From Tangfeifania diversioriginum (lineage in GTDB: Bacteria > Bacteroidota > Bacteroidia > Bacteroidales > Prolixibacteraceae): a DNA stretch of 64,000 nucleotides. The translations under genes and the position numbers were made by a program. The notes below the pieces were generated by a model, which was not told the origin of the DNA, ran no database searches, and saw only the letters and a program-made list of their open reading frames with translations. Shown here piece after piece: positions 1 through 64,000 of the stretch (positions are counted from its first letter, which is position 1; each line of letters opens with the position of its first letter). Where the stretch lies: contig NZ_FQZE01000016.1 in NCBI RefSeq assembly GCF_900141875.1, positions 1-64,000 on the forward strand. Reading direction: 5' to 3'.

Positions 1-57
1 CAACTTTCGAAAGTTAGCAATGAGTCTTTTATAGGCAAACCCGTAAAACGACTCTGA

Positions 58-76
58 CCACGTTCAGAGAACGTGG
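58..76 (-). terminator. hairpin downstream of the isomerase gene
   Basis: The arms CCACGTT and AACGTGG form a perfect 7-bp stem around a 5-base loop, just beyond the stop codon of the minus-strand gene. There is no good T-run after it on the minus strand (only TTTT some 9 bases on), so an intrinsic terminator is plausible but not certain. A perfect palindrome AACTTTCGAAAGTT lies close by at 2-15. Confidence 0.3.
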
Positions 77-90
77 GTTTCTAATTTGAA

Positions 91-933
91 CTAAAACCTT
101 AAATTTTTCAAAAACTCTGCACTCGATTGCAAACAGCCCAACCCGTCGGGTTCGTTGTCGCGTTCCACAATGTAATGTTCGATTCCTTGTTTTTTTGCTT
201 CTTTGAAAATGGGACCAAAATCGATGATTCCCCTGCCCGGACAGATGAAATCTTCGTCGGGTGCCATGTCTTTTACATGAAGGATTGGAACTCTGCCGGT
301 GTATTTTTTCAGCACACCAAGTGGATCTCCACCGCCTTTTTTCACCCAGTAAATGTCCATTTCGCAATTCACCAGCTTCGGGTCGGTATTTTCCATCAGG
401 TAATCAAAAGGCAAGCCTTCTTCCATTTCACGGAATTCATTGTCGTGATTGTGCCACAAAAATTTCAATCCATGATTTTTTGCCAGAGCACCCACTTCAT
501 TCAGCCGCTCCGCTGATTTTTTGCAATCTTCAAAACTGAATGGAACATCGCCGTACCACGGCCAGTAATCCAGCACATATTCCTGCCCATGAGCCTTTAT
601 CTTGTCGAAACTTTTTTTAAGCTCCTCGTTGGACGAACGAAAACTGACACTCCCGGCAATGGGTTGTATTCCGATTTCTTTGCAAAAACTGACAAATTCC
701 TGAGGTGATGAGGCAAAATTGGTTCCCCCTTCCAGTTCTGAAAAACCGAACTCCACTGCTTTTTTCAGCGTGCCTTTCCAGTCGGCTTTCATGGCTTCGC
801 CGGCAATTCCGGAGATAAAACCAAACTTTTTGAGTTTTGCACTTCCCTCTGAAGCCAGCATGTTGAGCGGATTTAAAGCCATTGCTCCGGCTCCGGCAAT
901 GCTTGTTTTTATAAAATTTCTTCTGGTATTCAT
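91..933 (-). CDS. sugar phosphate isomerase/epimerase-like TIM-barrel protein, Tat-type signal
   Basis: A 280-residue protein of the xylose-isomerase-like TIM-barrel (AP endonuclease 2) superfamily. The N-terminus has an RRNFIK twin-arginine-type motif followed by a small hydrophobic stretch, so it is probably exported to the periplasm. Motifs typical of the metal-binding barrel are visible in order: HNHDNEF, EMDIYW, HVKDM, GRGIIDF and a C-terminal VERDN. Members isomerise, epimerise or dehydrate sugars or polyols with a divalent metal; the substrate cannot be read from sequence. It is the last gene of an apparent minus-strand operon after GH127 and a Gfo/Idh/MocA oxidoreductase (41-base gap), which suggests processing of a sugar released by the hydrolase. 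Family is confident, substrate is unknown. Confidence 0.85.
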   Translation of the reverse strand: MNTRRNFIKTSIAGAGAMALNPLNMLASEGSAKLKKFGFISGIAGEAMKADWKGTLKKAVEFGFSELEGGTNFASSPQEFVSFCKEIGIQPIAGSVSFRSSNEELKKSFDKIKAHGQEYVLDYWPWYGDVPFSFEDCKKSAERLNEVGALAKNHGLKFLWHNHDNEFREMEEGLPFDYLMENTDPKLVNCEMDIYWVKKGGGDPLGVLKKYTGRVPILHVKDMAPDEDFICPGRGIIDFGPIFKEAKKQGIEHYIVERDNEPDGLGCLQSSAEFLKNLRF

Positions 934-974
934 TTTTTCAAATTTTACGATTCAACACACAATTTCTAAAATCT

Positions 975-2303
975 CTAAACCTCCGGTAATTTCCATGGTT
1001 TGCGGTACTCCGGGGTAATCAGCTCGTTGGCCTTTTCGCAGTTGGTAAACCTGCTCTGTTCATCGTCCCATTCCAAAACGGGTTGCCCCACGCGGGCGGC
1101 AATGTTTGGAATGTGAGCATGTAAAGCGGCGGCCCTTCCCACTTCCGGCGGGCACGAAGTTTTTTCGCGGGTTTTAATACATTCCAGGAAATTATCCACA
1201 TGTTGCCGGTGCGATTCATGCCCTTTGGTATATGAAACTTCTTCGGCTTTCGGAGCGTCTTTCGCGCCATCCCATTCGGGCGAGAGATGATATTTGTAGC
1301 GGTCGGCCACGATGGTTGCCTTTTCGCCAATAAACTGCACGCCGTAAGACGAATCGAACGGGCCCTGCTGAATGCCGGCAGTCATGTCCCAATTGATCAC
1401 GTAGTCTTTTTTCGGAAAAATCACATTCATAGTATCGAACGAATCTCGGTGCATGGTTTTCCGTGAAAGATTTTCAGCATAAGTAATTACTGTTTCAGGC
1501 CCTTCAGTCAGGTCTTTTGCCCAAATACCCATGTCGAGCAAATGCACACCCCAGTCAGACATCAGGCCTCCGCCGTAGTCCCAGAAATGGCGCCAACTGC
1601 CGTGAAAACGATTTTCGTTAAACGGTCGTTTGGGAGCCGGCCCCAGCCAAAAGTCATAATCTACTCCTTCGGGCACGGGGCTGTCGGGTTTTGGTGTGGA
1701 ACCCAGGCCATAATTGAAGTTGGCCCAGATATTCACCTTACGAAGCGTACCAATTTCGCCCGATTTAATCAACCCCATCACATCTTTAAACACCTTGTTG
1801 TCGCGCTGCTGCTGGCCCACCTGAACCACGCGGTTGTAGCGTTTGGCAGCCTTCACCATAATATTGCATTCGCCAATGGTATTGGCCATGGGTTTTTCCA
1901 CGTAAACATCCTTGCCTGCCTGGGCAGCTTCCACCATAATCAGGCAGTGCCAGTGGTCGGGAGTGCCAATAATTACGGCATCAATGTCAATTCTTTCCAG
2001 CAGTTTTCGGTAATCACTGTACAATTGGGATTCCTGCCCGTAATCGTTTTTTACCGTTTGTGCCCGTTCGTTCAGGATATTTTTATCCACATCGCAAAGC
2101 GCCAGGCAGTTTACCATTCCGGTGTCGAGGTGGTGCCGTAAAATTCCGAACCCCATGTTGCGGCAGCCAATAAGCGCCACATTCACTTTGTCGGAAGGAG
2201 CAAACTCTGATGACCAAACATTTTCAGGAACCACAGACAATGAGCTTATTGCCGATGCTGCAATAGCCGATTTTTTGAGAAAATTTCTTCGTGAAGGATT
2301 CAT
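975..2303 (-). CDS. Gfo/Idh/MocA family oxidoreductase, Tat-type signal
   Basis: A 442-residue NAD(P)-dependent sugar oxidoreductase. After an SRRNFLKK twin-arginine-type signal, a Rossmann start (VALIGCRNMGFGIL) is followed by the family EKP motif (VEKPMANT) and the GGGLMSDWGVHLLD signature of secreted Bacteroidota members. Such proteins bind NAD(P) and oxidise or epimerise sugars, and several act as NAD-dependent glycosidases. It lies between the GH127 gene (30 bases upstream) and the TIM-barrel isomerase (41 bases downstream), all on the minus strand. The shared Tat-type signals suggest that both enzymes work folded in the periplasm. The substrate is unknown; an arabinose-containing glycan is the contextual guess. 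Confidence 0.88.
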   Translation of the reverse strand: MNPSRRNFLKKSAIAASAISSLSVVPENVWSSEFAPSDKVNVALIGCRNMGFGILRHHLDTGMVNCLALCDVDKNILNERAQTVKNDYGQESQLYSDYRKLLERIDIDAVIIGTPDHWHCLIMVEAAQAGKDVYVEKPMANTIGECNIMVKAAKRYNRVVQVGQQQRDNKVFKDVMGLIKSGEIGTLRKVNIWANFNYGLGSTPKPDSPVPEGVDYDFWLGPAPKRPFNENRFHGSWRHFWDYGGGLMSDWGVHLLDMGIWAKDLTEGPETVITYAENLSRKTMHRDSFDTMNVIFPKKDYVINWDMTAGIQQGPFDSSYGVQFIGEKATIVADRYKYHLSPEWDGAKDAPKAEEVSYTKGHESHRQHVDNFLECIKTREKTSCPPEVGRAAALHAHIPNIAARVGQPVLEWDDEQSRFTNCEKANELITPEYRKPWKLPEV

Positions 2304-2333
2304 TTTATTTTCATTTAGTTATTACTATTTCCT

Positions 2334-4688
2334 TTACCTGATTGTCCGGACGCCAAACACCGGCCCGGCGCGGTGCCCTTCATGAGGGACAAACTTCACT
2401 GTAATGCTTTCTTTCCCGGAAATGAGTTGTTCCGGTATTTCGTAAACCACATCGATAAATTCACCGGGGTTTTTGTTTGAGATGTTTTCGGTGGCAATTT
2501 TTTGGTCTTCCACCAAAATATCGAACGTTTTGCCGCCGGTGTAACCGCCCCAATATTCCACAACCAGACTGGCCGGTTCATTTTGGTCCACATTCATTTT
2601 ACACGAAAACCAACCTCCGCGATCCACTTCCCTGAATTTACGGTTTTTATTTTCGCCCACCCAGGTTTTCTTACCCTGAAAATGATGGTCGCGCTCGGGC
2701 TGCATTTCTCCGGGTTGAAAAAAGTCGATGGTTTTTTCTTCCAGTTCCTTTTTTCGGGCCATTTTATCCTGATAATCTGCCTGGTATTCTTTCCATGAAG
2801 CTTCATCGAACATATCGAAATAGACCGAATAGCGGCGCTCATGTGTTTTGTAAAAAGGTTTGAAAACAATATCGCGGGGCTGACCCACATTTTGTGTCAT
2901 GAATGTGTTGGCCTTATTCGCAACCGGCTTCAACCACTCCGAAGGATTGCGGTTTTCGGTCATTATTACCGGCACATACATTGGGTCGTAAGCATCCGGA
3001 TCATCTTCCGGTCCCAAATCGCCTGCCAGCACAAACGGACCATGAAAAACAGCCACGCGGGTTGAATCGTCGGGCATAGTTTCCAGCCGCAACGAAAATG
3101 GAAATTCTACTTCAACTTCATCTCCGGTTTTCCATTTTTTGGCGAGTTCCACAAAACTACCCTGCTGGCTTTTTACCTTTTGGGTTTTGCCGTTCAGTTT
3201 AACCGTCATTCCGTTTTCAGCCCACGATGGATACCTGATTTTTACAGTGAACTTCACCGGTTCTTCGCACTCAAATTTCAACGTTGTGCCCTGCTCTTCA
3301 GGAAATTGAGTCAGCTGTGTAATCTTTACATTTTTTTCTTCCCAGCTTACTTCTGCCGCAATAAACTGGGTTACATAAAACTCGTTTTCATTGTGATAAA
3401 AAATATTCCGGCCATATTTCGAATGGTTTTCCATTCCGGTGCCCACACAGCAGGTAAACCACAGCGGATCCTGGTACTCTTTGTGTCCGCCCATTTCAAG
3501 CGAGAGGTTGTAAATCACGCGACCGTCGTGAGGGTGCTGAGAGGAATGAATGTGATTGAACAGTGCCCGCTCGTAAAAATCGGCCACTTCGGGCGAAGCT
3601 TCCCACTGGAAAAGATGACGCGAAAGTTTGAGCATGTTATACACATTGCAGGTTTCGGTGGTTTCGTCGCTGAGCCGGTCGCGCAATGTGTCGGGCGGAC
3701 CGAAATATTCGTGATTCCCATGTCCGCCGGTGACATAAGAATGGTGGTCCACCACTGTTTTCCAGAAGAATTCAGCAGTGCGCCTATCTTTTTCATTGCC
3801 GGTCAGTTCGTAACGGCGGGCCAGGCCAATTAGTTTGGGTATTTGCGTGTTCCCGTGTTTTCCCGGTAAAATGTCTTTTCCTTCTGAAAGCGGTTCCAAA
3901 ATGGCTTTGTGATGAAAAACCCGCGACATTTCGAGGTATTTTTCGTTGCCGGTTTGGGCATACAGTTCAGCCAGCGATTCGTTGATTCCGCCGTGCTCGC
4001 AGTGCAGCATTTCCTGAATTTCTTCTTCTGAAAGATCATCGATAATGGTGTTCAGCCAGTCGGCAAACCGGATGTTGATTTCCAGCGCTTTTTCGTTTCC
4101 ACAAAGATCGTAAGCTTCGAAAAGACCCGCCATTACTTTGTGCTGCGTGTAATAGGGAACCCAAATGCCATTCAAATCAAATCCCTGAGCACGGATTTCG
4201 CCCTTGGCCACTTCTTCTTCCAGGATTCGTTTTCCATCGGGGAAAGCTCCGATATACCCGTCGCCGTCGGCCTGCTGGCATTCATACAGCTCATCAACAA
4301 TATAGTTTACGCGCTCCAGAAATCGTTCGTCGCCGGTAGTTTGGAACATCATGGCGCAGGCACTAAGGTAATGGCCCAGACTGTGGCCGGCAATAGTGTT
4401 GTCTTCCCAGCCGTGGTAATGTTCTGCCTTGGGTTCCAGCCCGGCTTCGCTTCTGAATTTTGCCAGAAACCGGTCGGGTTCGTAATTCAGCAACGATTGC
4501 ACATTCAGTTCGGTAGCCTTTTTAAACGGACCATCCAGAAGTTTTACTTCAGACAATTCAAACGGGAGTACTTTAAAAGTAACTACCTCGGGGCCGCCGG
4601 TTTCAATGCGGCTTTCCTGCCGGGTGCATGCACTGGCAAATAGTAAACTGAAAATTAAAATAAAGGTTGGTTTAGTTAGTTTTGCCAT
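2334..4688 (-). CDS. GH127-family beta-L-arabinofuranosidase-like lipoprotein
   Basis: A 784-residue glycoside hydrolase of family 127 (DUF1680). The signal peptide ends in a lipobox (FASAC), so it is likely lipid-anchored. The zinc/cysteine active site of the family is visible: ETCN (Glu and Cys zinc ligands) and FTCCVGTGMEN (paired Cys, one being the nucleophile in the characterised Bifidobacterium enzyme HypBA1). The (alpha/alpha) barrel body runs to about residue 620; the last ~150 residues look like an extra beta-rich domain. It is the first gene of the three-gene minus-strand sugar operon. Known members release beta-L-arabinofuranose; other GH127/DUF1680 specificities remain possible. 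Confidence 0.88.
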   Translation of the reverse strand: MAKLTKPTFILIFSLLFASACTRQESRIETGGPEVVTFKVLPFELSEVKLLDGPFKKATELNVQSLLNYEPDRFLAKFRSEAGLEPKAEHYHGWEDNTIAGHSLGHYLSACAMMFQTTGDERFLERVNYIVDELYECQQADGDGYIGAFPDGKRILEEEVAKGEIRAQGFDLNGIWVPYYTQHKVMAGLFEAYDLCGNEKALEINIRFADWLNTIIDDLSEEEIQEMLHCEHGGINESLAELYAQTGNEKYLEMSRVFHHKAILEPLSEGKDILPGKHGNTQIPKLIGLARRYELTGNEKDRRTAEFFWKTVVDHHSYVTGGHGNHEYFGPPDTLRDRLSDETTETCNVYNMLKLSRHLFQWEASPEVADFYERALFNHIHSSQHPHDGRVIYNLSLEMGGHKEYQDPLWFTCCVGTGMENHSKYGRNIFYHNENEFYVTQFIAAEVSWEEKNVKITQLTQFPEEQGTTLKFECEEPVKFTVKIRYPSWAENGMTVKLNGKTQKVKSQQGSFVELAKKWKTGDEVEVEFPFSLRLETMPDDSTRVAVFHGPFVLAGDLGPEDDPDAYDPMYVPVIMTENRNPSEWLKPVANKANTFMTQNVGQPRDIVFKPFYKTHERRYSVYFDMFDEASWKEYQADYQDKMARKKELEEKTIDFFQPGEMQPERDHHFQGKKTWVGENKNRKFREVDRGGWFSCKMNVDQNEPASLVVEYWGGYTGGKTFDILVEDQKIATENISNKNPGEFIDVVYEIPEQLISGKESITVKFVPHEGHRAGPVFGVRTIR

Positions 4689-4703
4689 GGTAGTGATTTT
4701 AAA

Positions 4704-5834
4704 TTATTCCGGAATAAAAACCCAGACCCCCGAATCGGGATATTTGTCTAAAAAATTATACTGAGCGCCGTAAGCTTCAATTTCATTATCAAAGATGTCG
4801 ATTCCTACTATATAAAAACTGCCCTGTTTTCCGAGATGGAAAGGTTCGTGACCTTCATTTTCCAGCTTCCTGAAATATTTATTGGCATTTTTTGCCTCTT
4901 TAAAACTTCCGCCCACCAGATAGAACATTGACGTATCGGGTTTTACGTAATGAGCAGAGTCAATCGTTATTTCCTGAATTTGTAAACTATCTGCCTGAGC
5001 AGCCTCAACCGAATCTGTTTGAATTGAATCCGTTTGAACTGAATCCACCCCGGCAACCGGAAGTGGTTCAGATGCTTCTTCTTCAGCAGGAATTTCTTCT
5101 GCCGGGGGTTCGTTTTCAGCAACTTCGGCCACCGGAGGTTGTTCTTTCACACCATCATTTTTAAGCAGAATAAAAATTCCGGCAGCAACTATCGGAATCA
5201 AAATCAATAAGAACCACAACCAGCCTTTTTTCTTTTTTTCGGTTGTTTCGGGTTCATCAGATAATGAACCGGGAGCAGTTTTGGGCTCAGGCTTTTCTTC
5301 AGGTTCCTGTTCAGTACTTTCGGCTTCGGCTTCGGGAATTTGTTCTTCAAAAGGTTCCTCTACGCTTGTAGTTTCAGTTATCTCTTTTTCCTCTGGAATT
5401 TCTTCGGGTACCGGTTCAGGTTCATCTTTCAGTGAAGTTTCTTCCAGCCCGAAAGTTTCGGAAAACAATTTTTTCCCTTCTGAAGGAGCAAACTGAATTT
5501 CATTGCGCTCATCCAAAAACAGTACCCCCGCATTTTCAAGAGTTACTTTTTCTCCTTTGTCGAGCTGATAGATAATTTCATCACGTTCATCTTCAACTTT
5601 TTTAAGCGCTTCAAAATGCGAAATGCCCTCTTTTTTCGCTATTGCATCTGCCAGCAAACCATCATTATTCCGAATTTTGGGATTAAAAGTAATCGCCTTC
5701 GTAGGCGGCTTTATCTCATCAGATTGCTCATCGATTTCGGCAGGTTCATAAACAGAAACAAATGCACCAAATCCTGGTACAATAACCGTTTCATTTTCCT
5801 GAAGGAGATTTTGTATGTATTTTCCTAACTTCAC
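4704..5834 (-). CDS. HU-CCDC81/SPOR domain membrane protein
   Basis: A 376-residue protein with three parts: an N-terminal HU-like pair (about residues 1-130, resembling the bacterial HU-CCDC81 domains), a Glu/Pro-rich stretch with one membrane segment near residues 205-225 after KKKKG, and a C-terminal SPOR domain (about 300-376; YLVGGSFKEAKNANKYFRKL). SPOR domains bind denuded peptidoglycan at division sites. The topology implied is HU-like domain in the cytoplasm, acidic linker and SPOR domain in the periplasm. The arrangement is widespread in Bacteroidota; whether the HU part binds DNA is unproven. It is transcribed away from galE, and its stop lies 15 bases before the GH127 start, so it could co-transcribe with the sugar operon. 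Confidence 0.8.
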   Translation of the reverse strand: MKLGKYIQNLLQENETVIVPGFGAFVSVYEPAEIDEQSDEIKPPTKAITFNPKIRNNDGLLADAIAKKEGISHFEALKKVEDERDEIIYQLDKGEKVTLENAGVLFLDERNEIQFAPSEGKKLFSETFGLEETSLKDEPEPVPEEIPEEKEITETTSVEEPFEEQIPEAEAESTEQEPEEKPEPKTAPGSLSDEPETTEKKKKGWLWFLLILIPIVAAGIFILLKNDGVKEQPPVAEVAENEPPAEEIPAEEEASEPLPVAGVDSVQTDSIQTDSVEAAQADSLQIQEITIDSAHYVKPDTSMFYLVGGSFKEAKNANKYFRKLENEGHEPFHLGKQGSFYIVGIDIFDNEIEAYGAQYNFLDKYPDSGVWVFIPE

Positions 5835-5971
5835 TTTTTCGGATTTTTACTGGTAAAATTATAAAAACATCCGTGGAAGTAAGGTTTTCGAATCATTAAA
5901 ATTTTCAGAAGATAAAAGAAATTACCCCCGTGCTTTACTTAAATTTTTAATTTTACACTAAAAACTGAGAA

Positions 5972-6997
5972 ATGAACAATAAAATATTAGTTACAGGCGG
6001 AACAGGTTACATTGGGTCGCACACCGTTGTTGAATTACAGGAAGCAGGATATGAAGTTGTAGTTGTAGATGATTTATCGAATTCAGGCATTGAGGTGCTT
6101 GACAACATCCAGAAAATCAGCGGGAAAAAACCAGCGTTTGAAAAATTCGATTTATCGGACCGGGAAAAAGCCGAAGATTTTTTTAAACGAAACACTGACA
6201 TTGAAGCCATCATTCATTTTGCGGCATCAAAAGCAGTGGGCGAATCGGTTGAAAAACCGCTGCATTACTACCGCAACAATCTGGTTTCGCTGATGAACCT
6301 TCTGGATTGCCAGCTTAAATTTAATATTCAGCATATTGTATTTTCATCCTCATGCACGGTGTACGGCCAGCCCGACAAACTGCCCGTAACCGAAGACACA
6401 CCGCGAAAAGATGCCGAATCGCCCTACGGGAACACCAAGCGGGTGAATGAAGATATTCTGAATGATACCATAAAAGCCCACCCACAGCTTAAAGGAATTG
6501 CTTTGCGGTATTTTAATCCCATTGGCGCGCATCCGTCGGCACTCATTGGCGAACTGCCGCTTGGCGTGCCGCAAAACCTGGTGCCGTTTATTACCCAAAC
6601 TGCGGCCGGGATTCGTGAGGAGCTGAAGGTTTTTGGAGACGATTACGATACACCCGACGGCTCAGCTATCCGCGATTACATTAATGTGGTGGATTTGGCC
6701 AAAGCGCATGTGGTGGCGATTGAACGGTTGCTTCATGAAAAAAACAAACAGAATTATGAAGTCTTCAATCTGGGAACCGGCCAGGGCGTTTCCGTTTTGG
6801 AGATGGTAAATGGATTTGAAAAAGCTACCGGCGTAAAACTGAACTACAAAATTGTGGGCCGCCGTGCAGGCGATATCGAAAAAATATGGGCCGACACCAC
6901 GTTTGCCAACGAAGAGCTGGGCTGGAAAGCTGAGAAAGACCTGGAAGAAACACTGCTTTCGGCCTGGGAATGGGAGAAAAAAGTGCGGAAGATTTAA
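5972..6997 (+). CDS. galE: UDP-glucose 4-epimerase
   Basis: A 341-residue extended short-chain dehydrogenase. The N-terminal GGTGYIGSH NAD-binding motif, SSSCTVYG around the catalytic Ser/Thr, and the SPYGNTK YxxxK pair all match GalE, and the length equals the usual ~340 residues. It interconverts UDP-glucose and UDP-galactose in the cytoplasm for galactose use and surface-glycan synthesis. It stands alone on the plus strand, divergent from the HU/SPOR gene, with an AT-rich 137-base upstream region. Related UDP-sugar epimerases (for example of UDP-GlcNAc) cannot be fully excluded. Confidence 0.92.
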   Translation: MNNKILVTGGTGYIGSHTVVELQEAGYEVVVVDDLSNSGIEVLDNIQKISGKKPAFEKFDLSDREKAEDFFKRNTDIEAIIHFAASKAVGESVEKPLHYYRNNLVSLMNLLDCQLKFNIQHIVFSSSCTVYGQPDKLPVTEDTPRKDAESPYGNTKRVNEDILNDTIKAHPQLKGIALRYFNPIGAHPSALIGELPLGVPQNLVPFITQTAAGIREELKVFGDDYDTPDGSAIRDYINVVDLAKAHVVAIERLLHEKNKQNYEVFNLGTGQGVSVLEMVNGFEKATGVKLNYKIVGRRAGDIEKIWADTTFANEELGWKAEKDLEETLLSAWEWEKKVRKI

Positions 6998-7069
6998 GTG
7001 TAAGTTGCAGTGATTATCAAACAGTTGCCCGTTATAATTAACGGTTTCTGAATCACAATAAAATAGAAC

Positions 7070-7077
7070 TATCTTTG
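7070..7077 (+). promoter_or_regulatory. Bacteroidota-type -7 box for the pseudouridine synthase gene
   Basis: TATCTTTG fits the Bacteroidota -7 consensus TAnnTTTG. A TTTCTG stretch at 7045-7050, about 19 bases upstream, could act as a weak -33 element. The box lies 51 bases before the start codon. Confidence 0.4.
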
Positions 7078-7128
7078 TTGTGGCCGGAATTTAAACATCT
7101 TCCTGCCAATTAAATTGCATTTTCATTT

Positions 7129-8052
7129 ATGAAACAAAAATCCAGCAACCCACGCTCCGGTTCAAAAAAGCCCCAGGCACCCGGCATAGAAGTAAAAAAG
7201 CAGGAAGAACTGATGAAATTTCTTTTGGCCAACTACCCTGACAAAAGCCGCAACAAGGTTAAATCTCTATTGAAAAACAGGCAGGTTTTTGTAGATGATA
7301 GAGCGATTACCCAGTTTAATCATTTACTGAAGCCCGGACAAATTGTTACCCTGGGAAAAAATACACCAAAGCCCGCTGCCAGACAGGTGTTCGGGATGAC
7401 AATTGTTTACGAAGACAAAGATTTAATTGTGGTGAATAAAAAAGCCGGCCTGCTGACCATTGCTACCGACAATGAAAAAAGAGACACAGTTTACAGCATT
7501 CTCAGCGATTATGTGAAAGAGCAGGATGAAAAAAACAAAATTTTTATTGTGCACCGGCTCGACCGGGAAACCTCAGGCTTAATGTTGTTTGCAAAAAACA
7601 GCAAAATGCAGGGACTGCTCCAGGAATCGTGGAAACAAACCATTTCCGAACGGAGTTACCTGGCGGTAATCGATGGGCAAATGGAAAAACCGGAAGGGAC
7701 TTACCGCTCATATCTTTTTGAAAGCAAAGTATTTAAAGTACATTCATCTCAAATTCCTGAAAAAGGAAAAGAAGCCATTACGCATTACTCAACCCTGAAA
7801 AGCAATGATTTGTATTCGTTGCTGAAAGTGACCCTGGAAACCGGGCGAAAAAATCAAATTCGCGTGCATTTGCAGGATCTGAACCACCCGATTATTGGCG
7901 ATAAAAAATACGGTTCCACTTCCAATCCTATCGGAAGGCTTGGACTGCACGCATGGATTTTGGCTTTCAAACATCCGCTAACAGGCGAAATGGTCCGCTT
8001 CGAGACTTCCATTCCGGGAAGTTTTTTGAAGTTGTTTTCACAGCAAGCTTAA
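7129..8052 (+). CDS. RluA-family RNA pseudouridine synthase with S4 domain
   Basis: A 307-residue RNA pseudouridine synthase. An S4 RNA-binding domain occupies about residues 25-80 (KSRNKVKSLLKNRQVFVDD), followed by the catalytic domain with the RluA/RluD signature HRLDRETSGLMLFAKN, whose Asp is the nucleophile. It converts specific uridines of rRNA or tRNA to pseudouridine. The N-terminus is Lys/Ser/Pro-rich (KQKSSNPRSGSKK), as in other Bacteroidota homologues. The exact target uridine cannot be read from sequence, so no symbol is given. It is preceded by a recognisable promoter box and appears monocistronic. Confidence 0.88.
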   Translation: MKQKSSNPRSGSKKPQAPGIEVKKQEELMKFLLANYPDKSRNKVKSLLKNRQVFVDDRAITQFNHLLKPGQIVTLGKNTPKPAARQVFGMTIVYEDKDLIVVNKKAGLLTIATDNEKRDTVYSILSDYVKEQDEKNKIFIVHRLDRETSGLMLFAKNSKMQGLLQESWKQTISERSYLAVIDGQMEKPEGTYRSYLFESKVFKVHSSQIPEKGKEAITHYSTLKSNDLYSLLKVTLETGRKNQIRVHLQDLNHPIIGDKKYGSTSNPIGRLGLHAWILAFKHPLTGEMVRFETSIPGSFLKLFSQQA

Positions 8053-8120
8053 AAACTGGTTATCATTAACTCAGCGAAATATATATCGAAAAACAATTTT
8101 TCATTTCACAGGGAAAAATG

Positions 8121-8128
8121 TAATTTTG
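8121..8128 (+). promoter_or_regulatory. Bacteroidota-type -7 box for rfbB
   Basis: TAATTTTG matches TAnnTTTG and ends 18 bases before the preferred ATG of the dehydratase gene. The T-rich stretch around 8095-8105 would be at the -33 position. Confidence 0.4.
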
Positions 8129-8146
8129 GTTTCAAAATATGAAAAT

Positions 8147-9199
8147 ATGAAAACAATCCTAATCACCGGCGGTGCCGGTTTTATCGGTTCGCATGTTGTT
8201 CGTTTATTTGTAAACAAATATCCTGATTATAAAATTGTTAACCTCGACAAATTAACCTACGCCGGGAACCTGGCCAATCTGAAAGACGTTGAAAACAAGC
8301 CCAACTACGAGTTTGTAAAAGGCGATATTGTGGACGGTGATTTTATCCTGCAACTGTTCGAAGAAAGGCAGTTCGACGGGGTCATTCACCTGGCAGCCGA
8401 ATCGCATGTCGATCGCTCTATTTCCAACCCAACTGAATTTGTTTACACCAATGTTATTGGGACGGTAAATTTGCTGAATGCAGCAAAACACATTTGGAAA
8501 GATGATTTTTCGGATAAAAAATTCTACCACATTTCCACCGACGAGGTTTACGGTTCCCTGGGAGAAGAGGGTATTTTCACCGAAGAAACCCGCTACGATC
8601 CGCATAGTCCGTACTCGGCATCAAAAGCCAGCTCCGACCATTTTGTGCGAGCCTACCACGATACTTTCGGATTGCCTGTGATTATTTCCAACTGCTCCAA
8701 CAATTACGGTTCGTACCAGTTTCCCGAGAAATTGATCCCGCTTTTCATTAATAACATCCGGAACAAAAAACCGCTGCCGGTTTACGGTAAAGGCGAAAAC
8801 GTGCGCGACTGGCTGTGGGTAGTTGATCATGCCCGGGCCATTGATGTAATTTACCACAAAGGAAAAACAGGAGACACCTATAATATTGGCGGTTTTAACG
8901 AATGGAAAAACATCGACCTCATCCGCACCATGTGCCGTGTGATGGATAAAAAACTGGGGCGAGAAGAAGGCGAATCGGAAAAACTCATCACTTACGTAAA
9001 AGACCGTGCCGGGCACGATTTGCGTTATGCCATCGATGCCACCAAAATTAAAAACGAACTGGGCTGGGAACCTTCGGTACAGTTTGAAGAAGGCATCAGC
9101 AAAACCATCGACTGGTACCTCGACAACGAAGAGTGGATGAAAAATGTGACCTCAGGCGACTACCAGAAATATTACGATAAACAATATTTAAACAGGTAA
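8147..9199 (+). CDS. rfbB: dTDP-glucose 4,6-dehydratase
   Basis: A ~350-residue extended SDR enzyme converting dTDP-glucose to dTDP-4-keto-6-deoxyglucose, the second step of dTDP-rhamnose synthesis. Visible are GGAGFIGSH (NAD binding), STDEVYGSLG (the catalytic TDE motif specific to the dehydratases) and YSASKASSD (YxxxK). The ATG at 8147 places the Rossmann strand at once (MKTILITGG) and is preferred over an upstream in-frame TTG at 8126, which overlaps the promoter box. The rest of the rml pathway is not next to it. Confidence 0.92.
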   Translation: MKTILITGGAGFIGSHVVRLFVNKYPDYKIVNLDKLTYAGNLANLKDVENKPNYEFVKGDIVDGDFILQLFEERQFDGVIHLAAESHVDRSISNPTEFVYTNVIGTVNLLNAAKHIWKDDFSDKKFYHISTDEVYGSLGEEGIFTEETRYDPHSPYSASKASSDHFVRAYHDTFGLPVIISNCSNNYGSYQFPEKLIPLFINNIRNKKPLPVYGKGENVRDWLWVVDHARAIDVIYHKGKTGDTYNIGGFNEWKNIDLIRTMCRVMDKKLGREEGESEKLITYVKDRAGHDLRYAIDATKIKNELGWEPSVQFEEGISKTIDWYLDNEEWMKNVTSGDYQKYYDKQYLNR

Positions 9200-9604
9200 T
9201 AAACCGCCGCGTTTCATAAAAAATCGAAATGCTTTTGCCCCAAAGGAATAACCTGTTTATATCCTGGTGAAAAATTGTTGAAAAGTCGCCAAAAATGTTT
9301 AATAACTATTCATTGCTTATTTTGGTAGAAAAATAAGTTAATGCAAACTTTCCTTTTCTGTTTTCCGAACGGGACAGGCAAAAAATCGAAATTATAAAAT
9401 ATTGTTCTTCAGAAACTTATTTTAATAATATAAAAAAACAGGCCATAAAAAAATAAGCTGTCATAAAATTAATTAATACTTAATCATTAAAAAAAATAAA
9501 AAGGTTTTCTTTGCCGGGCAAATTGCATAGAATGTGAAAAATGCAACTTAAAAAACTTACATACTATTCATTTTATACAACTTCTAAATTAAAATTTAAA
9601 ATTT
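9200..9604. other. 405-base AT-rich intergenic region upstream of the TonB receptor
   Basis: No convincing gene is seen. The region is very AT-rich, has poly-A runs and no clean TAnnTTTG box (TTATTTTG near 9330 is one mismatch away). Its length suggests a long leader or upstream control of the highly expressed-looking receptor gene. Confidence 0.5.
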
Positions 9605-12600
9605 ATGATTAAAAGAATCAGGGTTTTATTAGTAGCGCTCATTATTTCATCAGCTACTATAATACAAGCACAGGTAACCACCTCCAGTATGAGCGGACGG
9701 GTTACCGATGCCGAGGGGGCTGTTATCGGTGCAACGGTGATTGCGACACACACCCCATCAGGAACTACTTATGGTACTGTAACCAACACGGAGGGCCGGT
9801 TCAACCTAAATGGTATGCGTGTAGGCGGACCTTATACTGTAAAAGTTACGTTCATTGGATATGGTGATTACACACAAAACAACATCACGCTGAGTTTAGG
9901 TGAAAACTATGTAATGAATGTTGTACTCTCTGAAGAATCATTATCAATAGATGAAGTTCTTGTTACGGCAACCCGCACAAAATTCTCTAATGAGAAAACC
10001 GGAGCAGTGACAAATATTACAAACAGCCAGATAGATAATTTGCCTACAGTAAACCGTAGCATTATGGACATTACCCGCCTTTCGCCTTATGGAGGTGATG
10101 GTATGAGCTTTGCCGGCACAGATGGTCGTACGGCCAACTTTACTGTTGATGGAGCTAATTTTAACAATAACTTCGGTTTGAGTGATGCGCTTCCTGGTGG
10201 TGGTAATCCAATCTCTATTGAAGCTATTGAAGAATTGCAAGTTGTAATTGCTCCATACGATGTGCGTCAAACCAACTTTATTGGGGGTGGTGTAAACGCT
10301 ATTACAAAATCGGGTACAAACACCTTCAAAGGTAGCGCTTACGTTTATCACAGAAATGAAAACATGCGCGGAGATGCTGTTAATGGTATGCAAATACAAG
10401 GCGCACGTGAAAAAGACCGTAATACAACATACGGTTTCACTTTAGGTGGTCCGATTATCGAAAACAAATTGTTCTTTTTCGTAAACGCCGAAATGGCTGA
10501 AACACCAACAATTGCCAATCGTTGGAGAGCTTCAACCGATGGTGTTGCCGATCCGGACAATTACATTTCGCGCACAACAGAAGACGACCTTCAGACAGTT
10601 TCTGATTTTGTGAGAAATAAATATGGATATGAAACGGGATCTTACACAAATTTCCCGGCAGATGAAAGCAACACCAAACTGCTTGCTCGTATCGATTGGA
10701 ATATCACAGACAAACATCGTTTAGCCTTACGTTATAACTACACAAAAAACACATCATGGAGACCTCCTAATGCATCTTCTATGGATGGCGGTACCCGTAT
10801 GTCTGAGGCAAGAATGTCACAGGCTTCAATGTCGTATGCCAACTCGATGTATTCGATGGACAACCTCGTTCATTCATTCTCTTTTGACCTAAACAGTCGT
10901 TTATCGGAAAACATCTCTAACCAATTCCTGGCCACATTTTCAAAACTTGACGATGTTCGTGGAACGAAATCTGATGAATTTCCTTTTATCGATATTTTGA
11001 AAGACGACCAGGCATACCTCTCTTTAGGTTACGAGCTATTTACCTGGAACAACGGCGTTCACAATGATGTATTGAACATTAAAGATGAGATGACCTATTA
11101 TTTAGGTAATCACAAAATCATAGGAGGTGTCGCATTCGAATATAAGATGGCTGATAATTCTTATATGCGTAATGGTACCGGTTACTATCGCTATAGAAGC
11201 CTTGATGACTTCTTAAACGAAGAAGCACCTGAAATTGTAAACTTAACTTATGGTTACGATGGTGAAAAGAATCCTGCAGCCCGTGTAAGAACAAACAAGA
11301 TTGGAGCTTATGCTCAGGATGATTGGAGTATTAGCGAAAGATTCAAACTTTCGTACGGCCTTCGTATTGATGGACTTTTCTTTAATAATAGTGATTTGAT
11401 GACGAACCAGGCTATCAAGGAACTTGATTATTCAGGTCGTAGTATTGATACAGGTGAATGGCCTTCTACCAATATCATATTCTCTCCCCGTGTAGGTTTT
11501 GTATGGGATGCGTCTGGCGACAAGAGCTTGAAAATTCGTGGTGGTACTGGTCTTTTCTCTGGCAACTTACCACTTGTGTTCTTCACCAACATGCCAACCA
11601 ATGGTGGCATGGTTCAGTATCAAGCACATCTTAATGCGGACACTAAAATTTATGATGCGGAAAACGATATAGAAATTATTAAAGGTTACAGTGGTTCGTA
11701 CACAACAGCCGATAATGGAGACAGGTATATTGACATGTCGCAGTTTGCCGGTGGCCTTGTAACTGATGCTGACGGCAATGCTAACATAGCAGGACTATAT
11801 GATAAATTGACAGGTATCGGTTATCCTACAACTATTTCACCAGAAGATGGAACAGTTCCTTCTTCAATTGCGGGTATTTCTTCTGATTTCAAAATGCCAC
11901 AAGTATGGAAAACGTCACTTGCTGTTGACTATGCATTCCAAACATCTTTCCCACTTTCTGCAACAGTAGAAGGAATTTTCAACAAAACGATCAACGGTGT
12001 TTCTATTTCCGACTGGAGTATTCCCAATGTAGGAGGTTTCGCCCGTTTTAACGGTGTTGACAATCGTCCAATTTATCCGGCAGGTTATCGTACAGGCACA
12101 AAAGCATTCGTGTTAGAAAACACAAGCCGTGGTTATGGTTGGTCAGGCAACATCACACTTAATGCCCAACCAGCAGAATGGCTCAGCTTGATGGCTGCCT
12201 ACACACACACAGTTGCTAAAGATGTAACCGGCATGCCTGGATCGAATCCGGAATCTGCGTTTACATACGTTCCGACAGTAGAAGGGCCAAACCATATTAA
12301 ATTGCACAATTCTCAATATACCACACCCGATCGTTTGGTGGCATCACTTACTACCAACGACAAAAGCGGCAACCACTATAGCATAATTTATGAAGCTTGG
12401 CGCGGCGGAGCGAACTACTCTTTTATGACGGTTAACGACATTAATAGTGACGGCTACAACTACGATGCAATCTATGTTCCAACTGACGATGAAGTGACAA
12501 ACAACGAATTCCGCTTTGTTTCAGCAGACGACCAAACTCGTTTTATGGACTATGTGCATGCCAACGATTATTTGAAAGATCAGCAAGGCGAGTATGCTGA

Positions 12601-12940
12601 AGCTTATAGCGTTTACTCTCCATGGGTACATCGCGTGGACTTCAGTTACAAACATGATTTTGCTCTTAATACAGGTAATAACCAACACAAACTGCAACTT
12701 AGCTTTGATATCAAAAACATGATGAACCTGTTCAACTCCAGTTGGGGTGTAGGTAAATATCTGAACCCGGAAATTGGTTCGGAAGCTCGCATCCTCAAAT
12801 ACGAAGGTGTTGATGCTGATGGTGTGGCTACATTCTCTACACCCTCTTCAATCCATGGTAATACTAAAACATTCACGCCAAGCTACTCATTGGGTCAAAC
12901 CTGGTATGCTTCTATTGGTATCAAATATATTTTCAACTAA
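9605..12940 (+). CDS. Oar-like TonB-dependent receptor
   Basis: A 1111-residue outer-membrane receptor. A signal peptide ending near IIQAQ is followed by a carboxypeptidase-regulatory-like beta-sandwich (about residues 25-110), a plug domain (DEVLVTATRTKFSNEKTGA onward; FTVDGANFNNNFG) and a long C-terminal beta-barrel ending in KYIFN with a near-terminal aromatic. Oar-type receptors import or display large ligands with TonB energy. No SusD partner is present; instead a lipoprotein with BACON and OB-like domains starts 18 bases downstream and probably forms its surface partner. Codon use (many GGT/ACT-type codons, a sampled line at 42% GC) differs from the second receptor at 41.4-43.8 kb, which may mean high expression or different ancestry. 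Confidence 0.9.
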   Translation: MIKRIRVLLVALIISSATIIQAQVTTSSMSGRVTDAEGAVIGATVIATHTPSGTTYGTVTNTEGRFNLNGMRVGGPYTVKVTFIGYGDYTQNNITLSLGENYVMNVVLSEESLSIDEVLVTATRTKFSNEKTGAVTNITNSQIDNLPTVNRSIMDITRLSPYGGDGMSFAGTDGRTANFTVDGANFNNNFGLSDALPGGGNPISIEAIEELQVVIAPYDVRQTNFIGGGVNAITKSGTNTFKGSAYVYHRNENMRGDAVNGMQIQGAREKDRNTTYGFTLGGPIIENKLFFFVNAEMAETPTIANRWRASTDGVADPDNYISRTTEDDLQTVSDFVRNKYGYETGSYTNFPADESNTKLLARIDWNITDKHRLALRYNYTKNTSWRPPNASSMDGGTRMSEARMSQASMSYANSMYSMDNLVHSFSFDLNSRLSENISNQFLATFSKLDDVRGTKSDEFPFIDILKDDQAYLSLGYELFTWNNGVHNDVLNIKDEMTYYLGNHKIIGGVAFEYKMADNSYMRNGTGYYRYRSLDDFLNEEAPEIVNLTYGYDGEKNPAARVRTNKIGAYAQDDWSISERFKLSYGLRIDGLFFNNSDLMTNQAIKELDYSGRSIDTGEWPSTNIIFSPRVGFVWDASGDKSLKIRGGTGLFSGNLPLVFFTNMPTNGGMVQYQAHLNADTKIYDAENDIEIIKGYSGSYTTADNGDRYIDMSQFAGGLVTDADGNANIAGLYDKLTGIGYPTTISPEDGTVPSSIAGISSDFKMPQVWKTSLAVDYAFQTSFPLSATVEGIFNKTINGVSISDWSIPNVGGFARFNGVDNRPIYPAGYRTGTKAFVLENTSRGYGWSGNITLNAQPAEWLSLMAAYTHTVAKDVTGMPGSNPESAFTYVPTVEGPNHIKLHNSQYTTPDRLVASLTTNDKSGNHYSIIYEAWRGGANYSFMTVNDINSDGYNYDAIYVPTDDEVTNNEFRFVSADDQTRFMDYVHANDYLKDQQGEYAEAYSVYSPWVHRVDFSYKHDFALNTGNNQHKLQLSFDIKNMMNLFNSSWGVGKYLNPEIGSEARILKYEGVDADGVATFSTPSSIHGNTKTFTPSYSLGQTWYASIGIKYIFN

Positions 12941-12958
12941 TTTAAAGCTCTGATAATT

Positions 12959-14452
12959 ATGAAATTAAAAAGAATATTTCCATTTTTAGTTGCAATACTT
13001 GCCCTGATGACAAGTTGTGACGATGAAGAAACAATGACACTGCTTGATGAAATTCAAGTATCGTCGTCTTACGTGTCTATCCCTGTTGACGGTGGTTCTA
13101 CACCCATTACTTTAACAGCTAACGATAGCTGGACAGTAGAGAATAATGTTGAATGGCTGACGATCTCCTCAACCTCTGGCAGTGCCGGTGAATCAACGCT
13201 TACATTTTCGGCTGAATCCGCCTTAGATGGTCGCACTGCAGAAGTCTTAATACAATGTGCAGGCAAAACCCAAAGAATAAATGTCATCCAGGGCTTGGCA
13301 ACAATTTCAACTGCCACATGCCAGGAGGTAATTGACGGACCTGACAGCAAGACCTATCGTGTAACCGGAGTTTGTACGGCAATAACCAATACAACTTACG
13401 GCAACTGGTATTTGGAAGATGAAACAGGTTCTATTTATATCTATGGTACAGTTGATGACAAGGGGCAATACAACTTTTTAGATTTAGGACTTGAGGTTGG
13501 TGATGAAGTTACTGTTCAAGGACCAAAAACTACCTACTATGGAACTGTAGAGTTAGTAGATGTAACAATTGTCAATATCAATAAATCATTGGTGAAAGTT
13601 GATTCAGTACAAAACGCACAACTTCCTATCGAAGGTGGTGAATTTACAGCGTACCTTACCTGCAAAGGACAAGGCGTATCGGTTGATATTCCTGATGATG
13701 CCAAGTCATGGTTGTCAATTTCGTCCATTGAATCGGCAGGCGAAGAAGTGGTTGTGAAGTTCAATGCCGCTGCCAATACCGGCGGAGACCGTGGAACTAC
13801 GCTCACATTCCGTACTACCGATGGAGAAAAAGAGTATAGCACAGAAACAACTATTAGTCAAAAAGGGGCAATCATTGAAGCTACTATTGAAGAGTTTCTT
13901 GCAGCCGAAGTTGGCGGTACTAAATATCGTTTGGCAGGTGTTATTACCGATATTAGCAATACTACATATGGCAATTTAGACATACGTGATTTCTCTGGTG
14001 AAACTTTTGTGTATGGTATTGAAGATTTCCAGGACAAAGATTTAAAAGTGGGTGACATCATTACAATTGTTGGAGAACGTTCCGCCTACAACGGTTCTCC
14101 TCAAGTTGGTGATGCCGTTTTGGAAAGCGTGATTCCTGTAGCCGAAGCTACTATCGCCGAAGTGCTGACCAAACCTGATTCCAATGATGATTATTTTATG
14201 GTAACCGGTGAAATTACAAATATTGATAATCCAACATACGGTAATCTGTATTTGAAAGACGGCGACAGTGAAATTTATCTGTATGGCTGCTACCCAGGTT
14301 ATGGTGCAACTGGCGATTATAGAAAATATTTAATAGAAGACAAAGGCATTAAAGTTGGAGACATACTGACAGTTATTGCAACCAAAGGCTCTTATAACGG
14401 AGTACCTCAACTTGCACATGGTATTTATTTCAGCCACGAAAGCGCAGAATAA
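12959..14452 (+). CDS. BACON/OB-fold repeat lipoprotein
   Basis: A 497-residue predicted lipoprotein (lipobox near LMTSC, then an acidic DDEE stretch common in surface lipoproteins of Bacteroidota). It reads as alternating modules: BACON-like domain (about 35-115), OB-like unit (about 116-200), second BACON-like domain (about 215-305), then two further OB-like units. The OB-like units share a repeated signature: VTGVCTAITNTTYGNWYLED, LAGVITDISNTTYGNLDIRD and VTGEITNIDNPTYGNLYLKD. BACON domains are thought to bind or space glycan- or mucin-binding modules; OB-like folds bind sugars or nucleic acid. The 18-base gap to the TonB receptor and a strong terminator after it define a two-gene operon. 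The ligand is unknown. Confidence 0.75.
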   Translation: MKLKRIFPFLVAILALMTSCDDEETMTLLDEIQVSSSYVSIPVDGGSTPITLTANDSWTVENNVEWLTISSTSGSAGESTLTFSAESALDGRTAEVLIQCAGKTQRINVIQGLATISTATCQEVIDGPDSKTYRVTGVCTAITNTTYGNWYLEDETGSIYIYGTVDDKGQYNFLDLGLEVGDEVTVQGPKTTYYGTVELVDVTIVNINKSLVKVDSVQNAQLPIEGGEFTAYLTCKGQGVSVDIPDDAKSWLSISSIESAGEEVVVKFNAAANTGGDRGTTLTFRTTDGEKEYSTETTISQKGAIIEATIEEFLAAEVGGTKYRLAGVITDISNTTYGNLDIRDFSGETFVYGIEDFQDKDLKVGDIITIVGERSAYNGSPQVGDAVLESVIPVAEATIAEVLTKPDSNDDYFMVTGEITNIDNPTYGNLYLKDGDSEIYLYGCYPGYGATGDYRKYLIEDKGIKVGDILTVIATKGSYNGVPQLAHGIYFSHESAE

Positions 14453-14482
14453 AATGTGATATTACTCCATTATTAGTTTAAT

Positions 14483-14522
14483 AAAAAGGGGCTGTCTCAA
14501 AACCGAGGCGGCCTTTTTTTTT
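14483..14522 (+). terminator. intrinsic terminator after the receptor/lipoprotein operon
   Basis: The 9-base arms GGCTGTCTC and GAGGCGGCC pair throughout if G-U pairs are allowed, with a six-base AAAACC loop and a run of nine T. The A-run before the stem makes it look usable in both directions. Confidence 0.85.
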
Positions 14523-14574
14523 GCTCCAAAAACAAACAATTAAAAACTGAAAGGTGTTTTTTTAAAAGATTTAG

Positions 14575-14582
14575 TAATTTTG
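14575..14582 (+). promoter_or_regulatory. Bacteroidota-type -7 box for nadA
   Basis: TAATTTTG matches TAnnTTTG; a T-run at about 14556-14562 lies near the -33 position. The start codon is 34 bases downstream. Confidence 0.45.
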
Positions 14583-14616
14583 CGCTCTGTTTAACAGTAC
14601 ACTCAGGAGATTTATA

Positions 14617-15609
14617 ATGGAACAGTTTCAGATTGATCAAATGTTGGAGGAAAAAGGATTTATTGATGAACCAATCGATCCGAAAATTAAACTTACGGAA
14701 GAAATCAATCGCTTAAAGAAAGAGAAAAATGCAGTTATCCTCAGTCATTTTTATGTGGAAGGAGAACTTCAGGATATAGCAGATTATGTGGGCGATAGCC
14801 TTGGGTTGGCACAGGCTGCGGCAAAAACCGATGCCGATATGATAGTATTTGTGGGCGTGCATTTTATGGCCGAAACTGCAAAAATTATCAATCCCGGGAA
14901 AAAAGTGATTCTTCCCGATTTGAAAGCCAGCTGCTCACTGGCCGAGTCGGCCCCGGCAGAAGCCTTTGCCGAATTTAAGGCAAAGTACCCCGAGCATAAA
15001 GTCATTACCTACGTAAATGCTACTGCAGCCCTTAAAACCATGTCCGACATTGTTTGCACATCGGCCAATGCCAAAAAAATAGTGGAAAGTTTCCCGGAAG
15101 ACGAAAAGCTGATTTTTGCACCTGATAAAAACCTCGGAAATTACATCAACAGCATTACCGGGCGTAACATGGTTTTGTGGGACGGAGCCTGCATGGTGCA
15201 TGAACAGTATTCTCTGGAAAAAATAATTGAGCTGATGGACAAGTATCCGGAAGCGGAGTTTATCGCACATCCGGAATGCGAAAAGCCCGTTCTGCTGCTG
15301 GCCAAACATATTGGTTCTACCACTTCGCTCTTAAATTACGTAAAAAGCAGCACGGCCGAAAAGTTTATTGTGGCCACCGAAAGCGGCATTCTGCACCAAA
15401 TGAAAAAGGAGTGCCCCGATAAAATTTTCATCCCGGCACCATCGGTTGATTCAACCTGCGAATGCAACGACTGTACCTACATGAAGCTCAACAGCCTTCA
15501 AAAATTGTATGTGTGCCTGAAACACGAGCAGCCCGAAGTTACTTTGCCAACCGAAGTAATTGAAAAAGCACGGCTTCCGATTCAACGGATGCTCGATATT
15601 TCAAAATAA
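14617..15609 (+). CDS. nadA: quinolinate synthase
   Basis: A 330-residue [4Fe-4S] enzyme that condenses iminoaspartate with dihydroxyacetone phosphate to quinolinate in de novo NAD synthesis. The family cysteines are visible in LKASCSL, GACMVHE and the C-terminal STCECNDCTYM region, together with HFYVEGELQDIADYVGDSL near the N-terminus. The length is normal. nadB and nadC are not adjacent. The gene converges with the S41 protease gene only 4 bases away, so no separate terminator fits between the two stop codons. Confidence 0.95.
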   Translation: MEQFQIDQMLEEKGFIDEPIDPKIKLTEEINRLKKEKNAVILSHFYVEGELQDIADYVGDSLGLAQAAAKTDADMIVFVGVHFMAETAKIINPGKKVILPDLKASCSLAESAPAEAFAEFKAKYPEHKVITYVNATAALKTMSDIVCTSANAKKIVESFPEDEKLIFAPDKNLGNYINSITGRNMVLWDGACMVHEQYSLEKIIELMDKYPEAEFIAHPECEKPVLLLAKHIGSTTSLLNYVKSSTAEKFIVATESGILHQMKKECPDKIFIPAPSVDSTCECNDCTYMKLNSLQKLYVCLKHEQPEVTLPTEVIEKARLPIQRMLDISK

Positions 15610-15613
15610 AAAA

Positions 15614-17254
15614 CTATTCAACAGGCGTATCCGGCTGGGTCAGATTTTCAACCAATAGATTTTTCTCTGCAATTTCAATGGCCTTCAAAAGTGTATTGTC
15701 AATCTGGCTGATGATGGGATAAAACCCTTCTTCTCCAATAATGTTTCGTGCAATATAGGCCTTCAACTGCGTACTGATTATTCTTTCTGATTCTTTCAGC
15801 CCTGCAGCATCTTTCTGAATCCCCTTTTCTGTTGCATACTCCACAAACTCGTTCAGGATATTTTGATTGGCCAGGTAATTGTCGAACTCGCTGGCTTCAG
15901 AAAACCGTGAAAGTGCTTCGCGGTTCCTGTCGGCATAGGCGTATGCAAAGGTGTAAATCAAACCTTTCCGGTAAATTTTATTGTAATATTCTGAATTGCC
16001 GGTAGTGTCCATTGGTACAAAAATATCGGGCATTATTCCGCCGCCGCCATAAACGGTACGCCCCGAACTGGTTGTATATTTCAGCGAATCGTTAAAGTTA
16101 ATACTGTCGGCCACCAACTGCTCCCGATGGCTAAAACGGGCATACAAATCATTGAAATATTCTTCGTTTCCTTCTTCGTACGATTTTTGGATGCACCTGC
16201 CGCTTGGCGTATAAAAACGGGCTACTGTGAGCCTGAGTGCGGAACCGTCCATCAGTGGGATTTGTTCCTGCACCAACCCCTTGCCAAACGAACGGCGGCC
16301 AATAACAATGCCGCGGTCGTTATCCTGCAGTGCGCCTGCAAGAATTTCGCTGGCAGAAGCTGAAAATTCATCTATTAAAACATAAACTTCCACATCCGAC
16401 AATGAATTTCTGCCTGATGCATTGTAAGTTTTTCGCGGTTGATTAATTCCTTCGGTATAAAGAATGGGTTCTCCTTTATCGAGAAATTCATCCACAATTT
16501 TTAAAACTCCCTGCAGCGATCCGCCCGGGTTCTGCCGTAAATCGACAATTACTTTTTTGGCCCCGGCACCGTTTAGTTTTTGCATGCCGTTCATAAACTC
16601 ATCGTAGGTTGTTTCTGCAAAACGGCTCACTTTAATGAATCCGGTTTCCGGGTTAATCATATAAGACACATCCACACTGAACAGCGGGATATCGTCGCGG
16701 GTAATTTCAAATTCCAGTTCTTCATCAGCACCTTTTCTGATGACACCCACAGTAACTTTCGAGCTCTTTTCGCCGCGCAGCAATTCCATTACGGTGTTGG
16801 TTTCCACATCAACTCCTGCAATCAGCGAATCGTTTACCCGCACAATTCTGTCGCCGGGCAAAATACCCACTTTGCTTGAAGGGCCTCCGGAAATTACTTC
16901 AATAACGCGCACTGTGTCTTCCTGAATGGAAAACTGAACGCCGATACCTGAAAAATTCCCCTGCATTTCTTCCCGCACTTCCTGCATGCGTTCAGCGGGA
17001 ATATAGGCCGTATGCGGGTCGAGTTCATTTAATATATCAGGAATAGTACTTTCGATAATTTCATTTGTATTTACGCTGTCAACATAGCCTTTATCAATTA
17101 ACTCGAGTATTGTAGTCAGCTTGTTGGTATTGCCGTAACTCATGGGGTTAAATGCAGGCTGGCTGTTTTGTTTCAGTAAATTTCCAATGAGAATACCTGC
17201 TGCTACCGAAACGGCAATCAGCAAGGGAATTATAATAATTGTTTTCTTATTCAT
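15614..17254 (-). CDS. S41-family C-terminal processing peptidase with PDZ domain
   Basis: A 546-residue periplasmic serine protease of the CtpA/Prc type. Layout: an N-terminal membrane anchor (about residues 5-25), a PDZ domain (about 95-180; GIGVQFSIQEDTVRVIEVI), and the S41 catalytic domain with the nucleophile Ser in DEFSASASEILAGAL and the general-base Lys in RRSFGKGLVQ. Such enzymes trim C-termini of exported proteins. Its start overlaps the stop of the dCMP deaminase gene by 8 bases, so the two are translationally linked on the minus strand, an association I take as positional rather than functional. Confidence 0.92.
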   Translation of the reverse strand: MNKKTIIIIPLLIAVSVAAGILIGNLLKQNSQPAFNPMSYGNTNKLTTILELIDKGYVDSVNTNEIIESTIPDILNELDPHTAYIPAERMQEVREEMQGNFSGIGVQFSIQEDTVRVIEVISGGPSSKVGILPGDRIVRVNDSLIAGVDVETNTVMELLRGEKSSKVTVGVIRKGADEELEFEITRDDIPLFSVDVSYMINPETGFIKVSRFAETTYDEFMNGMQKLNGAGAKKVIVDLRQNPGGSLQGVLKIVDEFLDKGEPILYTEGINQPRKTYNASGRNSLSDVEVYVLIDEFSASASEILAGALQDNDRGIVIGRRSFGKGLVQEQIPLMDGSALRLTVARFYTPSGRCIQKSYEEGNEEYFNDLYARFSHREQLVADSINFNDSLKYTTSSGRTVYGGGGIMPDIFVPMDTTGNSEYYNKIYRKGLIYTFAYAYADRNREALSRFSEASEFDNYLANQNILNEFVEYATEKGIQKDAAGLKESERIISTQLKAYIARNIIGEEGFYPIISQIDNTLLKAIEIAEKNLLVENLTQPDTPVE

Positions 17255-17699
17255 TTACACCTTTAATTTTTTCCAGTTCCACTTGTTCCACTTCAACATT
17301 TGCTCTTTTCAACAGATTTATGCCATCGTCGAGCCGGTAGCTCTCGGTAAAAACCACGCGTTTAATTCCGGCCTGAATTATAAGTTTTGAACATTCAAGG
17401 CAAGGCGACGAAGTAACATAAAGTGTGGCACCGTCGCTGCTGTTGTTCGATTTGGCCACTTTTGTAATGGCATTGGCCTCGGCATGTAAAACGTACGGTT
17501 TGGTGTGGTTATTCTCATCTTCGCAAATATTTTCAAAACCCGACGGAGTTCCGTTATATCCGTCAGAAATTATCATCTTTTCTTTTACAAGCAATGCGCC
17601 CACCTGGCGGCGTTTACAGTAAGAATTCTGTGACCATATCATGGCCATTTTCAGGTAACGCTGATCGAGCAGCATTTGCTTTTTTTTATCGTTGTTCAT
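17247..17699 (-). CDS. deoxycytidylate (dCMP) deaminase
   Basis: A ~150-residue zinc-dependent deaminase. The zinc ligands and the catalytic Glu are visible in HAEANAI and SPCLECSKLI, and the nucleotide-site GYNGTPSGF motif is that of dCMP deaminases. It converts dCMP to dUMP for thymidylate supply. ATG at 17699 (MNNDKKKQ) is preferred over an in-frame upstream codon at 17726, because a promoter-like box lies at 17737-17744 and homologues start near this lysine-rich segment. Its final codons overlap the protease start. Confidence 0.9.
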   Translation of the reverse strand: MNNDKKKQMLLDQRYLKMAMIWSQNSYCKRRQVGALLVKEKMIISDGYNGTPSGFENICEDENNHTKPYVLHAEANAITKVAKSNNSSDGATLYVTSSPCLECSKLIIQAGIKRVVFTESYRLDDGINLLKRANVEVEQVELEKIKGVNE

Positions 17700-17736
17700 A
17701 TTGTGTAGTATAAGTACTTTATTCAAAAATGGATTA

Positions 17737-17744
17737 CAAATGTA
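17737..17744 (-). promoter_or_regulatory. Bacteroidota-type -7 box for the dCMP deaminase operon
   Basis: On the minus strand the bases read TACATTTG, a full match to TAnnTTTG, about 38 bases before the preferred start codon at 17699. Confidence 0.42.
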
Positions 17745-17846
17745 ATACTCATTTTCTACAAAATGTTCATTTTAAAAAGGATAAACTCCAGGGAGGTGCA
17801 AATTTTAAAAACAGCGGTGTAGAGCAAGGCTGAAAAAAAGCAAAAA

Positions 17847-17870
17847 AAAAGCCGCTCAACAGCGACTTTT
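17847..17870 (-). terminator. intrinsic terminator of the SPOR lipoprotein gene
   Basis: Read on the minus strand: AAAAGTCGCT, loop GTTG, AGCGGCTTTT, with one internal mismatch and a following run of T. It sits about 20 bases beyond the stop of the gene at 17892. Confidence 0.75.
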
Positions 17871-17891
17871 CATTTTTTTGATTTACAAGCC

Positions 17892-18404
17892 TTAATCTTT
17901 AATTAACAGCCAGACATCTGAATATTTCGGATAGGTCTGACGTATTTGAGCTACCCGGCTACGGGCATCTGTTTCATTCTGATAGGAATTTACACATACG
18001 CGGTAATAGCCTGTTTCGCTGTGTAAAATAATTGGCGTAAAGCCTTGATTTAATAAATCTTCGCGGTAATTTTTAGCATTGTTAAGGTTGCTGAATGAAC
18101 CCAAAATTACAAAAAATGTGTTGCTCTCGTTATTTGTTCTATCATCCTGCGAGGTAAAACTCACCTGTTCTTTCCTAACCGCAATGGGCTTTTCAGGCTC
18201 AGCCGGAGCTGCTGTTTCTGGCTCTTTAACTGTTTCCTGCTGCTTACGGGCTTCATCGTCACCCGGAACTGTAAACACTTTTGATTGTTCTGTGGGGTCA
18301 GAAGTATATTGCGATTGTGCCATCTGTTTTTTCGATTTACAACCGCCTAATGCAAGTGCTGCAACCAATGCAAAAAATACTATTTTTTTCATTTTTCTGT
18401 TCAT
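17892..18404 (-). CDS. small SPOR-domain lipoprotein
   Basis: A 170-residue protein with a lipobox (ALALGGC), a low-complexity Pro/Glu/Ala linker and a C-terminal SPOR domain (about residues 95-170; FFVILGSFSNLNNAKNYREDL ending in YSDVWLLIKD). It should sit in the periplasm on a lipid anchor and bind septal or denuded peptidoglycan. A second Met at 18392 is an equally good start. It is flanked by its own terminator. It resembles the SPOR domain of the HU/SPOR protein at 4.7-5.8 kb (both end in a DVW/GVW-plus-hydrophobic strand). Confidence 0.82.
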   Translation of the reverse strand: MNRKMKKIVFFALVAALALGGCKSKKQMAQSQYTSDPTEQSKVFTVPGDDEARKQQETVKEPETAAPAEPEKPIAVRKEQVSFTSQDDRTNNESNTFFVILGSFSNLNNAKNYREDLLNQGFTPIILHSETGYYRVCVNSYQNETDARSRVAQIRQTYPKYSDVWLLIKD

Positions 18405-18561
18405 TTTTTTATCATGCCAAAACCAAAGAAATATTAAAGCTCCCAGGTTTTCAGATAGTTTATAAATTCACATGGCAAATATACGTAAAACCACCCCCTT
18501 TTATTGTTTTAAAAGAAGTAAGTTTTGCACAGGCAATTGTTTGCAACCGCAGGAAACAGCA

Positions 18562-18849
18562 TTAGCGTCTTCTTTTTTTTGCCCCGGCGCCACCGCCTCC
18601 AAAAAAGAACATTACGCCCAGCAAAAAGCCAAAGTTATACCAGCCACCTGAATTGGGGAACGCATAAATTTCATAATCAGTAAACAAGCTGATAATAAAA
18701 CTAAAAAAGATAATAAACCCGTGCAACAGCCCGTAAAGGAAACCGGGAGGGTCAGCAATCTCTTCGGGTGAATGTGTAGCACAGCCTGTCGCCATAATTC
18801 CCACCACAATTACAAACAACAAAAAAAGCCATTTCCTATTTGGTTTCAT
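18562..18849 (-). CDS. small putative lipoprotein with membrane segments
   Basis: 95 residues, not assigned to a named family. There is a hydrophobic N-terminus with a lipobox-like IMATGC, two further hydrophobic stretches (about 38-60 and 70-85) and an odd C-terminus GGGGAGAKKRRR. The lipobox, sensible start and intergenic spacing on both sides make it likely to be a real gene. The glycine-then-arginine tail would lie on the cytoplasmic side if the last segment spans the membrane. Confidence 0.55.
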   Translation of the reverse strand: MKPNRKWLFLLFVIVVGIMATGCATHSPEEIADPPGFLYGLLHGFIIFFSFIISLFTDYEIYAFPNSGGWYNFGFLLGVMFFFGGGGAGAKKRRR

Positions 18850-19074
18850 CTCAAATATTTTTAAAATTCAATCCAATTTAAAGGAAAAAAACGAATGGGT
18901 AGCAGCATTTTGTGTAAAATTTTTATCCACAACTGACCTTCGTCAAAATAAAAGTCAATAATTACAAATTCCTTTGGTGAGTATTTCTTCCTGGAAAATG
19001 TTTTCAAACGAATTGGAAAAATGTGCGTAAAAAACCATAAAAGGAATCAACTCAATTATAAAAAGTAAAAAAAC

Positions 19075-20499
19075 ATGGAACACATTCCGTTTCAGAAGAA
19101 AAAAAACAGGGCCCCTGCTTTTGCCGGAAAATTTTATCCCGGCTCGAATAACGCCTTAAAAAACCAACTGAAAGAACTCTTTGCTGTAGCCCGGCCAAAA
19201 TCAAACAACCAAAGACCAAGGGCCATTATTGCGCCCCACGCCGGTTATGTTTTTAGCGGAAAAACAGCTGCGTCAGCTTTCAACCAAATTTCGCAAGATG
19301 CATATTTTAAAAGGGTCTTTGTGTTGGCCTCGAGCCATCAAGTTACTTTTGGCGGAGCAGCAGTTTTCAGCACCGGCAACTACGAAACTCCATTGGGCGA
19401 ATTAAAAGTTGATACTGAACTGGTAAGTGAACTGATAAAATCAGATGAAATTTTCCGCGAATACAACGAAGCCCATGAGTACGAACACAGCCTCGAAGTG
19501 CAGCTTCCACTTCTTCAATATCAACTGAAAAACGATTTTTTGCTGGTTCCCATTGTTTTGGGAACAAACAACCCGGATGACGCTGAAAAAATTGCAAAAG
19601 CACTTGCTCCTTATTTCACGCCAGAGAACCTATTTGTCATCAGTACCGATTTTTCGCATTATCCTGAATACAACGATGCCATTGAAAATGATTTGGAAAC
19701 CGCAGAAGCCATTTGCTCCAATAACCCCCGGGAATTGTTGCAGGTTATTGAAGAAAATAAGAAAAAACGCATTGATAATCTGGCTACCTCACTTTGTGGC
19801 TGGACCTCGGTATTAACGCTGCTTTACTTAACCCAAAACAAAAAACTGGAGTACAAAAAAATTGACTACAGCAACTCCGGTGATTCTGCACCCTACGGAG
19901 ACAAATCGTGTGTTGTGGGTTACTGGGCACTGGCAGTTTACCCCAAAGATATGACATTTCAGGTTTCAGAAGAGGACCAAAAAGAGTTGCTCGAAAAGGC
20001 CAGAAATTCAATACTTAATTTTCTGAAAACCGGCAAACGAGATAAACCAGAACCTCCTCAAACCAACGGAATAGTAAACAGCAAGGCAGGCGTTTTTGTG
20101 AGTATTTATGTAAATGGTGAACTGCGTGGCTGCATCGGTAATTTCGCACAAGAAGAAAACCTGAATGACCTGATTCAGCGAATGGCCGTTTCAGCAGCTT
20201 GCGACCACCGTTTCAAAAACCTTCAGCCCGACGAAATCGCCGATATGGAACTGGAAATTTCGGTGTTGTCGCCACTGCAAAAAATTGAATCGGTAGATGA
20301 AATCGAACTGGGAAAACATGGCATTTATATTAAAAAAGGACTGAACTCGGGAACCTTTCTTCCACAGGTAGCCAAAAAAACCGGTTGGAGTCTCGAAGAA
20401 TTTCTGGGCCATTGCGCGCGCGACAAGGCCGGCCTGGGGTGGGACGGCTGGAAAGATGCTGAAATTTATACGTACGAAGCTTTTATTTTCAGAGGCTGA
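19075..20499 (+). CDS. MEMO1-AMMECR1 fusion (AmmeMemoRadiSam system proteins B and A)
   Basis: A 474-residue fusion. Residues about 12-290 are the MEMO1 family (non-haem iron dioxygenase-like fold; IIAPHAGYVFSGKTAASAF, STDFSHYPEYNDA), and about 300-474 are an AMMECR1 domain with its LRGCIGNF signature and the ACDHRF motif. The two are encoded separately or fused beside a radical-SAM protein in many prokaryotes (AmmeMemoRadiSam system); that third partner is not in this window. The biochemical role is unsettled. It overlaps the convergent recO gene by 11 bases. Family identity is clear, function is not. Confidence 0.9.
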   Translation: MEHIPFQKKKNRAPAFAGKFYPGSNNALKNQLKELFAVARPKSNNQRPRAIIAPHAGYVFSGKTAASAFNQISQDAYFKRVFVLASSHQVTFGGAAVFSTGNYETPLGELKVDTELVSELIKSDEIFREYNEAHEYEHSLEVQLPLLQYQLKNDFLLVPIVLGTNNPDDAEKIAKALAPYFTPENLFVISTDFSHYPEYNDAIENDLETAEAICSNNPRELLQVIEENKKKRIDNLATSLCGWTSVLTLLYLTQNKKLEYKKIDYSNSGDSAPYGDKSCVVGYWALAVYPKDMTFQVSEEDQKELLEKARNSILNFLKTGKRDKPEPPQTNGIVNSKAGVFVSIYVNGELRGCIGNFAQEENLNDLIQRMAVSAACDHRFKNLQPDEIADMELEISVLSPLQKIESVDEIELGKHGIYIKKGLNSGTFLPQVAKKTGWSLEEFLGHCARDKAGLGWDGWKDAEIYTYEAFIFRG

Positions 20500-21217
20500 A
20501 AATCTCGTGCAACACCTTCAACGATTTTACTTTGCCCAGGTGTTCAAAATGCAACTGGTAGTATTCCACCAATTTCGAGGTGAGGTAGCCCCGTAAATTC
20601 CGGGATATTTTTAATTTGCCTATTTCCTGAATTTTAAGTGATGCCAGGCTTCCCAACATTTCAGTAGCCTCTTTGTGAAAGAAAAACGGGTGAGAAGGTT
20701 CAAATGGCACCACAGCTCCACTGCGCATATCGAACCAGCCTTCGAAGCCGGTCTTTTTTGTGTCGGGCATAAATCCCAGGTATTCAGTAAGCCGGAACAA
20801 AAACCAGAGGTGGAAATTGGCAATTCCCTCATCTGCCAAATCGAAAAACAGCAGGGAGTTTTGAATAAAACTGAACATTTCGGGGGCACTCTCCTGTTCA
20901 CGCAGGGTTTTCGAAAGCATTTCGGCAAGGAACATGGCTTGTGTCGATTTTGTTACATCAAACGGAATATTCTGATAAACGGGCTGGTTTTTAATCTCTT
21001 TGATGCGCTGCACTTCGCGGGAATATTTTTGGTAGGCCACCAAATCGACCAGAAAAAGCGACTGTAAAATATTGGATTTGACTTTTGCTTTTCTGCTGCG
21101 TGAAATATTCAGCATATAAGCCTGCCGGCCAAATTCCTTTGTATAAATATTTACAATAACAGCGTTTTCACCGTATTTCAAATAATGCAGAATGATTCCT
21201 TCAGTAGAGACAAGCAT
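20489..21217 (-). CDS. recO: DNA repair protein RecO
   Basis: A 242-residue RecO. The N-terminal OB-fold start is recognisable (EGIILHYLKYGENAVIVNIYT), followed by the helical domain with short conserved patches. In Bacteroidota RecO lacks the zinc-finger cysteines of some homologues, and none are seen here. RecO loads RecA on SSB-coated DNA with RecR. It lies downstream of porZ (24 bases) on the minus strand and runs into the MEMO-AMMECR1 gene from the other side. Confidence 0.85.
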   Translation of the reverse strand: MLVSTEGIILHYLKYGENAVIVNIYTKEFGRQAYMLNISRSRKAKVKSNILQSLFLVDLVAYQKYSREVQRIKEIKNQPVYQNIPFDVTKSTQAMFLAEMLSKTLREQESAPEMFSFIQNSLLFFDLADEGIANFHLWFLFRLTEYLGFMPDTKKTGFEGWFDMRSGAVVPFEPSHPFFFHKEATEMLGSLASLKIQEIGKLKISRNLRGYLTSKLVEYYQLHFEHLGKVKSLKVLHEIFSL

Positions 21218-21241
21218 TTGACAATTTGAAATTTAAAGTTG

Positions 21242-23572
21242 TCAATTGATAAAAAGTAATTTTTCGATATGGGTTTCTTCGCCGTATTCATCGTTACAAA
21301 AAACAAGGTAAACGCCGGTTTTTACGCGGTTACCGTTCAGGTTTTTGCCATCCCACACCGCCTGGCCACCCAGCGAAGTTCCCTGGTAAACCAGGTTCCC
21401 GCTGATATCGGTAATTTTCACGTCGGTGTCTTCCACCAAACCGGTAATGGTAACCGGGCCATCGTAGGTTTCCCGAACAGGATTTGGATACACATACACA
21501 TTGGCGTAGGCTTTTTTCCCTGCAATAGCATCGCCCTGGTACGAAATTAACCCTTCGCTGGTGCCAATAAACACTTCGCCCGAAACCTGGTTGATGGCAA
21601 TATCCATTATATTGTTGGAAAACAACGGACTATTTTCAGTGGTAAAATGCATGATTTCATTTTCGCCGTTTTCTGAAACAAGATAAACTCCTGAATTACG
21701 CGTACCCAGCCATTTTCGATTGGCACCGTCAACAGCAATGGCTGTAACTGTTTCGGTTTCCAGCAGTGGGTGAAAAAGCCCGTCGTTCAGGTCGAGACTT
21801 GGACGGATGGCATAAAAATCCTCTGTATCCCAAATCCGGTTGGGATTGTTGTAAACAGCCACGCCAACAGACGTGCCAATCCAGATAGCTCCATCCAAAT
21901 CCTCTGCAATGCAGTAAACATCGTTCATCCGCTTAAATTCTTCAAAAACGCCATTGTTGAAATAGGAAGTGACAAGCAATCGTTTTTTCTGTGTTCCCGA
22001 CTTGTCCACCACGTAGGCATCGTGTCCGCGGGGCACAAGGATCCATTTATCGTCGTTATCGGTAACCAAAACCTGGCCAATATTAAAGTTGTTGGCAACT
22101 TCAGGCAGAGTGATTGATTCCCATTCCCCTGAGGGTGTAAGTTTTACCAGATTTTTGGCCACTTCGGAATTGGTCATCCACAAGTTCCTTTCCGAGTCGA
22201 AATCAATACCGCCAATTCTCACGTAAGGTTGACTGGGATTATTTGGAAGGGCCGTTTCAAGCGGGCTGTTCTGGTTAGTAAAACGGTTTACCAGTTGCCC
22301 GTTTTCAAACTCGAGCAATCCGCCGCCCCAGCTGGCTACAAAAATATGATCCGGATTTGCCGGATTTGCCTTTATATCCACAATATCATAAAAACCATCC
22401 AGCTCCGGATAATCTTTTGGAGTGAAATAATTCCATTGTCCTTCGCGAAACAACTGAAATCTGGGCGTTTGCCAGATGTTACTCCATGAATCGCTTCGAC
22501 CGCCCGGAGTTACCCACAAGTCTCCATCGTTGGTGTAGAGCGAAAAAATCCGGTTATCCATTGGCCCGTTTGGAAAAACCGATTCATGATTTTCGGATGC
22601 TATTTTGATTAACCCGTTTTCATAGTCGGCAACCCAGTAGGAACCATCCTGTGCCACGCCCACACTCCGGGGCCTGATTGGCGACACTTCTTCTCCGCTT
22701 AACCGGTAAGAATTTACTCTTGCAGCAACAGATAAGTTTTCGTCAATAACATAAAATTCTGATCGGCCGGAAAGGGTCAGCATTCCCTGATTTACCATTA
22801 CATCATCTGCAAAATAAACACCATGCAGATAGCGCTGCCAATCCTCTCCGTTAAAGCGGTAAAATTCACTATGATTGACATTTTCTGGAGTGTAATTGGC
22901 CAGCAATACACTGGCGTGAACGGCCAGATGGGTAAACCTTCCGTTAAAATTTGGTATGTTTTCCACCTTGTTCCAGCTTCGGTAGTCGAGCAAATTGGGA
23001 TTTGTCAAATCAGCTTTTAACAGGCCTTCGTTTGTGGCAGCATAAATATTTTGTTCAAACACCTCCACATCGTTCACCTGAATCATTGCACCACCTTCGC
23101 CAATAAAATAGGTATCTTTTACTTCCTGCCTTGCAAGGTTTAACACCACAACACCAAATCCGCAAGAAAGGTAGGCTTCATCTTCAGAAAAGGAAATGTT
23201 GTAAATATTCTTATCTCCTGTAATTTGTTTGCGCTTGATATCGGAAAGGTTAACCACGCCCGACTCGGTAATCAAATCGATATTACTGTTTTTATAAGCC
23301 ACTACCAGCACCTCGCTGTTTTCGTTCCATGCAATGGTTTGAATGCCAAAATCGGTCAATCCGTTCACCCCCGAAAATTTTTGGATGCTGTTGTCGTCGC
23401 GGTCGTAATAGAAGAGCCCGCCTTCGGTGGCGCAGTAGATTTTTGAGCCGGCTACCGCAATTTTGGTAGCATTTGAAAAGGAAAGGTAATCCTGCCAGCT
23501 GCCCTGCCGGCGCTGCGCGTTCAATTGAAATACAATTGAAAAAATAACGATTGAAAGCAAGAGTTTTCGCAT
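21242..23572 (-). CDS. porZ: PorZ-like beta-propeller protein with T9SS sorting domain
   Basis: A 776-residue exported protein. A signal peptide (to about residue 19, FQLNAQ) is followed by the start typical of PorZ (GSWQDYLSFSNATKIAV), two-component-regulator-type propeller repeats over most of the length (WIGTSVGVAVYNN, WLGTRNSGVYLV), and a C-terminal type A sorting-like domain (about 690-776; VYPNPVRETYDG, ending KLLFIN). PorZ belongs to the surface attachment complex of the type IX secretion system, working with PorU, PorV and PorQ. The neighbours recO and rdgB on the same strand suggest co-transcription. The gene implies a working T9SS elsewhere in the genome. Confidence 0.85.
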   Translation of the reverse strand: MRKLLLSIVIFSIVFQLNAQRRQGSWQDYLSFSNATKIAVAGSKIYCATEGGLFYYDRDDNSIQKFSGVNGLTDFGIQTIAWNENSEVLVVAYKNSNIDLITESGVVNLSDIKRKQITGDKNIYNISFSEDEAYLSCGFGVVVLNLARQEVKDTYFIGEGGAMIQVNDVEVFEQNIYAATNEGLLKADLTNPNLLDYRSWNKVENIPNFNGRFTHLAVHASVLLANYTPENVNHSEFYRFNGEDWQRYLHGVYFADDVMVNQGMLTLSGRSEFYVIDENLSVAARVNSYRLSGEEVSPIRPRSVGVAQDGSYWVADYENGLIKIASENHESVFPNGPMDNRIFSLYTNDGDLWVTPGGRSDSWSNIWQTPRFQLFREGQWNYFTPKDYPELDGFYDIVDIKANPANPDHIFVASWGGGLLEFENGQLVNRFTNQNSPLETALPNNPSQPYVRIGGIDFDSERNLWMTNSEVAKNLVKLTPSGEWESITLPEVANNFNIGQVLVTDNDDKWILVPRGHDAYVVDKSGTQKKRLLVTSYFNNGVFEEFKRMNDVYCIAEDLDGAIWIGTSVGVAVYNNPNRIWDTEDFYAIRPSLDLNDGLFHPLLETETVTAIAVDGANRKWLGTRNSGVYLVSENGENEIMHFTTENSPLFSNNIMDIAINQVSGEVFIGTSEGLISYQGDAIAGKKAYANVYVYPNPVRETYDGPVTITGLVEDTDVKITDISGNLVYQGTSLGGQAVWDGKNLNGNRVKTGVYLVFCNDEYGEETHIEKLLFIN

Positions 23573-23579
23573 TCCTTTT

Positions 23580-24170
23580 CTACTTGTTGGGTTCTATTGT
23601 TTTCAGGTGGCCAACCAGTTTTTGAACGGCCCTGCCCCTGTGGCTGATTTTATTTTTCTGTTCCAGATCCATTTCGGCAAATGTTTTGGTAAATCCTTCG
23701 GGCAAAAAAACAGGGTCGTATCCAAAACCTGAATCGCCTTGCTTTTGCCGTGTAATTTCACCTTCCACAATTCCTTCAAACTGCATTTCATCTCCGTTGA
23801 CAACGAGCGAAATCACGGTTCTAAAACGTGCTTTGCGGTATTTTATTTTGGCCATATTTTCCAAAAGCTTGTCCATGTTGGCCTGCGGATTTTTTTCCTC
23901 TCCAGCGTACCTTGCCGAAAATACCCCGGGTTCATTATTCAATGCTTCAACCTCCAGGCCTGTGTCATCCGCAAAACAGTCATACCCAAATTTATCGTAA
24001 ACATAGAATGCTTTTTGCCGGGCATTTCCTTCAAGTGAGGGCTGATCCTCCGGAATATCTTCGTTGCAACCAATATCTTTCAGGCCGAGTAATTCAAACT
24101 CATCGCCCAGAATAGCCTGTAGTTCTTTTAATTTATGCGGATTATTTGTAGCAAAAACCAGTTTTGTCAT
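23580..24170 (-). CDS. rdgB: non-canonical purine NTP pyrophosphatase (RdgB/HAM1)
   Basis: A 196-residue HAM1-family enzyme hydrolysing ITP, dITP and XTP to monophosphates. The N-terminal [12 protein letters not shown], the central [22 protein letters not shown], and the C-terminal [10 protein letters not shown] all match the family, at normal length. It is the first of three closely spaced minus-strand genes, with porZ starting 7 bases after its stop. Confidence 0.93.
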
Positions 24171-24250
24171 AATTCAGAATTTCGGGTAAAAATAATGAAA
24201 AAGATGGTGCGGGCTAAACCGGAAATTTTTAGTGAAACTTTTAACCCGGA

Positions 24251-24991
24251 TTATTTTATTTCAGTATCCTCCAGCGATTCAACATCGTCGCTGTAATAAA
24301 TCTCCGCAATGAAAAAATCTGTATTTTCACAATGCACCTGAATTTTTTCCATGGTTTCCCACCATCCAAAAAACAGAAACCTGAAATAGCCGTTTTCGGT
24401 GATTCCAGATTTGATGTATATTTCGTCTTTTCCAAAAAATTGTTTTAGCTGGTACTCGAGCTGATAATAAAGTGCCCTTGCCACTTTTCTTTCGGGTTTG
24501 AAAAATACCAGGTAATATTCGGGCGAGGCATTTTCTTCTATTTCAATAGTATCTGAATCATCAAGCGGATTATCATCCAGCCTATCGCCGGGAATGATTA
24601 TCCCGTCATCGGTCATAGTCAGCGAATCGAGGAATTCTCCAACTTCAGAGCCGGGCAACCTGTATTCGGGATTGAAAATATTCATATCAATAATCTCTTT
24701 TATTTTTCCTGATTTCTGCCCAACCGACGAGGAATTGGCGTTAAAAAAACCGCAAACATCACTCAGTGTTGCGTAGGGTTCAAACGATTTGTCGCCCAGG
24801 AAATTTGTTCCTCCAACCGCCCAAACAATAGCAGCAGACCAAATTTCAGTTTTGCCTCTTTTAAAAATGAGTTTATCTTTTTTGAGCAAATCAGTAAACA
24901 CTTTCGTGCATATTTTTAAATAGTTCTCATCGAGGTGGTTTTTGCAATAGGTGGTAACCAGTTGTTTTACATCTTCGTTTTTTTGCTCCAT
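24251..24991 (-). CDS. DUF6398-like protein of unknown function
   Basis: A 246-residue soluble protein. The first ~115 residues (CTKVFTDLLKKDKLIFKRGK, VGGTNFLGD, LSDVCGFFNANSSSVGQKSGKI) look like DUF6398, a domain often found near the C-terminus of other proteins. The NSSSVGQKSGKIKEII stretch could form a helix-turn-helix. The rest is acidic and ends in DDVESLEDTEIK. It sits between rdgB and the leader-distal end of the CRISPR array and is not a known Cas protein. Neighbourhood gives no function. Confidence 0.6.
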   Translation of the reverse strand: MEQKNEDVKQLVTTYCKNHLDENYLKICTKVFTDLLKKDKLIFKRGKTEIWSAAIVWAVGGTNFLGDKSFEPYATLSDVCGFFNANSSSVGQKSGKIKEIIDMNIFNPEYRLPGSEVGEFLDSLTMTDDGIIIPGDRLDDNPLDDSDTIEIEENASPEYYLVFFKPERKVARALYYQLEYQLKQFFGKDEIYIKSGITENGYFRFLFFGWWETMEKIQVHCENTDFFIAEIYYSDDVESLEDTEIK

Positions 24992-25112
24992 TTGAATTTA
25001 CTGTTATTTTACCAATGCAATTATGTCTTTTCGGAAAGGCATTAAAATTAATGTTTTAAAGTATTGGCACAAGATAACAATTAACGAAAACAAAATTAAT
25101 TTCCGGGGAGAC

Positions 25113-25137
25113 GCGATTAATCGCATCTGTACAGATG
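25113..25137. repeat. two overlapping perfect palindromes at the distal end of the array
   Basis: GCGATTAATCGC (25113-25124) and CATCTGTACAGATG (25124-25137) are both perfect palindromes sharing one base. The second runs into the first G of the last repeat. Transcribed leftward from the array, they would form consecutive hairpins directly after the final repeat. Confidence 0.7.
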
Positions 25138-26986
25138 TTTCAATCCTTGTTTTGCTGGAATCGGAATCTGAAGGGTAAATATTGAAAGCCGGGAAAAGCC
25201 TGCAGTCGAGTTTCAATCCTTGTTTTGCTGGAATCGGAATCTGAAGGCCGAGGTAATAACCCAGCGACGAATTGCGGTGAAGTTTCAATCCTTGTTTTGC
25301 TGGAATCGGAATCTGAAGCCAGGCTTTATTGAATGCTTTTTCGGCACTCTTGTGTTTCAATCCTTGTTTTGCTGGAATCGGAATCTGAACCAAGTCCTCG
25401 TTGTTTTGGCGGTTGAATGTCGGGTAGTTTCAATCCTTGTTTTGCTGGAATCGGAATCTGAACTAGTAATTTCTTTTTGTGTGTTGGCAAAAAAAACTAG
25501 TTTCAATCCTTGTTTTGCTGGAATCGGAATCTGAACGTGCTCATGATGGCCGAAACAAAAGCCATGGAACGTTTCAATCCTTGTTTTGCTGGAATCGGAA
25601 TCTGAACAAAACCGGCAGGCGCTTGTTACCAAATGCACCGAGTTTCAATCCTTGTTTTGCTGGAATCGGAATCTGAACTCACCGAGGGGGCGGGCTCGGA
25701 GTCAATCGTTAGATGTTTCAATCCTTGTTTTGCTGGAATCGGAATCTGAACTTTATGGCGTGTTAGCTCCACGCGGCTTTCTCAAGTTTCAATCCTTGTT
25801 TTGCTGGAATCGGAATCTGAACCCCAGTCGGGCGAAAGGAACATGGTATCGCCGTCGAGTTTCAATCCTTGTTTTGCTGGAATCGGAATCTGAACTTTGG
25901 ATTGTTTTGGAGTTGTATTCCATAGGTGTGTTTCAATCCTTGTTTTGCTGGAATCGGAATCTGAACGGTCGTCGCCCCCTATTTTTACCTTCCAGTTTCC
26001 TTTGTTTCAATCCTTGTTTTGCTGGAATCGGAATCTGAACGATGCTTTGGGGGAATGTGAAGGGCTATGAAGTGGGTTTCAATCCTTGTTTTGCTGGAAT
26101 CGGAATCTGAACGAATTTTAGTTCACCTTTAAAACTATTTGAAGGGTTTGTTTCAATCCTTGTTTTGCTGGAATCGGAATCTGAACAACACTTTACCCGA
26201 ATGTTCAGGGTGCTGTAATTTTGTTTCAATCCTTGTTTTGCTGGAATCGGAATCTGAACGGCGACATCTGTTGAGGCAACTTTCAGGGAATCCCCGTTTC
26301 AATCCTTGTTTTGCTGGAATCGGAATCTGAACATTAAACCGCGGGAAGGCGTTTGCCTGACCTTTGGGTTTCAATCCTTGTTTTGCTGGAATCGGAATCT
26401 GAACCCCACAATGTCCACCTTATAGCCATGCAAAAGGATTGTTTCAATCCTTGTTTTGCTGGAATCGGAATCTGAACAACTGCAGTTGCGTTTATTACAA
26501 GCTGCTCGCCAGGGTTTCAATCCTTGTTTTGCTGGAATCGGAATCTGAACCATCAGTTTTCAGAATGAAAATTCCGTCAACGTCATGTTTCAATCCTTGT
26601 TTTGCTGGAATCGGAATCTGAACCGGACAGGGGTTGCAGGAATGTTGACAATATTATCGTTTCAATCCTTGTTTTGCTGGAATCGGAATCTGAACTTTTT
26701 AAGCTGATAGAGAAATTCAGATTCGGTACTGGTTTCAATCCTTGTTTTGCTGGAATCGGAATCTGAACCCGGCTACCTCGACCACGTGGTGAACGACGAG
26801 TTTGGTTTCAATCCTTGTTTTGCTGGAATCGGAATCTGAACAACTTTCAGAAGAGATAGGGTCATTAAAGGAACAAAGTTTCAATCCTTGTTTTGCTGGA
26901 ATCGGAATCTGAACGCACATTGAACAAAAGAAATGGATTGTTGATGCCTGTTTCAATCCTTGTTTTGCTGGAATCGGAATCTGAAC
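25137..26986 (-). CRISPR. type I-B CRISPR array, 26 repeats and 25 spacers
   Basis: Twenty-six copies of a 37-bp repeat are spaced 71-74 bp apart, giving spacers of 34-37 bp. On the plus strand the repeat begins GTTTCAATCC and ends GGAATCTGAAC; on the minus strand it therefore ends in ATTGAAAC, the canonical type I-B crRNA 5' handle. The array is thus inferred to be transcribed leftward with its leader at the right, beside cas4, matching the direction of the cas genes. The three leftmost repeats (25137, 25210, 25282) carry one substitution at the last plus-strand base (G for C), as expected for old leader-distal copies. The other 23 look identical. Many in-frame readings across the array are artefacts of the repeat. 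Confidence 0.97.
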
Positions 26987-27180
26987 GCGTTAATCGCTGT
27001 AAATTCCTGAACACAAATCTACTAAAAGTTTTTTATCTACTATTATATTTCCTTTTTTCAACATGTCAAAGAACTTTTTTTGGCTTTTTTTGGACCATTT
27101 CCGAAAGCATAAAATTTTAGTTATCAAACTTTTATTATTCATTTCTGTGCTATTATAAATAAATTACAACCCGGAATACA
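26987..27180 (-). promoter_or_regulatory. CRISPR leader
   Basis: A 194-base, strongly AT-rich stretch lies between the newest-end repeat and the stop of cas4. On the plus strand it has long T-runs (CTTTTTTTGGCTTTTTTTGG). Position, composition and repeat orientation make it the leader containing the array promoter and the integration-guiding sequence. Confidence 0.7.
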
Positions 27181-27753
27181 CTATTTTGTGCAAATATTCC
27201 GGTAGGTGCAAGTTAAGCAACGTTTCTTGTATTTGGTAGCTTTGGGATAAACATTTCCTTCAACAATTTTATTTATTTCATTGATACATCTTTTCACTTC
27301 CTGTTTATCGGTATCCGAAATATCAATTTCAACCAGTTTGTTATTACTGCGGGTATAAACCAGAAATCCTTTTTTTACTGTATTCCCAAAATTTTCTTCT
27401 ATCAGACAGGCGTAACAATAAAGCTGGGTTTTGTAGGTGGAATAAATTTTCTCTTTGTACTGTGCAAATTTGTAATCGAGGGGTGCCATGCTGCCGTCGT
27501 CGAGCAACAAAACCTCATCAACTTTTCCTCTTATCGAGTCGTTTGTAAGATACTGGTCGAGCCATTTCTGTTTTACGCCAATCCGCTTGCGCAGGTATTC
27601 TTTATTTTGTGCCAGTTTTAAATCATGAACATTTCGTCCTTTCTCTACTTTAAAGTGCCGTCCTTCGTATTGCGGTATGGCCAACACGTATTCAAACCAG
27701 GTAAAACGCGGGCAAAACAAGTATTCGATAATATGTGAAGGCGTTACAACCAT
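27181..27753 (-). CDS. cas4: CRISPR-associated nuclease Cas4
   Basis: A 190-residue RecB-like nuclease that trims prespacers and helps select PAM and orientation during adaptation. The four iron-sulfur cysteines are present: Cys14 (YLFCPR) and Cys179, Cys182 and Cys188 (RCLTCTYRNIC). The PD-(D/E)xK core is visible as GKVDEVLLLDDG and PLDYKF. It is the gene nearest the leader, 3 bases downstream of cas2 in transcription order. Many I-B loci place cas4 before cas1; here the order is cas1-cas2-cas4. Confidence 0.93.
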   Translation of the reverse strand: MVVTPSHIIEYLFCPRFTWFEYVLAIPQYEGRHFKVEKGRNVHDLKLAQNKEYLRKRIGVKQKWLDQYLTNDSIRGKVDEVLLLDDGSMAPLDYKFAQYKEKIYSTYKTQLYCYACLIEENFGNTVKKGFLVYTRSNNKLVEIDISDTDKQEVKRCINEINKIVEGNVYPKATKYKKRCLTCTYRNICTK

Positions 27754-27756
27754 ATC

Positions 27757-28047
27757 TCAGAAAAAAAGGGCTTTTACCTCGTCGGTAATTAGTTTTTTAT
27801 CGAAAGCCTGCCCCAGCAGGGCCGATTGTTTCAGTTCGTTTTTGCTCATCGGAAAAATATAAACCGAATCGTTTTCGGTGTCTATCCATTCTTCAATTTG
27901 CAAATGGAGTGTATCTTTTTGGTTTTCGTCGAGCGAGCCAAGGAACACGCTTTTTTGCACGCGGTACAACCCGGCCTGCTGGCAGGCTTTGGCAATTTTG
28001 GTGCGGGGCTTTGTTTTCTGAATGTCGTAAATTACCCAAACAATCAT
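27757..28047 (-). CDS. cas2: CRISPR-associated protein Cas2
   Basis: A 96-residue ferredoxin-fold Cas2 that dimerises and bridges two Cas1 dimers in the integration complex. The first strand with the conserved Asp is clear (MIVWVIYDI), followed by RTKIAKACQQAGLYRVQKSVF. The C-terminus is slightly extended beyond the core (QAFDKKLITDEVKALFF). It is spaced 3 bases from both cas1 and cas4. Confidence 0.95.
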   Translation of the reverse strand: MIVWVIYDIQKTKPRTKIAKACQQAGLYRVQKSVFLGSLDENQKDTLHLQIEEWIDTENDSVYIFPMSKNELKQSALLGQAFDKKLITDEVKALFF

Positions 28048-28050
28048 ATT

Positions 28051-29043
28051 TTATGCGTTTAAAATTTGTTGCGCCAGTGCATGTGCATCTAATTGCAGAA
28101 TATTGCTACGCGACTGGTTTCTGTTTTTATAGCGGATTTTTTCTTCGTCGAAAAACTTAAAGAAGTGCTGAACCAGCAACGCCTTGCCTTCTGTATTCAG
28201 GGTTACACCGTTGGTAATGGGCGATGTGTGACTGTCGTTTACTTTTTTGGCCGAAAACAGTTTGAAAATTACTTCGTCGGCCCAGGTGCGGTAAGGTTCA
28301 ATAAAATCGAACACCATGCTTTTTTTGTTGTAATCGTCGCGGTGAAGAATGCCCACAAACGGGTCGAGTCCGGCCACAATCAGCGCTTTTTCTACGCGGC
28401 TGTACAAAATTCCGTAGGCATAATTCAGAAAAGCGTTGAACGGGTCGGTTGCCGGGCGGAAGCTGCGCCCGCTGAATCGGTATTTTTTGGCAAGTAATTT
28501 ACTTAGCACCCCAAAATAAATGCGCCCGGATGTTCCCTCAATTCCGCGGAGGGTATCGGCTATTTCGTCGGTTTTTTCTGCTTCGAGTGCCTGGATTTTT
28601 CCGGCCAGTTCTTCTATCCTGTCAATTTCCGGCTGCAATTCATCTGCTTTTTGTTCGCGGTGTTTTTTCAGGCGTTTCAAAAATTCAGACTGGTTTTGAA
28701 GCTTGCTCCCCACCAGGTGTTTGATTATTGTTACACCCTGTTTCCCCATGCTGGTTTCCAATTGTTTTTTGCGGATGCGCGTGGTACTGCCCAACCGGCT
28801 GTGCCAGAAACGCCCCACCGGGAACCCATCGCGTTCGAGCACCACTATATCGATGTTGTTTTTCATGGCCAGAATAATAGCATCGGAACTGACTGCCGCT
28901 CCTTTCGACAAAAGAATGGACGTGATTTTTTGGGAAGCGACGCACTGTTTCCGCGGCGGATTGTCTTCCACCGGCACACGTACCTCGAACATGTCGTCTT
29001 TCACATGTAGGTAAGTTCCCCAGGTATTAATGATTAGTTGCAT
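28051..29043 (-). CDS. cas1: CRISPR-associated endonuclease/integrase Cas1
   Basis: A 330-residue Cas1, the spacer integrase. The presumed metal ligands are Glu169 (RGIEGTSGRIYF), His234 (GILHRDD) and Glu249 (DFIEPYR), assigned by motif. The N-terminal beta domain and a long helical stretch (about 115-160) are normal for type I-B. The coding sequence is GC-rich: the line at 28801 has 34 of 60 G or C, in sharp contrast to the effector genes at 31-36.5 kb. Confidence 0.96.
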   Translation of the reverse strand: MQLIINTWGTYLHVKDDMFEVRVPVEDNPPRKQCVASQKITSILLSKGAAVSSDAIILAMKNNIDIVVLERDGFPVGRFWHSRLGSTTRIRKKQLETSMGKQGVTIIKHLVGSKLQNQSEFLKRLKKHREQKADELQPEIDRIEELAGKIQALEAEKTDEIADTLRGIEGTSGRIYFGVLSKLLAKKYRFSGRSFRPATDPFNAFLNYAYGILYSRVEKALIVAGLDPFVGILHRDDYNKKSMVFDFIEPYRTWADEVIFKLFSAKKVNDSHTSPITNGVTLNTEGKALLVQHFFKFFDEEKIRYKNRNQSRSNILQLDAHALAQQILNA

Positions 29044-29053
29044 AGTTATTATT

Positions 29054-29713
29054 TTACGGTATTTGCATTACTGTTCCAAAACCGCGGCTAACCGCTTTGC
29101 CGATTCCGGCATAACCCGGCAAAAAAGCGTTACACGAAAAGCGTCCTGCAAAAGCAATCATTTTTTTGTCTTTAAACAGGGTTTGTTTTTCGGTAAAAGC
29201 CCCGTTCACCAGAATCCGGTCTTCCACCCTGAACCCAACACCCTTGTAAAAACTGAGGATATTGTTTTGAACCGTTTTATCGAGAAAACCTTTTTTCTCC
29301 GGTTCAGGTAATTCAAGGTAGTGCTGAAAATTTTTCTGGTTTAGCCCCATCCACAACGTTTTAAAAGTGAAGTTGTATAATCCTTTGTTCACCGAAAGTT
29401 CATGGTTTTTCTGGCTGATGTTTTTTGAAAAAACAGGATAAGTTTCTGCCCCTATTCTGATTTCCTTAATTTTCAGAAAAAGTTCGGTGAGCAGATGGGC
29501 GCCTTCGGAAAATCCAATTAGCGCCGGCATGTTATCCACTACTTTGTATTGAATTAGCGGATAGGCATACCGCAACCGGCCATCTTCGAAGTGGTTGTGC
29601 AAAAGGGGAGAATGTTCGCGGAACAGATCACCAAAGTAACCGCGCAGTTTGTGGGCATCGCGCGTGGTTAACGAAATTTCGGGGAACCGGATAATAGTTT
29701 GAGTTAATTGCAT
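29054..29713 (-). CDS. cas6: CRISPR-associated endoribonuclease Cas6
   Basis: A 219-residue RAMP protein that cuts pre-crRNA within repeats, leaving the 8-nt ATTGAAAC handle. The C-terminal glycine-rich loop (YAGIGKAVSRGFGTVMQIP) is diagnostic. The gene is 10 bases upstream of cas1 and shares its higher GC content (line at 29521: 31 of 60). In the usual order it would lie close to the effector genes, but a transposase and palindromic repeats separate it from cas3 by 1.2 kb. Confidence 0.9.
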   Translation of the reverse strand: MQLTQTIIRFPEISLTTRDAHKLRGYFGDLFREHSPLLHNHFEDGRLRYAYPLIQYKVVDNMPALIGFSEGAHLLTELFLKIKEIRIGAETYPVFSKNISQKNHELSVNKGLYNFTFKTLWMGLNQKNFQHYLELPEPEKKGFLDKTVQNNILSFYKGVGFRVEDRILVNGAFTEKQTLFKDKKMIAFAGRFSCNAFLPGYAGIGKAVSRGFGTVMQIP

Positions 29714-29728
29714 AGCAGTTTGTTTTTG

Positions 29729-29859
29729 TCAGGCTCGCGCCTGATGATTGGCCTGGGACGATGCCCCAGGTTATGATATGGCAGGCTTTCAGCCTTACCC
29801 GGGGCTGTGCCCGACTTGGGACGATGCCCCAAGTTGTGATATGTCAGGCTTTCAGCCTG
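29729..29859. repeat. REP-like palindromic cluster next to the transposase (copies A and B)
   Basis: There is a TCAGGC-TCGC-GCCTGA hairpin (29729-29744), then copy A (29751-29796) and copy B (29814-29859). Each copy has a G-rich hairpin around GGGACGATGCCCC, a short linker (TTATGATATG or TTGTGATATG) and a second hairpin AGGCTTTCAGCCT. Copies A and B differ at a few bases, some of them compensatory (CCTGGG/CCCAGG versus ACTTGGG/CCCAAGT), as expected for conserved structure. Confidence 0.85.
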
Positions 29860-29860
29860 T

Positions 29861-29883
29861 GGAATGAATTTTCTATTCATTCC
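29861..29883. repeat. hairpin covering the transposase stop codon
   Basis: GGAATGAAT and ATTCATTCC form a perfect 9-bp stem with a TTTCT loop. The right arm encodes the last residues of the transposase and its stop codon lies at the loop edge. It could end transcription or be part of the recognised palindromic unit. Confidence 0.6.
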
Positions 29884-30331
29884 AGAAATAGTTAGGATCA
29901 TACTCAATGATATCATATTGCCTGACGAATTCTTCAACTTCTTCACGGAATGTATGTATTCCGTGATGTTTCTTTTGATTTGCAATGTAGCGTTTTACTA
30001 CATCGACTTTTGAGCTGCTAACCGAAAAAGCGCCGTAGCCTATCTGCCATTTGAACAGCTTTGTGCCGCCCTCGATGGTTTTTATCCATTTTGAGGATTC
30101 TTTTTTGACTTCTTCCACAATTTTTGCCAGTGCATAATTCTTTGATAACCTGAAAAGAATATGCGCATGATCGGGCACGGAATTGATGATTAATGCCGGA
30201 CTTTCATATTCCTTCAGTGTTCCTGCCAGGTAGGCGTGTACTTGTTTTTCGATGGCCGGAACAAGGTAGGGAATTCGTCTTTTTGTGCCGAAAACGAGGT
30301 GAATATACATTTGCGAAAGCGATTGGCCCAT
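29873..30331 (-). CDS. REP-associated tyrosine transposase (IS200/IS605-like Y1, RAYT)
   Basis: A 152-residue Y1 transposase. The HUH motif appears in VPDHAHILF and the catalytic Tyr in VKRYIANQKKHHGIHTF. Single-copy Y1 proteins flanked by palindromic repeats instead of IS ends are RAYTs, which bind and nick REP sequences. Copies of such repeats lie on both sides here (29751, 29814, 30563, 30657). It sits inside the cas operon between cas3 and cas6 and in the same direction, so the upstream cas message must read through it or cas6-cas1-cas2-cas4 must have another promoter. Confidence 0.88.
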   Translation of the reverse strand: MGQSLSQMYIHLVFGTKRRIPYLVPAIEKQVHAYLAGTLKEYESPALIINSVPDHAHILFRLSKNYALAKIVEEVKKESSKWIKTIEGGTKLFKWQIGYGAFSVSSSKVDVVKRYIANQKKHHGIHTFREEVEEFVRQYDIIEYDPNYFWNE

Positions 30332-30562
30332 AACAGGTGGATTTTATTTGTATTTATGATATTTTCTGCAGCATGGCAGGATAACCGTAATGATAGTTCG
30401 ATATGGGAAGATGTTCAGACCCGGATCGGCAGGCAGACCGGGCCGCAGTGCGCTTACTGCGGGTAGCAGACAGCCTTGGGCGATGGACAGTCATGAAGGA
30501 GCGTGCTGCCATGTAGAGGTGCGTTGACATAAGATAGGGATCTGGCCTAGAGTGGTTCCCCG
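30332..30562. other. non-coding, GC-rich structured stretch upstream of the transposase
   Basis: No convincing gene is seen. The part from about 30410 to 30480 is much richer in GC than its surroundings and contains a perfect hairpin CCGCAGT-GCGCTT-ACTGCGG (30443-30462) and CCCGG/CCGGG arms at 30421-30441. It may be decayed palindromic repeat or the leader of the transposase gene. Confidence 0.5.
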
Positions 30563-30608
30563 GCCTGGGACGATGCCCCAGGTTATGATATGTCAGGCTT
30601 TCAGCCTG
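30563..30608. repeat. REP-like palindromic unit, copy C
   Basis: Almost identical to copy A at 29751: a hairpin around GGGACGATGCCCC, the linker TTATGATATG and the hairpin AGGCTTTCAGCCT. It is in the same orientation, on the other side of the transposase. Confidence 0.85.
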
Positions 30609-30656
30609 AAGGGAAATGGAGAGCACCCGGACCAGATACACTGCTCTGTAACCCAA

Positions 30657-30723
30657 AAGGCTGAAAGCCTTTGACAGCAAAACTATGGGCATCGCCCATA
30701 GCATAACCGGGCTAAAAGCCCGA
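30657..30723. repeat. diverged REP-like unit, copy D, inverted
   Basis: Three small hairpins occur in series: AGGCTGAAAGCCT, CTATGGGCATCGCCCATAG and CGGGCTAAAAGCCCG, joined by GCATAACC. This is the reverse arrangement of copies A to C with diverged but still self-complementary arms. A further AGCCTGAAAGGCT hairpin lies near 30779. The remaining sequence up to cas3 (30724-30937) holds no gene I can support. Confidence 0.75.
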
Positions 30724-30937
30724 AACTCCCCGCCCGGCGCCGGCCCACTTACATTACCGACCATCATCTGATAATCAGCCTGAAAGGCTGAAATAATAAT
30801 TGCTCTTTTTAATCGCATCTCTTTCATTTTCTCATCCAGGTTTTCCCGGATATTATAACATAAACACCGCCTCGTCTTTTTGCGGGGTGCGGATGAAGCC
30901 GGTTGTTGTGTTGTAATAATCATCTATGAAATATTCA

Positions 30938-33172
30938 TTATATGATTATTGTAGAATTATTACCGTTCTGATTATTAAACACTAACCCAACGTCATTAAA
31001 ATATGTATAGTTAACATACTTAAATCCATCAGAATCGGAAGGCGCTTTAGCTGCCATATAACGTTTTCTGTTAATCGACAATTCAAATTTCACTTTTTCA
31101 TGCTTTTGTAATTTCTTAGTCTGAAGTTCTTCATAAAACTGAAATGGAATAACACTTACAGTATCCAATCCATCTCTTGTCATCGCTTCCTCACTATTTG
31201 AAGGGCAGTCTCCTAAAAAATAATAAGTGGATTGAACGTTGTAATAAGCCTTCCAGCCATCCTTAAATGATAATCTTTGGGTGACATCGATATCTTTGTA
31301 AACTTCATCCACAAGGTTTAGAAATTCACCTTCTGTTATTTTCGAATAATGATGCTCTGATAAAACTCTAAATGTTTTATCTAGAATGTCTGTTTCTGTA
31401 TAAACAAATTCTTCTGAAACTTTTGAATGTTGATGGACAATTACTTTGCTATCTTTTTTAGAATTTCTTATTCGGTTGATTCTTCCTGCTCTTTGAACAA
31501 TTGCATCAACTGGGGCATTTTCTGTAAAAAGAATATCAAAATCAATATCCAAAGAAACTTCAACAACTTGTGTAGCTATTAATAAAACTGGTTCTCCTTT
31601 ATCTTCTATATATGAAATTTGACTTTCAATATTCTTACGGTCTTTCTGAATGAATCTCGAATGAAAGCAAATGCAATTCTTATTTATTTTCTCTGCCATT
31701 GGCTTCAATTGTTGATAAAGTTCAATAGCCTGATCCACTGTGTTTACTACCACCAATACTTTTAAATAATTTCTTAATGCAATTTTTATTTCATGAATAT
31801 TTTCCTGAATGGTAATTTTACGTATCTCAAAAAGGTTTCGACTTGATTGCAATAACTCAGCATCCTGAATCAAAGAATAATTGCTTTTTCCGCCAAGTGC
31901 TTCGTTCAACAAACTCCTTAACTTCGACGGCATTGTTGCCGACATGATGAAAAAACGGGCATTTAGTTTTTCCCGCAAGAATTTTATGGTTTGAAGAATT
32001 AATGCCAGCGTATAAGGAGAATACAAATGTATCTCATCAATAATTATACTGGCATTTCTGCAATGGAAGCTTTTAATCTCCCAAAAACCTAAATTAAAAC
32101 CTTGTGTAAGCAATTGATCAATAGTGCAAACAGTAATATTACTGAAAAATGTTCTATCTCTGAGGTATTTTCTTGTATCGTAATTATTGTCAATTTCTTT
32201 TTGGTACAAAAGAGCAGAGGAATGAACTACCGAACAATTTTGATTCCCAAAATAACCTGCTAGACGTTTGTAAATCGCATTGGATGTAACACGAGTTGGA
32301 AGGCAATAAATAATTTTATCATATTCATTCTTTTGCGACGCCCAGATCAAACTGGCTTCCGTCTTACCACTTCCTGTCGGTGCTATAGCTAGAACATTTG
32401 AATTTTTTTTACTTTCAAGTTGAAATTTTCGGAAAGAGAGTTTATCGATTTTCTTTCCTTCTTTTTCTAACTTTTCCTGCAAAGCATCCAGAAGTAAAGT
32501 TTCATCAAAAAGAAATGATTTTGATAAATTAAAATGACCTGATGCTGACCAATCTGAGATATTAAGTACTGCTTTTGCATTGATATATTCGAGGCGAGAT
32601 TTTTCGTTCCATAGTTGCTTATTTAAATCATAAAAAGGCTGAAATACTCTCGACTTGTAATCATCCGGATTAAAAACTGAAAGTTTCTGTAATGTACCTT
32701 CTCTTATTTGCGCTTGTATAGTGTCCTTTTCCTTTAACTTAAACGCTACATATTCAAACCATGCTTTAATAAGTTCATAATTTAACTCAAGCTTTTTAAA
32801 TTGATGGTTATCAAAAAGTTCACTATTTAAATGTTTATGATGTGAATAAATAGCTGCTGCAAATTGTGATTCCTGTTTTAGAAATGACTTACAAAAATAT
32901 AGGCAAAAAGCTCCTGACAATAATTCATGCCTCACATTCTCATATTTATGTCCACTCAGCATTCGCTGGAAATTATCAGAAATCTTTCCTGCGTCATGAA
33001 ACAAACACATAATAAATGCACTCTCCCAAAAAGTTTCAGGAAGTTCTGGATATCGCTCCTGCAGTTTCAGTAAAGATCGCAAAACATTTTCAGTATGTTC
33101 TACAAGTGTTTCAGATTCAACTTTACCCGAATTTTTATCCTTTTTGTATTTTGCTAAAACGTGATCAAGCAT
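30938..33172 (-). CDS. cas3: CRISPR-associated helicase/nuclease Cas3
   Basis: A 744-residue Cas3. The HD nuclease domain comes first (His26, HD pair at 59-60 in CLFHDAGKI, SHHKH later). The SF2 helicase follows: APTGSGKTEASL (Walker A, about residue 268), IIIDEIHLYSP, MSATMP and QRAGRINR. It degrades target DNA after Cascade recruitment. It starts 2 bases after cas5 and ends 0.6 kb before the transposase. The sequence is AT-rich (line at 31501: 18 of 60 G or C), like cas5, cas7 and cas8. Confidence 0.95.
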   Translation of the reverse strand: MLDHVLAKYKKDKNSGKVESETLVEHTENVLRSLLKLQERYPELPETFWESAFIMCLFHDAGKISDNFQRMLSGHKYENVRHELLSGAFCLYFCKSFLKQESQFAAAIYSHHKHLNSELFDNHQFKKLELNYELIKAWFEYVAFKLKEKDTIQAQIREGTLQKLSVFNPDDYKSRVFQPFYDLNKQLWNEKSRLEYINAKAVLNISDWSASGHFNLSKSFLFDETLLLDALQEKLEKEGKKIDKLSFRKFQLESKKNSNVLAIAPTGSGKTEASLIWASQKNEYDKIIYCLPTRVTSNAIYKRLAGYFGNQNCSVVHSSALLYQKEIDNNYDTRKYLRDRTFFSNITVCTIDQLLTQGFNLGFWEIKSFHCRNASIIIDEIHLYSPYTLALILQTIKFLREKLNARFFIMSATMPSKLRSLLNEALGGKSNYSLIQDAELLQSSRNLFEIRKITIQENIHEIKIALRNYLKVLVVVNTVDQAIELYQQLKPMAEKINKNCICFHSRFIQKDRKNIESQISYIEDKGEPVLLIATQVVEVSLDIDFDILFTENAPVDAIVQRAGRINRIRNSKKDSKVIVHQHSKVSEEFVYTETDILDKTFRVLSEHHYSKITEGEFLNLVDEVYKDIDVTQRLSFKDGWKAYYNVQSTYYFLGDCPSNSEEAMTRDGLDTVSVIPFQFYEELQTKKLQKHEKVKFELSINRKRYMAAKAPSDSDGFKYVNYTYFNDVGLVFNNQNGNNSTIII

Positions 33173-33174
33173 GA

Positions 33175-33885
33175 TTAAATTGAAAATAATGGAATTTGTA
33201 TTTCTTTGTATATCACACCTCGTTTTGATAATCCTTTAATATGTACTCCGGAACCTATAAATGAAAACTCTTTTCGCTTGACAACTTTTCGTACTCCATA
33301 ATTTGAATCGTATTCAAAAGCTACCGGAATTTCGTAACTTAACGGATCTATTCCATCTTTTAATGAAAATTCCAATCCATTGGGTTGGTCCAAAACTTCA
33401 TTCATTATATTTCCTTCTACCAGACAGTTTTTTAGTTCATTACATTCTATAAAATCTTTGATAACAGAAACTTGTATCACTTTTGCCAGTGAATCTGAAT
33501 TACCTAATGTTAATGCGAAAACTGGGTTTTTAAAAGCCTGTTGTAACTTTTCGATTTTAGATTGATTCTCAGAGACAAGAGCCAGAACGAAAAGACCATT
33601 AAAAAGTATTTCACGAGTCAATATATCCGAAATAAATGCTTTACCTTTTAATTTTTGGTATTTCCATAAATCATTTGATTTGCCACGTGTATAACCGCTT
33701 ATTCCAAATTCGAATTCCGATTCAAAAAAATCCTGACTTTCTTTAGGGCTCAAACCTAAAGCTGCTCCTGCCAACCCAATTAATGTGGTTGGCGGAGGCA
33801 GCTCATACGTTTTATGGAAGTTTTGAAATTCCGGATTTCGAAAAGAACAGCTTTGACATGCTAATTCAATTATTAAACATTGCAT
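33175..33885 (-). CDS. cas5: CRISPR-associated protein Cas5, type I-B
   Basis: A 236-residue RAMP subunit capping the crRNA 5' handle in Cascade. The N-terminus shows the Cas5 pattern: hydrophobic strand (CLIIELACQSCSFRNPEFQNFHKTY in sense, first strand and loop), then PPPTTLIGLAGAALGLS. Three bases separate it from cas7 and two from cas3. Subfamily assignment to I-B rests on the Cst1/Cst2-type neighbours. Confidence 0.88.
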   Translation of the reverse strand: MQCLIIELACQSCSFRNPEFQNFHKTYELPPPTTLIGLAGAALGLSPKESQDFFESEFEFGISGYTRGKSNDLWKYQKLKGKAFISDILTREILFNGLFVLALVSENQSKIEKLQQAFKNPVFALTLGNSDSLAKVIQVSVIKDFIECNELKNCLVEGNIMNEVLDQPNGLEFSLKDGIDPLSYEIPVAFEYDSNYGVRKVVKRKEFSFIGSGVHIKGLSKRGVIYKEIQIPLFSI

Positions 33886-33888
33886 TTT

Positions 33889-34806
33889 TTATTCTTTGTA
33901 ATGTTTGTCTATCCAATTTCTGATCCTTTCGAAACCTTCACTTAACGATTGCATTTCATCGCTATTCCTAAAGATGGCAGATTGCCCAGCTAAAACATAC
34001 TCTTCTACAAATCGATCATAGTCCGATGCCACCTGATTAAGTTCTGCTATGTTAATTTTATTATTATCAACCACTTGCACTGCTTCAAGAAAAATCGGAT
34101 TTTTCGCTTTCATGTAAGCTGCAGCCACAAATTTTGGAGAAATATCAGCCAAAAAACGTGTTTGCCTTCCGCTTGACCATAAATTTTGAAATGCATCTAA
34201 AAACCCCAGAACTCTTTTCTTTTTTTCTTCTGAAGAGAGTTCACCATCCTCTTCAAATCCCTGTCCACTGCCAATCCGGTCTAATTCAATTAAAACGGTT
34301 CCTTTGTAAAAACCGGAATGAATTTCAGTTTCAAAAATATTGGGTTGAATATCTTCCCCTTTGGCTGTTTGGTGTCCCTTACCCATAAAATTGGTAGCAT
34401 AATCCAAATCACCTTTGTATGAAGAAAGTCCCAGCAAACTTTCAACCCGAACCGGAGAAATTCGGATGGTGGATTTTCCCTTCTCCCCATCTTTACCTGG
34501 TGAAGCATCCATATAACCGAATAAATCATCATCAATGAATTCAACGGGATTCATCATGGTTTTTGGAGCTCCTTTTTTAGCGCTTGCTTCCTGGATGTTT
34601 GAAATATTCCATCCCAAAGATTCAAGCTGGTTACGAATTGCTCTTCTTATTGCCTGCGAAGAAACATAAGGAAGTTGTTCTTCATTGGCTAATGTTACTT
34701 TTTTAATGGGATTGATGTTGTCCACTTCCTTATCTGCTCCATTCAAAGAAGCAAAGGATACTTTACTTAAGTAAGTAATTGTAATACTGTTTGGTTTTAA
34801 TTCCAT
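33889..34806 (-). CDS. cas7: CRISPR-associated protein Cas7 (Cst2/DevR family)
   Basis: A 305-residue backbone subunit of Cascade. The start is typical of Cst2/DevR (ITITYLSKVSFASLNGADKE) with the SSQAIRRAIRNQLESLGW helix after the first strands. Six or so copies normally coat the crRNA spacer. It starts 2 bases after cas8 and is followed by cas5 after 3 bases, so the three are tightly coupled. Confidence 0.9.
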   Translation of the reverse strand: MELKPNSITITYLSKVSFASLNGADKEVDNINPIKKVTLANEEQLPYVSSQAIRRAIRNQLESLGWNISNIQEASAKKGAPKTMMNPVEFIDDDLFGYMDASPGKDGEKGKSTIRISPVRVESLLGLSSYKGDLDYATNFMGKGHQTAKGEDIQPNIFETEIHSGFYKGTVLIELDRIGSGQGFEEDGELSSEEKKKRVLGFLDAFQNLWSSGRQTRFLADISPKFVAAAYMKAKNPIFLEAVQVVDNNKINIAELNQVASDYDRFVEEYVLAGQSAIFRNSDEMQSLSEGFERIRNWIDKHYKE

Positions 34807-34808
34807 GA

Positions 34809-36548
34809 TTATGCAGTTTTTTCGGTTTTTTTAATTGGCTGAATGGCCGGATTTAAAATATTTAATGCTCCTATTATTAAGAATTGTTTAATGCTGTAAT
34901 AATTCTGTTCATTGATTTTACCGGCTAATTCTTCGTTAACAGTTAAACCATATTTAAAATCAATGCGAATGAGTTCATCCAAAAACTGTTTTTGGGTTCT
35001 GGCTTTGCGTAGGGTAATCAAATCCCCACGTCCTCTTTTTGCATTTGCAGCTTCACTTTGAGAAGCATCCTGGTGTCGCATTTTAACACCAATTTGCTTT
35101 CCAAGTGTAATGGCCGCGTTCTGAAGTGATTCTTCCATAGTTTTAATTTTTAATTCATATAATTGGGTAAATAAAAAAAGTTGTTTAAAGTCTTTAAATC
35201 CTATTGGTTCATTAATGCAGAGGTAATTATAACTTCTGAAAAACAAATCTTCAATTGATGGCAGGATACTTTTAAGTTCCAGAATTTCCCTGCTTATTTG
35301 ATTACGTAAAATCCGTTCAAGCCGATATTTATTACTTGCTGCCCTCTCACTTGGTTTTAATAGTTTCAAACTCGATAAAAAGCGACTAAAAACAATTCCG
35401 CTTTTTTCGACATCATGAAATAATTTAAACAGGGGTGTGAGCCTGTTAAGATTTTCGTAAGTATTTGGTCTCATTGTAGAAGCGAAACTTTCCGCTTTAA
35501 AAGATTCAATTGCAAGTGGTGGAATTTTTGTCATTACTTCTCCAAATAATTCATCGTCTGCAAATTGATTTTCTGAGATATTACCATATTTTAATATCGC
35601 TTTCTTGTACATGGAATATATCAATGCAATTGCAACTTCAAACTGTTCAGTAAATGAGTCTTTCTCAATTTCTTCAGCAAATTTTATATTGCTAACAAAT
35701 TCCTTTTTCCTTAATACTGGTGTTGAATCCTGAATTTCTATTTTACTGATTAATTCATTAAGATTTTTTAGGTTGTCAGAAGAAACTAAATAGATATGAA
35801 TTGTGTCACGCAATTTATTAGAGTAATGATAGTAAGCATTTACAGGAGAAAACATACTTAGGTATCTGGTTTTCCAACTTATTTTTTTGTCACCTGCTGA
35901 CAAATAAGAGTTAAAATTAAATAACCCCGAAAAGAAAGGAGAGATATTTGTAACATCAACAAGTTCATCGTAAGACTCTCCTGTAAGATAGCATTTTCTG
36001 TCCCCTTCATTTAAAAAACTTTCCTTTAGTTTTGGTATTCTGGTAATCTTTGTATAAGGCTCATAGTAAAGTTTACTCAGTATTTTTAATCCAGAAGTTT
36101 CAAAAAAATTTACAAATTTTGCGAGTTCTTCCGGATCGCTTTTTTCCAATTTTTTAGCATTTGTCCAACCTTTTTCATGCCTTGTTACACCTTGCGCATT
36201 GTTGGTTAACAAATGAGTTAATCCATAGGTGTACATTCTGGGAAATGGAAAGAACTTATTTTCTGCACGATCATAAAAGATGTTACATTCTTGAAACTTT
36301 TCAGCATTTTCTTGCTGTTTTATTGTATAAGTATCATACACTTCTTTTCCCATCCAATAGTAAATATCATCTAATAACTGTGGAAGCTTGTCAGAAGTAA
36401 TCGTCAATTTATTATTTGTAAGTTCAAATTCAAATGGGAAATCGAAAAAATCTTCATTCTTTGCTTTAACGAGATATTTATATAACCCTATTATCCCATT
36501 GTTTAAAAGTGTGTGTCCGGTTCTCTTAAATTCAATCTCGGTTATCAT
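34809..36548 (-). CDS. cas8b1: CRISPR-associated protein Cas8b1 (Cst1-like large subunit)
   Basis: A 579-residue large subunit that recognises PAM and recruits Cas3. The N-terminus (TGHTLLNNGIIGLYKYLV) and the region around KCYLTGESYDELVDVTNISPFF resemble Cst1 proteins. Many Cst1 members carry CXXC pairs; here I see one Cys at that place and no pair, so a zinc site is probably lost. It is the first gene of the minus-strand cas operon. Composition is AT-rich (line at 35701: 16 of 60 G or C). The call depends strongly on the position before cas7. Confidence 0.82.
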   Translation of the reverse strand: MITEIEFKRTGHTLLNNGIIGLYKYLVKAKNEDFFDFPFEFELTNNKLTITSDKLPQLLDDIYYWMGKEVYDTYTIKQQENAEKFQECNIFYDRAENKFFPFPRMYTYGLTHLLTNNAQGVTRHEKGWTNAKKLEKSDPEELAKFVNFFETSGLKILSKLYYEPYTKITRIPKLKESFLNEGDRKCYLTGESYDELVDVTNISPFFSGLFNFNSYLSAGDKKISWKTRYLSMFSPVNAYYHYSNKLRDTIHIYLVSSDNLKNLNELISKIEIQDSTPVLRKKEFVSNIKFAEEIEKDSFTEQFEVAIALIYSMYKKAILKYGNISENQFADDELFGEVMTKIPPLAIESFKAESFASTMRPNTYENLNRLTPLFKLFHDVEKSGIVFSRFLSSLKLLKPSERAASNKYRLERILRNQISREILELKSILPSIEDLFFRSYNYLCINEPIGFKDFKQLFLFTQLYELKIKTMEESLQNAAITLGKQIGVKMRHQDASQSEAANAKRGRGDLITLRKARTQKQFLDELIRIDFKYGLTVNEELAGKINEQNYYSIKQFLIIGALNILNPAIQPIKKTEKTA

Positions 36549-36892
36549 AGTTTTATCAACTTAAAATGTTTGATTCGTGGTGCTGTATTTTAATTTCTTC
36601 AAAATAAAAATTCTCTAAAAATCATTTACTTTTCCCCTCACTTTGCCATTCGCCGATTTTTAGAAGTGTATTTAGCATGATGCTTATTATTTATTGATTC
36701 AGTTATTAAAACTTTGCTGCTCAACTTCCTCTCAAATACTTTGCTGTTCCCGGTGCCTGGTCGAAATTCGCTCAGCCTGCCGGGGGTTTATTTTCGTTTT
36801 GAACAATAAATTTATAAAAACAAAATAAAAAATCAAACTTATGTTGATAACTTTGAAAATTGATTACTAAAGACTTATAGTACCATGACCGG
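36549..36892. other. 344-base AT-rich region upstream of cas8
   Basis: No gene is seen. It must hold the cas8 promoter on the minus strand, but no clean TAnnTTTG box was found. Near 36750-36785 a short GC-richer patch with CCCGG and CCGGG arms stands out and may be foreign or a remnant. The edge of the AT-rich block falls here. Confidence 0.5.
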
Positions 36893-37054
36893 CACGATAT
36901 GATTGTAAAAGCCCTTTCGTGGGCCATGCGCGAATTGTCGAAACACGACAAACCAGTGGTGGGAAATTTTATGGAAAAGTATAATGATGTACTTGCAGGA
37001 AGAGTGCGGCGTGAGGTCAATACAAAATTAAAAACCGGAAGAAAAAACGGGTAA
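36893..37054 (+). pseudogene. C-terminal remnant of a DNA alkylation repair (AlkD-like HEAT) gene
   Basis: The plus strand reads in one frame HDMIVKALSWAMRELSKHDK, then PVVGNFMEKYNDVLAG, then RVRREVNTKLKTGRKNG and a stop. This matches the conserved C-terminal end of DNA alkylation repair proteins (KALSWALRELSK ... RVxREVxNKLxTGxKN). An in-frame TAG lies only five codons upstream and no earlier part of such a gene is visible, so about 53 codons of a ~230-residue gene remain. The break faces the start of the cas8 operon. Identification by memory of the family; fairly sure. Confidence 0.75.
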
Positions 37055-37098
37055 ACGGGAATTTTTTCAGCAATTTTTTTACCCGCAAAAAAAGGAAA

Positions 37099-37401
37099 CT
37101 ATTCACACGTACAGGTTTCCAAGCAATCAACAATCTGGCTTAAAACTTCAAATTTTAAATAGTAGTATGTGTTTTTGCCCTCTCGTTTGGAACATAAAAC
37201 ACCTTTATCCCTGAGAATACCGAGATGATGAGAGGTAGTTGACTGCTCAATCCCAAGCAGTTCATGTATTTGAGTAACGGTCAGTTTTTTACCTCCCTCG
37301 AGATGTTTTAAAATGGCAATGCGCATTGGGTGCGCAATGGCCTTCAGCATATTTGCAGCGGTCTCCAACCGATTTACATCTAACTCTCTGATTTCTACCA
37401 T
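37099..37401 (-). CDS. ArsR-family winged-helix regulator
   Basis: A 100-residue regulator. The winged helix is clear: LKAIAHPMRIAILKHLEGGK, TVTQIHELLGIEQSTTSHHLGIL (recognition helix) and GVLCSKREGKNTYYYLKF (wing). The cysteines in CLETCTCE at the extreme C-terminus and the one near the wing may bind metal or sense redox state. ATG at 37401 (MVEIRELD) has AAGG just before it and is preferred over an upstream TTG. No adjacent metal-resistance or transporter gene is present, so the target is unknown. Confidence 0.85.
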   Translation of the reverse strand: MVEIRELDVNRLETAANMLKAIAHPMRIAILKHLEGGKKLTVTQIHELLGIEQSTTSHHLGILRDKGVLCSKREGKNTYYYLKFEVLSQIVDCLETCTCE

Positions 37402-37538
37402 CCTTAGTAATAGTTTTAACAATGCAAATATATAAATATTTAAGGATAAAACTATGCGGTTTTGTTATTTAACTTCATTTTTAATAAAGGGCCGGAATTT
37501 TTTTTCATTTTACCGGCAAATATTCAACCAAATTATTC

Positions 37539-37546
37539 TATGTTCG
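37539..37546 (+). promoter_or_regulatory. probable -7 box for the polyprenyl synthase gene
   Basis: TATGTTCG differs from TAnnTTTG at one base and lies 34 bases before the start codon. Confidence 0.3.
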
Positions 37547-37580
37547 TTGTTTAATTGCAAAATAAAGGGGTTTAGGCTGA

Positions 37581-38555
37581 ATGAAAACTTTAAAGAAAAT
37601 TAAATTACCCATAGAGCAGGAACTAAATAATTTTGAACCATATTTCAAAAAATCATTGCAAAGCGATGTTCCCCTTTTAGGCACCGTACTCAACTATTTA
37701 TACCGCACCAAAGGCAAACAAATACGGCCGATGTTCGTGTTTTTGTCGGCTAAATTACATGGCGAACCCAATGAGTTTTCGCAGCTGGCAGCCTGCTCTG
37801 TAGAGTTGCTTCATTCGGCTACGCTTGTTCACGACGATGTGGTGGACGAATCGTACGAGCGGCGCGGCACTTTCTCTATAAATGCACTTTGGCGAAATAA
37901 AATGGCGGTTTTGATAGGTGACTACATCCTGGCCAAAGGACTGCTCCTCCAGTTAGAGCACAAAAAATACAACTTTCTGCACCTGATTTCAAAGGCTGTG
38001 CAAGACATGAGCGAGGGGGAAATCCTGCAGGTGAAAAAAAGCCGCAAACTCGATATTGACGAAGAGACCTATTTTGAAATCATCCGGAAAAAAACTGCTT
38101 CGCTCATTGCCACCAGCATGGCCATTGGCGCGGCTTCGGTCACCGACGATGAAACCATTCCCGAAAAAATGTACCGCATTGGTCAGGATGCCGGAATTGC
38201 CTTCCAGATTAAAGACGATATTTTTGATTATCAAAAAAAAGGAATTATTGGTAAACCTACCGGGAACGACATCAAAGAGAAAAAAATTACCCTGCCGCTG
38301 CTGCATCTGCTCAACACTTCCGAACCCGGGGAACGCAAACGGATTTTACGGTTGATAAAACGTAAGAACAAAAATTCGGCTGTAGTGGAGGAACTCATTC
38401 AGCTGGTTACCGAAAAAGGGGGACTGGAATTTGCAACTGAAAAAATGATTGAGTTTAAAGATAAGGCGGTAAAAGCGCTCGAAGAATTTCCGGAAAGTGA
38501 AGCCCGCACCTCGCTGATAGAACTAATGAACTACGTTACCACTCGTAAAAAGTAA
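37581..38555 (+). CDS. polyprenyl (octaprenyl-type) diphosphate synthase
   Basis: A 324-residue trans-isoprenyl diphosphate synthase. Both aspartate-rich motifs are seen: HDDVVDE (first) and KDDIFDYQ (second), with GKQIRPMFVFLSA near the N-terminus. It elongates farnesyl diphosphate with isopentenyl diphosphate, most likely to make the menaquinone side chain. Length and motif spacing match long-chain enzymes (IspB/HepT group); the exact chain length cannot be read off. Converges with the MazG-like gene, 2 bases apart. Confidence 0.9.
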   Translation: MKTLKKIKLPIEQELNNFEPYFKKSLQSDVPLLGTVLNYLYRTKGKQIRPMFVFLSAKLHGEPNEFSQLAACSVELLHSATLVHDDVVDESYERRGTFSINALWRNKMAVLIGDYILAKGLLLQLEHKKYNFLHLISKAVQDMSEGEILQVKKSRKLDIDEETYFEIIRKKTASLIATSMAIGAASVTDDETIPEKMYRIGQDAGIAFQIKDDIFDYQKKGIIGKPTGNDIKEKKITLPLLHLLNTSEPGERKRILRLIKRKNKNSAVVEELIQLVTEKGGLEFATEKMIEFKDKAVKALEEFPESEARTSLIELMNYVTTRKK

Positions 38556-38557
38556 GT

Positions 38558-38902
38558 TTACTCTTTCAGTTTCTGATTATTTTGATGACGCTCTTTGTCG
38601 CGGCTGGTTTTCTTTTCCAGGTTTTTGAGAAATGCCTGGTTTAAATCCACACCGGTTTGGTTGGCCAGGCAAACCAAAACCCACAGCACATCGGCCATTT
38701 CGTCGGCCAAATCGTATTTTTCATCCGATTTCTTAAACGACTGATCCCCGTATTTCCGAGCCATAATTCGCGCCAGTTCGCCCACCTCTTCGGTTAAAAC
38801 GGCCATATTGGTAAGCTCGCTGAAATAGCGGACTCCATAAGCTTTTATCCAATCATCAACCAGTTGCTGGGCTTCATATATAGTAGTTTGTTTCTTATTC
38901 AT
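38558..38902 (-). CDS. MazG-like nucleotide pyrophosphohydrolase
   Basis: A ~114-residue all-alpha NTP pyrophosphohydrolase. The metal-binding motif appears as EEVGELAR and LADEMADVLW (ExxE, then ExxD). Family members clear non-canonical nucleotides such as dUTP or oxidised dNTPs. ATG at 38902 is preferred over an upstream TTG. It overlaps the stop of the DUF4143 ATPase gene by 8 bases, so it is probably translated from the same message. Confidence 0.85.
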   Translation of the reverse strand: MNKKQTTIYEAQQLVDDWIKAYGVRYFSELTNMAVLTEEVGELARIMARKYGDQSFKKSDEKYDLADEMADVLWVLVCLANQTGVDLNQAFLKNLEKKTSRDKERHQNNQKLKE

Positions 38903-40025
38903 GCTCAATAAATTGATAAAAATTATTATGACTGATTATCGCTGACCTATTTATCTTATACACATCTGAAAACGCCTTTGGAATTTTAAATTTTAATTTC
39001 TGATTCCATTTAAACTCATAAATATCAAGCTCCCCATCACACTCTTCAATATAATCAATTTCACTTTTTTGATGAGTTCTCCAAAAATAGGTATTTGCCT
39101 TCCTAAGATTGTAGTGATTTGATTTCTGTCTTTCAACAATAATGAAATTCTCCCACAAAGCACCTTTGTCATTTCGTAAATCCAACGGCCTGAAATCATT
39201 GATTAATGCATTTCGGATTCCTGTATCCCAAAAATAGATTTTAACTTTTGAAGATAACTCTTTTCTTAAATTTCGGCTGAAAGGTGGGAGCCTAAAAATA
39301 ACAAAAGCTTTTTCAAGCAAATCAATATAATGAAGAATAGTTTTTCTGTCGATTTGTAAAAGATTAGACAGCTCATTGTATGAAACTTCACTTCCAATCT
39401 GAAAAGCAAGAGCTTGTAATAATTTTTGAATAAACTCAGGTTTCCTTATTTGCTGATATTCAAATATATCTTTATAAAGATAACTTTCTGATAAATTAAA
39501 CAATATTTCTTTTTCAGCTCCCAGGTTATTTATTACATCCGGATACATTCCAAAAATGATACGCTGATTAAGCTGAGAAACAGATTCTAAAAAATTGGTG
39601 TGAACGACCAGCTCATGCCATGAAATGGGGAATAATCGGTATTCAAATTTTCTTCCCGTTAATGGTTCATTTATATTACTGGAAAGCTCAAATGCTGAAG
39701 AACCTGTAACAACAAGCTGAATATCTGTAATCTCATCAACAATAATTTTCAGCAACATTCCAACATCCTTAATTCGTTGGGCTTCATCAATGAATATTAG
39801 CTTTGCTTTGCCAAAAATTTGCTTTAGATAATTTATTGAGGGCTTCGCTAATTGTTCGCGGATATTCGGAATGTCAGCATTCAAAAAAAGTGCATCGGCT
39901 TTACTGCTATGAGAAATTTTTTTGATCAAGGTTGTTTTCCCAGTTTGACGAGCACCTAAAATAATTATAGCCTTACCTTTGTTAAGCTTCCTTTTGATTA
40001 TTGTTTCAAGAGATCTGTCAATCAT
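38895..40025 (-). CDS. AAA-type ATPase with DUF4143 region
   Basis: A 376-residue protein of the common AAA_14/DUF4143 type. Walker A is GARQTGKTTLIKK (about residue 25) and Walker B is LIFIDEAQRI; a sensor-like TGSSAFEL follows. A winged-helix segment (SYNELSNLLQIDRKTILHYIDLL) lies near residue 225. The C-terminal part looks like a PD-(D/E)xK nuclease fold (SEIDYIEE ... DIYEFKW). These genes are abundant and mobile-like in prokaryotes with no agreed role. Two identical 18-bp interrupted palindromes lie directly upstream, which suggests autoregulation. AT-rich compared with its neighbours. Confidence 0.85.
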   Translation of the reverse strand: MIDRSLETIIKRKLNKGKAIIILGARQTGKTTLIKKISHSSKADALFLNADIPNIREQLAKPSINYLKQIFGKAKLIFIDEAQRIKDVGMLLKIIVDEITDIQLVVTGSSAFELSSNINEPLTGRKFEYRLFPISWHELVVHTNFLESVSQLNQRIIFGMYPDVINNLGAEKEILFNLSESYLYKDIFEYQQIRKPEFIQKLLQALAFQIGSEVSYNELSNLLQIDRKTILHYIDLLEKAFVIFRLPPFSRNLRKELSSKVKIYFWDTGIRNALINDFRPLDLRNDKGALWENFIIVERQKSNHYNLRKANTYFWRTHQKSEIDYIEECDGELDIYEFKWNQKLKFKIPKAFSDVYKINRSAIISHNNFYQFIEHE

Positions 40026-40035
40026 TTTTTAAATA

Positions 40036-40086
40036 TTGGGATTATATTCCCAAAATTATATATAAAAATTGGGATTATATTCCCAA
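40036..40086 (-). promoter_or_regulatory. twin operator-like sites upstream of the DUF4143 ATPase
   Basis: TTGGGATTATATTCCCAA occurs twice, at 40036-40053 and 40069-40086, identical in all 18 bases. Each is an inverted repeat TTGGGA/TCCCAA around TTATAT. The repeat distance of 33 bp is about three helical turns, so two bound proteins would lie on the same DNA face. The first site begins 11 bases upstream of the start codon. Confidence 0.75.
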
Positions 40087-40122
40087 AAATATGCTAAAAT
40101 GCGACAATATTGTTAATAAATG

Positions 40123-40578
40123 TTAAAACCCCTTCTGTTTCGAATCGATAATGATGGTAACGGGGCCATCGTTAACAAGCTCCACATCCATCATGGCACC
40201 AAACTTTCCGGTACCCACTTTTTTGCCCATTGCGGTTTCAATTTTCCGGATGAATTTTTCATACATCGGTACCGCAAAATCAGGTTTCGAAGCCCGGATG
40301 TACGACGGCCGGTTTCCCTTTTGGGTATTGGCGTGGAGCGTAAACTGGCTAACCACAATAACTTCGCCTCCAACATCTTTCACCGAAAGATTCATCACCC
40401 CGTTTTCATCGTTAAAAATGCGAAGCTGGGTTATTTTTTTTACCAGCCAGTCAATATCTTCATCGGTGTCAGCGTCTTCAATACCAAGCAAAACAACTAA
40501 TCCTTTTTTTATTGAAGAAATAACTTCATTTTTAACCGTAACCGATGCTTTCGAAACTTTTTGAATTACTACTCTCAT
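40123..40578 (-). CDS. dtd: D-aminoacyl-tRNA deacylase
   Basis: A 151-residue DTD enzyme that frees tRNA from D-amino acids (and glycine misacylated on tRNA-Ala). It starts MRVVIQKVSKASVTV as in most homologues, and has the SQFTLHANTQKGNRPSY segment and the NDGPVTI Gly-Pro motif that gives chiral proofreading. Length is standard. Transcribed alone from the minus strand. Confidence 0.94.
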   Translation of the reverse strand: MRVVIQKVSKASVTVKNEVISSIKKGLVVLLGIEDADTDEDIDWLVKKITQLRIFNDENGVMNLSVKDVGGEVIVVSQFTLHANTQKGNRPSYIRASKPDFAVPMYEKFIRKIETAMGKKVGTGKFGAMMDVELVNDGPVTIIIDSKQKGF

Positions 40579-40630
40579 CTCATATTTTTTTGTACGAATT
40601 TAAAAATATTGAGTAACTTATCAACTTTTA

Positions 40631-40655
40631 TTAATCAATTTTGTTTATTGATTAA
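40631..40655. promoter_or_regulatory. inverted repeat upstream of the lipoprotein/TonB receptor pair
   Basis: TTAATCAAT and ATTGATTAA are perfect 9-bp arms around TTTGTTT. The site is 37 bases before the lipoprotein start in an AT-rich divergent region and looks like a dimeric regulator site; its regulator is unknown. Confidence 0.5.
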
Positions 40656-40692
40656 CATTGAAAATTGAACAAAAATCACAAATTAACCGACC

Positions 40693-41430
40693 ATGAAAAA
40701 GAAATCATTATTTGGTCTTTTAGTATTCATAGTTATGGGTTGTGCTTCGCAACGGGGGCTCGATACCGACAGCATTACCATACAAACATCACCGGAGAAT
40801 CCTTACAGTTCTTTGGAAATTGAATTTATAAAAGGAGAAGCTTTCAATCATCCATCGTTTGCTATCTGGACCGAAGATTTGGAAGGAAATTATATTGAAA
40901 CACTTTATGTTACACAATATGTGGCCAAAGGACAATACGGACATAGCGAAATTGAACCCGGACGCTGGACAAACGAACCCGGCGAAGCCCGGCGCCCTGC
41001 CACGTTGCCCTACTGGGCACATAAACGCGGGATAAAAGCTCCTGACGGATTATACATTCCATCATCGGAAACTGAGGTGCCGGATGCACTGACATCGGCC
41101 ACCCCAAAATCCAACTTCATGTTGGAAACAGCCACCAGTTATTCCGGAAACAAAAAATTCAGAGTGCTTATGGAAATCAACCAGGCATGGGATTCGAACC
41201 GCTTCTGGACCAACAACAAATTTCCGGGTAACAACGACTATTTTGGCTCGCTTCAGCCGGCACTGGTTTATGCCGTTACCATCGATACGCAAAATCCGGA
41301 AACCGAATACCATCTCAATCCCATTGGGCACAGCCATCCGACAGGAGAAAACGGCAAACTGTTTACCGACCTCACCACCCTGACCACAGCCAGGGAGATT
41401 GCCCACAAGATTGTAGTACGCTTTAAATAA
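40693..41430 (+). CDS. lipoprotein of unknown function, possibly DUF2271-like
   Basis: A 245-residue predicted lipoprotein (FIVMGC lipobox). The body has a beta-rich pattern (FAIWTEDLEGNYIETLYVTQ), LPYWAHKRG, APDGLYIPS and DALTSATPKSNFML. It resembles periplasmic DUF2271-type proteins from memory, with moderate certainty. A TonB-dependent receptor starts 9 bases downstream, so the two are surely co-transcribed and may work together in uptake of a metal or small ligand. The inverted repeat at 40631 may control both. Confidence 0.65.
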   Translation: MKKKSLFGLLVFIVMGCASQRGLDTDSITIQTSPENPYSSLEIEFIKGEAFNHPSFAIWTEDLEGNYIETLYVTQYVAKGQYGHSEIEPGRWTNEPGEARRPATLPYWAHKRGIKAPDGLYIPSSETEVPDALTSATPKSNFMLETATSYSGNKKFRVLMEINQAWDSNRFWTNNKFPGNNDYFGSLQPALVYAVTIDTQNPETEYHLNPIGHSHPTGENGKLFTDLTTLTTAREIAHKIVVRFK

Positions 41431-41439
41431 AACTTCGTA

Positions 41440-43824
41440 ATGAAAACAATGAAATACCTTCTTTTAACACTATTCATTTTGCCATTTTTTGCACAGGCTC
41501 AGGAAGCTTCTCTGAAAGGGCGGGTGGTTGATGCAGCCAACAACGAACCACTTCCGTTTGTAAACATAATTGTTTCGGGAACTGATATCGGGACAATTAC
41601 CGATATGGATGGCAATTTTCTTATCACCGGACTTAAGCCGGGGTTTATTCGGGTTGAGGCTTCTTTTGTGGGTTACAAACGCGCTGTTTCTTCTGAAATT
41701 GAAGTGAGCGTAGCCAGTACTAATTCGGTTGAGATTCAACTGGAAGAACAGCAGGAACAGATAGAAGAAGTAACCGTAACAGCATCGCCTTTCCGGAAAA
41801 CAGAAGAAAGCCCGGTATCGCTCCGGACAATTGGTATTGGCGAAATTGAAAAGGCTCCCGGTGCCAACCGCGACATTTCAAAAGTGATACAATCTTTCCC
41901 CGGGGTACAGTCCACACCGGCTTTTCGCAACGATGTAATCATTCGCGGGGGAGGCCCTTCCGAAAGCCGGTTTTACCTCGACGGGGTGGAAGTGCCGTTC
42001 ATCAACCACTTCTCAACACAAGGCGCATCGGGCGGGCCGGTTGGTATTATTAACGCCGATTTTTTGCGTGAAGTGAACTACTATTCGGGCGCTTTTCCAG
42101 CCAACCGCGGAAATGCCCTCAGCGGGGTGCTCGAATTTTTCCAGGTAGATGGAAACGACGAAAGGCTTAAATTTCAGGGAGCAGTTGGTGCTTCGGAAGT
42201 TGCGGCCACACTCGACGGCCCATTAGGCGAAAAAACAACTTTCATTTTTTCAGCCCGGCGGTCGTATTTGCAGTTTCTTTTCAGTGTTCTCGAACTGCCA
42301 TTTCTGCCCAACTTCACCGATATGCAATTTAAAGTACGCACCCGTTTCGACAAAAAAAATGAACTCACTTTTATTGGTCTGGGCGCTATCGATGTTTTCG
42401 ATCTTAACCTGGGCATTGAAGACCCTGACGAACAGCAGCAATTTATCCTCAGCCAGATTCCCGTAAATGAACAGTGGAACTATTCACTCGGCGCGGTTTA
42501 CAAACATTTCAGGGACAATAGTTACCAAACGGTGGTTTTGAGTCGCAGCCACCTGAACAACGGTGCTTACAAATATTTTGATAACGACGACAGTTCGGAA
42601 GAAAATAAAATTCTGGACTATTCTTCAGAAGAAATTGAAAATAAGCTGCGGGTTGAAAATACCACGCGTGTGAACGACTATAAAATTAATTTCGGGGGTA
42701 ACCTCGATTATGTAACTTACACAAACGCCACACAGCAGAAACGTTTTTACAATGACGAGATTCTTGAAATCGACTATAATACCGGGTTAAATTTGGTGAA
42801 GTGGGCTGTTTTCGGACAGGTGAGCAAAAACCTGTTCAGCGAGCGGCTGTCGCTTTCGCTGGGCGTGCGTGCCGATGCCAACAACTATTCCACCGGCATG
42901 AGTAATCTGCTCGATCAGTTTTCGCCCCGTTTTTCTGCCTCGTACAACCTCACCACGCAGTGGAGCCTTAACTTCAACACTGGCAGATACTATCAGCTTC
43001 CGCCATATACCACGCTGGGATTTAAGCAAAACGATGTTTTTGTGAATAAGAACAACAACCTGAAATACATTTCGGTTGACCATTTGATTGGCGGACTGGA
43101 ATTCAGGCCAGACCAGAATATTTTATTTACACTTGAAGGATTTTGGAAAGGTTACGACGATTACCCTTTTTCAGTGAAAGACGAAATAAGCCTGGCCAAC
43201 AAGGGCGACGATTTTGGCGTGGTTGGCGACGAAGAAGTAATTTCGGCATCCGAAGGCCAGGCTAATGGTGCCGAGTTTCAGGCCCGTATTACTACCCGCA
43301 ACGGTTTAAACGCCAACCTTTCTTACACACTGGTTCGCAGCGAGTTTAAAAATACTGAAGGAGAATACATCCCCACCAAATGGGATTCAAAACATCTGCT
43401 GAACCTAACAGCTACCAAAGAGCTTAAAAACGGCTGGAGAGTTGGTGGCCGCTGGCGTTTTGTTGGCGGGCTTCCTTATACTCCGTACGATTTGGAACGA
43501 TCTTCGATGGTACAGGCATGGAACCTGTCGGGTGGACCGTACCTCGATTACGACCGGCTCAATTCCGAGCGGTTCAAACCATTTCACCAACTCGATGTAC
43601 GCGTTGACAAATCGTTTTACCTCGATAATCTCACCGCAAAGTTTTATATCGACATTCAAAACCTGTATAATTTTCAGGCGGATCAGCAGGATATTATTGT
43701 GCGCGAACAAAACGAAAATGGAGAATTTTTACTCACCGACAACGGCACACATTACCAGTTGCGCCGGGTAGATAACACCACCGGAACGGTGTTACCCACT
43801 ATCGGAATAATTTTGGAGTTCTGA
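41440..43824 (+). CDS. TonB-dependent outer-membrane receptor
   Basis: A 794-residue receptor. Signal peptide to about residue 20 (FFAQAQ), carboxypeptidase-regulatory-like domain (about 22-105), plug (IGEIEKAPGANRDISKVIQS, IRGGGPSESRFYLDGVEVPF) and a 22-strand-type barrel ending in the terminal aromatic GIILEF. The start could be 41440 or the second Met at 41449. Partner to the lipoprotein 9 bases upstream. It lacks a SusD neighbour, so siderophore, cobalamin or metal uptake is more likely than glycans. GC content is clearly higher than in the other receptor of the window. Confidence 0.9.
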   Translation: MKTMKYLLLTLFILPFFAQAQEASLKGRVVDAANNEPLPFVNIIVSGTDIGTITDMDGNFLITGLKPGFIRVEASFVGYKRAVSSEIEVSVASTNSVEIQLEEQQEQIEEVTVTASPFRKTEESPVSLRTIGIGEIEKAPGANRDISKVIQSFPGVQSTPAFRNDVIIRGGGPSESRFYLDGVEVPFINHFSTQGASGGPVGIINADFLREVNYYSGAFPANRGNALSGVLEFFQVDGNDERLKFQGAVGASEVAATLDGPLGEKTTFIFSARRSYLQFLFSVLELPFLPNFTDMQFKVRTRFDKKNELTFIGLGAIDVFDLNLGIEDPDEQQQFILSQIPVNEQWNYSLGAVYKHFRDNSYQTVVLSRSHLNNGAYKYFDNDDSSEENKILDYSSEEIENKLRVENTTRVNDYKINFGGNLDYVTYTNATQQKRFYNDEILEIDYNTGLNLVKWAVFGQVSKNLFSERLSLSLGVRADANNYSTGMSNLLDQFSPRFSASYNLTTQWSLNFNTGRYYQLPPYTTLGFKQNDVFVNKNNNLKYISVDHLIGGLEFRPDQNILFTLEGFWKGYDDYPFSVKDEISLANKGDDFGVVGDEEVISASEGQANGAEFQARITTRNGLNANLSYTLVRSEFKNTEGEYIPTKWDSKHLLNLTATKELKNGWRVGGRWRFVGGLPYTPYDLERSSMVQAWNLSGGPYLDYDRLNSERFKPFHQLDVRVDKSFYLDNLTAKFYIDIQNLYNFQADQQDIIVREQNENGEFLLTDNGTHYQLRRVDNTTGTVLPTIGIILEF

Positions 43825-43836
43825 TTAATTCGGATC

Positions 43837-43865
43837 AAAAAAATTCCCCGGCCGAAACCAGGGAA
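43837..43865 (-). terminator. intrinsic terminator of the outer-membrane protein gene
   Basis: TTCCCCGG and CCAGGGAA form a stem with one mismatch around CCGAAA. On the minus strand the stem is followed by seven T. It lies about 57 bases beyond the stop of the minus-strand gene and between two convergent genes. Confidence 0.6.
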
Positions 43866-43921
43866 ATATTGTTTTGAAAATTGGTCTTGATACTTGAGTT
43901 TAAATCTCTAACAATCTTTAT

Positions 43922-44851
43922 TCAGATATTCGGAAATGAAAAACCAAAAGTGACCGGATAAAGTTCCGGTCCGCGGTTGGTTTCAAACAACGGAACCATG
44001 CTGTAATTTACGAATACGCAGAAATCGCCGAACCCGATACGGCCTGTGAGGTCGTACTTAAACTTGCTGATGTTGAAACTGCTTTTGTTTTTTTCCTTGT
44101 CGTTTTTGTATTTGAATTTGGTATGCGAACCGATGTTCACCCCGCCAATTACACCACCTGCAAGGTAAAGCCGTTTATGCCCCATGCGCAGTGGCGTTTT
44201 TATTTCGAGCATTAGCGGAGCTGTCAGGTAACTCACATTCAGCTTCGTTTTTTTCAACCCGTCCGGATCCAGATCCACTGGCATTATTATTCCGTTTCCA
44301 CCTGCTTTCTCAATAGTCAGCGGCTGGTCGAAAGTAAAATCCATAAAGCTGAACCCCAAGCCGGTTACCAGGCCAAAATTGTTGGCTTCGTTTTTAAACG
44401 CCCATTCGGCGAAATTCAGGTTCACCGTAATTGATTTGGCGTTGTGCAACTCCATAAAATCGGGAGGAACAACCGTATTGATGGTGTTGTAAAGCGAATA
44501 GTCGGTTTGATGATAATAGTTCATTCCTAATTCGAGACCGGCCCAATGGGGATTGAAACTGCCGGTCCATCTACTATCCCGTGATTCTTTATTTACGCTG
44601 ATATGAGTTCCTTCCCAGCCTTCCACCACATCGAATGTACGGCGTCCTATACGAATGTGCGTGGTATCGCCCCATTCATCGGTAATCACTTCCACGCCAT
44701 TGTTATTGCCCACTTTTACCTGCACTTTTTCACCGTCTTCGATAACAGTTACCACATTTTTATTTTTGGTTCCCACTTTTGTGGTATCGGTTTGTGCAGA
44801 GAGGTTCACCGCAAAAACAATGCATAAAATAAAGGTTGTTAATCGTTTCAT
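43922..44851 (-). CDS. outer-membrane beta-barrel protein (PorT-like fold)
   Basis: A 309-residue exported protein. Signal peptide to about residue 19 (AVNLSAQ), then a short repetitive segment (KNKNVVTVIEDGEKVQVKV, HIRIGRRTFDVVEG), then alternating strands of a small barrel (GLELGMNYYHQ, GLVTGLGFSFMDF, FGDFCVFVNYSMVPLF). Similar barrels are common in Bacteroidota and lack a known activity. It lies 266 bases downstream of the anti-sigma gene on the same strand and may belong to that regulon. The gap contains no gene. Confidence 0.75.
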   Translation of the reverse strand: MKRLTTFILCIVFAVNLSAQTDTTKVGTKNKNVVTVIEDGEKVQVKVGNNNGVEVITDEWGDTTHIRIGRRTFDVVEGWEGTHISVNKESRDSRWTGSFNPHWAGLELGMNYYHQTDYSLYNTINTVVPPDFMELHNAKSITVNLNFAEWAFKNEANNFGLVTGLGFSFMDFTFDQPLTIEKAGGNGIIMPVDLDPDGLKKTKLNVSYLTAPLMLEIKTPLRMGHKRLYLAGGVIGGVNIGSHTKFKYKNDKEKNKSSFNISKFKYDLTGRIGFGDFCVFVNYSMVPLFETNRGPELYPVTFGFSFPNI

Positions 44852-45117
44852 TTTTTCTGTTTTAAAAGTTCTGTTGCTCTGACGGAAGGTGTGTCGGAAA
44901 AGTTACAGATGAAGTAAAAATTGTTCTTTTTGAGGGAAAGTGATTGAACTTAAATACCAATGATCAATTTTTCAAATAACAAATAAATCACAAATTCCAT
45001 TCTTCAATCTGCTACTTCAGTTTGAAATTTGATTTTTTTGAAAAATTGGCATTTGTTTGTCCGAAGGACTCCAATGGAGATAGTTGTTTTTTGGGCATTT
45101 GGAGTTTCAAATACGAT

Positions 45118-46185
45118 TTATTCCGTAACAACCGGTTCATTGTTGGTGGGAATGGAAAAAGCCAGCAACCGCGAATCATAACTGAGTTCTGTCACTTTCC
45201 CTTCTTCGTTGGTTTCGTAGTCGAAATTATCTTTTGAAATGCTGGAAATCAAATTCAGGCCAGCCAGTTTAATTTTGTTGAATGAAAAATTATCCAACCC
45301 GGTTTTTTCTTTCACCACATCGGCCAGAAAGCGCTCTTCTTCAATAACCTGGTAATTTTTGGGCAGAGTGATTGTCATAGCTGCCAGTGTGACTTCTGGT
45401 TGTTGCCGGGCTTGCAACGCAGCATCCCGGCTGTTGAGTTTTGGTGGAATTTCAACAGGCGTTCTGATTTCTTCAATGGTTTCCATATTTGAGTTTTCCT
45501 GAACCGGCTCGCGCAACGTTGGGGTGGCTTTGGGTTTTACTTCATTTTTCCTGTCCGCAGGAATTGCTTTTATCTCCTCAATCGGTTGAATATCGTAGGT
45601 TTCAGCTCCGGCAGAATTATTTCCTTTTTTGACCGGAACTTCACTGCCCTCCGGACTTTCAACCACGGCTACCCGGTTTTCAGAAATGCTAAAATCGGTT
45701 TGGTTGAAAAGAGTATAAAAGGCGAGCGCAACAACAAAAACCGCTGCCACACGCAACGACCACATATAAATTGTTCTTCCCGGTGAGCGGCGGTACAATT
45801 TATTTTTGTGCGCAAATACCACTGTTTTATCGGGTTGCAGTTTGGTATGCTGAAACAGTTCAATTTCTTTTTGTTTTTCCGGGTGTTTTAAAAGATAATT
45901 GTCAAACTCTTCTTTTTCTGAATCTGATAAATCACCTTCAACCAATGCAACTGCAGCCCGGTTGAATTCCTTTTCCGAATCGAATTTGTTTTTATATAAT
46001 TTTTCTTTCTTGCTGAAAAATATGGCATCCGCATCCAGCGGGGCCGTGTCCATCATCGACAATTCCTCTTTTAAATCAGGATTCTCCTTCAAAAATTCCA
46101 GAAATTCATCCACGAGATTTTCATCCAGGTTTCCTTCCAGGTAATCGAGAAAATAGGGTTCGTAATTGCTTCTTGTAATTTTCAT
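45118..46185 (-). CDS. membrane anti-sigma-factor-like protein
   Basis: About 355 residues. The cytoplasmic part has two short acidic zinc-less anti-sigma-like repeats (YFLDYLEGNLDENLVDEFLEFL and ALVEGDLSDSEKEEFDNYLL), followed by one membrane segment (SLRVAAVFVVALAFYTLF) and a periplasmic, Pro/Glu-rich tail. ATG at 46185 is chosen because AGGAGG lies 6 bases upstream, one of the few strong Shine-Dalgarno sites here. Earlier GTG/ATG codons in frame would overlap this site. It follows the sigma-factor gene by 14 bases, the usual arrangement for an inhibitor of that sigma factor. It is not a FecR-type protein. Confidence 0.75.
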   Translation of the reverse strand: MKITRSNYEPYFLDYLEGNLDENLVDEFLEFLKENPDLKEELSMMDTAPLDADAIFFSKKEKLYKNKFDSEKEFNRAAVALVEGDLSDSEKEEFDNYLLKHPEKQKEIELFQHTKLQPDKTVVFAHKNKLYRRSPGRTIYMWSLRVAAVFVVALAFYTLFNQTDFSISENRVAVVESPEGSEVPVKKGNNSAGAETYDIQPIEEIKAIPADRKNEVKPKATPTLREPVQENSNMETIEEIRTPVEIPPKLNSRDAALQARQQPEVTLAAMTITLPKNYQVIEEERFLADVVKEKTGLDNFSFNKIKLAGLNLISSISKDNFDYETNEEGKVTELSYDSRLLAFSIPTNNEPVVTE

Positions 46186-46199
46186 TTTCATCCTCCTCA

Positions 46200-46685
46200 C
46201 TAAATTACTGTTTCCGGTTTTCCGATGTACTTTTTCAAAAATACCCGCGCCCGGTAAATGTAAACTTTCACCTGCGCTTCGCTCAGGCTGGCCATTTCGC
46301 CAATTTCTTTGTACGAGTAGCCTTCGTAATCGCGCAGCAACAACACCATCCGCTGCACTTCCGGCAATTTGTTGACGGCTTCTTTCAGTATTTCACTTAA
46401 ATCTGAATAATTGTTTTCATGGCTTTCTTCGGGCAGGGACAAATCTTCTGAATAGGCTGATCTTTTTTCTTTTCGAATACGGTCTATCATGGTATGGTAG
46501 GCAGTGGTAAACAGGTACGATTTCACTTTGGCACCGTCAACATTCTCCACATTTTTCCAAAGTTTTTCGTAGCTGTCCTGCACAATATCCTCCGCTTTGT
46601 GCGCGTCTTTAATGCTTTTCACCACAAACCGGAACAACCGGTCGGAGTACTGTTCAACTGCCTCGTTGTATTCGTTTACTGTCAT
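46200..46685 (-). CDS. ECF-type RNA polymerase sigma factor
   Basis: About 161 residues. Region 2 is clear (YSDRLFRFVVKSIKDAHKAEDIVQDSYEKLW in the genome; the DIVQDSYEKLW part is most diagnostic), and region 4 has LPEVQRMVLLLRDYEGYSYK followed by EIGEMASLSEAQVKVYIYRA. It directs RNA polymerase to a small regulon. ATG at 46685 (MTVNEYNEAV) matches homologues better than the in-frame upstream codon at 46724. It is the first gene of the sigma/anti-sigma pair; the outer-membrane protein downstream is a possible target. Confidence 0.9.
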   Translation of the reverse strand: MTVNEYNEAVEQYSDRLFRFVVKSIKDAHKAEDIVQDSYEKLWKNVENVDGAKVKSYLFTTAYHTMIDRIRKEKRSAYSEDLSLPEESHENNYSDLSEILKEAVNKLPEVQRMVLLLRDYEGYSYKEIGEMASLSEAQVKVYIYRARVFLKKYIGKPETVI

Positions 46686-46796
46686 TTGCTTTTCAGTGCA
46701 CTGTTCATTGGATAGGACGAACAAGTGGCTGAGATGTTACAGTGGTGAAAAATATTATTCGCAAATTAAAAAGGTTAAACTTCATCCCAACTTTAT

Positions 46797-46810
46797 TATC
46801 TTTATATTTG
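46797..46810 (+). promoter_or_regulatory. promoter-like boxes before hicB
   Basis: Two overlapping candidates: TATCTTTA (46797-46804) and TATATTTG (46803-46810). The second fits TAnnTTTG fully but would leave a leader of under ten bases. Either would serve hicBA. Confidence 0.35.
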
Positions 46811-46823
46811 AAAAAAATTGAAA

Positions 46824-47048
46824 ATGAAAAAAATAAATTATACAGCAATTATAGAAAAAAGCGATGATGGTTGGTATGTAGGTCAGGTACAGGAAATTCC
46901 GGAAGCCATTGCACAAGGTAAAACGATTGATGAATTGAAAAAAAACCTGTTAGATGCACTCGATCTTGTAATCGATTATCACCGGGAACAAACCAACAGT
47001 CTCTATCAAGGACGCAAAATCATAAAACGAAAACTTAATCTCGCCTGA
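46824..47048 (+). CDS. hicB: HicB-family antitoxin
   Basis: A 74-residue HicB-like protein with the partly degraded RNase H fold of the family: YTAIIEKSDDGWYVGQV, EIPEAIAQGKTIDELKKNL and LLDALDLVI. It neutralises HicA and usually represses the operon. No clear C-terminal DNA-binding domain is present, so repression may need another partner. ATG at 46824 is preferred over TTG at 46818. Its stop overlaps the hicA start (TGATG), with antitoxin before toxin. Confidence 0.85.
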   Translation: MKKINYTAIIEKSDDGWYVGQVQEIPEAIAQGKTIDELKKNLLDALDLVIDYHREQTNSLYQGRKIIKRKLNLA

Positions 47049-47233
47049 TGAAGCGCAAGGCTTTTATAAAACACTTGAATGAAAACAACTGTATTTTAGT
47101 TCGTGAAGGATCCAACCATAGCTTATATATGAATTCAAAAAATGGCAAGAAATCTACTGTTGGACGCCATTCTGAATTATCAAATCAAATGTGTAAGATT
47201 ATTTGTAAACAACTGGATATTTCACCAATCTAA
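47048..47233 (+). CDS. hicA: HicA-family mRNA interferase toxin
   Basis: A 61-residue dsRBD-like toxin. The catalytic His is in EGSNHSLYMN, followed by RHSELSNQMCKIICKQLDI, which fits the family pattern (GSHH ... H ... IlkQ) except for Asn in place of the first His of the pair. It cleaves mRNAs when free of HicB. One-base overlap with hicB ensures coupled translation. Confidence 0.85.
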   Translation: MKRKAFIKHLNENNCILVREGSNHSLYMNSKNGKKSTVGRHSELSNQMCKIICKQLDISPI

Positions 47234-47298
47234 TAAACCCTCTTTTTGTAAAAAACCTTTATAGCCCCGGAAAATTCCCGGAGCTTCAATTTCTTTTC

Positions 47299-47337
47299 CT
47301 CTCCTTTGGAGAGTCCCGATAGCTATCGGGAGAGGGG
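47299..47337. repeat. 3'-end palindromic element after ilvE
   Basis: A CTCTCC-TTT-GGAGAG hairpin (47299-47313) is followed by a perfect palindrome CCCGATAGCTATCGGG (47315-47330) and AGAGGGGCT. It begins right at the stop of the minus-strand ilvE gene, and the same AGCCCCTCT start (minus strand) recurs at the end of the DUF2797 gene. A separate imperfect hairpin GCCCCGG/CCCGGAGC lies at 47261-47284. Confidence 0.7.
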
Positions 47338-47340
47338 CTC

Positions 47341-48357
47341 TTATACAATTTCCACCCAGCCGTGTTTATCTTCCTCTTCACCGTATTGAATGGCGCGCAG
47401 TTTGTTGTACAGTTTCGTACTCCATTCGCCAGCTTCTTCCTGGTTGCCGTATTTGAACCATTTATCGTTATCAGAATCGTAAATTCCTTTAATCGGTGAA
47501 ATTACTGCAGCGGTTCCGCAAGCACCCACTTCTTCGAATTCGGACAGTTCTTCGTAAGGTACTTTGCGTTGTTCCACTTTCAAACCCATTTCTTCAGCCA
47601 GCACCATCAGGCTTTTGTTGGTGATTGACGGCAAAATTGAATCTGATTTTGGTGTGATGTACGTATCGTTTTTAATGCCGAAAAAGTTGGCCGGGCCGCA
47701 TTCATCTAAGTATTTTTTCTCGCGTGCATCTAAGTAAAGCACTGCCGAAAAACCTTGTTCTTTGGCCAGTTTTCCTTCGTACATGCTAGCAGCATAGTTC
47801 CCGCCCACTTTGTATTTTCCGGTTCCCTGCGGCGCTGCACGGTCGTATTCGCGCATAATCACCAGGTTGGTGGGTTTGAAACCTTCCGGGAAATAGGGTC
47901 CAACCGGCATTACAAAAACGGTGAAGAGGTATTCATCGGCAGGTTTCACGCCAATTTGCGGACCTGTGCCAATGAGCAATGGACGAATGTACAACGCGGC
48001 ACCGCTTTCATAAGGCGGAACAAAACGCTCATTCATCTTAACTGCACGTCGCACCGCTTCTGTGAACTTCTCCACCGGCAGTTTGGGCATCAAAATACCG
48101 TCGCATGAACTTTGCATGCGTTTGGCATTTTCATCCATTCTGAAAATGCGGATTTTACCGTCTTTCCCTTTAAAAGCTTTCAAACCTTCAAAAGCTTCCT
48201 GCCCGTAATGAAGTGCCGTAGCCGACATGTGAATATCTATCCGCTTTGATGAGCTGATTTCCAGTTCACCCCATTGTCCGTTGCGGTAGTAACAGCGGAT
48301 ATTGTAATCGGTATCGCGGTAGCCAAATCCTATGTTTTTCCAGTCTAAGTTTTCCAT
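47341..48357 (-). CDS. ilvE: branched-chain amino acid aminotransferase
   Basis: A 338-residue fold-type IV PLP enzyme that transfers amino groups between glutamate and the keto acids of Leu, Ile and Val. The PLP lysine is in GKYKVGGNYAASM, and the class signature (YLDECGPANFFGIK, ITNKSLMVLAEEMGL) is visible. The N-terminus and length match the ~340-residue bacterial/eukaryotic-like group (BCAT). Monocistronic by position. Confidence 0.93.
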   Translation of the reverse strand: MENLDWKNIGFGYRDTDYNIRCYYRNGQWGELEISSSKRIDIHMSATALHYGQEAFEGLKAFKGKDGKIRIFRMDENAKRMQSSCDGILMPKLPVEKFTEAVRRAVKMNERFVPPYESGAALYIRPLLIGTGPQIGVKPADEYLFTVFVMPVGPYFPEGFKPTNLVIMREYDRAAPQGTGKYKVGGNYAASMYEGKLAKEQGFSAVLYLDAREKKYLDECGPANFFGIKNDTYITPKSDSILPSITNKSLMVLAEEMGLKVEQRKVPYEELSEFEEVGACGTAAVISPIKGIYDSDNDKWFKYGNQEEAGEWSTKLYNKLRAIQYGEEEDKHGWVEIV

Positions 48358-48497
48358 TTTGATTGAAATTAAATCGATTTATTATTTGAAGTCAGCTCAA
48401 AAGCTGATTGCGAGAACAAATTAAGAAAATTTTGCGGTATTGAAGTACGAGAATTGTCAGGTAAAACGAAAAATAACCGGAGTTTCATTTTCGTTTT

Positions 48498-48526
48498 CTC
48501 CCATTTGGGGAGATTAAGAGGGGCTT
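48498..48526. repeat. 3'-end palindromic element at the end of the DUF2797 gene
   Basis: CTCCC-ATTTG-GGGAG hairpin followed by GAGGGGCTTT. On the minus strand, AGCCCCTCT encodes the last residues (SPS) and the TAA of the DUF2797 gene, then the hairpin follows. Related to the element at 47299. Confidence 0.6.
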
Positions 48527-49320
48527 TCAATTTCCAAAAAATAACCATTGTGTTTCCGGATATTCAGCGCGGTGTTGTTTTCAAAAATCAGGTACTGACC
48601 TTTTATTCCTTTCAGAACTCCTGAAATATCGGGCGTTTTATCAAAACTCAGGCTTTTAACTTTTGAAGGATATTCCAAAACCGGATATTCTATTGAGGTG
48701 ACATCATTTGTTTCAGTAAGATAATTTTGAAGCTCCAAAGGAAGCAGCTTACGAACTTTTCGTTTTTCTTCTGCAAGGTCGATATTTTCAGCCACTTTGT
48801 TTTTTAACATGGCCTGCCAGTTGGTACGGTCGGTAAAATGTTTTTTCAGGAAAACTTCCATTACACCGGCGATGTGGCGGTTGGGCGTGCGGGCAATTTC
48901 GATGGCAAAGCTGGCGCCCTGGTCAATCCAACGGGTGGGAATCTGGTGGTTGCGTGTCACCCCGATTTTCAGTTCGCTGGCCACGGCAAAATAAACCACA
49001 TGCTCAATGAGGTCGTGCTTTTTGGCCCACTCCATATCGCGGGCAATGCCAAACTGCGATTTCGACAACTCGGGCCGCACCACCGACTCACTGGCTTCCG
49101 GAGCCGTTTGCAGGCAGTTGTAGCAAAATCCCTGGTTGAAAGAGCGTTTCGTCACCTTCCCGCACGAAATGCAGTTAATTTGCCCCGTAAAATGCATCGA
49201 AATTTCTTTGCCAATCAGCGCATTCATTTCAATTTTTTCATCGCCTACAGGCAAAAAGTAATTGACCGAACTGGCGAGTTCGGTGCGCATTTTCAGGATG
49301 TTGCCTTTGTATTGTGCCAT
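48514..49320 (-). CDS. DUF2797 zinc-ribbon protein
   Basis: A 268-residue DUF2797 protein. A CxxC...CxxC ribbon (CISCGKVTKRSFNQGFCYNC, about residues 50-70) precedes a segment resembling a GIY-YIG-type fold (HVVYFAVASELKIGVTRN, IPTRWIDQGA). ATG at 49320 is preferred over an in-frame TTG that overlaps the upstream stop. The gene follows the ATPase gene by 8 bases, so they are co-transcribed. Function is unknown; nucleic-acid binding is plausible from the ribbon. The 3' end has been supplied by a repeated palindromic element. Confidence 0.8.
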   Translation of the reverse strand: MAQYKGNILKMRTELASSVNYFLPVGDEKIEMNALIGKEISMHFTGQINCISCGKVTKRSFNQGFCYNCLQTAPEASESVVRPELSKSQFGIARDMEWAKKHDLIEHVVYFAVASELKIGVTRNHQIPTRWIDQGASFAIEIARTPNRHIAGVMEVFLKKHFTDRTNWQAMLKNKVAENIDLAEEKRKVRKLLPLELQNYLTETNDVTSIEYPVLEYPSKVKSLSFDKTPDISGVLKGIKGQYLIFENNTALNIRKHNGYFLEIESPS

Positions 49321-49328
49321 AGTATTTT

Positions 49329-50447
49329 TCAATTGTATTTTCTTAAAACGTTTATTTCTATCCAGTGTTTGAAAAGGGGATCGCTAAATTCGTATTTTGT
49401 TTGCTTTTTTATAAGCATACCATTCATAGTCAACGATTTTAGCGATCTTGAAATATTTATTCCACTGTTTTTCAAGCTGGAATAGATATTTCTGTTATTC
49501 TCCGCGACAACCAATGCCGTTTTAAGTAACTCTTTTCTTTTCGAGAGCTCCTCCCATGATTTTTCGAGATAATTTTTTTCTGCATTGAGCATTGAATCAA
49601 TTATTTCTTTAAAGTCAGGATTTTTGTTATTCAGGGCATTATAAATAATAATTTCCTGAAGAGCCAATTGCGAATAGTAAGGATGTCCATCGGTAAAATC
49701 AAGAATTTTGGTCAGTAATTTTTCATCATAATTTATCTTCTGAGCATCTAATTGGCTTTTATAAAACTTTAAAAATTTATTCTTCCCAATTTTCCCGAGA
49801 TGTATGATTCTGGCAAACCTGTAAAATGGCGCTTTTTGCTCAATAAACAAACCCGACATGACAGATTCATAACTACCTGAGAAAATATAGGTGGAATTTT
49901 TATGTCGTTGAAGCCTGGAGCGAAAAAGCTTCACAATTTTGTTTCCGTCAAGTTTTTTTACGTCACCAAATTCATCAAAGGCGCAAACCATGTTCAAACC
50001 ATATTTTTCCGGGAAATGATCAATAAAATCGATACTTTTTTCCAACAATTCCCAGTCATTCTCTTTCTGATTTGAAAATTCAATAATGAATTCAAAATCT
50101 TCTATCGCAGCTTTCATTTTTAAATTTTGAATCATTGCCAGGGCACTGTTCTTTGTTTTGGCAAAAATCTTATCGAGCCTACGATTTTTAAGCACGGATT
50201 CTGTAATCTGCGACGACAATATTTTCAACGAAGGAACCGAGAAGAAATCAATAAACGACGTGTATTGGTTTTGTTCATGAATTTTTGATAATATTTCGAG
50301 AACCAGCGATGTTTTTCCGTAACGCCGGGGCGCAATTAATACAATATTTTGGCCCAGCTGCAAAAGTTGAATAATGTACTTTATTTCTTCTTCTCTGCCT
50401 ATAAAATTTTTACCTGTTACCGGATTACCCACCTTAAGTTTTACCAT
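49329..50447 (-). CDS. AAA ATPase of the archaeal-type (PF01637-like) group
   Basis: About 372 residues. Walker A is IAPRRYGKTSLVLEI, Walker B is CAFDEFGDV, and SGSYESVMSGLF looks like the sensor region. The C-terminal ~90 residues form a winged-helix (LLKTALVVAENNRNIYSSLK ... SLKSLTMNGMLIKKQTKYEF). ATG at 50447 (MVKLKVGNPVTGKNFIGREEE) is preferred over an upstream codon at 50495 that falls within the inverted repeats. Related STAND-like ATPases have no agreed role; several lie in mobile or defence regions. Together with DUF2797 it forms a two-gene unit divergent from mcrBC. Confidence 0.82.
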   Translation of the reverse strand: MVKLKVGNPVTGKNFIGREEEIKYIIQLLQLGQNIVLIAPRRYGKTSLVLEILSKIHEQNQYTSFIDFFSVPSLKILSSQITESVLKNRRLDKIFAKTKNSALAMIQNLKMKAAIEDFEFIIEFSNQKENDWELLEKSIDFIDHFPEKYGLNMVCAFDEFGDVKKLDGNKIVKLFRSRLQRHKNSTYIFSGSYESVMSGLFIEQKAPFYRFARIIHLGKIGKNKFLKFYKSQLDAQKINYDEKLLTKILDFTDGHPYYSQLALQEIIIYNALNNKNPDFKEIIDSMLNAEKNYLEKSWEELSKRKELLKTALVVAENNRNIYSSLKNSGINISRSLKSLTMNGMLIKKQTKYEFSDPLFKHWIEINVLRKYN

Positions 50448-50483
50448 TGCATTCTTTTTATACAACAAATATAGTACAACACA

Positions 50484-50526
50484 TGTATGATACAAAATTT
50501 GTATGGTACGTCTTTTGTATCATGCA
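50484..50526. promoter_or_regulatory. inverted-repeat operator region between the ATPase and mcrB
   Basis: ATACAAA-A-TTTGTAT is a perfect inverted repeat (50490-50504). A larger one links TGTATGATACAAAA (50484-50497) with TTTTGTATCATGCA (50513-50526), matching at 13 of 14 bases. Three half-sites of the form TTTGTATSRT are present. It lies directly upstream of the ATPase start and 174 bases from mcrB. Confidence 0.6.
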
Positions 50527-50665
50527 AGATAATAATGAACACTGGATAAACTCCAGGGAAATCCGTTTCATATCCTAAGGATATCACTTGAACATGAATC
50601 GTATTTCACTATTTTCCCATTTCTTTAAACATTCAAATCCGCTGGATTTTGCGAAGAAATCGTTC

Positions 50666-50673
50666 TATCTTTA
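50666..50673 (+). promoter_or_regulatory. probable -7 box for mcrBC
   Basis: TATCTTTA differs from TAnnTTTG at the last base and lies 26 bases before the mcrB start; TTTTG at 50647-50651 is nearer than the usual -33 spacing. Confidence 0.3.
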
Positions 50674-50699
50674 GACTTTAAAATCAAAATACTCCAAAA

Positions 50700-52922
50700 A
50701 TGATTAATAATCCGAATCAAATTATTGAAGCTTTTTTGAAATGGTATGAAGATGATCCTCATAGATTAGATGAAGATGCCTATTCTGAATTACGTAGCAA
50801 AGATTTTCTTGAAAAATTAAGTCGTAATGACTTTATTGATTATTTCTTTCAATTTAAGCATGATGGCGGCAAAGTTCAATCATTAGGTTATCGGTCAGCT
50901 CCAAAATTTAAAAAGATGCTTGAATCGAAGTATATCGATTTTAGAGAATTTGCGCTAAAACCTTATGATGCTAATTTTAATTTGGATGATTGGCTTAACC
51001 AAGTATTTAATTTTCAATTTTTTGGCAAGGGTGGTTCCACTATTTATTTAAACAGAATTGATAAAAATAAGTATACAATTGTCAATAATAAGAGTCATGA
51101 AGCTTTAAATAAATTGGGATATAAAGTTTATGGGGATTTTGTATCAGAGTACCATGCAATAGAAAATGCTCAAAAAGAACTAATTGAGAAATACCCTGAT
51201 TTAAAAAATTTTTACATAGCTGATTCGCTTACACATTTTTTAATTGGCACAAAAGAGGGTAAAAACTTTTTACCTGATGAAGAAAGTGGGTCACCCAAGA
51301 AATACTTTGGTGTTGAAGAAGGTGAATCCCAGGCGAATGAACAGAATAGTACTTCTAATCGTAAAGCCAACGTAAATAACATCCCCAAAAACCTCATTCT
51401 TTACGGCCCTCCCGGAACAGGAAAAACTTATAACACAATTAATCTGGCACTGGAAATTTGCGGAGTTGAAATTCCGGGAGATAGAAAACTTGCAGTGCAA
51501 AAATTCAAGCAATTATTAAATACAGGCCAGATTGTTTTCACCACTTTTCATCAAAGCATGAGCTACGAAGACTTTGTTGAAGGTATAAGACCTGTTTTAA
51601 TTGAAGATGAAGAGAATACTGAGAAAACAGAAATGATTTACAGAAATGTGGAGGGTATTTTCAAATTGATATGTGAGAAAGCTAATGAAAAAGAAATTAT
51701 TCAGGAAAATTCATTTTTCAAATTATCCGCTAAAAATCAGGTTTATAAAATATCTCTAAAAAGTGATAACCCATCTTATGATGTAAAGAAAAAATGTTTT
51801 GAAAAAGACGAAATAAGAATAGGTTGGGACGATACAGGAGATTTAGATAATATCTTTTTGAAGGGACAACAAAATGAAGTTTTCGAAAAACTAGGAAAAA
51901 ATGATAAGAATTCTATCAAGTATTTTTATGAGTTAAAACAAGGCGATGTGGTTCTTGTTTTTCACGACCTAAAAACAATTGATGGGATTGGTATTGTTGA
52001 GGACGATTCTTATTTTTTCAATGGAGATTATCCTGAATTCAAACATGTTCGTAAAGTTAAATGGCTTTCAAAATTCAAGCCAATTCGTATTTTTGAATTG
52101 AATAACGAAACGAATCTAACACTCCCTACGGTTTACAGATTAAGCAGAATTTCAGTTGACGATATAACAAAATTGATTCAGGAAAAAGAAATTATTAAAT
52201 CAGAACAAATAGAAAAAAGTGAAAAGAATTTTGTTTTAATCATCGACGAAATCAACCGTGGAAACATCTCCAAGATTTTTGGAGAGTTGATTACACTCAT
52301 AGAAACCGACAAACGGCAGGGCGGCGAAAACGAGCTGGAAGTGGTTTTACCTTATTCCAAGTCGAGGTTTTCGGTTCCGCAAAACCTGTGGATTATTGGC
52401 ACCATGAATACCGCCGACCGCAGCATTGCACTTATCGATACCGCATTGCGCCGCCGTTTTCATTTTAAAGAAATGATGCCACTTCCGAAAATTCTGGCTG
52501 AAAATGTGGAAGGAATTAATTTGCAACATCTTCTGACAATAATCAACGAACGCATCGAGTTTTTGTTAGACCGGGACCACACCATCGGGCATTCTTATTT
52601 TATCAGGGTTAAAACAAAAAATGAGCTTTGTGAAGTTTTCCGCGACAAAATTATTCCACTGCTTCAGGAATATTTCTACAACGACTGGGAAAAAATTCAA
52701 CTGGTACTGGGCGACAAAGAAAGCTGGGAAAAACCCGAAGATCAGAAACTCATTCAAATTAAGAAAAATTATTCCGTTGATGAAGAGATAAAGCTTTTTG
52801 GAGTTGATGTGGAAGATTACGAAGACGAAAAAATTTACACAATTAACCCAGCATTAAAATCTGGAAATTATAATTCACTGCCAGCCGATTCATTCATCCA
52901 CATTTACCAAAAATCTAAATAA
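50700..52922 (+). CDS. mcrB: McrB-type restriction ATPase/GTPase with an inserted PUA/EVE-like domain
   Basis: A 740-residue AAA+ motor of a modification-dependent restriction system. An N-terminal region of ~230 residues (probable DNA-binding part) precedes Walker A GPPGTGKTYNT at residue 236. A foreign domain (about residues 337-487; EIRIGWDDTGDL, GDVVLVFHDLKTIDGIGIVE, HVRKVKWL) splits the AAA core, then Walker B LIIDEINRGN and the McrB signature TMNTADRSIALIDTALRRRF follow. The insert resembles PUA/EVE-type modified-base readers. mcrC starts 14 bases downstream. AT content is high in the N-terminal and inserted parts but not in the AAA core. Confidence 0.88.
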   Translation: MINNPNQIIEAFLKWYEDDPHRLDEDAYSELRSKDFLEKLSRNDFIDYFFQFKHDGGKVQSLGYRSAPKFKKMLESKYIDFREFALKPYDANFNLDDWLNQVFNFQFFGKGGSTIYLNRIDKNKYTIVNNKSHEALNKLGYKVYGDFVSEYHAIENAQKELIEKYPDLKNFYIADSLTHFLIGTKEGKNFLPDEESGSPKKYFGVEEGESQANEQNSTSNRKANVNNIPKNLILYGPPGTGKTYNTINLALEICGVEIPGDRKLAVQKFKQLLNTGQIVFTTFHQSMSYEDFVEGIRPVLIEDEENTEKTEMIYRNVEGIFKLICEKANEKEIIQENSFFKLSAKNQVYKISLKSDNPSYDVKKKCFEKDEIRIGWDDTGDLDNIFLKGQQNEVFEKLGKNDKNSIKYFYELKQGDVVLVFHDLKTIDGIGIVEDDSYFFNGDYPEFKHVRKVKWLSKFKPIRIFELNNETNLTLPTVYRLSRISVDDITKLIQEKEIIKSEQIEKSEKNFVLIIDEINRGNISKIFGELITLIETDKRQGGENELEVVLPYSKSRFSVPQNLWIIGTMNTADRSIALIDTALRRRFHFKEMMPLPKILAENVEGINLQHLLTIINERIEFLLDRDHTIGHSYFIRVKTKNELCEVFRDKIIPLLQEYFYNDWEKIQLVLGDKESWEKPEDQKLIQIKKNYSVDEEIKLFGVDVEDYEDEKIYTINPALKSGNYNSLPADSFIHIYQKSK

Positions 52923-52936
52923 CAGGCATTGTAAAA

Positions 52937-54259
52937 ATGGCAGCAGTCAAACATATCTGCGAGTTTGGTACAATCTGGAACAACCGGGAGTTTTACCCTG
53001 AGAAACCAACCGATAATTTTAACGAAGTTTATTTGGATGCCAAATCATTTGAAAGCCTGAAAAATTTTGTAGCCGAAAATAACGACCCCAGCTGCGAAAT
53101 TGAACAGGCATTTTCGATACACCGTCGGAAAGGAAAAGATTTTATCCGTGTAAAAAATTACGTGGGCGTTATTGAAACTCGGCAGGGAACCGTAATTGAA
53201 ATACTGCCCAAAATCCATCAGCCCTCAACTTCAAACGATTTTGAACAGATAAGAAAAAGCAAATCTTTGCTGCTAAAAATGCTGCGTACCTTCCGCAATT
53301 CACCATTTAAAAGCATTGATCAGGCCCATATAAAAACCGCCCGGTTGCCGGTTATTGAAATTTTCATTTCGGTTTTTTTGAAAGAAATGGAGGTTTTGCT
53401 CAAGCGTGGAATCAAGCATTTTTATTCATCGGTAGAAGAAAACCAGAAATACCTGAAAGGCCGGTTGCTTTTCAGCCAGAACTTAAAAAGCAACCTGGTT
53501 CATCGCGAGCGTTTTTATGTAAATTTCGATGAGTTCCGGGCCGATATTCCCCAAAACCGAATTTTGAAAACTGCATTGGTTTATCTAAAAAGAAAGAGCA
53601 AATTGCCCCGGAATGTCCGGCAGATAATCAGTTTGATTGATCTGTTCGATGAAGTAAAAATCTGTTCAAACCTCGAAAAAGATCTGCAACATTTGAAAGG
53701 ACAAAACCGGTTGTTCAATTATTACGAGAATGCGTTGAAGTGGGCAAAGATATTTCTTCAGAATGAGTCGTTTACCAGTTATAAAGGTAAAAACCTGAAT
53801 ACCGCCATTTTATTTCCGATGGAAGTTTTATTTGAATCGTATGTGGCTTCAAAACTGAAACAATTTCAACCTCGCTGGGAAATCTCGGTTCAGGACCGAG
53901 GCCATTATTTGCTGACAGACCTGAATATATTCAGGAAAAAATTCAGGTTGAGGCCCGATCTGGTTATTCAAACCGGTTGCAAAACGATTGTTGCAGACAC
54001 AAAATGGAAAATGGTCAACCAGCACCTGTCAAAAAACAATTATAACATTTCGCAGGCCGACATGTACCAGCTTTATGCCTACGGGAAAAAATACCAGGCG
54101 AAAAACGGCAGCGTTCAGTTAGCATTGATTTATCCGCATTGTGAAGATTTTTTCAAGCCACTGAAATTTAGGTACGAAGAAAACTTGTTAATAGATGCCA
54201 TTCCCTACGATTTTGAAAATGAAGCTTCTTGTATGTTATTTTTGAATGATTTAATTTAA
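52937..54259 (+). CDS. mcrC: McrC-type nuclease subunit
   Basis: A 440-residue McrBC nuclease subunit. The N-terminal part has the McrC beta domain (GVIETRQGTVIEILPKI), and the C-terminal PD-(D/E)xK core appears as RPDLVIQTG and VADTKWKMV. It is cleaved into action by the McrB ring and cuts DNA carrying modified cytosines near the recognition sites. It overlaps the convergent M28 peptidase gene by 9 bases. Normal length for the LlaJI/McrC group. Confidence 0.88.
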   Translation: MAAVKHICEFGTIWNNREFYPEKPTDNFNEVYLDAKSFESLKNFVAENNDPSCEIEQAFSIHRRKGKDFIRVKNYVGVIETRQGTVIEILPKIHQPSTSNDFEQIRKSKSLLLKMLRTFRNSPFKSIDQAHIKTARLPVIEIFISVFLKEMEVLLKRGIKHFYSSVEENQKYLKGRLLFSQNLKSNLVHRERFYVNFDEFRADIPQNRILKTALVYLKRKSKLPRNVRQIISLIDLFDEVKICSNLEKDLQHLKGQNRLFNYYENALKWAKIFLQNESFTSYKGKNLNTAILFPMEVLFESYVASKLKQFQPRWEISVQDRGHYLLTDLNIFRKKFRLRPDLVIQTGCKTIVADTKWKMVNQHLSKNNYNISQADMYQLYAYGKKYQAKNGSVQLALIYPHCEDFFKPLKFRYEENLLIDAIPYDFENEASCMLFLNDLI

Positions 54260-55723
54260 ACCCTCGTCATTCGCCACACCCAAAATCCCCAAATAAAGCA
54301 GTTTGGCGGCATCTTCCATGATTTCGGGAGTGAGCACTTCCGGTGTGTCGCGCGGATCGTGGTAATACACCGGGTGTACCGAATTGCGGGTCCACAATGA
54401 AAAGGTGGGAATGCCGGCGTTTTCAAACAGTGAAGCATCCGAACGTGGTCTGCCGTAGTTTTTTCGCTGCTCCGATGCTGCCATTTCACGGTGCAGGTAA
54501 TTGTTGTTGGCTGATTCAAAATGCTGAAACAGCTCGGGGTAACTTTTCCCGTTCGACACAAAAAATCCGGTGCCGTTGCCCACCATGTCGAGGTTGATCA
54601 TCATCACGGTTTTATCTGTGGGAAACAACGGATTTTCAGTATAAAATTTACTGCCGTACAAGCCGCACTCTTCGCCGCCCAGCAAAATGAAAAGGATGGA
54701 GCGTTTTGGTTTTATTTCCGAAGTGGCGAACGCTTTTGCCGCCCCCAGAATATCGGAAACTCCCGAAGCATTGTCGAGCGCGCCGGGAAATATTTCACCC
54801 AAATAACCCTGGCCGTCGAGGTGGCCGCCTACAATAACCACTTCGTTTTTAAATTCAGGATCAGAACCTTCAATGAGCCCCACCACATTGCACGACCTTG
54901 CATTGGGGAAATACAGCGTTTCGGCGGTGATTGTAGCTGTCTGGTTTTCAGTAAATTCAAACGATGGAATTTTTTGTTCAGATAGCTCTTTTCTCACCGT
55001 TTTGTAATCCTTTCCGGCATCTGCGAAAATGCGATCTGCAATCTCTTCGCTGATATGCGCATAAACAAATCCATCAAGATTGACGGTGTTAGGGTTGGCA
55101 ATTTTTCCGATGTAAAGCAAGCCGGCAGCACCGTGTTTTACTGCATTTCTGAATTTGTAGCGATGATAGGCATAAGGTGTCCATTTTGAAAGTGTGGTGT
55201 CGTTTTTTGAGTACGGAATTCCCGATTCCATCAAAACGATTTTTCCTTCCACATCCACATTTTTATAGTCGTCGTAACCCAGTTCGGGAGCAGTAATTCC
55301 GTGCCCCACATAAACTAGATTGCCGGAAACAGAACCAGACGCAGAATTGGAGCCTGGGTAATAGTCTTCCGGAAAATTCAGACTGATTTCCTGACCGGTT
55401 TCAGGAGAATAGGTGACGCTTCCTTCCGAAAAAACGTTGGAATATTCATTTGGGAAATACTGGAAATAACTGCCATTGTTTGCAGGCTGTACTCCCCATT
55501 CTTCAAATTTTGAGACACACCATTCGGCCGCTTGCAAATATTCCGGAGAGCCCGATAAGCGGCCTTTGTATTTTTCGGAACTCAGCTCTTTGGCAAAATC
55601 CAGGATTTCGTGGCTCGAAATGGAATGGAAACCCCGCAACAATTCAGCATTTTCATCCTGTGCCAGCGAATTAAAAAAGGAAAAGATGATAATTAAAATC
55701 AGAAGCCCAACTTTATGTTTCAT
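54251..55723 (-). CDS. M28-family zinc aminopeptidase with PA domain
   Basis: A 490-residue secreted peptidase. Signal peptide to about residue 21 (FFNSLAQ), a PA domain (about 130-240; LVYVGHGITAPELGYDDY), and the M28 zinc core: GGHLDGQGYLGEIFPGALDN (His and Asp ligands), LLGGEECGLYGS (catalytic Glu) and INLDMVGNG (Asp). Likely acts in the periplasm or outside on peptides. It is the only minus-strand gene between mcrC and the small protein at 55.9 kb and seems monocistronic. Confidence 0.9.
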   Translation of the reverse strand: MKHKVGLLILIIIFSFFNSLAQDENAELLRGFHSISSHEILDFAKELSSEKYKGRLSGSPEYLQAAEWCVSKFEEWGVQPANNGSYFQYFPNEYSNVFSEGSVTYSPETGQEISLNFPEDYYPGSNSASGSVSGNLVYVGHGITAPELGYDDYKNVDVEGKIVLMESGIPYSKNDTTLSKWTPYAYHRYKFRNAVKHGAAGLLYIGKIANPNTVNLDGFVYAHISEEIADRIFADAGKDYKTVRKELSEQKIPSFEFTENQTATITAETLYFPNARSCNVVGLIEGSDPEFKNEVVIVGGHLDGQGYLGEIFPGALDNASGVSDILGAAKAFATSEIKPKRSILFILLGGEECGLYGSKFYTENPLFPTDKTVMMINLDMVGNGTGFFVSNGKSYPELFQHFESANNNYLHREMAASEQRKNYGRPRSDASLFENAGIPTFSLWTRNSVHPVYYHDPRDTPEVLTPEIMEDAAKLLYLGILGVANDEGLN

Positions 55724-55888
55724 TTTGTGTCAATTGTAAAAGGTTCAAAAATAAAAAACCTTTACCGAAAAACGCAGTTTAATCAGGCATTCGTTACTAA
55801 AACCCAATTGTAGAAAGGCGATTGAACCAAAATATCGCAAATGTGTTAATGAAAATGTTTTTGCACTTAAATTGAGCTTGACAAACAG

Positions 55889-56278
55889 ATGGACAAAAGA
55901 AAAATACATTTTAACGGTTTGTTGGTAGGGACGATATTCCTTACCATTTTTGCATTGTTTCCCTGCGATGTAAAAGACCCTCTTTTTAAGGCAATTGACA
56001 TTGAATACAACCGGCCGCTAAATAAAAACAAAACGGCCCTTTTTGAAAAAAACAGTTGCGAAAATGACTTTTCAGACGAATTAAATGCCATAAAAGCGCA
56101 ATCCACAGGCAACAATCAACTCTTTATTTTTGGTGAAGAGTCGATTTTTTCCGCTCCATTTTACACTAATAATCAAAATACTACAACCAAAAGCATTGCC
56201 GTTGAAAATCCGTACAACTATCCTGCAATGTATATTCTGTACAAACGCCTGAAATTTGATCTGTTTCTTCGGGCCTGA
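55889..56278 (+). CDS. small protein of unknown function with signal-like N-terminus
   Basis: 129 residues, not recognised. A hydrophobic stretch (residues 10-24, LLVGTIFLTIFALFPC) could be a signal or anchor, possibly with a lipobox-like Cys. The rest is hydrophilic with many Asn and Lys and no repeated motif. It has its own upstream region after M28 and no close partner. Real gene likely because of the good start and codon pattern, but short. Confidence 0.5.
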   Translation: MDKRKIHFNGLLVGTIFLTIFALFPCDVKDPLFKAIDIEYNRPLNKNKTALFEKNSCENDFSDELNAIKAQSTGNNQLFIFGEESIFSAPFYTNNQNTTTKSIAVENPYNYPAMYILYKRLKFDLFLRA

Positions 56279-56499
56279 AAACAAAAATATCCCGATACTT
56301 TTATCCTTTCAGAACCAACATTTTCTGGCTGCCAGGCAAATTAACTTTTGATACCTTTGATTTGTTGTTTTTGCTTCTGAGAAGTTGATTTACAGGAAGT
56401 ACTGAAAGTTTAAAACCTTAACTTTTTTAGCAGCCAGATAATTTTAATGAATGAACAAATATTGATAAAAAATTTCTTTTAACATAAAAACAAATCAAA

Positions 56500-57525
56500 A
56501 TGAAAAACGATATAAAATCACACTCAACCGATTTAGCCGGTCTTTTCACACTTTCCATTCGTTTGGTGGTTGGCTGGACCTACTTTTCCGCTTTTTGGCG
56601 CAGGGTTGTTCTGGCCAACAAATTAGATCCCGAACTGGCCGGTTACATTGGCGAAAAGTTTAATCACTTTCTGCCCAACGCGTTGGGTATAAAACCAATG
56701 ATTGAATATTTGGTTACCAACCCGGATATGCTTTGGCTCGCCATGGTGGTTTTTACCATTATTGAAGCCATTGTTGGCCTGTTTGTCATGCTGGGACTTT
56801 TTACCCGGTTAATGGGAATTGGCGTTTTTGCCCTCGCTATGGGAATCCTGATGGGGTCGGGCTGGATTGGCACAACCTGCCTTGACGAATGGCAAATAGG
56901 TATTTTAGGGATTGCAAGTGGTTTTGCCCTGTTTTTAAGCGGAAGCAGCTACTATTCTTTGGATAAATACTTTATGGACAAAAACATGCCGTTTACCCGT
57001 TCAAAATGGTTTAACTGGCTTGGATCAGGTGAATTCCCTGTAAAAAATCCAAAACGATTGGTTTTAACCGGAGCATTGGCTATTTTATTTTTAACACTGC
57101 TGACCAATCAGATTTTTCACGGCGGAGTTTTTGGTACACTGCACAACAAATCAGTTCGTCCAAAAATTGAAATCAACAATGCTGCAATTGAAAACAACTC
57201 CCTCCAGTTTGAGCTTTACCGCACAGAAGGAGCTGATGTTTATGGTTCGTTTGTAACCGGAATTCAATTGCTCGATGAAGACGGGAATGTAGTAATTGAA
57301 AAAACCGCAACCGACCTTGCCGAATTCCCTGCTGAAAATATTAATAATCATTATGTAGCTAAAATTCAACCAGGCAAGTACAGCATGGTTGTGCCTCTGG
57401 GTGCAAAAGCAGATGTAACGATTGATTTAAATGAGATAATTACCGGAACCGATGGGAAATACACCCTAAAAATTATCGATATCAGCGGCCTGGAATGGGA
57501 AAAATCAGTGTCCGTTGTTCCTTGA
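56500..57525 (+). CDS. DoxD/DoxA-like membrane protein (TQO small-subunit family)
   Basis: A 341-residue protein. The N-terminal ~160 residues hold four membrane segments of the DoxX/DoxD type (LSIRLVVGWTYFSAFW, AMVVFTIIEAIVGLFVMLG, GIGVFALAMGILMGSGW). The C-terminal ~140 residues after one more segment look like DoxA (FHGGVFGTLHNKSVRPKIEI). In archaea DoxD and DoxA form thiosulfate:quinone oxidoreductase; in Bacteroidota the fused form has unknown substrate. A strong terminator follows. Confidence 0.82.
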   Translation: MKNDIKSHSTDLAGLFTLSIRLVVGWTYFSAFWRRVVLANKLDPELAGYIGEKFNHFLPNALGIKPMIEYLVTNPDMLWLAMVVFTIIEAIVGLFVMLGLFTRLMGIGVFALAMGILMGSGWIGTTCLDEWQIGILGIASGFALFLSGSSYYSLDKYFMDKNMPFTRSKWFNWLGSGEFPVKNPKRLVLTGALAILFLTLLTNQIFHGGVFGTLHNKSVRPKIEINNAAIENNSLQFELYRTEGADVYGSFVTGIQLLDEDGNVVIEKTATDLAEFPAENINNHYVAKIQPGKYSMVVPLGAKADVTIDLNEIITGTDGKYTLKIIDISGLEWEKSVSVVP

Positions 57526-57551
57526 TCAACTATTGTTTAAAATCAAAAATG

Positions 57552-57589
57552 AAAAGAGGCTGGTTCAAATATATGAATCAGCCTTTTTT
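57552..57589 (+). terminator. bidirectional intrinsic terminator between DoxD and the activase
   Basis: GGCTGGTTCA and TGAATCAGCC pair over ten bases (one G-U) with a six-base loop, flanked by AAAAGA on the left and six T on the right. It sits between two convergent genes and can serve both. Confidence 0.85.
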
Positions 57590-57600
57590 CGTTATCAGGT

Positions 57601-58506
57601 TTATCCGCCAACCTCTGTTTCAAGTCCAAAAGAATGAAATATTTCAACAGCCTTCTGAATCTCTTTTTCTGTTGGTTCGCCCATTTCTCCCTCATCATAT
57701 GGAACTTCCAGTTTTTTATATTTCCCTGAGGCAATGTTGTGGTACGGCAGCAGGTTTACCACAGGTTTTTTCCCAGGAAAAGCAGAAACAAATCCAGCCA
57801 TTTCCCGGATTTCTTCCTCGCTGGTATTCACATTTTTAATGAGCGGAATCCGGATGTTAATATTCGCTTCTTTTTCTGCCAACAGTTTTAAATTTTTCAG
57901 GATTAGACGGTTATCAACGCCTGTCCATTTTTTATGCTGAACCGGGTTCATTAGCTTTAAATCAAAAAGAAAAAGATCCGCGTGTTTGGCCACTTCCAGC
58001 AACGTTTCAGTGGAAGCAAAACCAGAGGTATCTACTGCGCGATGCAAGCCTTTCTCCCCGCATGCTTTCAGCATTTCAATTAAAAATTCCGGATGCATCA
58101 GCGGTTCGCCGCCCGAAAAAGTAACACCGCCGCCCGACTGGTCGATGTGTACCCGCTCCTTTTCAATAATCGCCAGAAGTTCCTCCACCGAATACAATTT
58201 TCCCGACATCTCGATGGCTTTGGAAGGGCAGGCTTCCGCGCATTTTCCGCAAAGTGTACACAATTCATAATCGGTAACAATTCCTTTGGGAGTTAGCGTG
58301 AGTGCATCTTCCGGACACACTTCAATACATTCCTGCGCTCCAATACACTTTGATGCGGTGTAGAGCTTTTGTACCTCCGGCGACTGGCTTTCCGGGTTGT
58401 GGCACCATTTGCACCGCAGCGGGCACCCTTTCATAAAAAGGGTAATCCGGATGCCCGGGCCATCGTTGATGGAGTAGCGGCGTATGTCGAAAATGAGTGG
58501 AATCAT
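57601..58506 (-). CDS. glycyl-radical enzyme activating protein (radical SAM)
   Basis: A 301-residue activase. The radical SAM cluster is CPLRCKWC (CxxxCxxC), followed by an eight-cysteine ferredoxin-like insert: CIGAQECIEVCPEDAL and CTLCGKCAEACPSKAI. The GGG motif TFSGGEPLMHPEF is present. It uses S-adenosylmethionine to place the glycyl radical on the partner enzyme. Its gene follows the glycyl-radical enzyme gene by 216 bases on the same strand; a palindromic element fills the gap. The two-cluster insert is typical of activases of dehydratase-type partners rather than of PFL itself. Confidence 0.92.
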   Translation of the reverse strand: MIPLIFDIRRYSINDGPGIRITLFMKGCPLRCKWCHNPESQSPEVQKLYTASKCIGAQECIEVCPEDALTLTPKGIVTDYELCTLCGKCAEACPSKAIEMSGKLYSVEELLAIIEKERVHIDQSGGGVTFSGGEPLMHPEFLIEMLKACGEKGLHRAVDTSGFASTETLLEVAKHADLFLFDLKLMNPVQHKKWTGVDNRLILKNLKLLAEKEANINIRIPLIKNVNTSEEEIREMAGFVSAFPGKKPVVNLLPYHNIASGKYKKLEVPYDEGEMGEPTEKEIQKAVEIFHSFGLETEVGG

Positions 58507-58525
58507 GTTTTAGTAGTGAGATGTT

Positions 58526-58707
58526 AGTAATGAGTAGTGAGAAAAAAATCCAAAATACAAAAACCAAATTTCAAAAAAGCTCCAAAATCTGAAATACAAA
58601 ATTTCCAAATTCTTGCTGATTGTTTTTGACATTGGATTTTGATTACTGAGATTTATTTGTTTTTTGGAATTTGAAATTTGGTGCTTTAATTCTCATTACT
58701 CACTACT
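58526..58707. repeat. nested inverted-repeat (MITE-like) element between enzyme and activase
   Basis: Outer arms AGTAATGAGTAGTGAGAA (58526-58543) and TTCTCATTACTCACTACT (58690-58707) pair at 16 of 18 bases, inner arms CCAAATTTCAAA (58564-58575) and TTTGAAATTTGG (58670-58681) pair at 12 of 12. The rest is AT-rich with many imperfect pairs, so the element of about 180 bp may fold as one long hairpin. Confidence 0.7.
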
Positions 58708-58722
58708 CTGTACTTTATCTGT

Positions 58723-61182
58723 CTAAAAATTTTCATTCTCCGTCCTGTCAATTATTTCCTGCTGCAGGTCGGCATTCATGTCGTTGAAATAGTCGCTGTA
58801 ACCGGCCATTCGCACCATTAAATCTTTGTAGTCTTCGGGACAAGCCTGTGCGGCCAGCAAAGTAGCGGTGTCAACAACATTAAACTGAATGTGGTGGCCT
58901 CCCAACGTAAAATAGCTGCGGATGAGGTGACCCAGTTTTTCCACGTCTTTTTCGCGTTTTAGCAAACTCGGCACAAAACGCAGGTTCAGCAGAGTTCCGC
59001 CCGATTTTACCTGGTCGAGTTTTCCGAGTGACCGAATGACGTTGGTTGGCCCGTGGGTGTCGCAACCGTGCGACGGCGATGTTCCATCGGAAATGGATTT
59101 GCCCGAGAATCGTCCGTTTGGAGTGGCGCCCAGCATTTTTCCAAAATAAACATGACAGGTGGTGGAAAGCATGTTTAAATGATACTGCCCGCCTTTTACG
59201 TTGGGTTTTCCATCGATGGCAGCAAGCAAATCATTGTACACACACACTGCAATTTCATCTGCATATTCATCGTCATTGCCAAAAAACGGGGTGCGGTTGA
59301 TGATGCGCTGCCGCAATTTTTCTTCGCCTTCGTAATTATTTGAAATGGCATTCAGCAGTGTTTCCAGGCTAAATGTTTTGTCCTCAAAAACATGTTTTTT
59401 CAGCACCGAAAGACTATCGGTAACCGTTCCCAAACCGGTGCACTGAATGTAGTTGGTGTTGTACCGTGGTCCGCCATTGTAGTAATCTTTTCCTTTCTGA
59501 ATACAGTCGTCGATAACCACCGATAAAAACGGCGCCGGAGCATATTTGGCAAACATCTGGTCGATGTAGTTGCTCACCCTGATTTTCTGATCAATTACAA
59601 AATCCAGCTGTTTCAGAAATGCGTTATATAAATCTTCAAAATTTTGGAAGTTATGCGGATCGCCAGTTTTAATTCCTGCCACTTTTCCAGTTAATGGATT
59701 AATCCCATTGTTGAGCGTAATTTCCAGAATTTTCGGAACATTCAGATAACCGGTTAACAAATAAGCTTCTTTTCCGAACGCACCCACTTCAATGCATCCG
59801 CTGCACCCGCCTTCGCGGGCATCCTGAATCGATTTTCCCTGTCGCAGCAATTCCTGAATATACGCATCCGGATTAAAAACCGACGGGTAGCCATGACCCC
59901 GCCGAATCACTTTGCAGGCAGCATTCAGAAAGCGATCCGGTGTTTTTGCACTGATGTGCACCGAGTTGCCGGGTTGCAAAACATGCAGCTCTTCAGCCAC
60001 TTCCAGCATGATGTAGGAAACTTCGCTCACGCCATCAGAACCATCGGGTTTCACACCACCAATGTTGATGTTGGTAAAATCGTTGTAGGTTCCACTTTCG
60101 CGGGCGGTAATTCCCACTTTGGGAGGTGCAGGGTGGTTATTCACTTTTATCCAGAAACAACTGATTAATTCCTTAGCTTCATCGCGTGTGAGTGTTCCTT
60201 CAGCCATCTCTTTTTCATAAAAAGGTTGCAGGTGCTGGTCGAAATGACCCGGATTCATGGCATCCCAACCGTTTAATTCGGTAATGGTTCCCAGGTGCAC
60301 AAACCAGTACATTTGGATGGCTTCCCACAAATTTCGTGGTGCACGGGCAGGTACCCTGCGACAAACTTCGGCTATTTGTTTCAACTCTTTTTTTCGTTCC
60401 GGATCGGTTTCTGTTTCAGCCATTTTTTCGGCCAACCCTGCATGCCTTTCAGCAAAAATAATGGCGGCATCGCACGAAACAGCCATTGCTTTTAGCTCTT
60501 CCAATTTTTCGGTTGCTTCAGGATCATTTAGAAAGTCAAGGCGCTGAATGTGTGCTTCAATCTCTTTTTTGAAATCGAGCAAGCCCTTTCGGTAAATTTT
60601 CCCATCGAGTGCGGTGTGGCCAGGTGCGCGCTGTTCCATAAATTCGGTAAACACGCCGGCTTCATAAACAGCTTTCCATTCTTGTGGCACATGACTAAAA
60701 ATCCGTTCACGCATAGTGCGTCCCTTCCAATAGGGAATCACTTCACGTTCATAAGTATCAATATCTTCCTGTGAAATGGTGTACCGTTGCTGATCACGCG
60801 AATTTAACACGTAAAAGTCTTCCACGCTGTGGCAGGTAAGTTCCGGGAAGGTCGGTACTGATTTAGGTGCCGGACCGCGTTCCCCAACAATCAGTTCCTC
60901 TTTGCCAATATATATTGTTTTTTGTTTGCAGATTTCCATGAAGTTGAGTGCGCGCATCATGGGCACAGAGTATTTTCCTTCGTTTTCTTTATAAAAACGG
61001 GTGGTAATCAGTGCGCGTTCAATGGAAAGCGATTCCTGTGTTTCCACGCTTTGTTTGCGCAGCTTCCGGATACGATCGTTCATTCCCGGTCCGTTGTTTT
61101 GTTTTTCAGTTGAACTGAAATTGGAAACAGCACCAGCGGGCCGTTCCGGGATCTTTTCGGTTTTTATTGTTGAAGATGTCAT
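58723..61182 (-). CDS. glycyl-radical enzyme, likely trans-4-hydroxy-L-proline dehydratase (HypD)-like
   Basis: An 819-residue glycyl-radical enzyme. The thiyl Cys463 and Glu465 lie in GCSGCIEVGAFGKE, and the radical Gly794 in VRMAGYSDYF. QRAPGHT, ESGTYNDFTNINIGG and the general run of the sequence match the hydroxyproline dehydratase group (GGTSGCVETGCFGKE in the clostridial enzyme as I recall it) more closely than PFL, choline or glycerol lyases. That enzyme makes pyrroline-5-carboxylate, later reduced to proline by ProC, which is not nearby. The first ~33 residues precede the homologous start; Met34 (61083) may be the true start. Oxygen sensitivity implies anaerobic use. Confidence 0.85.
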   Translation of the reverse strand: MTSSTIKTEKIPERPAGAVSNFSSTEKQNNGPGMNDRIRKLRKQSVETQESLSIERALITTRFYKENEGKYSVPMMRALNFMEICKQKTIYIGKEELIVGERGPAPKSVPTFPELTCHSVEDFYVLNSRDQQRYTISQEDIDTYEREVIPYWKGRTMRERIFSHVPQEWKAVYEAGVFTEFMEQRAPGHTALDGKIYRKGLLDFKKEIEAHIQRLDFLNDPEATEKLEELKAMAVSCDAAIIFAERHAGLAEKMAETETDPERKKELKQIAEVCRRVPARAPRNLWEAIQMYWFVHLGTITELNGWDAMNPGHFDQHLQPFYEKEMAEGTLTRDEAKELISCFWIKVNNHPAPPKVGITARESGTYNDFTNINIGGVKPDGSDGVSEVSYIMLEVAEELHVLQPGNSVHISAKTPDRFLNAACKVIRRGHGYPSVFNPDAYIQELLRQGKSIQDAREGGCSGCIEVGAFGKEAYLLTGYLNVPKILEITLNNGINPLTGKVAGIKTGDPHNFQNFEDLYNAFLKQLDFVIDQKIRVSNYIDQMFAKYAPAPFLSVVIDDCIQKGKDYYNGGPRYNTNYIQCTGLGTVTDSLSVLKKHVFEDKTFSLETLLNAISNNYEGEEKLRQRIINRTPFFGNDDEYADEIAVCVYNDLLAAIDGKPNVKGGQYHLNMLSTTCHVYFGKMLGATPNGRFSGKSISDGTSPSHGCDTHGPTNVIRSLGKLDQVKSGGTLLNLRFVPSLLKREKDVEKLGHLIRSYFTLGGHHIQFNVVDTATLLAAQACPEDYKDLMVRMAGYSDYFNDMNADLQQEIIDRTENENF

Positions 61183-61476
61183 TTCAAAAAATAATTTGAA
61201 AAATTGAAGAAAGGTTTATAAAAAAGCAGGTAAAATGCGACAGAGTTATTTCCCTCTCACCCCTTAGGGAAGGCAGGGAATGGGCTGTAAAACATCCTGC
61301 AACTGAACAGGCAGCGGTATGAGCCGGGAAGGTTTGTTTTATGTGGTTTTTCAGTCATCTGATTTTTTGTTTTTTAACCTTGTAAATTTACACAATTGGC
61401 AGGGAAGTTCAAAAAATCAGTTTCAGAAATGATGAACCCAGCCGGTTATTATTTGTTTAACCAAAAAATATTAAAC

Positions 61477-61881
61477 ATGAAACAACAAAATATTCATTTC
61501 GGATTGTTAATACTGAGACTTACGCTTGGTGTCCTGATGCTTTTTCATGGATACACAAAAATTATTAACGGCGTAGAAGGAATTGAGAACACACTCATTG
61601 ACAAAGGACTTCCCGGATTTATTGCTTATGGCGTTTATGTGGGCGAGGTAATTGCTCCGTTGATGCTGATTGTGGGCTTTCGCACCCGGCTGGCGGCATT
61701 TTTGTTTTCTTTCAATATGGTAGTAGCAGCAATACTGGCCCACCCTAACGATATTCTTGCACTTACCGATTACGGAACCTGGGCAATCGAAACCCTCGGG
61801 CTTTTCCTGTTTGGCGGACTGGCACTGGTTTTTATGGGCGGTGGAAAATTTGCCATTTCCAGTAAAAGCTGGTGGGATTGA
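61477..61881 (+). CDS. DoxX-family membrane protein
   Basis: A 134-residue protein with four membrane segments (LLILRLTLGVLMLFHGYTKI near the start, GVYVGEVIAPLMLIVGF, LAAFLFSFNMVVAAILA, GLFLFGGLALVF). The HGYTKI motif is usual for DoxX. ATG at 61477 (MKQQNIHFG) is preferred over a TTG at 61396, which lies before the first helix. Function of short DoxX proteins is not settled (redox or membrane-stress roles are proposed). Separate from the DoxD-like gene at 56.5 kb. Confidence 0.82.
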   Translation: MKQQNIHFGLLILRLTLGVLMLFHGYTKIINGVEGIENTLIDKGLPGFIAYGVYVGEVIAPLMLIVGFRTRLAAFLFSFNMVVAAILAHPNDILALTDYGTWAIETLGLFLFGGLALVFMGGGKFAISSKSWWD

Positions 61882-62123
61882 AATCATTGTATGGATTTAA
61901 TCAAACAGAAAGAGCTAGCTGCCGTGGAATTCAAGTTCTTCGTATTCCACTATAACACACCAAAATTCATGTCATGTTGTCCAATCGAATTGCAGGAACC
62001 AAGACTGAAATAAACAGGCGATAGCAACCGGAATAATGAAATCCCGCAGCAATAACCCAAATTTTTATATCCTTTTTTCAAATAATGTTCTACTTTTATA
62101 TTTCATAAAAAATCAAAAACCCA

Positions 62124-62618
62124 ATGAAAAGGACAAAAATTTTACTTCTGTGGCTTATGACATCCGGTTTATTTCTAAGTAGTTGTTCCATCTCGAACCG
62201 GACAATGAAAACGCCCAACTATCACATTGAATTTTATAAGTCGGATTTTGAATACTCCAAACAGGTGGAAGCCGAAGCCACATCGGTCAGGGTTTTGGGG
62301 ATTGACTGGAAGCGTTTATTTAAATGGGAAAATGGCGAAATTGAGTCGGATCGTTTTAAAAGCGAACCGGCGCAATCGGAAATTACGACCAATTTTGTAA
62401 CTGATAATATTGTTGGAACTCTTACTGCAGTAGTGCCGGTGATAGGCGATTACGGAAAAGGGAAAGTGAGTTCATACGCCTTATACAATTTAATGCAGAA
62501 GAACCCGGGCTACGATGTGGTAATTTACCCGCAATACGAAACCAATAAGTTTATTGTGCCTTTGTTTTATTCCAAACGCACGGTTAAAGTTACAGCACGC
62601 TTGGGACGTATCAAGTAA
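62124..62618 (+). CDS. small lipoprotein of unknown function
   Basis: 164 residues with a clear lipobox (GLFLSSC). The middle (KQVEAEATSVRVLGIDWKRLF) and end (NPGYDVVIYPQYETNKFIVPLFYSK) resemble small Bacteroidota lipoproteins of the DUF6567/TRL-like sort, but I cannot name the family with confidence. A region of hairpins follows. Likely in the periplasm facing the inner or outer membrane. Confidence 0.6.
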   Translation: MKRTKILLLWLMTSGLFLSSCSISNRTMKTPNYHIEFYKSDFEYSKQVEAEATSVRVLGIDWKRLFKWENGEIESDRFKSEPAQSEITTNFVTDNIVGTLTAVVPVIGDYGKGKVSSYALYNLMQKNPGYDVVIYPQYETNKFIVPLFYSKRTVKVTARLGRIK

Positions 62619-62650
62619 TTAATAGCCGACAATCACTTAAAACTTAGCCC

Positions 62651-62751
62651 GGATTATTCACAAATAATCCCTATCTCGCGATAGCGACTAAGATCCAGTA
62701 ATCCCGAGTTCTTGGGACAACTTCATCTAAGTCGGTCCGCCAATTGGCGGA
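62651..62751. repeat. cluster of intergenic palindromes
   Basis: In order: GGATTATT-CACA-AATAATCC (62651-62670), CTATC-TCGC-GATAG (about 62671-62684), TCCCGAGTTCTTGGGA (about 62702-62717, outer pairs only) and the perfect palindrome TCCGCCAATTGGCGGA (62736-62751), flanked by ACTTCATC and GATGAACT. No coding capacity. It looks like remnants of small palindromic intergenic repeats. Confidence 0.6.
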
Positions 62752-62829
62752 TGAACTTTATTCATATTTTCAAAATTTATGAATAGTTCAAGTTAGATTT
62801 TTAATCGTTTTATCAACGGGAATAATCCT

Positions 62830-62837
62830 TATCTTTA
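62830..62837 (+). promoter_or_regulatory. probable -7 box for the GH130-like gene
   Basis: TATCTTTA, one base off TAnnTTTG, ends 22 bases before the start codon. Confidence 0.3.
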
Positions 62838-62859
62838 CTGAAAATCAAACTAAACGACC

Positions 62860-64000
62860 ATGAAACAACTATCAATCTTTCTCCTCGGTCTTTTTATTCT
62901 AACTGGTTGCAACACTCAGAATTCGTCTGATAACCAACCGGAATACAACGAAAACTGGACGTTCACCGATTTTGAAAAAGTGGACAGCCTCAACCCGATT
63001 CTGAAACCTTCAGCCGATTTGACTTTTGTTTGCCCGATAAACAACCAGTCGATTCGGTGGGAAGAACGAAACGTGCTGAATCCTGCAGCAATCGTAAAAG
63101 ACGACAAAGTTTACCTTTTTTACCGGGCACAGGATGTCAGTGGTACTTCGCGCATCGGGCTGGCGGTGAGCAGCGACGGACTGCATTTTGATAAGCAACC
63201 TGAGCCGGTTTTTTACCCGGACAACGACGAGATGAAACAGTTGGAGTGGAATTACCTGAAAGATGCAGATTATGAATTCTCGGAAGAGCCCTCCTCAAAA
63301 TTATTCGACGGAACTGAAGACCCGCGGATTGTGGAAAGTGAGGACGGAAAATACATCATGACTTACACTGCATACGACGGCAAAAACGCCCGGCTTTGCC
63401 TTGCTTCCTCCGGGGATTTGCAAAACTGGACCAAACATGGCCCGGTTTTAAGTGACGAAAAATATGAAGATACCTGGTCGAAAGCAGGTGCTATTGTGGT
63501 GAAACAGCAGGGAAATAAAATGATTGCCACTAAAATCGATGGCAAGTACTGGATGTATTTTGGCGACACCGATCTTTTTATGGCCAGCTCCTACGACCTG
63601 ATTCACTGGGAAGTAGCTGAAGATGCCGAAAACGATGAAATGATTGAAGTGCTGCACCCGCGCCCCGGTTATTTCGACAGTCGGCTGGTGGAACCCGGAC
63701 CGTATGCGCTGCTGAAAGACGAAGGAATTTTACTGATTTACAACGGAAGCAATGCCGCCAATTTCAACGATCCTGATTTGCCAAAATTCACCTACGCAGC
63801 AGGGCAGGCGCTGTTTGATAAAAATGCACCCTGGAAAATGATCGCCCGCACTGAAAGCTACTTTATTCACCCCGACAAAGCTTACGAGAAAGTAGGCGAA
63901 GTAAACGAAGTGTGTTTTGTGGAAGGACTCGTCAACTTTAAGAATAAATGGTTTTTGTATTACGGCACCGCCGACTCAAAAATAGCAGTGGCTGTTCATC
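62860..64000 (+). CDS. GH130-like glycosidase/phosphorylase lipoprotein, cut by the window end
   Basis: 380 codons are visible with no stop before the edge. The lipobox (LGLFILTGC) predicts lipid anchoring. A five-bladed propeller pattern follows: NPAAIVKDDKVYLFYRAQD, RIGLAVSSDGLHF, FDGTEDPRIVES, DGKYWMYFGD, SRLVEPGPYAL and YNGSNAANF. These are GH130 hallmarks (EDPR in particular). Anchored Bacteroidota members act as beta-1,2-mannosidases or mannoside phosphorylases; the absence of the 3' end prevents a finer call. GH43-like hydrolases share the fold and remain possible. Confidence 0.8.
   Translation, partial: MKQLSIFLLGLFILTGCNTQNSSDNQPEYNENWTFTDFEKVDSLNPILKPSADLTFVCPINNQSIRWEERNVLNPAAIVKDDKVYLFYRAQDVSGTSRIGLAVSSDGLHFDKQPEPVFYPDNDEMKQLEWNYLKDADYEFSEEPSSKLFDGTEDPRIVESEDGKYIMTYTAYDGKNARLCLASSGDLQNWTKHGPVLSDEKYEDTWSKAGAIVVKQQGNKMIATKIDGKYWMYFGDTDLFMASSYDLIHWEVAEDAENDEMIEVLHPRPGYFDSRLVEPGPYALLKDEGILLIYNGSNAANFNDPDLPKFTYAAGQALFDKNAPWKMIARTESYFIHPDKAYEKVGEVNEVCFVEGLVNFKNKWFLYYGTADSKIAVAVH

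Follow-up and report, generated by a model that had tools for sequence, protein, structure and literature searches.

What is a gene for a Y1/HUH transposase-like protein, bordered by palindromes, doing between cas3 and cas6 of a CRISPR-cas operon? The question is raised by a 64,000-nt stretch of the Tangfeifania diversioriginum genome (positions 1 to 64,000 of contig NZ_FQZE01000016.1, hereafter the window), which belongs to contig C34 of a 4.78-Mb, 81-contig genome. The original prediction had described a RAYT transposase with its REP family inside a CRISPR-cas operon, and no description of such an operon harbouring a RAYT or Y1 gene came up in a literature search. The operon, of type I-B, is read from the minus strand in the order ORF in the cas8 position, cas7, cas5, cas3, Y1 gene, cas6b, cas1, cas2 and cas4, with a CRISPR array beyond the cas4 end (Table 1). 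The predicted 152-aa Y1/HUH gene between cas3 and cas6 was confirmed (Pfam PF01797, Y1_Tnp; 87.5 bits, E 9.7e-25), as were at least four palindromic units of the same design around it, to which a remnant can be added. The feature is real and well built, comprising a TnpA subclass 1.2 HUH gene and its own two-hairpin repeat family.

Table 1. Features of the cas operon and of the Y1 cassette in the window.
Feature	Position	Strand	Basis or remark
CRISPR array, repeat GTTTCAATCCTTGTTTTGCTGGAATCGGAATCTGAAC	25137-26987		extent from tandem-repeat finder
cas1, cas2, cas4 (adaptation genes)	27181-29043	-	Pfam, NCBIfam
cas6b	29054-29713	-	Pfam
cas3-cas6 slot, occupied by the Y1 cassette	29714-30937		cas3-cas6 distance 2 nt in Y1-free G366 and G359 (family) and G020 (outside the family)
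Unit A: G-rich hairpin, linker, AGGCT-TTC-AGCCT hairpin	29749-29798	+	covariance model, folding
Unit B, nearest downstream of Y1 gene	29812-29861	+	covariance model, folding
Y1/HUH transposase-like gene, 152 aa	29873-30331	-	Pfam, NCBIfam; motifs DHAH, WQ, YIANQKKHH
Unit C, nearest upstream of Y1 gene	30561-30610	+	covariance model, folding
Unit D, inverted relative to C, perfect 8-bp first hairpin	30655-30704	-	covariance model, folding
Second-hairpin-only remnant CAGCCTTTCAGGCTG	30776-30795	-	model R2, 20.1 bits, E 0.0013
cas3	30938-33172	-	Pfam, NCBIfam
cas5, cas7 and ORF in cas8 position	33175-36548	-	Pfam, NCBIfam

Neither Pfam nor NCBIfam matched the 579-aa ORF in the cas8 position, and no Rfam family reached its gathering score anywhere in the window. 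Two further frames, of 189 aa (30354-30923) and 93 aa (29704-29985), both cross hairpins and were judged spurious. When the window cas3 was searched against 395 genomes of the class, only its own copy matched at E 1e-100, indicating that this interference type has few sampled relatives there. A DUF6398 gene (24251-24991) adjoins the CRISPR array, and another (L187:8474-9202) occupies the cas3-cas6 gap in genome G402; DUF6398 is thus a candidate CRISPR-linked gene. An ORF of 376 aa (38895-40025), situated 2.3 kb upstream of the cas operon, resembles an AAA-ATPase by eye and may be compared with the AAA_14 gene found as slot cargo in relatives.

The class of the Y1 protein was judged by motif, profile, fold and copy number. 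Its tyrosine motif follows Y---Q--HH, which Quentin et al. 2018 (PMC6006769) give as the signature of TnpA subclass 1.2, and departs from Y---NP, their signature of class 2; Y---Q--HH is present in 65 of the 67 rows of the set used for the Y1 tree. The NCBIfam IS200 model scored 58.3 bits, above its curated cut-off of 55, and the class 2 model REP_Tyr_transpos scored 21.2 bits, below its cut-off of 80. An AlphaFold model (pLDDT 89.4) matched IS200/IS605 TnpA and TnpAREP structures in the PDB, the best by E-value being IS608 and ISDra2 TnpA (2xma, 2vju; E about 3e-9, TM-score 0.59-0.61), with E. coli TnpAREP 4er8 at E 1.4e-5 and TM-score 0.60. Since the TM-scores are alike (mostly 0.55-0.63 for IS200-type structures) and the rmsd is lower for 4er8 (2.9 versus 5.9 and more), the fold alone cannot separate IS200 TnpA from TnpAREP. 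The genome holds six full Y1 genes, the other five being 30-42% identical to that of the window, in addition to a Y1 gene that is split (C30) and, within a long frame of C49, a short Y1_Tnp match. Such low copy number and low within-genome identity are as in subclass 1.2; the several near-identical copies per genome of IS200/IS605 subclass 1.1 were not seen, the next full copy being 42% identical, and the ordinary IS200 that had been named as an outcome overturning the prediction was not found in its multi-copy form. No match to the window Y1 was obtained from a phage collection (E limit 1e-15), and a plasmid collection (E limit 1e-20) gave a single record, from Persicobacter, at 46% identity.

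The table of PMC6006769 enters subclass 1.2 as REP 'no', and the paper describes typical IS200 structures as generally absent from it, but palindromic units adjoin the Y1 genes of the window and its relatives. As that table records the absence of REPs without defining the subclass by it, the window Y1 can be kept in subclass 1.2 by sequence. Judged by motif, it is a TnpA of subclass 1.2 and not a class 2 RAYT; of the predicted 'RAYT inside a CRISPR-cas operon', the Y1/HUH gene with cognate palindromes therefore stood, and the class 2 assignment fell on the subclass 1.2 motif and the sub-threshold REP_Tyr_transpos score.

Each unit is built of a G-rich hairpin, a TT-TG---T-like linker and an AGGCT-TTC-AGCCT hairpin; A and B lie downstream and C and D upstream of the Y1 gene, all at most 375 nt from it. 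The exact second-hairpin motif, AGGCTTTCAGCCT, has four copies in the window, every one at the Y1 gene, and eight matches against 1.09 expected when up to two mismatches are allowed. For three of the four units, none of 200 shuffles folded as well (z -4.2 to -5.5), and folding of unit A was moderate (z -1.7, with 12 of 200 shuffles equally good). GT[AG]G, the foot of class 2 REPs, was found at the 5' foot of one of 94 units and in the linker of four. With a first covariance model, built from the four window units, copies turn up next to the Y1 gene, usually on either side of it, in almost every relative to as low as about 60% protein identity. Over 67 distinct rows there were 130 both-side changes, compared with 27 in shuffled and 8-23 in slid controls, which bears out the compensatory differences first noticed between the window copies, in an alignment that was fitted to the structure, which favours the result, and whose rows are related. 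Both stems covary, with 96.4% of cells paired and both-side changes in 12 of 13 pairs. At 86 Y1 loci the density of perfect stems was 3.32 per kb in the nearest 300 nt, compared with 0.32 for the stretch 900-1400 nt away and 0.11 for shuffles, a count in which at least one gene is present twice under two ids and 29 of the 86 loci have no stem.

At E <= 0.01, units were absent from the Y1-free cas operons L184, L186, L187 and L177 and from the cas operons with other Y1 genes, L182, L178, L226 and L189; the unit follows the Y1 lineage, not cas. This bears on the reading of the palindromes as attenuators or processing sites in the RNA of the cas operon, with the Y1 gene a bystander, which could draw on the 1.2 kb and four two-hairpin units found here where three empty operons have 2 nt, and on one terminator-like site within unit D. 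We consider it most improbable, as the units accompany the Y1 gene in non-cas loci, were not found in the four Y1-free operons, and terminator-like sites are not above shuffles (2 versus 2.5). Promoter-like sites numbered 9, against 5.0 (sd 2.2) in shuffles; the Bacteroidota-type promoter follows the pattern TANNTTTG, which had 3 matches where 3.7 were expected.

Whether the units form a dispersed family depends on the genome. In the window's own genome (150 of 1268 candidates scored), only the four window units exceeded 25 bits, the next best being 23 bits at a sister Y1 gene on C37, followed by lower matches; among these candidates every strong copy lies at the gene, and the predicted REP family, as a dispersed family, was not recovered. 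A wider model was run over 23 genomes at E <= 0.01; as it scored 150 candidates in each, all counts are lower bounds. The five genomes with a cas-linked Y1 gave at least 8 (window genome), 4 (G403), 8 (G340), 3 (G321) and 18 (G300) matches. Of those in G300, four lie at the gene and 13 are weaker; among the matches listed, the strong ones distant from the gene in these five genomes are one in G300 (43.1 bits) and one in G340 (43.5 bits). Genomes whose window-type or related Y1 had no cas link within the flanks examined, several on short contigs, ranged from at least 80 (G035), 61 (G407), 53 (G408), 36 (G089) and 26 (G405), through 24 (G406), 24 (G378), 19 (G319) and 8 (G143), to at least 4 (G428), 3 (G275), 2 (G076) and 2 (G414). 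Dispersal is thus frequent among non-cas genomes but, as the low counts in G428, G275, G076, G414 and G143 show, not universal. Genomes in which this Y1 lineage was not found at E 1e-45 gave at least 2 (G379), 3 (G366), 2 (G359), 1 (G402) and 5 (G295). The many REPs dispersed in the host genome that characterize class 2 were thus found in several relatives and not among the candidates scored here. The prediction was to be given up if the unit were absent both elsewhere in the genome and in relatives; the first half held, but the unit is dispersed in relatives, so the clause as a whole fails.

Sixteen dispersed sites were picked from the match listing in five non-cas relatives (G407, G408, G089, G406 and G405). 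Thirteen held (-)(+) pairs, among them the tandem array L242; in 12 of these the unit starts lie 151-177 nt apart and in one 264 nt, and the remainder comprised two (+)(-) pairs and one single unit. Inverted palindrome pairs as the dispersed unit, the hallmark of REPINs, were accordingly found in relatives only and not seen in the window genome. Within a genome, G405 and G406 being compared with each other, doublets matched one another at 50-84% and their 75-nt flanks at 15-61%, a global alignment of unrelated flanks not being zero. A tandem array of two-hairpin units, in repeating (-)(+) pairs with some 261 nt apart, was observed at L242 (G408:C1:773000-775600). In the window genome, four of the other five full Y1 genes (L002, L004, L005 and L006) have palindromes of their own directly repeated on both sides, and L003 does not; these arrays are gene-specific and extend to 197 nt at 95%.

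The orientation of the nearest units, read along the gene, separates cas-linked from other copies. The outward arrangement (-)gene(+) was found in 15 of 16 non-cas genes with units found on both sides (L051, L055, L058, L059, L060, L061, L064, L074, L075, L168, L169, L172, L173, L174 and L175, L172 and L173 both being copies from a single genome), the exception being L052 (Natronoflexus), with (+)gene(-). Left out of this count were L002 (weak matches only), L057, L171 and L076, with units on one side (a downstream (-) unit in the case of L171, of G428), and L176, which lacks units nearby. Among cas-linked copies with both sides it was found in none of four, the window, G340 and G300 having (-)gene(-) and G321 (+)gene(-); in G403 the downstream unit is (-) and the contig ends upstream. 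The outward pair, the counterpart of the dispersed doublets, is therefore absent from four copies and the downstream (+) unit from all five, although, the five cas-linked Y1s forming one clade (94/56), the change represents at best one or two events.

The nearest named Y1 loci are from Prolixibacteraceae. Among 140 genomes of the family, 13 carry a window-type Y1 (E <= 1e-45) and 12 a window-type cas6 (E <= 1e-40); both occur in five genomes of five genera, such that the same Y1, which the original prediction had proposed seeking in other cas operons, is present in four further genomes: G403 (Mariniphaga sp. KA03), G340 (Prolixibacteraceae X3), G321 (Bacteroidia LacPavin) and G300 (labelled Odoribacter sp. 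SW.3.41). It lies in the cas3-cas6 gap in the carriers, and just before cas6 in G403, where the contig ends. The reading frame is intact in four of the five copies and frameshifted in G300, implying either that the gene is dispensable there or a misassembly. A different Y1 (36% identical) occupies the same gap in G379, giving five of 12 family operons with a window-type Y1 and six with any. Elsewhere the gap holds other cargo: an AAA-type gene (AAA_14 by Pfam) in G349, which also precedes cas6 in G343 (cas3 being off the contig), and, outside the family, a Schlafen/AlbA gene in G016 and two ORFs without Pfam match in G171; the DNA before cas6 differs again in G327. Corresponding pre-cas6 cargo was observed in related type I-B operons at L183:82-1266 (AAA_14 ATPase), L185:4335-5519 (near-identical to the former), L191:6008-7666 (Schlafen/AlbA protein) and L192:3210-4446 (two ORFs without Pfam match).

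Outside the family, other Y1 genes lie in the gap in G861, between cas7 and cas5 in G210, and between cas6 and cas1, with a broken frame, in G066. Those of G379, G210 and G066 cluster together, apart from the window lineage (99/66); the Y1 of G861, outside that tree, is 57% identical to that of G210, relatives of which occur in 114 of 393 genomes of the order (E <= 1e-38). A scan of 109 Y1 loci for the queried cas kinds found 11 with such genes, all from genomes already named, and 98 without, some genes being present twice under two ids and flanks often being 1.5 kb; none of 19 loci with a more remote cas6 (L113-L131) carried a Y1 within its 1.5-kb flanks. With seven Y1 genes per 4.78 Mb and approximately 11 kb per operon, even spread would place about 0.35 in 22 operons (the 12 of the family and 10 with cas6 at least 48% identical), and eight of the 22 hold one, through at least four entries, a rough estimate that ignores insertion bias and includes a window selected for the feature. 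Y1s have entered related cas operons repeatedly, mostly at the cas3-cas6 gap, so that the location, which had been flagged as notable, is more than a curiosity.

Between the window and G403, the one pair behind the Y1 dN/dS estimate, dS was 0.64 and dN/dS 0.067, a sign of purifying selection, values similar to those of cas6 (0.78, 0.089), cas1 (0.91, 0.084), cas2 (0.82, 0.055) and cas4 (1.37, 0.055), suggesting that the Y1 gene diverged roughly in step with the operon and under like constraint. Most farther pairs were saturated; between the window and G340 the Y1 dS of 0.94 amid saturated cas6 and cas4 would also fit later exchange. Identity to the window in G340, G300 and G321 was 81-85% for Y1 and 63-66% for Cas6 and Cas1. 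In a tree of cas6, cas1, cas2 and cas4, Y1 carriers appear at four places, requiring a minimum of four changes, and their grouping as one clade was rejected (AU p 6.4e-5, the group being the known carrier set and the test being run after the tree was seen); spread of the cas-linked Y1s with a single cas module was discarded on this ground. The split of window and G403 from G340, G300 and G321 is the same in this tree and the Y1 tree, so that both old residence with losses and repeated entry fit. The present distribution may reflect an ancient presence followed by losses, several independent entries at this gap, or exchange between operons. An apparent remnant of the first codons of cas6 was recognized by eye just after cas3 in L166 (G340) and L187 (G402). 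These sister genomes carry different cargo behind this remnant and before the full cas6, which points to exchange at the cas3-cas6 joint.

The evidence admits several readings besides our own. Were the cassette an ordinary, still mobile IS200-type insertion sequence that landed in the operon by chance, the IS200 score above cut-off, the closeness of the IS608 and ISDra2 structures by E-value and the entry of several different Y1s into related operons would be expected. We nevertheless consider this unlikely, as there is one copy whose next full relative is 42% identical, its synonymous divergence is similar to that of the cas genes, the outward unit pair has been lost, and, at the E limits applied, mobile-element collections yielded only the distant Persicobacter plasmid record and none from phages. 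A true class 2 RAYT whose REPs are scattered through this genome, for which the bordering palindromes, the REPIN-like pairs of relatives and the equal TM-score and lower rmsd of 4er8 could be cited, is very improbable given the tyrosine motif, the REP_Tyr_transpos score, the rarity of GT[AG]G in the units and the lack of dispersed strong copies among the 150 of 1268 candidates scored here; membership fails on motif and cut-off, and the function could be alike.

Alternatively, the Y1 nuclease could be a CRISPR accessory, recruited either to work on single-stranded DNA alongside Cas1-Cas2-Cas4 or Cas3 or for renewal of the adaptation module, with the hairpins as control or target sites. Its recurrence in the same slot of five of 12 family operons (another Y1 being in a sixth), the additional Y1s in G861, G210 and G066, the four intact frames out of five and its conservation in the slot, higher than that of Cas6 and Cas1, speak for such a role. 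However, the non-cas L051 and L052 are about as similar (80-81%), making this conservation a property of the lineage and not of the cas slot; six family operons lack any Y1, and AAA, DUF6398 or Schlafen-type genes fill the slot elsewhere; the inserts of G210 and G066 are positioned differently and one copy is frameshifted; and neither the 98 Y1 loci without queried cas kinds nor the 19 distant cas6 loci, within their 1.5-kb flanks, show the association. We regard this reading as decidedly unlikely. Comparably unlikely is the idea that two subclass 1.2 Y1 lineages recur in type I-B operons because the system profits from their nicking and joining of single-stranded DNA at hairpins, whether for integrating spacers beside Cas1-Cas2-Cas4 or for exchanging the cas6-cas1-cas2-cas4 module at the cas3-cas6 joint, the place of the apparent cas6 remnant in G340 and G402. 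A role of the Y1 protein in CRISPR function is possible.

The reading that we favour, and think reasonably probable, is that a REPtron-like cassette lost its mobility and has long resided, under selection, in an insertion slot. The single-copy subclass 1.2 protein would recognize its own flanking two-hairpin units as single-stranded DNA, and its fold and motifs suggest binding and cleavage at the hairpins. In relatives, outward units on both sides of the gene and scattered inverted pairs of the same geometry in several genomes suggest that the protein probably mobilizes, or once mobilized, such pairs. In the lineage that entered the type I-B cas3-cas6 gap, the downstream outward unit would have been lost, leaving few or no strong scattered copies among the matches listed; the cassette, presumably immobilized and of some benefit to the host, would then have been retained by selection as a resident, travelling with the cas operon by descent or by exchange.

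Two consequences follow. A subclass recorded without REPs in the table of PMC6006769 gains a cognate, covarying two-hairpin repeat family that exists in dispersed and confined states, and, as both states occur in one protein lineage, the transition from REPIN-like mobility to residence as a gene becomes open to comparison. The cas3-cas6 joint is a repeatedly used entry slot, which makes the possibility of an HUH nuclease aiding CRISPR a directly testable question.

Amongst known systems, the window Y1 recalls TnpA subclass 1.2 as described in PMC6006769, with Y---Q--HH, WQ, about 150 aa, low copy number and occurrence in Bacteroidota; it departs from the entry in that paper's table in the two-hairpin units that flank it and are dispersed in some relatives, and in an HUH motif of DHAH in place of DH[IV]H. 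With the IS200/IS605 elements IS608 and ISDra2 it shares the fold, the catalytic motifs and hairpins on both sides of the gene, but it has no near-identical further copies and its residence has been long. The outward-facing unit pairs of relatives, approximately 200-230 nt in length and situated at unrelated sites, are like REPIN or MITE-like inverted doublets, though no such pairs were seen as strong copies in the window genome. A parallel in organization is the REPtron of class 2 TnpAREP/RAYT, likewise a single-copy HUH gene bordered by palindromes, with inverted pairs in relatives and signs of domestication; the window cassette differs from it in its tyrosine motif, in a two-hairpin unit with a conserved linker that is here confined to the gene, and in the missing GT[AG]G foot, which, according to PMC6006769, the REPs of subclass 2.6 also lack.
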